Shown here piece by piece: positions 1 through 29,049 of a DNA stretch of 29,049 nucleotides (position 1 is its first letter; every line of letters starts with the position of its first letter). A program made the position numbers and the translations under genes. The notes under the pieces were generated by a model. The model searched no databases. It was not told where the DNA came from and saw only the letters and a program-made list of their open reading frames with translations. Source of the DNA: a virus. The stretch covers positions 1-29,049 of IMG/VR virus record IMGVR_UViG_3300044634_005102; one strand, 5' to 3'.

Positions 1-24
1 ATGGGCACAACAAATAAATTTTTT

Positions 25-162
25 TTGTGCACTAAAAAAAATATATTCGCCCGCAAACCCGCATGGAATGGGCATGTCAAGAGAAAAATATGGGGGGAAC
101 ACCCTACCTCTGTAAAATTTTTTGTTTTACTTTTTGTGCACAAATTTTACAGATTTGTGCAC
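25..162. promoter_or_regulatory. Operator-like GTGCAC sites before the first gene
   Basis: Three copies of GTGCAC lie at 27-32, 136-141 and 157-162. Each is preceded by at least two T's, and the middle copy sits in the 10-bp palindrome TTGTGCACAA (134-143). The second and third copies are 21 bp apart, two helical turns, so a protein could bind both on one DNA face. The third copy touches the ATG of the ribbon-helix-helix gene at 163. Small RHH proteins commonly repress their own promoters, so autoregulation is the natural inference. No clear -35/-10 pair could be assigned. Confidence 0.5.
110..152. repeat. 11-bp perfect inverted repeat around an operator
   Basis: CTGTAAAATTT (110-120) and its exact reverse complement AAATTTTACAG (142-152) are separated by 21 bp. 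The right arm overlaps the end of the central GTGCAC palindrome. The repeat could be a regulator binding site or form a hairpin in the leader RNA. It lies in the only non-coding stretch before the first gene, which supports a control role. Confidence 0.5.
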
Positions 163-333
163 ATGCAAACGGCAACAGAAGAGTCAGTGGATACACAACA
201 CATCGGATTCCGAATCCCAAATAGCCTCCGCGAAGCAGCTCTGGAGCGGATGCAGGGGAAATACTCAACCTTCAGCGAATACATTCGCGACCTGCTCCGC
301 CGGGATGTTGAAACCAAGGAGGCTTCGAAATGA
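163..333 (+). CDS. Ribbon-helix-helix (CopG/Arc-like) regulator
   Basis: This 56-residue protein has the small RHH layout: a short strand around residues 12-18 (HIGFRIP), then two helices at about 20-30 and 36-50, the second containing SEYIRDLLRRD. Such proteins dimerise and insert a two-stranded ribbon in the DNA major groove, usually as repressors. The reading frame is open from base 1, but the only in-frame ATG other than base 1 is at 163, and this start gives the usual family length and leaves the GTGCAC sites upstream. No Shine-Dalgarno is visible. The stop overlaps the next start (ATGA at 330). It is the first gene of the early operon and probably controls it. Confidence 0.75.
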   Translation: MQTATEESVDTQHIGFRIPNSLREAALERMQGKYSTFSEYIRDLLRRDVETKEASK

Positions 334-683
334 GCGAGGGGTTTTTTGATCGCTATCCGCAATGTGCGGAGTTTGCGGAGATTTTTGACTGGCTGCGGTC
401 GCTGGAGGTTTCGGCGGATGTGGCGGCTGAGGTGTCGAGGTCGCTGCTGTGGGCTGGGGGCCGGGCGAAACGCAAGGGGGCGAGCGGCGGGGCCGTGGAG
501 GCAGGGAGAGCGGGTCGTCCTCGGGCGCTCTCGCTTGAGCAGGTGGCGGAGATCCAAGCGGCTCACACGACTTGGGACAAAGCCCAAGGGTCTTTCACCA
601 AGGCGATGGCTACGCGCTTTGGCGTGTCGGAGGACACGGTGCAGAGGGTGGCTAACAAATCAACACAGGAGGAGGAGAAATGA
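330..683 (+). CDS. Early protein with C-terminal HTH domain shared with the helicase
   Basis: This 117-residue protein starts at an ATGA overlap with the RHH gene, with GGAGG upstream. Residues 1-50 are acidic/hydrophobic and unrecognised. A basic linker (about 45-65) leads to a C-terminal helix-turn-helix-like domain at about 66-110, including RFGVSEDTVQRV. The same arrangement (AGR.P..S, then a helix, then YGVSRDTIERI) ends the helicase at 5399-6913, so the two share a DNA-binding module. A role in origin or operator binding is inferred. I do not recognise the N-terminal part. Confidence 0.65.
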   Translation: MSEGFFDRYPQCAEFAEIFDWLRSLEVSADVAAEVSRSLLWAGGRAKRKGASGGAVEAGRAGRPRALSLEQVAEIQAAHTTWDKAQGSFTKAMATRFGVSEDTVQRVANKSTQEEEK

Positions 684-853
684 AGCCGGGATATTTGAGA
701 CCCGAGGAAGCGGCCCAATACCTCTCAGTCTCACTCAGCACTATTTACAACAAGAAGCGGGCCGGGCTTCTCAAATTCTACAAATTTGGCGGCTCAACCT
801 TGCTCAAGGTGAGCGAACTCGATGCGGCTGTTGAGAAGGGGGTCCAGGAATGA
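680..853 (+). CDS. Excisionase-like small HTH protein
   Basis: This 57-residue protein starts at an ATGA overlap after a strong GGAGGAGG. Its N-terminal LRPEEAAQYLSVSLSTIYN is the standard HTH_17/excisionase-type helix-turn-helix (recognition helix about residues 18-30), followed by a wing (YKFGGSTLLKVSELDA). These proteins bind and bend DNA as Xis factors or transcription regulators. No integrase is present in the window, so a regulatory role is as likely as excision. It is part of the early operon and its stop overlaps the next start. Confidence 0.75.
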   Translation: MKPGYLRPEEAAQYLSVSLSTIYNKKRAGLLKFYKFGGSTLLKVSELDAAVEKGVQE

Positions 854-1002
854 AGGCGCCACGACTCTACCTGTGTGAGGGCTATGACCCTTTGTTCGGG
901 CCGGTGCGGCACATGATCAAGGCATGCGGGTTTAGCGATGCTCGGACGAAATTTTACCACCTGCATGGCATTCAAGCCCTGCATGTCTCGCTGGAGAGAT
1001 AA
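850..1002 (+). CDS. Small early protein, unknown
   Basis: This 50-residue ORF starts at an ATGA overlap with the HTH gene, preceded by a weak GGGG/AGGA site. It contains two Cys and several His (CEGYDP, HMIKACGF, FYHLHG) but no metal motif I can name. No homologous family is recognised. It is kept as a gene because of the tight coupling on its left side and the continuous early operon. Confidence 0.5.
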   Translation: MKAPRLYLCEGYDPLFGPVRHMIKACGFSDARTKFYHLHGIQALHVSLER

Positions 1003-1007
1003 TTTTT

Positions 1008-1130
1008 ATGGAACACGAAGTCATAATTAGACAACTGCAGTTCGCGTGGGAGTTTTTCCGCGCTATCGGCCCAGCCGTTGTGCTGGGGGTCGCAACCTAC
1101 TGGGTCACCACATGGGGGGAGGCACGATGA
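1008..1130 (+). CDS. Membrane micropeptide
   Basis: This 40-residue ORF has a charged N-terminus (MEHEVIIRQ) and one hydrophobic segment at about residues 18-35 (FFRAIGPAVVLGVATYWV), ending GEAR. It would sit in the inner membrane as a single-pass peptide. Its stop overlaps the next start (ATGA at 1127), which supports translation. Function is unknown; phage early micropeptides of this kind include host-takeover and exclusion factors, but nothing here proves that. Confidence 0.5.
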   Translation: MEHEVIIRQLQFAWEFFRAIGPAVVLGVATYWVTTWGEAR

Positions 1131-1393
1131 GCGCTTGGTGGGTGATTGATACTGAGTCGCTGTCTTCGTCAGTGGGGACGAAGGAGGCTACGGGGCCGTT
1201 CACTTCGCGAAAGGATGCGGAGGATTGGATCCGCGAGGATTTCGAGGCGTGGTTTACCGCAAGCGAGGTGCCGCTGAATGACAGGGAAGTAGACTGCGCA
1301 GGGCAGATGCTCATCTTGGAGCAGAAGGCGTGCGTGCGGCCTGTGGCCAAGGTGCAGGTCAAGACTCAATTGGTGGAGGAGTCCGCAAAATGA
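1127..1393 (+). CDS. Small early protein, unknown
   Basis: This 88-residue protein starts at the ATGA overlap after GGGGGGAGG. The first third (SAWWVIDTES...TGPFTSRKDAEDWI) looks like a short cytosolic domain of the type that begins with a strand and continues with a helix containing aromatic residues. No catalytic motif is visible. The stop overlaps the start of the DUF551 gene at 1390. Upstream in-frame extension to 1046 is possible, but it would overlap the micropeptide gene and lacks an RBS. Confidence 0.6.
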   Translation: MSAWWVIDTESLSSSVGTKEATGPFTSRKDAEDWIREDFEAWFTASEVPLNDREVDCAGQMLILEQKACVRPVAKVQVKTQLVEESAK

Positions 1394-1584
1394 GCACCTG
1401 GACGCATGTGGGCACATCGATGCCGGATAGCGACACCGATGTGATTCTGGCAACTCAGGATGGCCATGTGGAGGCGGGATTTCATGATGGCAAGGACTGG
1501 CGATGGATCAATGCAGGACTGATTGCCATCCCTGTCACGCACTGGATGCCGTTTCCGCTTCCACCACTCAAGGAGGCGGCATGA
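1390..1584 (+). CDS. DUF551 family protein
   Basis: This 64-residue protein matches the DUF551 pattern common in phages: a short N-terminal WTHVGTSMPD, a central strand with VILATQDG, a GKDWRW turn, and the C-terminal signature VTHWMPFPLPP. Biochemical function of the family is unknown. The start is the ATGA overlap with the upstream gene, preceded by GGTGGAGGAG. In other phages it also sits among small early genes. Confidence 0.75.
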   Translation: MSTWTHVGTSMPDSDTDVILATQDGHVEAGFHDGKDWRWINAGLIAIPVTHWMPFPLPPLKEAA

Positions 1585-1730
1585 GCGCGACGCTGGCCAT
1601 CTCCATTGCGCTCCTGACTCTCGGCTCCTGCATCGCCTGCTACCTGCTCGGGCAGGACAGCGTGCGGCAGCAGCTACGCAATAGCAATGAGCGCCGCCGG
1701 CGCTGGGAAGAATTTGATGACGAGGATTAA
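1581..1730 (+). CDS. Small single-pass membrane protein
   Basis: This 49-residue protein starts at an ATGA overlap after AAGGAGG. Residues 3-23 are a hydrophobic segment (LAISIALLTLGSCIACYLLG), followed by a charged cytoplasmic tail (RRRRWEEFDDED). The layout suggests an N-out, C-in anchor with an Arg-rich stop-transfer region. It is the second membrane peptide in the early operon. Function is unknown. Confidence 0.6.
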   Translation: MSATLAISIALLTLGSCIACYLLGQDSVRQQLRNSNERRRRWEEFDDED

Positions 1731-1734
1731 AATT

Positions 1735-2667
1735 ATGAAACTGAACATAGTAACAGGTAAGATACAGCGGGCGCAGCGCGTCTGCTTTTATGGGGTCGAG
1801 AGCGTGGGTAAGACCACGCTGGCGGCGAGGATGCCAGATCCAGTTTTCTTGGATGTGGAGAAGGGGTCGGCGCACCTGGATGTGCCGCGCCAGGAGATCA
1901 AGTCTTGGACTGAACTGCTGGAGGTGGTGAAGGAGCTGGCCTCGGGTAGCTATGGCTACAAGACGGTGGTGCTCGACTCTATCGACTGGGCGGAGCGGCT
2001 GAACCATGCCGATCTGTGTGAGCAGAAGAAGATCAAAAGCCTCGAGGAGATTCCCTACGGCAAGGGATTCACAATGGCGGCGGAGCGGATGGCTCGCTTC
2101 CTCAATGATCTGGACCGTCTTGTGGATGCGGGCATCCATGTCGTTTTGGTCGGCCATGCTCATATCAAACGCCAAGAACCGCCTGATCAGGTGCAGGCAT
2201 TTGACCGCTACGAGCTGAAGCTGACGAAGCAGGCTTCGCCGTTGGTGAAGGAATGGGTGGACCACCTGTTTTTCCTTAACTTCAAAACTCGGATCGTCGA
2301 GAGCGAGTCGGGCAAAGCCAAGGGCCGAGGCGGCAAGGAGCGGGTGCTCTATACTACGCACACGGCGGCCTACGATGCGAAAACTCGTTCGGAGCTGGCG
2401 GATGAGTTGCCTCTGGACTTCGCGAGCATCTCCTCGCTCTTCGGAGCGGTGAAGGCTCCGGTGGCGGCTGCGGCTCAAGCCTATGCGGCGGCTCAACCTT
2501 TGGAGACCTACCTCGAACCCCATGAGCAGGCTGTGAATGCCTGGCTACTGGCTAAAGGCAAGATCACCGAGGGTCAAACCTGGCGGGATATGCCGCCTGC
2601 GCTGCGGGACCAGGTATCGGCGAGGCCGGAGGATTTCCTCCAAGCTGTGGCGAAAGCTGCTGCGTGA
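1735..2667 (+). CDS. P-loop ATPase, Sak4-like recombination protein (AAA_24)
   Basis: This 310-residue protein has a RecA-fold ATPase core. Walker A is GVESVGKT (G20-T27), and Walker B is VVLDS ending at D81 after a hydrophobic strand. A later strand (HVVLVGHAH) matches the usual sensor region. This is the phage AAA_24 type often called Sak4, which works with a phage SSB in single-strand annealing or recombination. The context fits: a Cas4-like nuclease and an SSB-like gene follow. The chosen ATG at 1735 lies just before the core; an earlier ATG at 1687 would overlap the preceding gene. The Ala-rich C-terminus (about 255-310) is probably a separate small helical domain. Confidence 0.8.
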   Translation: MKLNIVTGKIQRAQRVCFYGVESVGKTTLAARMPDPVFLDVEKGSAHLDVPRQEIKSWTELLEVVKELASGSYGYKTVVLDSIDWAERLNHADLCEQKKIKSLEEIPYGKGFTMAAERMARFLNDLDRLVDAGIHVVLVGHAHIKRQEPPDQVQAFDRYELKLTKQASPLVKEWVDHLFFLNFKTRIVESESGKAKGRGGKERVLYTTHTAAYDAKTRSELADELPLDFASISSLFGAVKAPVAAAAQAYAAAQPLETYLEPHEQAVNAWLLAKGKITEGQTWRDMPPALRDQVSARPEDFLQAVAKAAA

Positions 2668-2927
2668 GCGTCGACCGCACATGTCGCGAGGTGCTGGGGG
2701 AGGACATTGGGTATTTCCTATTCAAAATCTCCCCCGATGGGGGGATCCAACGCCGGCTGCGCTACGAGACCTATTCGCACAGCGACATCCGCGCCTTAGG
2801 CCCCTACCTCTCGGTCTCGAGCTGCGATGAGATCAACGCCGCCTGCGACAGGTTCTTAGCCTCCCGAGGAAGAAAGACAGGAAGAAATTATTCAAAACAC
2901 ATCAACAAAAAGCATTATGACATCTAA
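2664..2927 (+). CDS. Small protein, unknown (GTG start)
   Basis: This 87-residue ORF starts with GTG in a GTGA overlap with the ATPase stop and ends 11 bp inside the next gene. The N-terminal half is mixed alpha/beta (EDIGYFLFKISPDGG); the C-terminus is basic (GRKTGRNYSKHINKKH). No motif is recognised. Translational coupling and conserved position between recombination genes suggest an accessory role in DNA metabolism, which is inference. Confidence 0.55.
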   Translation: MSVDRTCREVLGEDIGYFLFKISPDGGIQRRLRYETYSHSDIRALGPYLSVSSCDEINAACDRFLASRGRKTGRNYSKHINKKHYDI

Positions 2928-3945
2928 TATACGACACAGCATGTTGCCGAAGCTGGCGGCTTGCCCGAAATTCACCCCGACTCCTGGCGATGCCGGTCCG
3001 GCTGCCCAGCGGGGCACGGTGATGGACGAGGCATTTCGTTTGGGGTTGCAGGGCGACCGCACCAAGATCGACGCGCTGCCGGCGGAGGACCGCCCAGCGG
3101 TGGAGTGGGCGGTCGCCCTTATGGAGGACTACAAGCGCACGGGCACCATCGAGGCTCGGGAGGAATACTTGGCCATGCACACTCCAGGCATCGCCCATGT
3201 CGGCACAGCGGATGCGCTCTGCGAAAAGCTCGGCTGGGTGGCAGATTTGAAGACAGGGCAATTACGCGGATACATGGAACAGGTCGCAGCCTACTGCTAC
3301 GCCCTGATGCACAAGAACTTTGAGCAGGACTACTGCGCCCATGTGCTCTACTGCGACCATCAGGTGGTGAAGAGCTACCGCTTCACCTTGGAACAGGCCA
3401 AGCAGATTGTGGAACGCATTATTGCGGAGGTGAATGACCCGTCCGCAGAGCCTCGGGCGTGTGACTACTGCGGATGGTGTGCGAATCAAAATACATGCCC
3501 TGCCGTTGTGAAGCCTGTAGAGCAGGGGTTGGCACTGGCAGCACAGCCAGTCACGAGTCTGGAAACGATCCTCGGCACCATCATGGATTCGCCAGAGCGG
3601 ATGGGGGAATTTTTCGCGCAATGGAAGATGGCCGAGAAGCTGGTAGCCGAGCCAGTGGAGAAATTCATGCGGGCTCGCCTGGAGACTGGCGCCGAGATAC
3701 CAGGCTGGAAGCTCACCGATGTGAAGGGCCGCGAATATGTGGACATAGAGGGCATCGCTTGGGCCGTGAAGGAGGGGAACGCTCCGCTCGGACAGGTCAT
3801 TGAAATCATGGGCGGGAAGATGACCGGCACCAAATTCCGCGAATGGGTCTCGGCGATGCTCGGGACGAACCCGCCGGAGGGTCTCATCCGCACCGGCACC
3901 AGCAGCAAACAACTTCGCCAGGTCAAAGTCACCAAGAGCAAATAA
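2917..3945 (+). CDS. Cas4/RecB-like Fe-S nuclease (DUF2800-type)
   Basis: This 342-residue protein has PD-(D/E)XK exonuclease motifs: D99 in HVGTADAL, D110 and K112 in VADLKTG, and QVAAY (Q122, Y126), the RecB motif. One N-terminal Cys (C16) pairs with a C-terminal cluster at C182, C185, C188 and C194 (CDYCGWC...TC), as in Cas4/AddB nucleases that hold a 4Fe-4S cluster. It would resect DNA ends for recombination by the neighbouring ATPase. Residues 205-342 form a helical extension typical of the DUF2800 phage family. The start overlaps the upstream ORF by 11 bp; the AT-rich ATG at 2917 has no strong Shine-Dalgarno. Confidence 0.85.
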   Translation: MTSNIRHSMLPKLAACPKFTPTPGDAGPAAQRGTVMDEAFRLGLQGDRTKIDALPAEDRPAVEWAVALMEDYKRTGTIEAREEYLAMHTPGIAHVGTADALCEKLGWVADLKTGQLRGYMEQVAAYCYALMHKNFEQDYCAHVLYCDHQVVKSYRFTLEQAKQIVERIIAEVNDPSAEPRACDYCGWCANQNTCPAVVKPVEQGLALAAQPVTSLETILGTIMDSPERMGEFFAQWKMAEKLVAEPVEKFMRARLETGAEIPGWKLTDVKGREYVDIEGIAWAVKEGNAPLGQVIEIMGGKMTGTKFREWVSAMLGTNPPEGLIRTGTSSKQLRQVKVTKSK

Positions 3946-4029
3946 TTTCCTCGCCCGGTTGGTGTATACCGACGGCAGGGGCAAAGGGGGGCTGCGCAAT
4001 CCCAAAAAACGCAGACCAATCAATACATT

Positions 4030-4527
4030 ATGCCTACATATACAGCAAAAAAACCAGAAGCGCCGCAGAGCGGCAACAAATACCATGTCGATCCAGGCGT
4101 CTATAAGTGTGAAGTTTTCACAGCAGAGGAGAAACGGAGCAAGAAGAAGCCGGACGGCTCGGGCGACAACCCGATGATCGAGCTGGTGCTCAAAGTCATG
4201 CTGCCGGATGGCAAGACAGGGCCAGAGATCCGCGACTACCTTGTCTTCACCGCAAAAAGCGGATGGAAGATCGACGCCTTCCGAGCCTCCTCGGGCGAGG
4301 CGGTGCTCGAGGGCGATGCCGAACTCACGGCGGAATCCTGCGAAGGCCGCGAGGTCGTTGCCATGATCGGCGACAAGCCGGGGGACAAGGAAGGAATTTA
4401 CTGGAACTTCATCGAATACTACCTCCACGGCGAAGAGCGTGCCGAGTTCCTCTCGGGCAAGGCAGTAGCTCGACCTGTGGCCAAACCTGCGGTGAAAGTC
4501 GCTGACGGAGACGACATCCCGTTTTGA
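4030..4527 (+). CDS. Single-stranded DNA-binding-like protein with SSB-type C-terminal tip
   Basis: This 165-residue protein has a beta-rich core (about residues 15-135: GVYKCEVFTAEEK, NPMIELVLKVM, DYLVF, GWKIDAF) of the phage DUF669-like kind that acts as an SSB. It ends in an acidic tail with DGDDIPF, the same tip by which bacterial SSB recruits repair proteins. The linker (about 140-158) is flexible. It lies between a nuclease and a resolvase, so it probably coats ssDNA during phage recombination and replication. No Shine-Dalgarno is visible; an 84-bp gap precedes the ATG. Confidence 0.75.
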   Translation: MPTYTAKKPEAPQSGNKYHVDPGVYKCEVFTAEEKRSKKKPDGSGDNPMIELVLKVMLPDGKTGPEIRDYLVFTAKSGWKIDAFRASSGEAVLEGDAELTAESCEGREVVAMIGDKPGDKEGIYWNFIEYYLHGEERAEFLSGKAVARPVAKPAVKVADGDDIPF

Positions 4528-4530
4528 CCA

Positions 4531-4758
4531 ATGAGAGGTGTTCTGGAGTTCGATCTGCCGCAGGACCAAGCGGAGATGCGTTACGCACAAGCGGGGCTCG
4601 ACGCCCTGCTGGTGCTTAACGGCCTGGACCAAGAGTGCCGGAGCCGTCTCAAGCACGGCGCCGGCGCGTTTGCCGAGCTCGATGAGAGCACCATCGAGCG
4701 GGTCCGCGAGTGGGTGCGAGGCGAGTCGGTGCGCAGGAACCTACCGGAGTTGGAATGA
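4531..4758 (+). CDS. Small conserved phage replication-region protein
   Basis: This 75-residue protein begins GVLEFDLPQDQAEMRYAQ, which resembles a small phage family starting KG.LEFNLP.DQEEF that is usually found next to SSB and RuvC-like genes. The rest is helical (LVLNGLDQECRSRLKH, then ERVREWVRGESV). Its biochemical role is unknown. It begins 3 bp after the SSB-like gene. Another frame is also open here, but the family-like N-terminus and gene spacing favour this one. Confidence 0.7.
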   Translation: MRGVLEFDLPQDQAEMRYAQAGLDALLVLNGLDQECRSRLKHGAGAFAELDESTIERVREWVRGESVRRNLPELE

Positions 4759-4761
4759 GGC

Positions 4762-4968
4762 ATGATCTGGAACCGGCCAGTCACAGAAGCGTGCAATTTC
4801 AATGCTCGCCGATGCATGTGCCTCAAGAAGAAACGCTACGACACAAAAGAAAAGGCCGACGCGAAGTTGGAGAAGCGCATGGCCTCGGAGAAAAACCCAC
4901 CCGAATATTTGCGAGCCTACCACTGCATTGTCTGTAAAGGCTGGCACTTAACGAAACAGAAAAGATGA
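4762..4968 (+). CDS. Small putative zinc-binding protein
   Basis: This 68-residue basic protein has Cys/His pairs CMC near residues 18-20 and YHCIVCKGWHLT near the C-terminus (C-x2-C with a following His), which could bind one zinc ion. Short proteins ending GWHLT are common in phage replication regions, though their role is not established. It starts 3 bp after the previous stop, and its own stop overlaps the next start (ATGA at 4965). Confidence 0.6.
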   Translation: MIWNRPVTEACNFNARRCMCLKKKRYDTKEKADAKLEKRMASEKNPPEYLRAYHCIVCKGWHLTKQKR

Positions 4969-5399
4969 GATTATTTATAGGAATAGACCCTGGCATCAAC
5001 GGCGGCATCGCGTTCATCCCAAGCACCGGAAACCCTTGGGCGCACAAGATGCCTGAGACGGACAAGGATTTGATGGAGCTCCTGCGGGATTCCATCAACA
5101 TCGCCACGCCGAAAGCGCTCATCGAGCTGGTCCATTCCTCGCCGCAAATGGGTGTCAAGTCGGCGTTTACTTTTGGTGAGGGCTACGGCCGTTTGCAGAT
5201 GGCACTGACGGCGCTTGGCATCCCCTACGAGCGCATCAGGCCCGCCATGTGGCAGAAGGCGATGGGCTGCCTCACCAAAGGAGACAAGAATGTCTCGAAG
5301 AGCAGGGCGCAGGAGCTTTTCCCCTCCATAAAGGTCACGCATGCCATTGCAGATGCTCTCCTTATAGCCGAGCACAACCGGAGAACAGCGACAATTTAA
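4965..5399 (+). CDS. RuvC-like Holliday junction resolvase
   Basis: This 144-residue protein has the RNase H-like resolvase fold. The catalytic acids are visible: D8 in FIGIDPGINGG, E54 in ALIELV, and D130 with H126 in HAIADALLIAEH. It would cut branched DNA made by recombination or replication, using Mg2+. The length is near that of short phage RuvC homologues. It overlaps the previous gene (ATGA) and the next (TAATG at 5397-5401), so it is translated with the helicase. Confidence 0.85.
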   Translation: MRLFIGIDPGINGGIAFIPSTGNPWAHKMPETDKDLMELLRDSINIATPKALIELVHSSPQMGVKSAFTFGEGYGRLQMALTALGIPYERIRPAMWQKAMGCLTKGDKNVSKSRAQELFPSIKVTHAIADALLIAEHNRRTATI

Positions 5400-6913
5400 T
5401 GCAATACCCTGAGAAAGAGAGCGCCGTCGTCGGCTATATTAGTGTGGCTGGATTCGCCGGCGTGCCGAAATCGGCGGTCGTGGACCCCGAGGCATTCAGC
5501 TCAACACTGAATGGGCTCTACTACGCCGCCGCGCACCGGCTCCACCACGCTGGCAAAGCGGTGGTAGGCACGACGATCCTTGAGGCCATCGAGCGGGAGC
5601 CGTATTGGCTGAAGCTCGCCGAGGCCGAGGCGAAGGCAGCCGGGATGATATCTTGGCAGGATGGCGTGGTGCTGGCGGATACCTCGCTGGCATTCAACCC
5701 AGCGGGCGGCGCCATCATTGCCGAATACTTAGCCGACATTTCCTCCGCCTCAAATGCCCGCAAAGCAACCCGAATCGGCCGGAATCTGGCAGATGGCAGC
5801 ATGCCTGTGGCTGAGGCGCTCGAGGAACTGAAACTCTTGGCGAAGCCGAAGTCGGCCATGGTTGGCGTGGAGATGCACACTTTCGAGCAACTCTGGGAAT
5901 ACAAGGCGGAAGACGATTCCAGCACCTTGGTGGGGAACCGCTGGCTGTGCCGTGGCGGCCAACTCCTGCTCCTCGGGCAGTCAGGCATCGGCAAATCCTC
6001 CTACACACTCCAGCAGGCGATGACCTGGGCGCTGGGTATGCCGTTCTTTGGAATGAAGCCCAAGCAGAAGCTCAAATGCCTGATCGTGCAGGCTGAGAAC
6101 GATATGGGAGACATGGCCGAAGTGGTGCAAGGCGTGATGTCCTATGTCGTCGCGCAAAGTAAGATGACGCAGCGCGAGGCGGTGGATATCCTGCGGGAGA
6201 ATGTCATCGTGGCTCGCGTCACAGCACAGACCGGCGAAGCATTTATCGAGGTGATCCGCGAGCTCATCGTCAAGCACGGCCCGTTCGATCTCGTCTACGG
6301 GGATCCGCTGCTGTCATTCATCGGTGACGATATTTCCCAGCAGGCTGTGGCCAGTCACTTCCTGCGCGAGCTCTGCAACCCGCTGGCCTTCGAGCACGGC
6401 TTCGCATGGGTATGGAGTCACCACACCGGCAAACCGCAGAGCGACAGCAAGAGCCGGGCGCATTGGAACGCGAATGACTACGCCTACATCGGCCTTGGCT
6501 CATCGGAGCTAACGAACTGGGCTCGCGCCATCTGTGTGCTCCAGACCACCAAGCACGAAGGAATTTTCAAGGTTCTTTTGGCAAAGCGTGGCAACCGCGC
6601 CGCTGTAGTAGACGAACACGGCCACCCGACCACGGACATCATCATCAAGCACGCTGACAAGGGACTACACTGGGAAGTCGCAGAACTCCCCGAAGAGACC
6701 CAAGAAGAGGGCAAGCCGCAGGGCAAAGCGGGGCGCACGCCAAAGATATCTGCCCTCGATGAGGCTGATATCGTGGCAAAGCACGCAGTATGGCCGCAAG
6801 GCGCTCGGGGATTCTATGCCGAAATGACGGCCAAGTATGGCGTGTCCCGCGACACTATCGAACGAATTCTCCGCCGGTCCAAGAAGGCCGAGCAATCACT
6901 CAAAGCAGCATGA
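5399..6913 (+). CDS. Replicative helicase, RepA/DnaB-like, with C-terminal HTH
   Basis: This 504-residue protein has a DnaB-like helical N-terminal part (about residues 10-150, starting YPEKESAVVGYI), then a RecA-type ATPase (AAA_25 class): Walker A GQSGIGKSS (G193-S201, K199) and Walker B with D302 (FDLVYGDPL). A later strand leads to WSHHTGKP. Residues 443-504 form an extra helix-turn-helix (KYGVSRDTIERIL) that resembles the early protein at 330-683. It would unwind the phage origin, and the iteron-like array starts just downstream. The start is the TAATG overlap; an upstream in-frame extension lies inside the resolvase gene. Confidence 0.8.
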   Translation: MQYPEKESAVVGYISVAGFAGVPKSAVVDPEAFSSTLNGLYYAAAHRLHHAGKAVVGTTILEAIEREPYWLKLAEAEAKAAGMISWQDGVVLADTSLAFNPAGGAIIAEYLADISSASNARKATRIGRNLADGSMPVAEALEELKLLAKPKSAMVGVEMHTFEQLWEYKAEDDSSTLVGNRWLCRGGQLLLLGQSGIGKSSYTLQQAMTWALGMPFFGMKPKQKLKCLIVQAENDMGDMAEVVQGVMSYVVAQSKMTQREAVDILRENVIVARVTAQTGEAFIEVIRELIVKHGPFDLVYGDPLLSFIGDDISQQAVASHFLRELCNPLAFEHGFAWVWSHHTGKPQSDSKSRAHWNANDYAYIGLGSSELTNWARAICVLQTTKHEGIFKVLLAKRGNRAAVVDEHGHPTTDIIIKHADKGLHWEVAELPEETQEEGKPQGKAGRTPKISALDEADIVAKHAVWPQGARGFYAEMTAKYGVSRDTIERILRRSKKAEQSLKAA

Positions 6914-7107
6914 AAATAAGTGCCGCAGAATTACCGCAGAATTACCGCAGAATAGAAATTATGCGGCACAGGATGACTGCCGCAAAATTAGTGCCGCATA
7001 ATCCCCCCTTAAAGGGGGGGAATTATTCTGCGGCACTTAATTTTTCGGCGTCGTCATTTCCGTCCTGTAATTGCCGCAAAATAGATTTGTGCGGTAGCAC
7101 ACTATGA
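6910..7107 (+). CDS. Doubtful short ORF spanning the iteron-like array
   Basis: This 65-codon ORF starts at an ATGA overlap with the helicase stop and ends in an ATGA overlap with the next start, so its spacing fits the operon. However, its sequence is read through the CCGCA repeats and has no domain (ELPQNYRRIEIMRHRM...). It may be a repeat-encoded peptide, a ribosome path linking the two genes, or a chance frame. Kept as doubtful. Confidence 0.25.
   Translation: MKISAAELPQNYRRIEIMRHRMTAAKLVPHNPPLKGGNYSAALNFSASSFPSCNCRKIDLCGSTL
6921..7096. repeat. Iteron-like CCGCA repeat array, candidate origin
   Basis: About nine copies of a core TGCCGCA(G/A/T)AAT occur here. Three are exact or near-exact tandem 11-mers (6921-6931, 6932-6942, 6943-6953). 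Further copies are at 6957-6968 (reverse), 6978-6990, 6991-7002, 7024-7034 (reverse), 7071-7083, and a partial reverse copy at 7087-7096. An 11-bp period places sites on one DNA face. The array follows the helicase and precedes a structured inverted repeat, which is how phage and plasmid origins are often built. A repressor array is the alternative. Confidence 0.6.
6990..7037. repeat. Large imperfect inverted repeat inside the iteron array
   Basis: AGTGCCGCA (6990-6998) pairs with TGCGGCACT (7029-7037). Inside, TAAT (6999-7002) pairs with ATTA (7022-7025) after a 3-nt bulge, and C6 (7003-7008) pairs with the G run at 7014-7020 around a short TTAAA loop. The arms carry the iteron core itself. 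The structure could be an origin cruciform or an RNA hairpin. It lacks a following T tract, so it is not a typical terminator. Confidence 0.55.
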
Positions 7108-7361
7108 ACACCCCCAAAAAACAACACGACCCATACATCGGCTGCCAAGCCTGCGGCCGCGAATGGCAAGACCACCCAGGCATCACCCACACCTGCCGAC
7201 TCGCCACCGATCTGGCGACCTACCTCCGCTGGGCCCTCGATCATGTCGAGCCGCCCGAATACTCCCGCGACATCGGCGAGCAGGAAGTCTACTGGCAATC
7301 CGTCGAGGAAGCCCGGCGCCTCGTCGTCGAGGCAAGCAATTGGAAAGCACGCCAACCATGA
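7104..7361 (+). CDS. Small protein with possible zinc-binding Cys pair
   Basis: This 85-residue protein has CQAC near residues 14-17 followed by HTC near 29-31 (IGCQACG...GITHTCR), a plausible zinc site. The remainder is helical and acidic (DLATYLRWALDHVEPPEYSRD, VEEARRLVVEASNW). Family unknown. It starts just after the iteron array and overlaps the next gene by ATGA at 7358, so it is coupled to the candidate small terminase. Confidence 0.6.
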   Translation: MNTPKKQHDPYIGCQACGREWQDHPGITHTCRLATDLATYLRWALDHVEPPEYSRDIGEQEVYWQSVEEARRLVVEASNWKARQP

Positions 7362-8146
7362 AACCCAAACGATCCGCCAAACCCGAAACAAAGCACAGCA
7401 TCGCCACCAAGCTGGCCACCGAATTCCAAGTCAGCGTCCAGACGGCCACCCAGTGGTTCGATGCCGGTTGCCCCATGGATTACGAGGAGGCCGTGCAATG
7501 GAAGCTCCAGAAGCGGGCACAAGCCGCGATTAAGTCCGAGATGGGTTCGCAGCCCAACAAGCTGGAAAAAGCCCTACAACAGGCCGCAGCGTGCGAAGAA
7601 ACGGTCAACTGGGATGCCATGTCAACCCAGTTCCGACAAATGTGCGATATCGTGGCCGAGTTCTTCCTGATGGGCATGACGGTCACAACCATCAATACCA
7701 AGCTCGGTGTCGCCGTGCCTGTCATCAATCGCATCATAGCTAACCATCCCGATACCAAAGAGAAGGAAGCTCAAGCCCGCACCAATCGCCTTCGAGAGAT
7801 CGCCAGGCTGTCATCCGATGCACTGGTTGACATGCTCGGGAACCCCATGCAACTCGCCAAGATGAAGCCCGCCGAGCTCAACTTCATCCTTGGCACCGCG
7901 CAAGACAAGCTCAGAGACTCCGAAGGTGGAGCGCAGCTCACCATCAGCATCCACAATAAAATCAATGCATTGTCATTTGAAGAACTCATCAACAGCATCC
8001 CCAAACAAGTTGATGCCATCGATGCAGAGTTCGAGATCGAGACGCCGTCGGGAACCAGTAGCAGTGTGAGCGCCGCCGTTTCAAAACCTCCGCTCAGTCT
8101 CAATAAGAGCACCGAAAACGAGCCCGAATCTGACGCGTCCGAGTAA
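7358..8146 (+). CDS. Nu1-like DNA-binding protein, candidate small terminase subunit
   Basis: This 262-residue protein begins with a helix-turn-helix (about residues 14-50: ATKLATEFQVSVQTATQWF) followed by DAGCPMDYEEAVQW, the pattern of Nu1/TerS-type domains in which a GMP/GCP-like turn and an EAVxW helix follow the HTH. The middle (about 95-190) is helical and could oligomerise; the C-terminus (230-262) is a Ser/Glu-rich disordered tail. A small terminase selects phage DNA for the large subunit, which lies 1.7 kb downstream. A replication or transcription regulator cannot be excluded. Confidence 0.5.
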   Translation: MKPKRSAKPETKHSIATKLATEFQVSVQTATQWFDAGCPMDYEEAVQWKLQKRAQAAIKSEMGSQPNKLEKALQQAAACEETVNWDAMSTQFRQMCDIVAEFFLMGMTVTTINTKLGVAVPVINRIIANHPDTKEKEAQARTNRLREIARLSSDALVDMLGNPMQLAKMKPAELNFILGTAQDKLRDSEGGAQLTISIHNKINALSFEELINSIPKQVDAIDAEFEIETPSGTSSSVSAAVSKPPLSLNKSTENEPESDASE

Positions 8147-8291
8147 GTCACTGCAAATCAACCCAAGCTCACTATCTATTCTAGGTGTTATCAGAAGTTA
8201 TAAGCCAATAATCGCCCGACAGGGGGGGGAGGGGGGTCGGTCCGCTGGCTCCGCAAAATTACCCCCACTCGTCCAGCCCCCGAAAAATTTT
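8147..8291. other. Intergenic region with G-run hairpin
   Basis: This gap has no credible ORF. CCGAC (8216-8220) and GTCGG (8235-8239) flank a loop of G7-A-G5/6, making a G-rich hairpin. Two C runs follow (8260-8265 region and 8276-8280) that could also pair with the G runs. It may be a pausing or regulatory structure; no T tract follows, so it is not an obvious terminator. An AT-rich GAAAAATTTT lies just before the next ATG. Confidence 0.3.
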
Positions 8292-8570
8292 ATGAAAAAA
8301 CAGCAACCTAACAAGCAAGAAACAAAACAAGATCAACCGCCTATGCCTCCTGAGTGGCCGAGGATGGGCAAGGCCGCGCCTGGGAGACAACCGCAGAACC
8401 CCCGTGTGTTGAGGGTAGACCTCGACGGCGAAGTCGTGAATGTGCAGGTGCGGTCGAATACCTATTACCGGGCGAACGAGCCGGTCTTGGTGGGAGTGGA
8501 CGCCGGAGGTGCGTTGGTGGCAGTGAAGCCGAAGACGAATGCGCTGTTGCATGGGGGGTATGAGGGATGA
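8292..8570 (+). CDS. Small protein, unknown
   Basis: This 92-residue protein has a Lys/Gln-rich disordered N-terminus (about 1-40) and a beta-type C-terminal half (RVLRVDLDGEVVNVQVRSNTY, then EPVLVGVDAGGALVAVKPK). That layout resembles a small SH3-like or oligonucleotide-binding barrel, but no family is recognised. The AT-rich start has no Shine-Dalgarno, and the C-terminus overlaps the next start (ATGA at 8567). Confidence 0.5.
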   Translation: MKKQQPNKQETKQDQPPMPPEWPRMGKAAPGRQPQNPRVLRVDLDGEVVNVQVRSNTYYRANEPVLVGVDAGGALVAVKPKTNALLHGGYEG

Positions 8571-8764
8571 CGCCAAACGAAATGCTTTCTATGATTGCGC
8601 AGCTACGGCGCGAGCGCAATGAGGCTTTGGCTCAAGTCAAAGAGTTAATTTATATTTCAGAACGCGCTATTGCGCTCGCGGACATTGATTATGAGAACGA
8701 CAAGTTCGGCGTTGTCTCCGAACTCCGATCCGATCTGGAAAAAATAAAGGGGGGCGCGAAATGA
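8567..8764 (+). CDS. Small coiled-coil protein (accessory cluster, copy 1)
   Basis: This 65-residue protein starts at an ATGA overlap. It contains QLRRERNEALAQVKEL near residues 12-27, a heptad-type helix related to KLERERDEA-containing neighbours, and it ends KGGAK at the repeated junction. The local sequence is AT-richer than the flanking head genes. Such short proteins are common phage accessory genes with unknown function. Confidence 0.6.
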   Translation: MTPNEMLSMIAQLRRERNEALAQVKELIYISERAIALADIDYENDKFGVVSELRSDLEKIKGGAK

Positions 8765-9168
8765 GCTTTAACCCACAAATAATCGAACTCGCTGATGGAC
8801 TAAAATGCGTTTTATTAGAGGAATATAAAAAACTGGAGCGCGAGCGGGACGAGGCGCGAGCGGAGCTATCCTTGAAATGTCAATCTGTGACAATCGCAAG
8901 TGGAACCATTTCCGACTTACTCAAAAAAATCGAGCGTTTTGAAAAACAGATCGAAGGATTGAACAACTTTGCCAACGAGAGGTTTGACGAAATTCAGCGA
9001 GTTAGACGCGAGCGCGACGAGGCGATGAGGCAAAACGCCAAGTTGCGCGACATTGCGGAGAGGGCGCAAACTATTTGCGAAAGATGGGTATCTCCGCAAT
9101 ACGCAGACGCAGGAGCCGTAAAACAACTCCGCGCCGAACTCGATCAACTGATGGAGGGCGCGAAATGA
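8761..9168 (+). CDS. Coiled-coil protein (accessory cluster, copy 2)
   Basis: This 135-residue protein is mostly helical. It contains KLERERDEARAEL at about residues 24-36 and RVRRERDEAMRQNAKL at about 82-97, two copies of the cluster's ERDEA motif, and ends MEGAK at the repeated junction. A long coiled coil is expected at about 20-100. The nucleotide core GCGCGAGCGNGACGAGGCG recurs at 8838-8856 and 9006-9024. Function is unknown. Confidence 0.65.
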   Translation: MSFNPQIIELADGLKCVLLEEYKKLERERDEARAELSLKCQSVTIASGTISDLLKKIERFEKQIEGLNNFANERFDEIQRVRRERDEAMRQNAKLRDIAERAQTICERWVSPQYADAGAVKQLRAELDQLMEGAK

Positions 9169-9404
9169 CCGCTAAAGAAGTGAGCTTTAATGGCGAGGCA
9201 AATATCTTCACCCCTACTCGCTTTTCGGATTTAGCCCACCAGCGTTTAACCATTCGGTTTTTAAAAGGAAGAACTGAGCACCTAAGCAGGGCGCAAGAAA
9301 TGCCTAATCATTTCTTTTGGAACAGAGAAACGGAAACTTTCTACTACATCAACCGTGCAAAAAGGTTGTTTCGCGTCGAGTTTGTTGAGGAGGGCGCGAA
9401 ATGA
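9165..9404 (+). CDS. Small protein of accessory cluster, unknown
   Basis: This 79-residue protein starts at the ATGA in the second copy of the junction repeat and ends EEGAK at the third. It lacks the ERDEA motif and looks mixed alpha/beta with aromatic residues (NHFFWNRETETFYYINRAKRLFRVEF). No domain is recognised. An upstream in-frame extension to 9075 would lie inside the previous gene. Confidence 0.55.
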   Translation: MTAKEVSFNGEANIFTPTRFSDLAHQRLTIRFLKGRTEHLSRAQEMPNHFFWNRETETFYYINRAKRLFRVEFVEEGAK

Positions 9405-9637
9405 GCGACACCCCAGAGACGGATGCTGCGCAACATGAAGGACTGCTTAGAACAAACCCGATTCCGATGCAGGTCGTTACAGCCAACTTCGCTCGCAAGT
9501 TGGAGCGCGAGCGCGACGAGGCGTGGGAGATCGCAGGCAGGTTGGCACATTTTCTGGAGCGCCCAGCTTACTCGGTGGATGAGGCAATCGCCCGAATGGA
9601 GGCGTTGAATTCTTACAAGAAGCAAAAAAGCCAATGA
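9401..9637 (+). CDS. Coiled-coil protein (accessory cluster, copy 3)
   Basis: This 78-residue protein starts MSDTPETDAAQH and contains NFARKLERERDEAWEIAG at about residues 29-46, a very common small phage protein pattern. The start lies in the third junction repeat (ATGA at 9401). The nucleotide core recurs at 9503-9523. Its role is unknown; related genes are frequent in phage accessory regions. Confidence 0.65.
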   Translation: MSDTPETDAAQHEGLLRTNPIPMQVVTANFARKLERERDEAWEIAGRLAHFLERPAYSVDEAIARMEALNSYKKQKSQ

Positions 9638-9885
9638 CCTGCCCGACTTGCCAATCTCCCACGCGAGTGGTCTCCTGCCGTTCTGTTGGCGAGGGGTTTA
9701 TTCGTCGGCGCCGGTGTGAGAACGACCACCGTTTCAACACCGCCGAGGTCTCGCACCTCGGCCCCTTCCCCTGGGCAAAGAAAACCGTGACCAAGCCCAC
9801 CAAGCGCCCCAAACGCACCCACAAGGCCAAGCCTAAGCCCTCGGATTGGCTCACCCGCATCAACGACAAGCTCGCCGCCCTATGA
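9634..9885 (+). CDS. Zinc-ribbon protein with NrdR-like motif
   Basis: This 83-residue protein has C3-P-T-C6 followed by VVSCRSVGEGFIRRRRCENDHRFNT (C28, H31), which follows the NrdR zinc-ribbon pattern CPxC...RRR.C..C..RF.T, but with His at the last ligand position. No ATP-cone domain follows; instead there is a Lys/Pro-rich basic tail (about 48-70). It might bind DNA or a partner in packaging or transcription. It starts by ATGA overlap and its stop overlaps the terminase start at 9882. Confidence 0.65.
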   Translation: MTCPTCQSPTRVVSCRSVGEGFIRRRRCENDHRFNTAEVSHLGPFPWAKKTVTKPTKRPKRTHKAKPKPSDWLTRINDKLAAL

Positions 9886-11492
9886 CCTTCACCCAAACTC
9901 CCCACCCGCTGCTGCCATTTATCCCGCCGGAGCTTTTCGTTTCCGACTTCGAGGCGGCTAAAGCCCTTCTTGCCGAGAGGGAACGCCGCATTGTCTTGGA
10001 AAAAGAGGATCCGATCCGCTACGGCTACGAGCCCGAGCACTGGACCAAGGCCGAAAAGATCGCCAAACGCTACCGCGATCTTTTGGTCCTCGGAGGCAAC
10101 CGCTCCGGCAAGTCCACATGGGCAGGAAAAATGGTCGTCCGCACCCTGCTGGAGAAGCCCGCGAGCCGCGTGTGGTGCTTCCAGACCACAAACGACAACA
10201 GCATCTCGATGCAGCAGCCCATCGTGTGGAATTTCATGCCCGCCGAGCTGCGAACGGCCAAGCGCAGCAAGATCACCAACATTTCCTACACGCAGAAGAA
10301 CGGTTTCTCCGAAAATACCGCCGTCCTTCCGAACAAATCGCAGGTGTGGTTCCGCAATTACGCCCAGGACATCACGACAATAGAGGGTGGTGAGATCGAT
10401 TTAGCCTGGTGCGACGAATTAGTGCCCCTCGACTGGCTTGAGACCATCCGATTCCGCCTTCTCGACCGAAATGGCATCCTCCTCGTCACATTTACCCCCA
10501 TCGAAGGCTACTCGCCCACGGTAAAAAACTATCTCCAGGGCGCCAAGACGCTCGAGGAGTGCGATGCCGAGCTTTTGCCGAGAAAAAGCGGCAAGGGATT
10601 TGAAAAAGTCCCCGTCGTGCAGGAATGCACCAGCCGCCACGCCGGCATCATCTATTTTCAGACCAAAAACAACCCGTGGGCAGGCTACGGGCGCATGAAG
10701 ACCGAGCTCGCCAAGCAACCGCGAGAAAAAATCCTGTGCCGCGCCTACGGCGTCCCCGTCAAGGCCGCCGCCACACGCTTCCCCCGCTTCCGCGAGTCGG
10801 TGCATGTCGTCAAGGCCGACCAGATTCCCCAGGAAGGCACGAACTACCTCTTCTGCGACCCGGCGGGCGGAAAAAACTGGTTCATGCTCTGGATCCGAGT
10901 GGACGCCGCCGAGCGGGCGTGGGTCTACCGCGAGTGGCCGCAGACCGATACCTACATCGAGGGCGTCGGCTACGCCGGGCCGTGGGCGATCAGCAGCGGC
11001 AAGAAAGCCGACGGCGAAGCCGGTGAGGGGCAGAAATCCTTTGGGTATGGGTTGCTCGCCTACAAGGCCGAAATCGAGCGCATGGAAGCCCTCGACGGGG
11101 TCAAGATTTTTGAGCGCTGGATAGACTCAAGGTATGCGAACACCACCGTCGCCGGCACCCGCGAGCAATCCACCACCCTCCTCGAGGAACTCGAAGATGT
11201 CGGCATGTCCTTCCGATCCTGCCCTGGCGAGAACATCGAAGAAGGCGTCGGCCTCATCAACAACGCATTGTTTTATGACGAAGAAGCACCCATCGACCAC
11301 ACCAACGCGCCTCGGCTCTACATATCCGAGTGCTGCACCAACACCATCTGGGCTCTTAAAGAATGGACCGGATCCGACGGCCAGAAAGGCGCCAGCAAAG
11401 ACCCCATCGACTGCCTCCGCTACCTCCTCGCCTCTGGAGTCGGCAATGTGGAAGGAGGAAAGCTCAATGTCACCGGAGGAGGTGCCTATTAA
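9882..11492 (+). CDS. Terminase large subunit
   Basis: This 536-residue protein powers DNA packaging and cuts the concatemer. The ATPase has Walker A GGNRSGKST (residues 71-79, K77) and Walker B IDLAWCDE (D178, E179), then a coupling strand LLVTFTP. The nuclease domain carries D326 (FCDPAGG), D415 (RWIDSRY) and D510 with D507 (KDPIDCL), the RNase H-like metal sites. Length is typical. The start is the ATGA overlap with the zinc-ribbon gene; a longer frame to 9846 would overlap that gene further. Confidence 0.95.
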   Translation: MTFTQTPHPLLPFIPPELFVSDFEAAKALLAERERRIVLEKEDPIRYGYEPEHWTKAEKIAKRYRDLLVLGGNRSGKSTWAGKMVVRTLLEKPASRVWCFQTTNDNSISMQQPIVWNFMPAELRTAKRSKITNISYTQKNGFSENTAVLPNKSQVWFRNYAQDITTIEGGEIDLAWCDELVPLDWLETIRFRLLDRNGILLVTFTPIEGYSPTVKNYLQGAKTLEECDAELLPRKSGKGFEKVPVVQECTSRHAGIIYFQTKNNPWAGYGRMKTELAKQPREKILCRAYGVPVKAAATRFPRFRESVHVVKADQIPQEGTNYLFCDPAGGKNWFMLWIRVDAAERAWVYREWPQTDTYIEGVGYAGPWAISSGKKADGEAGEGQKSFGYGLLAYKAEIERMEALDGVKIFERWIDSRYANTTVAGTREQSTTLLEELEDVGMSFRSCPGENIEEGVGLINNALFYDEEAPIDHTNAPRLYISECCTNTIWALKEWTGSDGQKGASKDPIDCLRYLLASGVGNVEGGKLNVTGGGAY

Positions 11493-11658
11493 ACGCCGCA
11501 CGCTCCGCAAGCGCGATGTCATGGACCTCCTCGGCATTTCGGAGCGCACCTACAAGACCTACATCGAAGTCGGCCTCCTGCACCCGCTCCCCGCGCCCCG
11601 GCAGAAACGCCACACCTTTTCACTCGCAGCCATCATCAAAAAATTCCAACTCGCCTGA
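11467..11658 (+). CDS. Small HTH protein overlapping the terminase end
   Basis: This 63-residue protein overlaps the last 26 bp of the terminase gene in another frame. RKRDVMDLLGISERTYKTYIEVGLL (about 16-40) is a MerR/excisionase-type helix-turn-helix, followed by a wing-like FSLAAI. The upstream ATG at 11467 is chosen because the HTH begins before the internal ATG at 11518; GGAAGGAGG precedes it. It probably regulates transcription or assists packaging; neither is proven. Confidence 0.65.
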   Translation: MSPEEVPIKRRTLRKRDVMDLLGISERTYKTYIEVGLLHPLPAPRQKRHTFSLAAIIKKFQLA

Positions 11659-11662
11659 CCCT

Positions 11663-11944
11663 ATGATCACCCTAAAAAAAACCACCCGCTACATGCTGCC
11701 AGACCGGCTCGACGACGACGACATGCGCACTGCGCTGTGCATGCCCGGCAGCAAGCCGCTCGTCGCGCAGGCCGTCCTGCAAGTCCTCCGCGACCATATC
11801 GATGACGCCACCGAATTGGTCGGCAGCATCAAGACCGCCACCGAGCACGGCCAGCTCGCCCACTGCGCCGGAGCCCTCGACGCCCTGCGCGGCTTTGAGT
11901 CCGACCTCCTCCAGCGCATTGACGAAGCGAGCAAGAAGATGTAG
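11663..11944 (+). CDS. Small helical protein, unknown
   Basis: This 93-residue protein begins 4 bp after the HTH gene. After a short basic start (MITLKKTTRY) it is acidic and helical (LVAQAVLQVLRDHIDDATELVGSI, LDALRGFESDLLQRIDEASKKM). It could form a helical bundle. No family is recognised. It is the last gene before the terminator. Confidence 0.55.
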   Translation: MITLKKTTRYMLPDRLDDDDMRTALCMPGSKPLVAQAVLQVLRDHIDDATELVGSIKTATEHGQLAHCAGALDALRGFESDLLQRIDEASKKM

Positions 11945-11969
11945 AAAACTTTCGGCGGTCATTGAGGGC

Positions 11970-12056
11970 ATGCCGTCTCGCCGTTCCCAGTGGGTAAGCG
12001 AGGCGACCATGAGCGACCTGAGCCGTCGGACCTTTTTCAGCCCAGCGAACCGTTAA
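11970..12056 (+). CDS. Doubtful 28-codon ORF before the terminator
   Basis: The ORF reads MPSRRSQWVSEATMSDLSRR then six more residues, and ends inside the left arm of the terminator hairpin. It is Arg/Ser-rich with a possible TGAGGG RBS. Nothing supports function beyond position, so it may be a chance frame. The rest of 11945-12224 holds the terminator and about 140 bp with no + strand gene. Confidence 0.2.
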   Translation: MPSRRSQWVSEATMSDLSRRTFFSPANR

Positions 12057-12081
12057 GCAATCCTTAGCGGTTCGCTTTTTT
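12044..12081 (+). terminator. Rho-independent terminator after the packaging genes
   Basis: AGCGAACCGTTAAG (12044-12057) pairs with CTTAGCGGTTCGCT (12063-12076) across a 5-nt loop, 14 bp with a single G-U pair. A T tract follows (12076-12081). This is a textbook intrinsic terminator on the + strand. It separates the early/packaging operon from the head operon, implying a separate promoter for scaffold and capsid or antitermination. Confidence 0.85.
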
Positions 12082-12226
12082 CTGCCGTTATAGGTCGGTC
12101 GATGCCTGTTTCTGCCGCTCTGGGTGCGGCACCGTAGATTTCCAGAATTCTGTCGTCATTCTGAATTTCAACGAGCCCCTGTGCCGCTCGCCCCAAAAGG
12201 CACTGACCCACTTGGTTGGAAACCAT
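12053..12226 (-). CDS. Possible minus-strand small ORF in the operon gap
   Basis: A 57-codon minus-strand ORF (MVSNQVGQCLLGRAAQGL..., later DDRILEIYGAAPRAAE) fills the gap between the terminator and the scaffold gene. Its composition looks protein-like, but no RBS or family is seen, its start overlaps the scaffold ATG, and its stop lies in the terminator stem. It may be a gene remnant or chance. It would be the only minus-strand gene. Confidence 0.2.
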   Translation of the reverse strand: MVSNQVGQCLLGRAAQGLVEIQNDDRILEIYGAAPRAAETGIDRPITAEKSEPLRIA

Positions 12227-13247
12227 GACGCCAGACACAAACGACACCCCACTATCGCTCACCGACATTGCAGCCGAAATCGGCTTCGATCTCGAGGAGA
12301 TAACCCCGCAGGAACAACCCGCCGCCGAGGAGACCGAAGCCGCGCCAGAAGCGCAGCCAGAGGCCACCGAGACGGAGGACGCCTCAGCGGAAACTGATCT
12401 TTCACAGGATACCGACGAAAAGTCTGACGACGACAGCGACGCCGAGTCCGAAGAGGACAAAGACGACGCCGAGCCGGAAGAGGAAAAGAACCCCGTCCCC
12501 GAGAAGCTCCTCAAGCGCATCGACAAAATCACGGCCAAGCGCCGCGAGGCCGAAGAACGCGCCGAGACCCTCGAAAGCGAGGTCAGCGAGCTGCGAGCCA
12601 AACTCGACGCCACCGTTCCCATCCAAGTTACGCCCACTGCGAGCGACCCGCTCGCCGATGTGGAAACGCCCGAGCAACTCGAAGACCGAGTTGCCACCGC
12701 GAAGAAAATCCGCGCTTGGGCGATCAAGAATTTGGAAGGCGGCACCGTCCAGAATGCCGCCGGCGAGGATGTCTACTACGAGCCTTCCCAGGTTCGTGAA
12801 TACCTCGCCACCGCCGACGAGCTCCTCACCGAGCACGCCCCCAAGCGCAAGGAATGGATTTCGCACCGCAGCATGGTCCTCAACGAAGCCAAGGCCGTCT
12901 ACCCGGCACTCTTCAAGGCAGGCACCCAAGAGCACGAAAGCCTCTTGGCCACCATCAAAGCCCATCCCTACCTCAAAAATCTCCCCCAACTCGAGATGAT
13001 CGTGGGAGACGCGATGGAAGGCATGAAGCTCCGCTTCGCCCGAGCCGAGGCCGCCCAGAAAAAAGCCGCATCGTCCAAGACCGAGTCGAAATCCCCCGTG
13101 AAAGCCAGCAACCCGCCGAGTCCTGCAAAAGGTGCCCGAGTGCCCGCCCAAGACATAGCGAACCGCGAAGGAGCAAGAAACCTGCTCACTCGAGGATCCG
13201 CACTCAAAACCGACGACATCGCAGCGTTCCTCGAAGGAGCGCTCTAA
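12225..13247 (+). CDS. Scaffold protein (putative)
   Basis: This 340-residue protein lies directly before the major capsid gene, the usual place for a scaffold. Residues 25-92 are extremely acidic (many Glu/Asp). Residues 92-130 are a Lys/Arg/Glu coiled coil (KRIDKITAKRREAEERAET). The middle is helical and the C-terminus (about 280-340) is Lys/Ser/Pro-rich. Acidic N-terminus, coiled coil and basic C-terminus fit scaffolds that guide capsid assembly and then leave. The ATG at 12225 is preferred to an in-frame TTG at 12216. Confidence 0.8.
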   Translation: MTPDTNDTPLSLTDIAAEIGFDLEEITPQEQPAAEETEAAPEAQPEATETEDASAETDLSQDTDEKSDDDSDAESEEDKDDAEPEEEKNPVPEKLLKRIDKITAKRREAEERAETLESEVSELRAKLDATVPIQVTPTASDPLADVETPEQLEDRVATAKKIRAWAIKNLEGGTVQNAAGEDVYYEPSQVREYLATADELLTEHAPKRKEWISHRSMVLNEAKAVYPALFKAGTQEHESLLATIKAHPYLKNLPQLEMIVGDAMEGMKLRFARAEAAQKKAASSKTESKSPVKASNPPSPAKGARVPAQDIANREGARNLLTRGSALKTDDIAAFLEGAL

Positions 13248-13282
13248 CCCCCCAAATCCAAACCAACACCCCCCCTTAACAT

Positions 13283-14299
13283 ATGCCCGCAACACTCATC
13301 ACCTCCCAGACTGGCATCCGCCAGGACCTCTCCGACCTCATCGCGGTCGTGGACGCAAAATCATGCCCCGTCGTCTCCATGGCGAAAAAGGGCGCAGAAC
13401 CCATCAACCCCCTCACACAATGGCAAGCTGACGCCTTCGGCGCTCCAACACTCGCCGGTGTCCTTTCGAACTCGGATGTCACATCTTCCGACTACGAAGA
13501 CCAAGCCGCCAACCGCGTGCTCCTCTCGGCCCGCATTCAGAAGTATCGGCGCGTCCCGAGTGTAGATGATCTTGCAAATACCGTTTCTGAGGTAGCAGGA
13601 ATCGGCAAAAAGAAAGAAATGGCCCGCGCCGTCAGCAAGAGCCTCGAGATGCTCAAGCGCGACATGGAAGCCACATTCTGCTCGGACCAAGAGTCCCGCG
13701 AGCAATCCGGCTCCAACGCCTACCTCACCCGTGGCCTCGGCAAGTGGATCCAGAATGGCGCCCAGACTGACCTCCCCGTCAACGCCAACTACCGCACGCC
13801 CACCGGTTCGATCAACGCGACCGCCACAGCGAGCCTCACTGAAAACAACATCCAGGACATGCTCCAGAGCATCTACACCCAGACCGGCAAGGTTTCGACC
13901 TACAGCCTCGTCTGCGGACCGACGCTCAAGCGCCAGTTCACATCCTTCACCCGCACCCAGTTCGCTTCGACAAATGTCGCCAGCGCGATCCGCGTGTTGA
14001 ACCAGAAGGACGAGAACAAAATCGTCTCGACGGTGGATATCTTCGAGGGCGACTTCGGCACTCTCGAGCTCATCCCATCGCTCTTCCTGGCCGCTGACGC
14101 GACCACCAACGCAGCCGCTGTGCAAAACGGCCGTGGCTATGTCCTCGACATGGACATGGTCGAGCTCCGCTACAACCGCAAGCCTCGCTTCCAAGAACTG
14201 GAAGACCGTGGCGGTGGCCCACGCGGCATCGTAGACGCCATCTGCGCCCTCTGCGTCAAGAGCCCTCTGGCTCTCGGCAAGTTCGCACCGACAGCCTAA
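13283..14299 (+). CDS. Major capsid protein, DUF5309/SU10 type
   Basis: This 338-residue protein has the N-terminus, length and order of the DUF5309 (SU10-like) capsid family: TLITSQTGIRQDLSDLIAVVD, a central helix-rich stretch (AGIGKKKEMARAVSKSLEML) and the C-terminal VELRYNRKPRFQELEDRGG. It would form the HK97-fold icosahedral shell. No protease gene or cleavage site is obvious. The start lacks a Shine-Dalgarno (pyrimidine-rich CCCCCCCTTAAC upstream). A nested hairpin follows the gene. Confidence 0.85.
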   Translation: MPATLITSQTGIRQDLSDLIAVVDAKSCPVVSMAKKGAEPINPLTQWQADAFGAPTLAGVLSNSDVTSSDYEDQAANRVLLSARIQKYRRVPSVDDLANTVSEVAGIGKKKEMARAVSKSLEMLKRDMEATFCSDQESREQSGSNAYLTRGLGKWIQNGAQTDLPVNANYRTPTGSINATATASLTENNIQDMLQSIYTQTGKVSTYSLVCGPTLKRQFTSFTRTQFASTNVASAIRVLNQKDENKIVSTVDIFEGDFGTLELIPSLFLAADATTNAAAVQNGRGYVLDMDMVELRYNRKPRFQELEDRGGGPRGIVDAICALCVKSPLALGKFAPTA

Positions 14300-14309
14300 T
14301 CCAGCCTCC

Positions 14310-14379
14310 CCCGCATAGGCCCTACGGAGGGGCGCTCACCACCCTCCAGATAAACCCTGAGCGCCCCTCCCAATGCGGG
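14310..14379 (+). terminator. Nested hairpin after the capsid gene
   Basis: GGAGGGGCGCTCA (14326-14338) and TGAGCGCCCCTCC (14358-14370) form a perfect 13-bp stem with a 19-nt loop. An outer CCCGCAT (14310-14316) / ATGCGGG (14373-14379) extends the structure. ACAATTTTCTA follows, a weak T run. It is probably a partial terminator or mRNA-stabilising hairpin that keeps capsid transcripts more abundant than those of the portal and later genes. Confidence 0.5.
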
Positions 14380-14391
14380 ACAATTTTCTAA

Positions 14392-14724
14392 ATGTCCGAC
14401 CTCGCAGTAGAACTCGAAGCCGATCTTGGTGACCTCGCCCCGCTGGTCACTGAGGAACTACGCACCGGCTGGCACGCCAGCATGGTCAACGCCGAGATGC
14501 GCCAGCAGCGGATCAAAGCCGCGAGCGACCGCATCGCCGCAGCCCGCAGCACGGTGGACGGCATCGGCCAGCACACCATGAGCGTCGATTTCGATTCCTA
14601 CATCTACTGGAACAACCTCTACCCCGGTTGCTGGAAGGACAAAGGATTCCGCGAGGAATTCAAAAAAGCCAACCCCCACACCGTCGTCACCACCACCGCC
14701 AAGCCGACCATCGTCGTCCAATGA
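14392..14724 (+). CDS. Small head-region protein, unknown
   Basis: This 110-residue protein lies between capsid and portal. The N-terminal half is an acidic helical segment (DLAVELEADLGDLAPLVTEEL...ERMRQQ-type helices); the C-terminal part has aromatic residues (YIYWNNLYPGCWKDKGFREEF) and a Thr/Val-rich tail. A head decoration or connector role is possible by position. Its stop overlaps the portal start (ATGA at 14721). Confidence 0.6.
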   Translation: MSDLAVELEADLGDLAPLVTEELRTGWHASMVNAEMRQQRIKAASDRIAAARSTVDGIGQHTMSVDFDSYIYWNNLYPGCWKDKGFREEFKKANPHTVVTTTAKPTIVVQ

Positions 14725-16802
14725 AATCCTCGGACATCTCAGAAATCATCGGCTTGGTCGAAGAAGCGGAGACCGACGCAGCCAACTACTGGTCGCGCAA
14801 GAATCTCAACTACAACCAGCGGTTCTGCCTCTGGCCAGGACAAGACGACACCGGCCGCAAATACTCGTCGAACCTCGGCAAAAACGCATTCCCGTGGGAT
14901 GGGGCGAGTGATTCGCGCATACGGCTTTCCGATATGTTAATTAATGAGCGCGTGCGGCTTATGAAGAATTCCTTCACCCGCGCCCGTCTCGCCGTCATGC
15001 CGACCGAGACGACCGACATCCAAGCCGGCCGCAAAGTCGAGACCGTCATCCAGTGGCTCCTCAATTCCCACTGCGCCGCCATGACCAAGCGCGAGGTGGA
15101 ACTTGCCGCAAACATCCGCGAGACTTACGGACTCGCCGTCATGGGCGTCTTTTGGCGCCGCACCACTCGCAACGAAAAACTCACCTTCACGCTCGAGTCT
15201 CTCCAGATGCAATACATGGAGACCGGCGACCCTCAGATCGCCATGATGATTGAGGCCATCCTCGACCCCACGCAGGAAGAAGCCGTGGCCCGCGAGATGG
15301 ATCTCCTGCTTCCAGGCCAAGGCACCGCAGCCAATGTCCGCAAGCTCCGCGAGACCGGAGCGTTTGAATACGACTCTCCTTACATCTTCGAGAACCTCCC
15401 CGATTGGCAAGCCTACGAGCCGTGGGAGGACATCATCTTCCCGCCCTCCACCTACGACCTCCAGCGGGCCCCCTTCATCGCCTGCCGTGAACTCCTCCGC
15501 GAGGACGAGCTCCGCGAGCGTGAGGTCACCGAGGACTACGACCCACGCTGGATCGAAGAAGCCGTGAAGCACAAAGGCATCTCCCGCCGCACCGGCCGCA
15601 ACATGTATCGCATCACCGATACATTCCTGCTCTCCGACGACCGCGACATGATCGAGGTCTGGCGCGTCTACCAGAAAAAGTGGAACGAAAAACTTGGTGC
15701 CATGGAGGTCATCTGCACCCACATCCAGCCCAGCGTCGTGGACCGTGTCGCCAAGTCCGAGGCCATGGGCTACGAGCACGGCCAGTATCCCTTCATCGAG
15801 CTACCCCTCGAGCGCACCAGCCGCCCGCTCATCGAGGCCCGAGGCGTGCCCGAGCTCGTCGCCACCCAGCAGAGCGAGATCAAGGTGCAACGCGACTACC
15901 GCAGTGATCGCGCCAGTTTGACCATTCTCCCTCCCCTAAAAGTCCCAGCCAATCGAGGCAAGATGGAAATCGTCCTCGGTCCCGCCAAGCAGCTCCCAGA
16001 GCGTCGTCCCGGTGAATTCCAATGGATGGCCCCGCCTGTGAATGACATGGGCACCATCGAAATCGAAGCCGCCACACGCCGCGATGTGGACGAATATTTC
16101 GGGGTTCCCCGCGCCGACATGGCCCCGCAGCGGGCTCTCCTGGCCCAGCAGGATTTGGTCGATACCTGGCTCGCCGACATGGCCCTCATCCTCGGCCAGA
16201 CCTTTCAGCTCTGCCAACAATACCTCGACGATATCCAATTCGTCCGAGTCGCCGGCGGCCTACCCACCCCCTTCCGCGCCAGCCGCCAGGATATCCAGGG
16301 CAAATACGACCTACGCCTTGACTTCGACGCCCGCACGCTCGACTCCGAGGCCCTCAAAATCAAGCTGCAAGGGCTCACCCAGCTCATCCCCCTCGACACG
16401 CAAGGCGTCATCGACCGCGCCGGTCTTGTCAAATTCCTCTTCGGTTCCATCGACCCCAATCTCTCCGAGCTCCTCATCCGCGACGCCGAGGCCGCCTCTC
16501 AGCAAGAAATCGACGACGAGCAAGTCCAGTTCACGAAAATCGCCGCCGGCACCGAGCCACCGCTCAAAGGTGAGGGTCAAAATTTCCAGCTCCGCCTGCA
16601 AACCCTCCAAAACATCATCCAGAGCAACCCCGCCATCCAGCAGCGCCTGCAACAAGATCAAATCTTCGCCGCCATGCTCAACGCCCGCATGGAATCCTTC
16701 GCCTTCCAAGTCCAACAACAACAAAACGCCCAAATCGGCCGCGTCGGCGCCCAACCCGGCCTCCAAAAAGTCGCCGAAGAAATGCAAGGAGGCCCGCAGT
16801 GA
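14721..16802 (+). CDS. Portal protein
   Basis: This 693-residue protein matches podovirus-type portals in length and character, and lies between capsid and neck genes. Recognisable stretches include the N-terminal RKNLNYNQRFCLWPGQDDTG, a middle EPWEDIIFPPSTYDLQRAPF, and PPLKVPANRGKMEIVLGP. The C-terminus (about 590-693) is Gln-rich and helical, as in P22-type portals that form a barrel. The ring is the docking site for terminase and the tail. It starts at an ATGA overlap after the small head gene. Confidence 0.85.
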   Translation: MKSSDISEIIGLVEEAETDAANYWSRKNLNYNQRFCLWPGQDDTGRKYSSNLGKNAFPWDGASDSRIRLSDMLINERVRLMKNSFTRARLAVMPTETTDIQAGRKVETVIQWLLNSHCAAMTKREVELAANIRETYGLAVMGVFWRRTTRNEKLTFTLESLQMQYMETGDPQIAMMIEAILDPTQEEAVAREMDLLLPGQGTAANVRKLRETGAFEYDSPYIFENLPDWQAYEPWEDIIFPPSTYDLQRAPFIACRELLREDELREREVTEDYDPRWIEEAVKHKGISRRTGRNMYRITDTFLLSDDRDMIEVWRVYQKKWNEKLGAMEVICTHIQPSVVDRVAKSEAMGYEHGQYPFIELPLERTSRPLIEARGVPELVATQQSEIKVQRDYRSDRASLTILPPLKVPANRGKMEIVLGPAKQLPERRPGEFQWMAPPVNDMGTIEIEAATRRDVDEYFGVPRADMAPQRALLAQQDLVDTWLADMALILGQTFQLCQQYLDDIQFVRVAGGLPTPFRASRQDIQGKYDLRLDFDARTLDSEALKIKLQGLTQLIPLDTQGVIDRAGLVKFLFGSIDPNLSELLIRDAEAASQQEIDDEQVQFTKIAAGTEPPLKGEGQNFQLRLQTLQNIIQSNPAIQQRLQQDQIFAAMLNARMESFAFQVQQQQNAQIGRVGAQPGLQKVAEEMQGGPQ

Positions 16803-17746
16803 AATCCATCCCCTACAAAAAAGTCCGCGATGGCGTGATCTCCCGCATGGGCATCGACCCCGACCAGCCGCTCATGGCCTCGCAGGCCACGGCGTTGGCG
16901 GAGTATTTGACCACCGCAGCGGCGACGGCTTGGACATTTTTTGATTGGCCGGAGGTTTATTTGACCGAGGCCCGCACGCCAGTAGGCGATGGCTACGCGC
17001 CGGGGCTGTATACCTACGAGTCGGATTATGTGGGCACGACCTCTTACATTGGCCGGGCCTTGCAGGGCTCGCAATTTGCGGACCCTGTGTGGCGGATTAA
17101 GCGCGTCACCACGACCGCAGCGGGCGATCTACTGAATATCGACACCGCCGTGGATGTCGCGTGGAACGACCGCACGACCGCGACCTACATCGAGACGAGC
17201 ACGAATGCGCCTGCGGAGGAGTTCATTCCCTACATCCCGCTTCTGGCTCCAGGCCAGAAGGCCATCGGCAATGTGCTCAAGGTTTATGACATCAAGCCCG
17301 ACGAAGGCCGCGTCACGCTGTCGCTGGATTTCGTCGTCACCGAAGACCGCATCCTCATCACCGATACGGACTACATCTCCGGCCAAGTCTGGGTCGAGTT
17401 CTCGCTGCCTCAGCCAAAATTCACCAGCACCGCTTTCAACGCTTCCACCGCTTACGCAGCGGGCGATCTCGTTTACTACAACAGCACCGGAGATTGCTAC
17501 GAGGCCATCGCCGACACCACCGGCAATCTCCCGACGAATGAGGAGTTCTGGCTACGCCACCGCATCCCAGCTTTCCTCGCCGATTACCTCAAGTTCTACG
17601 CGCTCGCTGAAACGCTTTCCGAGGACGGCCAGATGGACAAAGCCAACTACCAGTTCGCCCGCGCCGAAGGCATCCTGCAACAACGCATGGACGACGCCTG
17701 GCTCCGCCGAGGCGAGGTCCGCCGCTACTCCGCCAGCTTCCAATAA
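16799..17746 (+). CDS. Neck/head-tail connector protein with carbohydrate-binding-like insert
   Basis: This 315-residue protein begins with GTG in a GTGA overlap with the portal stop. The N-terminal half (MKSIPYKKVRDGVISRMGID, TFFDWPEVYL) looks like phage neck proteins. Residues about 213-255 (STAYAAGDLVYYNSTGDCYEAI...PTNEEFW) resemble a small chitin/carbohydrate-binding (CBM5/12-like) fold. The C-terminus is helical (KFYALAETLSEDGQMDKANY). The 5' half uses G/T-rich codons and the 3' half C-rich ones. Connector role is inferred from order. Confidence 0.65.
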   Translation: MKSIPYKKVRDGVISRMGIDPDQPLMASQATALAEYLTTAAATAWTFFDWPEVYLTEARTPVGDGYAPGLYTYESDYVGTTSYIGRALQGSQFADPVWRIKRVTTTAAGDLLNIDTAVDVAWNDRTTATYIETSTNAPAEEFIPYIPLLAPGQKAIGNVLKVYDIKPDEGRVTLSLDFVVTEDRILITDTDYISGQVWVEFSLPQPKFTSTAFNASTAYAAGDLVYYNSTGDCYEAIADTTGNLPTNEEFWLRHRIPAFLADYLKFYALAETLSEDGQMDKANYQFARAEGILQQRMDDAWLRRGEVRRYSASFQ

Positions 17747-17785
17747 CCCCCTATTGACACCCTTCACCATAATTAAATTAACGAC

Positions 17786-18082
17786 ATGAGTAACCCCACA
17801 ATTCAGATCGCCGCCCGCAACACCGCTGGCATTGTCCAACCCGTCCAAGCTACACCAGATGGGGCTCTGCGGGTGAGCACAGGTTTTCCTACTCCCGCTT
17901 ACACGAAGTATGAAAATGTTCGTTTCGCCGCCCCCGCGACGAACAACACAAGCTATGTCGATTTCACTTTCAACGGAACCTCAGTAGCCCGAATCGTGAA
18001 TACCTATTTCGGAGCCAATCCCCCCACGGCCGACAACGCGGAGATCCGCAGCGTCGAGATTAAATTCCCGCCCTACGCGTAA
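17786..18082 (+). CDS. Small tail/fibre-region protein
   Basis: This 98-residue protein is predicted to be beta-rich (IQIAARNTAGIVQPVQATPDG, YVDFTFNGTSVARIV). It starts the fibre region after a short AT-rich spacer with TTGACA at 17754, but no good -10 follows. It may be an accessory fibre or adaptor protein. Its stop overlaps the next start (TAATG). Confidence 0.55.
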   Translation: MSNPTIQIAARNTAGIVQPVQATPDGALRVSTGFPTPAYTKYENVRFAAPATNNTSYVDFTFNGTSVARIVNTYFGANPPTADNAEIRSVEIKFPPYA

Positions 18083-18348
18083 TGTCGCAGGTTTTCTTCA
18101 ACCCCTTTTCCGGCGCAGCGCAGAATATCGCCATTCCGCAGCTCGACTCCTCGGGCCAAATCTCCGGCGCGATGATTCCAGACGACTTCGACGATGTGCA
18201 AGCCTTCCCGACCCTCGCCGACTTCCCAAACCCCGGCGTCGTAGCCCGCATCTACTTTCCGCAAGATTCCAACATCCCCCATCGTTGGGACCCCGACACC
18301 CTTTCCTACCTCCCCATCGCCTCCGACGCGGACGGCGGTGAGTTTTAG
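18082..18348 (+). CDS. Small fibre-adaptor protein
   Basis: This 88-residue protein ends with a pattern seen in phage fibre adaptor segments: FPTLADFPNPGVVARIYFPQDSN, then WDPDTLSYLPI, like the repeated 'IYVD..TN..YRW' strands of tail fibres. The N-terminus has FNPFSG. It probably joins fibre assembly. It starts in a TAATG overlap. Confidence 0.55.
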   Translation: MSQVFFNPFSGAAQNIAIPQLDSSGQISGAMIPDDFDDVQAFPTLADFPNPGVVARIYFPQDSNIPHRWDPDTLSYLPIASDADGGEF

Positions 18349-18386
18349 GACAACCCCGCAGAACAACCAAACACCCCCAAAACACC

Positions 18387-19232
18387 ATGCCAAATACCCT
18401 TCGCATCAAACGCCGCTTAACCGGTGCCTCAGGCGCTCCCTCCAGTCTTGCTGTAGGTGAGTTGGCCTATTCAAAAGTAGACAACAAACTTTGGATCGGT
18501 CTTGACGACCAAATCAAAGTCCTCGCCGGTGAGGGCCATTTTGCCACAAACGCAAACCTCGCCTCCGAAGTCTCCACGCTGAACTCCAGCATCAGCTCGG
18601 AAACCTCCCGCGCCACCGCAGCGGAAGCCGCCCTCGGCACCCGCATTGACAATGTTCTCTCGAATGTCACTCCCGGCTCGCTCGATTCGTTGACGGAAGT
18701 CGTCGCCGCCTTCGAGGCCGCCGACAGCAACCTCAACGGAGCCATCACTAGCCTCGCCAACAGCGCCTCCAGCGCCCTGACCGCCGAGGTCAACCGCGCC
18801 ACCGCAGCCGAAGGCGTCATCGCCGCCGGTCTCGCTCAAGAGCTTCTTGACCGCGCCGCAGCCGACACCACCCTCCAGGGCAACATCAACACCGTTGCAG
18901 GCAATCTCTCCAGCGAGACATCGGCCCGCCAAGCGGCTGACACCACCCTCCAGAACAATATCGACAGCGAAGCCAGCACCCGTGCTTCGGCCATCAGCGC
19001 CCTCGATAGCCGAGTGGTCGCGCTCGAAGGTGCCTCCGCCGACGCCCGCCTCGACGAGGTGGAGTCCGACATTGCTGCCATTGAATCCGCCGCGACAGCC
19101 TTGACTGGCCGCGTCTCCAGCTTGGAGACCACCGCAGCCGGACTCGGCACCATGTCCACGCAGAATGCCAACAATGTCGCCATCACCGGCGGCACCATCG
19201 AAGGCATCGAGCTGGACGGCGGCAGCTTCTAA
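18387..19232 (+). CDS. Tail fibre with long coiled coil
   Basis: This 281-residue protein starts LRIKRRLTGASGAPSSLAVG ... SKVDNKLWIG, a typical virion-attachment N-terminus of phage fibres (about 1-45). Residues 60-240 are rich in repeated A/S/T/D/N heptads (SSETSRATAAEAALGTRI, SSETSARQAADTTLQ, ...), expected to form a trimeric coiled coil. The C-terminus is short (ITGGTIEGIELDGGSF), without a clear receptor domain. A hairpin and AT-rich leader follow. Confidence 0.75.
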   Translation: MPNTLRIKRRLTGASGAPSSLAVGELAYSKVDNKLWIGLDDQIKVLAGEGHFATNANLASEVSTLNSSISSETSRATAAEAALGTRIDNVLSNVTPGSLDSLTEVVAAFEAADSNLNGAITSLANSASSALTAEVNRATAAEGVIAAGLAQELLDRAAADTTLQGNINTVAGNLSSETSARQAADTTLQNNIDSEASTRASAISALDSRVVALEGASADARLDEVESDIAAIESAATALTGRVSSLETTAAGLGTMSTQNANNVAITGGTIEGIELDGGSF

Positions 19233-19250
19233 TAGCTCCCTCCCCCCACA

Positions 19251-19281
19251 GCGGCGGTGCGGTTCCAGCCCGCGCCGCCGC
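19251..19281. other. GC-rich hairpin between fibre genes
   Basis: GCGGCGGTGCG (19251-19261) pairs with CGCGCCGCCGC (19271-19281) with one G-U pair, 11 bp with a 9-nt loop. No T tract follows directly. It could reduce read-through or stabilise the upstream mRNA end. Confidence 0.4.
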
Positions 19282-19294
19282 CACGGGGCCACTG

Positions 19295-19318
19295 CTTAAA
19301 ACTTAATTCTTAAAACTT
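19295..19318. repeat. AT-rich leader repeat, first copy
   Basis: CTTAAAACTTAA (19295-19306) and CTTAAAACTT (19309-19318) stand just before the ATG of the fibre-type gene at 19323. The same words occur before the gene at 26841 (26819-26834). The repeat may be a late promoter or translation leader shared by two fibre-type genes, or a host-type intergenic repeat. Confidence 0.45.
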
Positions 19319-19322
19319 CTCC

Positions 19323-19691
19323 ATGGCCACGGTCTTCAAGCTCCTCCGCTCCACGGTTCCCGGCCGAGTCCCTACCGCCGCGCAAGTGGCCCAAGGCTCC
19401 CTCGCCCTCAACCTCGCCGACCGGCGCTTGTATTCCAAGGACCACACCAACGAAGTTTTCAGAATAGCCCGTCCCCGCGACCCCTCGGACTACCAACTCC
19501 TGCACGCTGCGGACGGCAACCACCTCTACCTCGGCCGCCTCGCTTGGGCAGACTTCCCCGCCTCCGGCCCCGCCGAGGACTCCACCGCCTGGACCATCTA
19601 CAAAATCACCACCGACGCCGCAGGCAATGTCGTCTCGGAGCAATCCGCAGTCGGCGCGTGGTCTTCCAAAGAGTCTCTTCAATTTTCTTAA
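19323..19691 (+). CDS. Fibre adaptor-like protein
   Basis: This 122-residue protein starts with FKLLRSTVPGRVPTAAQVAQ and GSLALNLADRRLYSKD, the same kind of N-terminal fibre-attachment module as the gene at 18387. The remainder contains WADFPASGPAEDSTAW and a strand-rich tail. It is probably a short fibre or adaptor. It starts after the AT-rich leader repeat and has no Shine-Dalgarno. Confidence 0.65.
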   Translation: MATVFKLLRSTVPGRVPTAAQVAQGSLALNLADRRLYSKDHTNEVFRIARPRDPSDYQLLHAADGNHLYLGRLAWADFPASGPAEDSTAWTIYKITTDAAGNVVSEQSAVGAWSSKESLQFS

Positions 19692-19706
19692 CCAACCAGC
19701 ACCACC

Positions 19707-19991
19707 ATGAAAGCCAGCAACCCCATCGTTATCGGCGAAAAGTCTTTCGACCTTTTTTCGCTCAATCTCGCAATCAACGGCAAATACAACGCAGACGGCA
19801 CCTCTGACGCCAGCATCGCCGCCCGTTTCATCCCCACCCGATTAGTCGAGGACGGCGAGCCAGAGCAGGCGCAAGAGCAGAGCGTCAACATCGCCCTCGG
19901 GTCCCTCTCCGGTGCTGACCAACCCACACTCACCGCCGTCGCTGAGATCAGCGCGGCCCTTCAAAAATTCATCCTCTCGAAAGGACTTTAA
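19707..19991 (+). CDS. Small fibre-region protein, unknown
   Basis: This 94-residue protein has a beta-type N-terminal half (PIVIGEKSFDLFSLNLAING) and a more acidic helical C-terminus (PEQAQEQSVNIALG..., ISAALQKFILSKGL). It is in the fibre cassette and begins 2 bp before nothing but the next gene (19994), so a fibre accessory role is plausible. No motif is recognised and no Shine-Dalgarno is visible. Confidence 0.5.
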   Translation: MKASNPIVIGEKSFDLFSLNLAINGKYNADGTSDASIAARFIPTRLVEDGEPEQAQEQSVNIALGSLSGADQPTLTAVAEISAALQKFILSKGL

Positions 19992-19993
19992 AA

Positions 19994-21964
19994 ATGGCTA
20001 ACTATCGCGCAGTAGCAAACGGCAACTGGTCAAATGGAGCAACATGGGCAGGAGGCGCAGTGCCTCCGAATAACCAAGGTCACGACATTTACAGCAACAA
20101 TTTCACGGTCACCATAGACACTAATGTCAATGTGAACTTGATTACAAACGCCTCAAATGCTGGCACATTTGTAGGTGGCGGCACCGCTGCCGCTGGCGGC
20201 GGATTCACGGTTAGCGCATCTGGGTTAACAATAACCTCAAATGTGACAACTTATTTTCAACATACCTCATCTACGCTGACTTTTACAGGCGGAGCTGGCA
20301 CATCCCTGATGTTAAATGGCAATGTAACAGGGGACCGCGCAAGCGCAGGCGTTCGCGGAGCAGTGAATGTAACGGGCGCTGGGTCGCTCACCGTAAATGG
20401 AAACATTGCAAATTCAGGCGCTGGTCAAGGTAGTTCTACAGGTCTCAGCGCATCCGCAGGCTTTGCAGTTGTAAACGGAAATCTTTCGACTGTAATTGGA
20501 AATGTATCGGCAAGCTTTTCCAATAGTAATGGCAACTCTGCTGTATATTGCACAGGCACGGTTAATTTAACTGTAAATTCTGGCACTTTTGCAGGAGGAG
20601 CCGGAGGAACATCTGTCTCGCAATCATCTATTTGGCAAAATGGCGCGAGCACCGTGGTCACTTTAAATAATTGCATTGTCACAGCAGGCACGGTAAGTCC
20701 AGCGGTCTTCGTTTCGGCGGGATCGTTATTTTCAACAAATGGGATACTCACTGCACTAAATGGAGTTCCCGCTGTTTCTTCAACCCTTGTTACTGCTTCT
20801 GGAACTTTTGTTTATGCCCAAGACGGAACAAATCCAATCGGCGGAGCGCGGTTGATTTTAGGGACATCGCCAACAAACGCTTACACGCAATTTGCGCTCA
20901 ACGGCATCAACGCAAATTCATTCGTCCGTTACTACACCGCCGACAACAACCTCGGCCAAGCCAACCCCACCGATGTCCGATCTGGCGTGAGCTACGCCAG
21001 CGGAAGCCTCACCGGACGCCTCACCGTCCCGGCTCGCGGATCGGTGGCCCTTTCGGTGAACTACGGGCCGTCGATGCCATTCACGGCCACCTGCAGCGGC
21101 ACGACTGCCACGGCAACGCTGGCTTACAGCTACCCGCTTGTAGTCGGGGATACCATCACCGTGACAGGCTCAAGCAATAGCGAGTGGAATAGCACCTATA
21201 CCATCGCTTCGGTGGTGTCTGGAACATCAGTCACATTCACCGTCCCTGCCACGCACAGCGCCACCGCAGGCACAGGCGCACTCATGCAGACCACCGGAAC
21301 AGCGGTCCTCGATCCCGCAGCCGTGGCTTCGGCAGTGTGGGGCGCGGCAACCAAAACTATTACGGGCGGAACGGTCGATACTCTTACGAACGCGCCCGAT
21401 GTGCCTACGGAGTCGGAAATCGCCGCCGCCGTGCGAACGGAACTTGCCACTGAGCTGGGGCGTCTTGACGCCGCTGTTTCCTCACGCCTCGCTCCAAACG
21501 GCACACTTGCCACCGTCACGACATTGACCAACGCGCCGGCTGTTCCAAGCGCAGCGGCTATCGCCGACGAAGTGCGCGTGGAACTCGCCACCGAACTCGC
21601 CCGCATCGATGCGCCGATCTCCGGTGCAGGTAACGCGCCAAGCGCTGCTACCGTGGCCTCGGCCGTTCGCACCGAGCTCTCCACTGAGCTGGCCCGAGTG
21701 GACCAAGCCATCAGCTCGCGCCTCGCTGGATCGGCCTACACCGCGCCAGCCAACAGCGACATCGCCGCAATCAAATCCAAGACCGACGCGCTCCCCGCCT
21801 CACCAGCAGCGACCGGAGACATCCCTACAGCCGCGCAGAACGCCACCGCCGTCTGGTCCAAACCGGCAAATGAATTGACGGTGGCAGACTCCATCGGTGA
21901 ACGCGCCAAGCAACAAAGCACGGTAGCAATTACCGGTGCGCAACTGGCCGCCGCCCTCAGCTAA
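19994..21964 (+). CDS. Composite tail fibre / receptor-binding protein
   Basis: This 656-residue protein has three parts. Residues 1-310 are Gly/Asn/Ser/Thr-rich beta repeats starting WSNGATWAGGAVPP, like a surface-binding beta-helix. Residues about 364-428 are a small beta domain (TATATLAYSYPLVVGDTITV) that also occurs twice in the tail tubular protein. From about 474 on, three related helical repeats contain VRTELATEL or variants (about 474-505, 520-540, 552-577), then a helical tail. The DNA of the 5' half is about 37-38 percent GC on two hand-counted lines, versus about 63-65 percent in the 3' half, so the 5' part was probably acquired. Confidence 0.75.
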   Translation: MANYRAVANGNWSNGATWAGGAVPPNNQGHDIYSNNFTVTIDTNVNVNLITNASNAGTFVGGGTAAAGGGFTVSASGLTITSNVTTYFQHTSSTLTFTGGAGTSLMLNGNVTGDRASAGVRGAVNVTGAGSLTVNGNIANSGAGQGSSTGLSASAGFAVVNGNLSTVIGNVSASFSNSNGNSAVYCTGTVNLTVNSGTFAGGAGGTSVSQSSIWQNGASTVVTLNNCIVTAGTVSPAVFVSAGSLFSTNGILTALNGVPAVSSTLVTASGTFVYAQDGTNPIGGARLILGTSPTNAYTQFALNGINANSFVRYYTADNNLGQANPTDVRSGVSYASGSLTGRLTVPARGSVALSVNYGPSMPFTATCSGTTATATLAYSYPLVVGDTITVTGSSNSEWNSTYTIASVVSGTSVTFTVPATHSATAGTGALMQTTGTAVLDPAAVASAVWGAATKTITGGTVDTLTNAPDVPTESEIAAAVRTELATELGRLDAAVSSRLAPNGTLATVTTLTNAPAVPSAAAIADEVRVELATELARIDAPISGAGNAPSAATVASAVRTELSTELARVDQAISSRLAGSAYTAPANSDIAAIKSKTDALPASPAATGDIPTAAQNATAVWSKPANELTVADSIGERAKQQSTVAITGAQLAAALS

Positions 21965-21966
21965 CA

Positions 21967-22149
21967 ATGGACACGCACCAAGCCACCGCCTCGTTCACCG
22001 GGCTGCTTGCTACGGCGAGCGGCCTCACGCTCTCCATGCTGCCGGAGCTGGAAGCGTGGCTGCGTGTGGCTTCGCTCGTCATCGGCTGCCTCGTCGGTCT
22101 CGCCTCGCTCTATGCAATCCTACGCAACAAAAAGCACCCCCATGAATAA
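21967..22149 (+). CDS. Holin-like membrane protein
   Basis: This 60-residue protein has hydrophobic segments at about 10-27 (FTGLLATASGLTLSML) and 31-52 (LRVASLVIGCLVGLASLYAIL), then a charged tail (RNKKHPHE). Small two-pass proteins ahead of a lysis enzyme are typical holins, which make holes in the inner membrane at lysis. It begins 2 bp after the fibre gene and overlaps the next gene by 8 bp. Confidence 0.65.
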   Translation: MDTHQATASFTGLLATASGLTLSMLPELEAWLRVASLVIGCLVGLASLYAILRNKKHPHE

Positions 22150-22309
22150 ATTCCTCTCGCACTTAAAACAACCGTCCACCTTTCGCGGCCTCGCCATCCT
22201 TGCCGGACTCGGCGGTATCGCCGTTGACCCCGCCCAGGTCAACGCCATCGCGGCCGCCGTGGCAGCAATCATCGCCCTCATCGAGGTATTCCGCAAGGAA
22301 TCCAAATGA
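22142..22309 (+). CDS. Second small membrane protein, holin/antiholin-like
   Basis: This 55-residue protein has basic N-terminal MNKFLSHLKQPSTFRG, then hydrophobic stretches at about 17-30 and 34-49 (NAIAAAVAAIIALIEVF), and ends FRKESK. Similar small phage membrane proteins with PSTxRGLA starts occur in lysis regions. It may be a holin or antiholin partner of the preceding gene. It overlaps that gene and the next (ATGA at 22306). Confidence 0.6.
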   Translation: MNKFLSHLKQPSTFRGLAILAGLGGIAVDPAQVNAIAAAVAAIIALIEVFRKESK

Positions 22310-22473
22310 TCCACCCCGCCCAGATCGTCACCGGCCTCCTGGCGACCGCGTTTGCCGTAGGAGCCCTCCTGCTCCTCGGTGGATGCAGCACGCTGGGCAT
22401 CTCGCTCCAGACTGACTATGGCCAATTCAGCTACACGCTGCCGGAGCTGCCAAAGCCTACATCGAGCAAATGA
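22306..22473 (+). CDS. Small lipoprotein of the lysis cassette (possible o-spanin)
   Basis: This 55-residue protein has a signal peptide with a lipobox LLGGC; C27 would be lipidated. The mature part is only about 29 residues (CSTLGISLQTDYGQFSYTLP...). Its place in the lysis cassette suggests an outer-membrane spanin-like or accessory lipoprotein, but no inner-membrane partner with a long coiled coil is visible. It starts by ATGA overlap. The lipobox supports a Gram-negative host. Confidence 0.6.
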   Translation: MIHPAQIVTGLLATAFAVGALLLLGGCSTLGISLQTDYGQFSYTLPELPKPTSSK

Positions 22474-22495
22474 CCCATAAATTTTAATCCTCCCG

Positions 22496-23041
22496 ATGCT
22501 CCCCCCGAGCCGCCCACAGCAAGCGAAGTCCAAGACGCAAGCCCTGCTCACCAAGGCCCGCGTGGATGATGCCGTGGCGCTTGTGGGCATTCGAGGCTAC
22601 TACCGCGACAGCATGGGAGTCCCAGGCGAGAACGACCGAGGCATCTACGACGACGCCATTTTCCTCGTCTCGCCAAACGCCTACGCCACCTTCAACGCCA
22701 ACACCGATCCGAGCGTGAAGCGCCAAGGCATCGCTGTGCTGAAGCCCGGCGTGCATCGCTACCGCAAAGGCAAACACGGCCTCAGCAAGCCTGGCGGCGG
22801 CTACCCCGCCCTCCGCCCCGCAAACCCCGCTGAAGAACTCCCCGTGACCCGCGACGGCACGGGCGACAGTATGGGCATCGCAATCAACATCCACAAAGGG
22901 GGCTTCCGCACCACCAGCAGCGAAGGCTGCCAGACCATTTACCCCAGCCAGTGGGAGTCTTTCATTTCCCTGGTCTATTCCGAAATGGACCGCGCCGGGC
23001 AGAAGACAATCCCTTACCTGCTCGTCGAGGAGGAAGCATGA
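22496..23041 (+). CDS. Putative endolysin, L,D-transpeptidase-like
   Basis: This 181-residue protein carries H133 (INIHKGG) and S142-E-G-C145 (TSSEGCQT), resembling the HG...SHGC catalytic set of YkuD L,D-transpeptidase-type enzymes, though the usual Arg after Cys-x is absent. An N-terminal part (residues 25-60, GIRGYYRDSMGVPGEN) is shared by a group of phage lysis-region proteins. By position it is the cell-wall enzyme (or its substitute) of the lysis cassette. An amidase or peptidase function is possible. No signal peptide is visible, so it would need the holin. Confidence 0.6.
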   Translation: MLPPSRPQQAKSKTQALLTKARVDDAVALVGIRGYYRDSMGVPGENDRGIYDDAIFLVSPNAYATFNANTDPSVKRQGIAVLKPGVHRYRKGKHGLSKPGGGYPALRPANPAEELPVTRDGTGDSMGIAINIHKGGFRTTSSEGCQTIYPSQWESFISLVYSEMDRAGQKTIPYLLVEEEA

Positions 23042-23268
23042 GCGCCAAACGCAAGCCCGCCACCCGCAAAGCCGTGCTGGAGCGCATCCGAAAAGAACTC
23101 GTCGAGCAATTCGATGTCGGTCTTGCAGTAGTCTCTTGGGAAGAGGGCGGCGAGACATTCCACATGGATTTTAAATTCGGGAACGAATACGCGGTCGAAA
23201 AGCTCGCCGAGCGGACCAGCGACATTTTGTTCCCGTTTGAAGACGAAGAAGAGGAGGAAGAAGTATGA
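23038..23268 (+). CDS. Small protein with acidic C-terminus, unknown
   Basis: This 76-residue protein has a basic N-terminal helix (KRKPATRKAVLERIRKELV), a short beta region (FDVGLAVVSWEEGGETFHMDF) and an Asp/Glu tail (FEDEEEEEEV). No family is recognised. It starts with an ATGA overlap after GAGGAGGAAG, and its stop overlaps the next start, so it is coupled to both neighbours. Confidence 0.55.
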   Translation: MSAKRKPATRKAVLERIRKELVEQFDVGLAVVSWEEGGETFHMDFKFGNEYAVEKLAERTSDILFPFEDEEEEEEV

Positions 23269-24251
23269 AGACCAACAGGCTGCAAAACATCGTTCACGCC
23301 AGCCAAGTCGCCGCCGCGCAAAACGAGGCTGCGCAAGCGCGAGCGCAACTTGAGGCCGAGCGCCGCGCACACGCCGAGACCGTCAAGGCTCTTGAGCGTT
23401 CGCGTTTCACGAAGCCGCCGCGCAAAGTTGCTCCGCGCATCTCCAAGGCCGGGACCGGAGACATTGTTGAAGTGATTTTTTCTGATGTCCACGGCAACAA
23501 GCACGACCCTGCCGCGATGGCTGCTTTCCTCGCAGACCTCAAATCCATCAATCCAGACCGCCTCATCATCGGCGGCGATTTTATCGACTGCGGCGGATTC
23601 TTGGCCGAGCACCACGCGCTTGGCTATGTGGCAGAGACCGAGGACAGCTACGAAGACGACATCGCCGTCTCCAACAGTCTCCTCGACCAAATCCTTGCTG
23701 CCGCCTCGCCCTCTGAGGTGCATTATGTAGAAGGCAACCATGAATGGCGTGTCGAGCGGTGGGCGCTCACCCAACGCCTCGCGCACCACAAGGATACCGA
23801 CCTCCTTCGCCGCACCTTTTGTGCCGAGCATGTGCTGAGGCTCAAAGACCGAGGCATCCGCTACTACCACCAAGGCAAAACCCACGGCGATTGCGACACG
23901 CCAGGCTGGGTCAAAATCGACAAGGCGTTTTTCGTGCACAAAATCAGCAACGCCCGCGACGCCGCTGGACAAGCTATGGCCAAGGCCGCCGCGAATATCG
24001 TCTTCTTCGACACCCACCGTGCCGCCTACAAGCCCATGCACCTCCCCGGCGTTGGCCTCATTTCCGCCTGGAACCCCGGCTGCCTGTGCAAACGCCAGCC
24101 CCTCTACGCCAACACCCGCCCCACAGAATGGACCCACGGCTACCTCGTCCGCTTCATCAGCAAAAAGACCGGCAACTTCCAGATGGTGAATGTCACCATC
24201 AACGAAGGCACCAGCTACGCCAGCCTCCTCCTCAAACCCAAGTCCGCATGA
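23265..24251 (+). CDS. Metallophosphoesterase (calcineurin-like)
   Basis: This 328-residue protein has an N-terminal coiled coil (about 10-45, rich in A/E/R), then the phosphoesterase motifs: D74-V-H76 (FSDVHGN), D105 with D108 (GGDFID), N158-H159 (EGNHEW), H225 (FFVHK) and D249-T-H251 (FFDTHRA). The last motif normally reads GHxH; here the first His is replaced by Asp. It could hydrolyse nucleotides or phosphoproteins with two metals. It lies between the lysis cassette and tail genes. It starts at an ATGA overlap after GAGGAGGAAGAAG. Confidence 0.8.
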   Translation: MKTNRLQNIVHASQVAAAQNEAAQARAQLEAERRAHAETVKALERSRFTKPPRKVAPRISKAGTGDIVEVIFSDVHGNKHDPAAMAAFLADLKSINPDRLIIGGDFIDCGGFLAEHHALGYVAETEDSYEDDIAVSNSLLDQILAAASPSEVHYVEGNHEWRVERWALTQRLAHHKDTDLLRRTFCAEHVLRLKDRGIRYYHQGKTHGDCDTPGWVKIDKAFFVHKISNARDAAGQAMAKAAANIVFFDTHRAAYKPMHLPGVGLISAWNPGCLCKRQPLYANTRPTEWTHGYLVRFISKKTGNFQMVNVTINEGTSYASLLLKPKSA

Positions 24252-24703
24252 ACAAACTCGCCGCCATCGCCCTCAAGCACAAAGCCCTCAAATACGGCAT
24301 CCCCGCAAACCAAGGATGGCTCACCCGCCAGCAAGCCGCCCGCCAACTCGGCTGCCCCGAGCGCAATGTCCACGACCTCCTGCGCGACGCCATAGAAGCC
24401 CGCGACATCGAGACTAAAAAATTCAGCGATTGGGACGCCGCCACCATGCGCCCCGTGCAAGTCACCTGCTACCGCATCATCGAGCCCGGCACCCCCAAGC
24501 CCGCCAAATCCTCTGCCGCCGCAGCGGAAACCATCCCCGGCATCCCCGCCGATTTGCTGCCCAAGGTTCGCCAAAAAATCCTCGAGCACCCGCACAAAAC
24601 CGCCAGCGCCATCAAGGACTTGTTTTCCACAAACAACCGTATGCGCCTGAGCGTAGCAGCGATTCGCGGGCTACTTGACAAGCCCCCGCACAATAAAAAG
24701 TAG
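24248..24703 (+). CDS. Winged-helix-like DNA-binding protein
   Basis: This 151-residue protein has a helix-turn-helix at about 24-50 (WLTRQQAARQLGCPERNVHDLL) and a second helical domain at about 105-145 (VRQKILEHPHKTASAIKDLF). Between them is an Ala/Pro/Ser-rich linker. It may be a late transcription regulator. It starts by ATGA overlap with the phosphoesterase. Confidence 0.6.
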   Translation: MNKLAAIALKHKALKYGIPANQGWLTRQQAARQLGCPERNVHDLLRDAIEARDIETKKFSDWDAATMRPVQVTCYRIIEPGTPKPAKSSAAAAETIPGIPADLLPKVRQKILEHPHKTASAIKDLFSTNNRMRLSVAAIRGLLDKPPHNKK

Positions 24704-26779
24704 ATGCCCGATGACCAAACAATCGTAGAAGGCGACGCCGGATTCCTCGGCATGGCCTCCCGCCTCAACCCGCTGCAACTCCAGCCGGGCATGGTCCAGT
24801 ATTGTGAAAACATGCGCCTCGACCGAGGCGTGGCGCAGACCCGCAAAGGGGCGAAGCGGCTGGGAGAATCCATCGGCTACATTGGCGAGGCGCTGACCGT
24901 TCCTTTCCAACTTGGAACGGACAAAACAATCTCCTCACTGACTCGCGGCGGCAACGGAAACCTCACGGCTACGGCCACTCTCGCCGCGCATGGCTACGCC
25001 ACCGGAGACCGAATCAACATTCGCGGAGCCTCGCCTGCGCAATACAACGGCGACTTCTACATCACGGCCACCGACGCAAATGCCTTCACCTACACGATGG
25101 CTGCCGACCCCGGCGCAAACGCCACCGGAACGCTTGTGGCCAACAAGGGGCCTATTGTTCAAACGACCTACACCGGAGGCATCATCGGAGCGGGCATTTA
25201 CTCCTCGCCGCGCCTGGACAATTCCAACGAATACATCGTCCTTGCCGGACCAAACTCTGTTTACCTCTGGCGCGACGGCGCGAATCTCCAGACGATTCAG
25301 CTTCCCAATACCGACACGCTGGTTGCTGGCGATGACATCGAGATCATCCAAGCCTTCGACAAACTCTACCTGCTGCGCACCCGCGAGGAGTCGCTGATCC
25401 GCCTCCAGACGCTCACGCAGGCCAGCGGCACGGCCACAGCTACCACGCTGGGCACGCACCCCTACCAAACCGGCGAGGTGGTGCGCATCAGCGGGGCAGG
25501 GGAGGCCGGTTACTTGGCCGACTTTGAGGTGACGCGGATTTCCTCCACGCAGTTTTCGTTTTCTGTTCCCTCCGCCACGGCGGCTTCTGCCAACGGCACG
25601 ATTATTTCCCAGCGTGTGCAGCCTGCCTTGGTGTGGGATGGCATCCTGGCAAATGGTTTCTCCCGCGTCGCGCAGGGATCGCATCCGCTGGGCGTGACCT
25701 ACTCGCGCCTGCCCAGCACCAGCACGGCGACTTACTACAACAACCAACTCGTCATCGCCCGCAACCGCGACGAGGTGCTGATTTCGGATGTTTTCGACGC
25801 CGAGACCTACGATCCGGTGAGCAAGGCATTCCGCGCCAACTCGGGCTCGAACGACTACATCGTGGCCCTGCACCCCTATGCCGAGGGCCAAGTTCTCGTC
25901 TTCTGCCGCAAATCTATCTGGCTCGCCACGGCGGCCATCGGCACGGATGGCGTTTCGATTGACCCCGCCGCTTCCAGCCTGCAACTCCTCACCGACGAGA
26001 TCGGCTGCTCGGCCAAGCGATCCATCGCTACCGCAGGCGTGTATGTGTTTTTCCTCTCGGACAATGGCGTTTACCGGCTGGACAATCAATTTGACCTCAA
26101 GCTGCGCGGCAGCACTCAGACTCTCTCGGACCCCATCGCCGACCTCATCGCCGAGATCAACGCCCCGGCAGCGCACCTGAGCAACGGCATTTATTTTGCG
26201 AACCGCTACTACCTCGCCGTGCCGCTCGGCACCAGCACCGAGCCGAACGCCCTCTTCGCCTTCAACATGCTGAACCAGCAGTGGGAGACCAAAGACATCT
26301 ACGGCTTCCCGTTGAACCGCCTGCTCGTCTCCGACTACGGCACACAGCGCCGCCTCTTCACGGCCACCACCACCGGCAAACTCTTCCTCCTCGATGAGCA
26401 AGAGACCGGAGCCGACGATACCCAAAGCGGCCTCGGCAGCACCCCTGTCCTCGGCAGTCTCCTGACCCGCCGCTACGGCTGGGGAAGCCTCAACGCCAAA
26501 CGCCTGACCCGCACCAAGGCCAGCGTCGTCCTGTCCGCTGGAAGCGCCTGCACGCTCGATGCGGTGACGACGGATTTCGACGCTGATTTCCAGATCGCCT
26601 CCTTAGTGAACACCACCGCCGACCAAGAGGACTACACGCTGAAGGCTCCGCTGCGCTGCAAGGCAACCGCCCTCGACCTCCGCTTCCGCACCACCTCCGG
26701 CCGCCCCATCCTCCGCACCCTCGCCGCCGAGGCGACAATCAACGGGCCGGTGAGTGCCGAAACCCGAACCTTAAACTAA
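24704..26779 (+). CDS. Tail tubular/stopper protein (T7 gp12/P22 gp10-like)
   Basis: This 691-residue beta-rich protein fits the family of podovirus tail-hub or stopper proteins that seal the portal: its length, the N-terminal LNPLQLQPGMVQYCENMRLDRG signature of gene products that bind the connector, and repeated beta strands. Two similar inserts (about 86-143 and 241-300: ATGDRINIRGASPAQYNGDFY, QTGEVVRISGAGEAGYLADF) resemble a small beta domain also present in the fibre at 19994. It follows the AT start GTAGATG with no Shine-Dalgarno. Confidence 0.75.
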   Translation: MPDDQTIVEGDAGFLGMASRLNPLQLQPGMVQYCENMRLDRGVAQTRKGAKRLGESIGYIGEALTVPFQLGTDKTISSLTRGGNGNLTATATLAAHGYATGDRINIRGASPAQYNGDFYITATDANAFTYTMAADPGANATGTLVANKGPIVQTTYTGGIIGAGIYSSPRLDNSNEYIVLAGPNSVYLWRDGANLQTIQLPNTDTLVAGDDIEIIQAFDKLYLLRTREESLIRLQTLTQASGTATATTLGTHPYQTGEVVRISGAGEAGYLADFEVTRISSTQFSFSVPSATAASANGTIISQRVQPALVWDGILANGFSRVAQGSHPLGVTYSRLPSTSTATYYNNQLVIARNRDEVLISDVFDAETYDPVSKAFRANSGSNDYIVALHPYAEGQVLVFCRKSIWLATAAIGTDGVSIDPAASSLQLLTDEIGCSAKRSIATAGVYVFFLSDNGVYRLDNQFDLKLRGSTQTLSDPIADLIAEINAPAAHLSNGIYFANRYYLAVPLGTSTEPNALFAFNMLNQQWETKDIYGFPLNRLLVSDYGTQRRLFTATTTGKLFLLDEQETGADDTQSGLGSTPVLGSLLTRRYGWGSLNAKRLTRTKASVVLSAGSACTLDAVTTDFDADFQIASLVNTTADQEDYTLKAPLRCKATALDLRFRTTSGRPILRTLAAEATINGPVSAETRTLN

Positions 26780-26780
26780 C

Positions 26781-26807
26781 CACAGAGGACACAGAGAACA
26801 CAGAGGA
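26781..26807. repeat. Three tandem 9-bp CACAGAGRA repeats
   Basis: CACAGAGGA (26781-26789), CACAGAGAA (26790-26798) and CACAGAGGA (26799-26807) follow the tail tubular gene. Sequences of this sort (ACCACAGAGGACACAGAG...) occur as dispersed intergenic repeats in many environmental bacterial genomes, as I recall. Here it stands directly before the leader of the collar gene, so it may be host DNA picked up by the phage. Confidence 0.6.
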
Positions 26808-26818
26808 CGCCTCTTAAT

Positions 26819-26834
26819 CCTTAAAACTTAAAAC
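26819..26834. repeat. AT-rich leader repeat, second copy
   Basis: CCTTAAAACTTAAAAC (26819-26834) lies 6 bp before the collar gene and matches the leader at 19295-19318 before another fibre-type gene. Both precede ATGGC. A shared late control element is possible. Confidence 0.45.
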
Positions 26835-26840
26835 TCAAAA

Positions 26841-27509
26841 ATGGCAACCGTCACCCCAGGCTACACATTTACAAACGATGAAGTCGTTACCCCAGCAAAG
26901 CTCAACTCGGCGGCTACGCCAACGGTAGCCCTCGCAAATAACGAGGTGACAACTTCAACAATCGCTGATGGCGCTGTCACTCAAGCCAAGCTCAACTCCA
27001 GCGTCACACTTGTGCCGACCGGAGCGATCATGCCGTTTGCCATGAACACCGCGCCAAGTGGATGGCTCGCAGCCAATGGATCGGCAGTGTCTCGCACGGC
27101 TTTTGCCGCTCTCTTTGCAGCCATCGGGACAACTTACGGTGCTGGCGATGGTAGCACCACATTTACCCTTCCTGACTTGCGTGGATATTTCGTGCGAGGA
27201 TCAGGCACGAATAGCGATGGCGTTGCCGCTGGCACTTTTGGAGCCAAGCAAGCGGATGGAGTGATCAGCCATACGCATTCTGGCACCACAGGACATGACT
27301 ATCCAGATCATGCGCATAGCCATAGCGCGGCAAGTGGCGGAAGTTCTTATTATATGTATGGTGGAGGAGGTCTTGGAACATTTGGAGGCTCGACCAATGG
27401 CGCTTCTACCCGCCACCAGCACGATTTCACTACCAGTAGCCAATCCCCCGCAGGCGCGACCGAGACCCGCCCGCGCAACATAGCCATGTTGTATTGCATC
27501 AAAGCCTAA
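26841..27509 (+). CDS. Tail collar-domain fibre
   Basis: This 222-residue protein has a tail collar domain (Phage_collar type): VPTGAIMPFAMNTAPSGWL, then GTTYGAGDGSTTFTLPDLRG, and a His-rich region at about 145-165 (HTHSGTTGHDYPDHAHSH) likely to bind metal, as in T4 gp12-like short fibres. The C-terminus ends RPRNIAMLYCIKA, the usual end of collar proteins. It would help host binding. The AT-rich leader and CACAGAG repeats precede it. Confidence 0.85.
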   Translation: MATVTPGYTFTNDEVVTPAKLNSAATPTVALANNEVTTSTIADGAVTQAKLNSSVTLVPTGAIMPFAMNTAPSGWLAANGSAVSRTAFAALFAAIGTTYGAGDGSTTFTLPDLRGYFVRGSGTNSDGVAAGTFGAKQADGVISHTHSGTTGHDYPDHAHSHSAASGGSSYYMYGGGGLGTFGGSTNGASTRHQHDFTTSSQSPAGATETRPRNIAMLYCIKA

Positions 27510-27874
27510 TGCTCCCCTGGGAAAGAGCCCGAAACTGGCATGACGACAACACCACCGAACCCTTCGAGTCCCTACTCGCCTGGCACATGGCCCACGGCCT
27601 CGTTTTCAACACCCCGCAAGTCTTCCTCCTCGCCCACGAAGTCCACTACTCCCCAGACACTAACACCATGACCTACGACCTCCCCCCCAACGCTTGGTTC
27701 GTCGAGCTCGCCGCCTCGGTCGGCCACGCGAACCCCGTCCGCGAATTTCTCCGCGTAGCCACACACCCCCAAGAGTGGGCCATCTGGCACCGCCGCAATT
27801 CCTTCCAACCCCACGCCTACCCATGGGCCAAACTCGCCCGCCGCGTTGGTCTCGTTGAAGGGAGGGTTTCGTAA
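27509..27874 (+). CDS. Small protein, unknown, between collar and ejection genes
   Basis: This 121-residue protein starts at a TAATG overlap (27507-27511). It is Trp/His-rich (MLPWERARNWHDDNT, FESLLAWHMAHG, HEVHY, WAIWHRRN) and resembles a small cytosolic or tail-associated protein rather than a known enzyme. No catalytic pattern is clear. Its end meets the next gene's start. Confidence 0.55.
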   Translation: MLPWERARNWHDDNTTEPFESLLAWHMAHGLVFNTPQVFLLAHEVHYSPDTNTMTYDLPPNAWFVELAASVGHANPVREFLRVATHPQEWAIWHRRNSFQPHAYPWAKLARRVGLVEGRVS

Positions 27875-29049
27875 TGGGAGGTTCCTCAGCATCTAAACCC
27901 AAGGAACAAAAAGCGCCGCCACAAGCGCAGCCTATCGACTACGGCGCTTTGATGGCGCAATCGCGTGCGTCCGCAAAAGAGGACTACCGTGACCAGCTCA
28001 ACGCGCAGATCGAAGCCTATCCGAAACTTGAATCCCTTCAGCTCGGCACGATTGGCAAACTCTCCGATAGCCTCTCTGGCAACAATAACGCCTACACCCG
28101 CCGCGCTACCGACCAGCTCATCGCCGCCGAAGACCAAGCCAACCAACTTGGCCGCATCGGCGACTACACAGAGCAGCTCGGCTACCAAGCCGCCCGCGAC
28201 CTTGAAGGAACGGACATCGAACGCGAGCTCCAACGCCAAGCCACCAGCGAACTCGCCCTCGGCCGCAGCCTGAGCCCCGAGCAGGAGCGCCAAGCCACCC
28301 AGCAAGCCCGCGCCGGGATGGCTGCCCGTGGCCTCGGAGTCGGCACCGGAGCCCTCGCCGCCGAAGTGCTTAACCGCGATGCCTACGCCACCGAGCGCGA
28401 AGCGAGCCGCCGTAACTTCGCAGGCTCCACCAATCAAATGCTCGTCGGCAACCGGCAAAACCGCATCGGCCAAGTCGGCAACATCCTCGGCCAGTCTGCC
28501 AACACCAGGATGAACCAAGCCAACCTCCGCAGCAGCCTCGCCGGAGCCAACATCACCATCGACCCCTACGCTCGCGCCATGAACCCCGCCCTCGGCATGG
28601 GGGCCAGCACCCTCGGTAACTCCGGCCAGATGATCGGCAACACCTACTCGAACGCCACGCAGATGGCCGGAAATGTCGCAGGCGTCAACGCCTCCATGCT
28701 CGATTCCCGCTGGAACACGGTGCAAAACAACAACGCCTCCCTGCAAAGCGCCTACATGGGAGCCAGGGCCAGCGACAACGCCGCGAATATGGGCCTCCAT
28801 GGAGCAGCCATGGGAGCCAGCGCCGTCATCGGAGCCGCCGCCGCCGCCTGCTGGGTAGCCCGCGCCGCCTTCGGCACGGCCACTACTCGTTGGGTGGAAT
28901 ACCGCCGCGCCATGCTTCGCCATGCCAGCGACCGCACGATCCGCCTCTACTGCCAGCACGGCCAATCCATCGCCGCCGCCATCACCACGCCACTCCGCCG
29001 CCTCATCGCCCGCCTCACGCTCCGCACCCTTCAATGGTCCTGGAACTAA
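27874..29049 (+). CDS. Putative ejection/internal virion protein
   Basis: This 391-residue protein ends exactly at the last base of the window (TAA 29047-29049). It has a Gln/Ala/Arg-rich helical body (about 40-300, many QLGRIGDYTEQLGYQ-type segments) as in podovirus ejection proteins that leave the capsid with the DNA. An Ala-rich hydrophobic segment (about 305-325) leads to a C-terminal CWVARAAFG...RWVEYRR...LYCQHG (C326 onward), a module I have seen in other phage ejection or fibre proteins as CW.ARE.YG. It is a likely virion protein; ejection role is inference. Confidence 0.65.
   Translation: MGGSSASKPKEQKAPPQAQPIDYGALMAQSRASAKEDYRDQLNAQIEAYPKLESLQLGTIGKLSDSLSGNNNAYTRRATDQLIAAEDQANQLGRIGDYTEQLGYQAARDLEGTDIERELQRQATSELALGRSLSPEQERQATQQARAGMAARGLGVGTGALAAEVLNRDAYATEREASRRNFAGSTNQMLVGNRQNRIGQVGNILGQSANTRMNQANLRSSLAGANITIDPYARAMNPALGMGASTLGNSGQMIGNTYSNATQMAGNVAGVNASMLDSRWNTVQNNNASLQSAYMGARASDNAANMGLHGAAMGASAVIGAAAAACWVARAAFGTATTRWVEYRRAMLRHASDRTIRLYCQHGQSIAAAITTPLRRLIARLTLRTLQWSWN

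Follow-up and report, generated by a model that had tools for sequence, protein, structure and literature searches.

Heptamer repeats at late-gene junctions of an uncultured phage and of Terrimicrobiaceae-type Verrucomicrobia as candidate Shine-Dalgarno-free translation leaders

The stretch of DNA analysed here, referred to as the window, is the IMG/VR virus record IMGVR_UViG_3300044634_005102 (29,049 bases), whose gene set includes a Sak4-like annealing protein, an exonuclease, a terminase, and head scaffold-like, major head, fibre-like and tail collar proteins. The major head protein has distant relatives in 150 of 50,697 annotated phage records, mostly of Pseudomonas and Vibrio, all below 60% identity (best listed 31.9%), and the DNA of window positions 26700-26900 showed no similarity to the same 50,697 records. 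The genes and repeat modules at issue are collected in Table 1. The match of the 19323 gene to long tail fibre PHROGs is confined to about the first 45 residues, and Pfam gave no match for the products of this gene, of the 22142 gene or of the gene beginning MLPPSRPQ (the MLPP gene). Two further repeats were observed elsewhere in the window: a perfect 2.8-copy tandem repeat of the unit CCGCAGAATTA at 6923-6953, and the junction GGGCGCGAA-ATG, common to two small genes, at 8752-8763 and 9392-9403.

Table 1. Coordinates of the junction modules and of the neighbouring genes in the window.
Feature	Position	Strand	Basis or remark
Second heptamer leader, without CACAGAG module	19295..19322	+	Direct reading, pattern scan
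Fibre-type gene, 122 aa, long-tail-fibre-like N-terminus	19323..19691	+	PHROG best 3.8e-9
Short gene MNKFLSHLK..., without leader in the window	22142..22309	+	Weak PHROG of unknown function
MLPP gene (MLPPSRPQ...), without composite in the window	22496..23041	+	phrog_3000, unknown function
Upstream gene, stop abuts nonamer module	24704..26779	+	Best PHROG unknown function; weaker: virion structural proteins
TAA stop of the 24704-26779 gene	26777..26779	+	One nt ahead of first CACAGAG
Module 1, three CACAGAGRA nonamers, stop-adjacent	26781..26808	+	Direct reading, Tandem Repeats Finder
Module 2, four heptamers of CTTAAAA type, in register to ATG	26813..26840	+	Direct reading
Collar-domain tail gene behind composite	26841..27509	+	Pfam PF07484 5.8e-25; PHROG tail collar fibre

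Direct reading confirmed what a sequence-only reading of the window had described, namely three CACAGAGRA units and an AT-rich leader ahead of the collar gene, and the leader again at the 19323 gene. The use of the leader at two sites stands, and its description as a single leader sequence does not, the leader itself being a tandem repeat of heptamers. At the collar gene it reads CTTAATC-CTTAAAA-CTTAAAA-CTCAAAA, with the ATG directly after, and at the fibre-type gene CTTAAAA-CTTAATT-CTTAAAA-CTTCTCC, then ATG. Tandem Repeats Finder reported 3.1 copies of the period-9 unit CACAGAGGA at 26781-26808 and 3.0 copies of the period-7 unit CTTAAAA at 26820-26840. The 12-mer CTTAAAACTTAA, allowing up to two mismatches, matches the window six times, all within the two leaders, compared with a mean of 0.57 matches in the shuffled window, where none of 100 shuffles reached six. 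A single CACAGAGRA with up to one mismatch occurs at chance level in the window (10 seen, 10.49 expected), and the singularity of the nonamers is limited to the exact tandem triple; each nonamer contains GAGG or GAGA. A structured RNA was considered and rejected, there being no Rfam match and no tRNA in the window, and both leaders folding like shuffles (z -0.21 and 0.53).

Viral relatives were collected through the head protein (70 loci) and by pattern (49 stretches carrying the nonamer triple, at least 120 carrying the 26-base leader of heptamers, and 83 in which nonamer and heptamer occur together). Among the matches listed, an ORF with a minimum length of 60 aa begins no more than 25 nt downstream of 96 of 121 distinct viral arrays, compared with 29.6% of random positions, and 20 of the 25 misses, judged by eye, precede a short MNKFL-type gene whose start lies at that point but whose length is below the cut. 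Of the distinct regions upstream of orthologues, 44 of 49 for the fibre-type gene, 19 of 33 for the MLPP gene and 12 of 26 for the collar gene carry a heptamer pair, as against none of 266 for seven other genes. A wider count, which takes in related sequences and so does not represent independent events, found both modules at 17 of 40 collar junctions (heptamers only 6, nonamers only 1, neither 16) and at 35 of 53 MLPP junctions (1, 1 and 16, respectively), heptamers only at 71 of 76 fibre-type junctions (neither 5), and heptamers only at 26 of 80 junctions of the 22142 gene (neither 54). Junctions without the leader thus occur at all four genes, so that the leader is dispensable, and the number of units differs among orthologues of the relatives. 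The proposed tie of the element to a fibre cassette does not hold, since in the relatives it also stands ahead of two other genes.

Sixty distinct composites were compared, that of the window among them, and in 55 the first CACAGAG is preceded, at exactly 1 nt, by the stop of an ORF; the genes behind the 60 are MLPP-type (37), collar-type (15) or another gene (2), with no ORF by the rule in six, and these counts too include related sequences. When all nonamer arrays on the 49 nonamer-triple stretches are taken, only 13 of 60 begin at stop+1. Seven of these 49 stretches represent the window's own collar junction (L005, L010, L013, L021, L029, L044 and L050), and the nonamers alone are therefore a weak host mark. 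The cassette consists of two modules with preferred places: the nonamers mostly stand directly past the upstream stop, and the heptamers run in sense to within a few nt of the next ATG. Nonamer plus heptamer elements were also seen outside the head-protein search results, on L014, L047, L261, L264 (3300009185_000039) and L006 (3300042546_001227); on L006 and L047 the arrangement CACAGAGGA-AT-ATG places the nonamer itself beside the start codon. Nonamer triples followed by an inverted copy, CTCTGTG, were seen on L023 (3660-3992 and 6399-6723, with spacings of 153 and 149 nt) and on L015, viral contigs without a link here to the window phage.

The suggestion that the repeats are of bacterial type is borne out, since both are present in genomes of one Verrucomicrobia family, taken here as 26 genomes including REEB449 and carrying the name Terrimicrobiaceae from one member MAG. 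The exact 26-base leader occurs at 24 places in nine of the 26 genomes (reversed-pattern control 0) and is absent from the other 187 genomes of the same order, while the 12-mer CTTAAAACTTAA occurs 186 times in the family genomes, as against 28 for the reversed pattern. The nonamer triple is present in 10 of the 26 genomes, and 6 of 16 and 5 of 9 nonamer arrays of the family begin 1 nt past the stop of an ORF, compared with 0.3-0.4% at random; two of these five look like one gene in two genomes. Three exact nonamers followed by heptamers occurred in no bacterial genome contigs scanned; a looser nonamer-heptamer composite was found in two of four genomes, once each. The stricter phage form CTTAAAACTTAATN... 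with a following ATG was found at two loci of Verrucomicrobia bacterium REEB449, and without ATG in the MAG titled Terrimicrobiaceae. Across named bacterial genomes CTTAAAACTTAANNCTTAAAACTTAA appears in many phyla among the matches listed, and the exact leader, likewise among the matches listed, also occurs in a Competibacteraceae MAG, ahead of an ATG, and at four Bacteroidota loci, two with ATG. The host specificity of the leader is incomplete.

The positions of the arrays in the host family were studied in 60 stretches from eight genomes, drawn from the matches listed and giving 76 distinct arrays. An ORF starting with ATG lies within 30 nt in the sense direction of 43 of these arrays and in the antisense direction of five, compared with 13.7% of random positions (sign test of sense against antisense 1.4e-8, with related arrays treated as independent); 33 of the 76 have no ATG-ORF inside 30 nt. 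In 29 of the 43 sense arrays the ATG is 5-14 nt from the last TTAA. Across the 26 genomes, CTTAAAACT-N(1-12)-ATG occurs 152 times (raw) versus 47 in the opposite orientation, with reversed-pattern controls of 39 and 100, respectively; by eye, at least 17 of the 152 have the ATG inside a unit (CTTAATG) and at least nine are double counts, leaving about 126. Outside the family, 28 of 102 arrays are sense and five antisense to a start (random 10.7%). Eleven of the arrays read, all from G002 (L457, L458, L467-L469), are part of larger dispersed repeats, and none of them stands before an ATG-ORF.

By the four-base rule of PMC4679880, none of 40 distinct host leader genes has a Shine-Dalgarno sequence, compared with 13 of 99 ORFs of a rough background and 7 of 28 genes of the window, for which starts were hand-chosen and the 22142 gene was left out. 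Gene identities were sought for 18 of the 40, and matches were obtained for 10 of 10 in a first batch and 7 of 8 in a second. The genes served include those for GroEL, FumC, EF-Ts, ribosomal proteins S4 and S16, ATP synthase epsilon and AspRS, as well as PilT, MetF and phosphogluconate dehydrogenase, and, in the second batch, ExbD, YqeY, PGI, chorismate mutase/prephenate dehydratase, TatD, a ThiS family protein and ArgRS. The operon position of the host leaders was set aside, because the TAA within the heptamers terminates many spurious open frames.

Some copies of the cassette contain a further element. REP elements carry family tags and have a RAYT transposase as partner. A palindrome of the form TTCGGGCTGCC-NNN-GGCAGNCTTTCT occurs at 12 places in 8 of the 26 family genomes (reversed-pattern control 0), and a longer pattern that includes the following heptamer occurs on five viral stretches. 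Among 14 distinct palindrome copies, eight lie between or beside sense heptamers and six elsewhere; five of the eight (three host, two phage) have, by eye, an ATG just behind. Over the core, five host copies share 84-88% identity with the two distinct phage copies, the next best being at most 0.62. An 8-pair hairpin is predicted in one copy, the fragment as a whole folding no better than shuffles (z 0.64), and the collar junction reported here is without the palindrome. As a dispersed and putatively extragenic palindrome, the TTCGGGCTGCC-NNN-GGCAGNCTTTCT element of some relatives and hosts would to that extent resemble REP elements as outlined in the parts of PMC3733652 drawn upon.

The closest known system is that of the TAACTGA heptamer direct repeats of marine Beggiatoaceae, for which a translational role was proposed (MacGregor 2015, PMC4679880). 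The portions of that paper used here describe several shared traits: two to six forward-oriented heptamer units that stop a few nt short of a start codon, rarity of Shine-Dalgarno sequences behind the repeats (0 of 40 host genes here), some essential genes among those served, ribosomal proteins included, and little predicted RNA structure. The present repeats differ from that system, as those portions present it, in their unit (CTTAAAA/CTTAATN), in the joining of the phage heptamers with stop-adjacent CACAGAG nonamers and in the hairpin nested inside some copies; they differ also in their occurrence in Verrucomicrobia and phages, and the main text of PMC4679880 contains no occurrence of phage, virus or Verrucomicrobia. 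By their unit the CTTAAAA leaders fall outside the TAACTGA set, which they resemble in anatomy. Long simple sequence repeats, among which heptamer units are the most frequent in the majority of genomes (Mrazek 2007; Guo and Mrazek 2008, as summarised in part of PMC4679880), likewise are tandem repeats of short units whose number can vary, and, on the same partial account, the present arrays differ from them in being bound to strand and start codon and in having few units. In the records returned by literature searches, CTTAAAACTTAA and ACACAGAGGACACAGAG occurred only in papers titled on other subjects, and nothing on point appeared for Verrucomicrobia with intergenic or phage repeats or for Terrimicrobiaceae with phage (including PMC11265339). 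PMC4679880 was the sole relevant paper on heptanucleotide or heptamer repeats, and none was found on phages sharing host repeats. Start-codon heptamer leaders are thus known, and for the unit, the host, the phage use and the composite no print record was found in the literature as far as those records extend.

Taken together, these sequence comparisons suggest, with a probability of roughly 0.55, that the elements are host-type gene-junction cassettes shared with the host, whose heptamers serve as translation leaders free of a Shine-Dalgarno sequence. A translation-initiation leader is favoured by place, strand, spacing, the lack of Shine-Dalgarno sequences and the housekeeping genes served. 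In such a mechanism the heptamers would be transcribed into the mRNA as an A/U-rich, G-free leader, which may recruit the 30S subunit without Shine-Dalgarno pairing, via ribosomal protein S1 or a dedicated RNA-binding protein, and a late gene inside an operon could thereby be started independently of the preceding gene. Collar junctions without the element, where often only a few nt part the upstream stop from the ATG, would resemble translational coupling, which like S1 binding is general background. The nonamers would most likely be a spacer, or possibly a weak purine-rich loading site; this is the least supported step. Predicted start accessibility of the phage genes did not support a translation leader: modelled values with and without the leader were 0.66 and 0.62 for the fibre-type gene and 0.72 and 0.72 for the collar gene, and for the MLPP gene accessibility was predicted to be lower with the leader (0.49 versus 0.68). 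The host contrast of 0.72 versus 0.47 is weak, because its background includes spurious ORFs.

The same arrays might act at the level of transcription, as a promoter or transcription-factor site with TTAA every 7 bp, transcription beginning from or just before the ATG. That the arrays are A/T-rich, repeated, near the start codon and sense-oriented would fit such a role, which is nevertheless unlikely: no -35/-10 hexamers at the usual spacing were found at 26600-26950 or 19150-19450 in a scan with the sigma-70 consensus, which may not be this family's, and host arrays ending 5-14 nt from the ATG in 29 of 43 cases leave too little room for a promoter, except with leaderless mRNA. Less probable again is that the arrays are functionless, neutral or selfish intergenic repeats, born of slippage or spread as small mobile elements. 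Their sporadic presence at orthologous junctions, the varying unit number between relatives, the many phyla with CTTAAAA repeats among the matches listed, and the 33 of 76 host arrays without an ATG-ORF behind them would all be expected of such repeats; the excess of sense over antisense (43 versus 5, and 152 versus 47 raw), the same strand bias outside the family and the absence of Shine-Dalgarno sequences from all 40 genes would not.

The collar junction bears on how the element came to its place. Where the element is absent, the upstream stop is often only a few nt ahead of the ATG, and comparison of junctions with and without the element gave similarities of 0.77 versus 0.62 for the upstream gene and 0.71 versus 0.70 for the downstream gene. 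The element at this junction therefore tracks the upstream gene and not the collar gene, which argues against its having been captured together with a fibre gene, as had been suggested. Use of the common sequences as recombination joints, by which phages would exchange fibre and other late genes, could draw on this same tracking, on the near-identical leaders ahead of four different genes and on the low up/down concordance where the element occurs (0.24-0.47 at its four junctions, compared with 0.65-0.75 at four of ten others), and is improbable: the other six of the ten fall in or below the same range (-0.10 to 0.38), with medians of 0.33 with and 0.36 without the element, so that mosaicism is not tied to the element.

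The host of the phage was approached through the head protein. Of the order's 213 genomes, five carry homologues, three of them in the family (REEB449, twice, G025 and G022) and two outside it, of which G196 has the highest identity (59%) and the other is partial. A contig of G025 encodes homologues of the window's scaffold-like protein (51%), head protein (47%), 24704 protein (49-72%) and 14718 protein (52%), the last a portal by position only, with no family match. It also encodes a metallophosphoesterase (L544 15780-16646, G025:C4) 92% identical over 289 residues to that at window positions 23265-24251, which, set against the 47% of the head proteins, looks like recent gene exchange. The 50 kb to the left of this prophage-like region hold bacterial genes, for example for IspH, fucokinase, dipeptidase and histidine kinases; two proteins scanned on the right flank gave no match, so that integration is read from one side. 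Neither heptamer nor nonamer pairs were found on the five stretches with head-protein homologues. The phage probably infects a verrucomicrobium belonging to Terrimicrobiaceae or close to it, the order being well supported and the family probable. The expectation that the repeats would help to identify the host thus holds insofar as they are shared with one Verrucomicrobia family in which one member genome has a related prophage; as a host mark in themselves they fall short, the nonamers alone being weak and the exact heptamer leader occurring in a few unrelated bacteria as well.

A wider proposal, put forward tentatively, is that Terrimicrobiaceae-type bacteria have in common with their phages a modular junction code that does not depend on Shine-Dalgarno sequences. 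It would be composed of stop-adjacent nonamers, an optional nested hairpin and start-adjacent heptamers, the last of which a dedicated RNA-binding or ribosome-associated factor would read, with host junctions having been taken up by the phage. If the leaders act as suggested, some late phage genes would be translated in the manner of host housekeeping genes, and the family would provide a second, well-bounded case of heptamer leaders ahead of housekeeping genes that lack a Shine-Dalgarno sequence. The phage and host versions of the leader, together with natural pairs with and without it at one junction, make a direct reporter test possible, and an uncultured phage group is linked to a bacterial family by common junction sequences and a related prophage.
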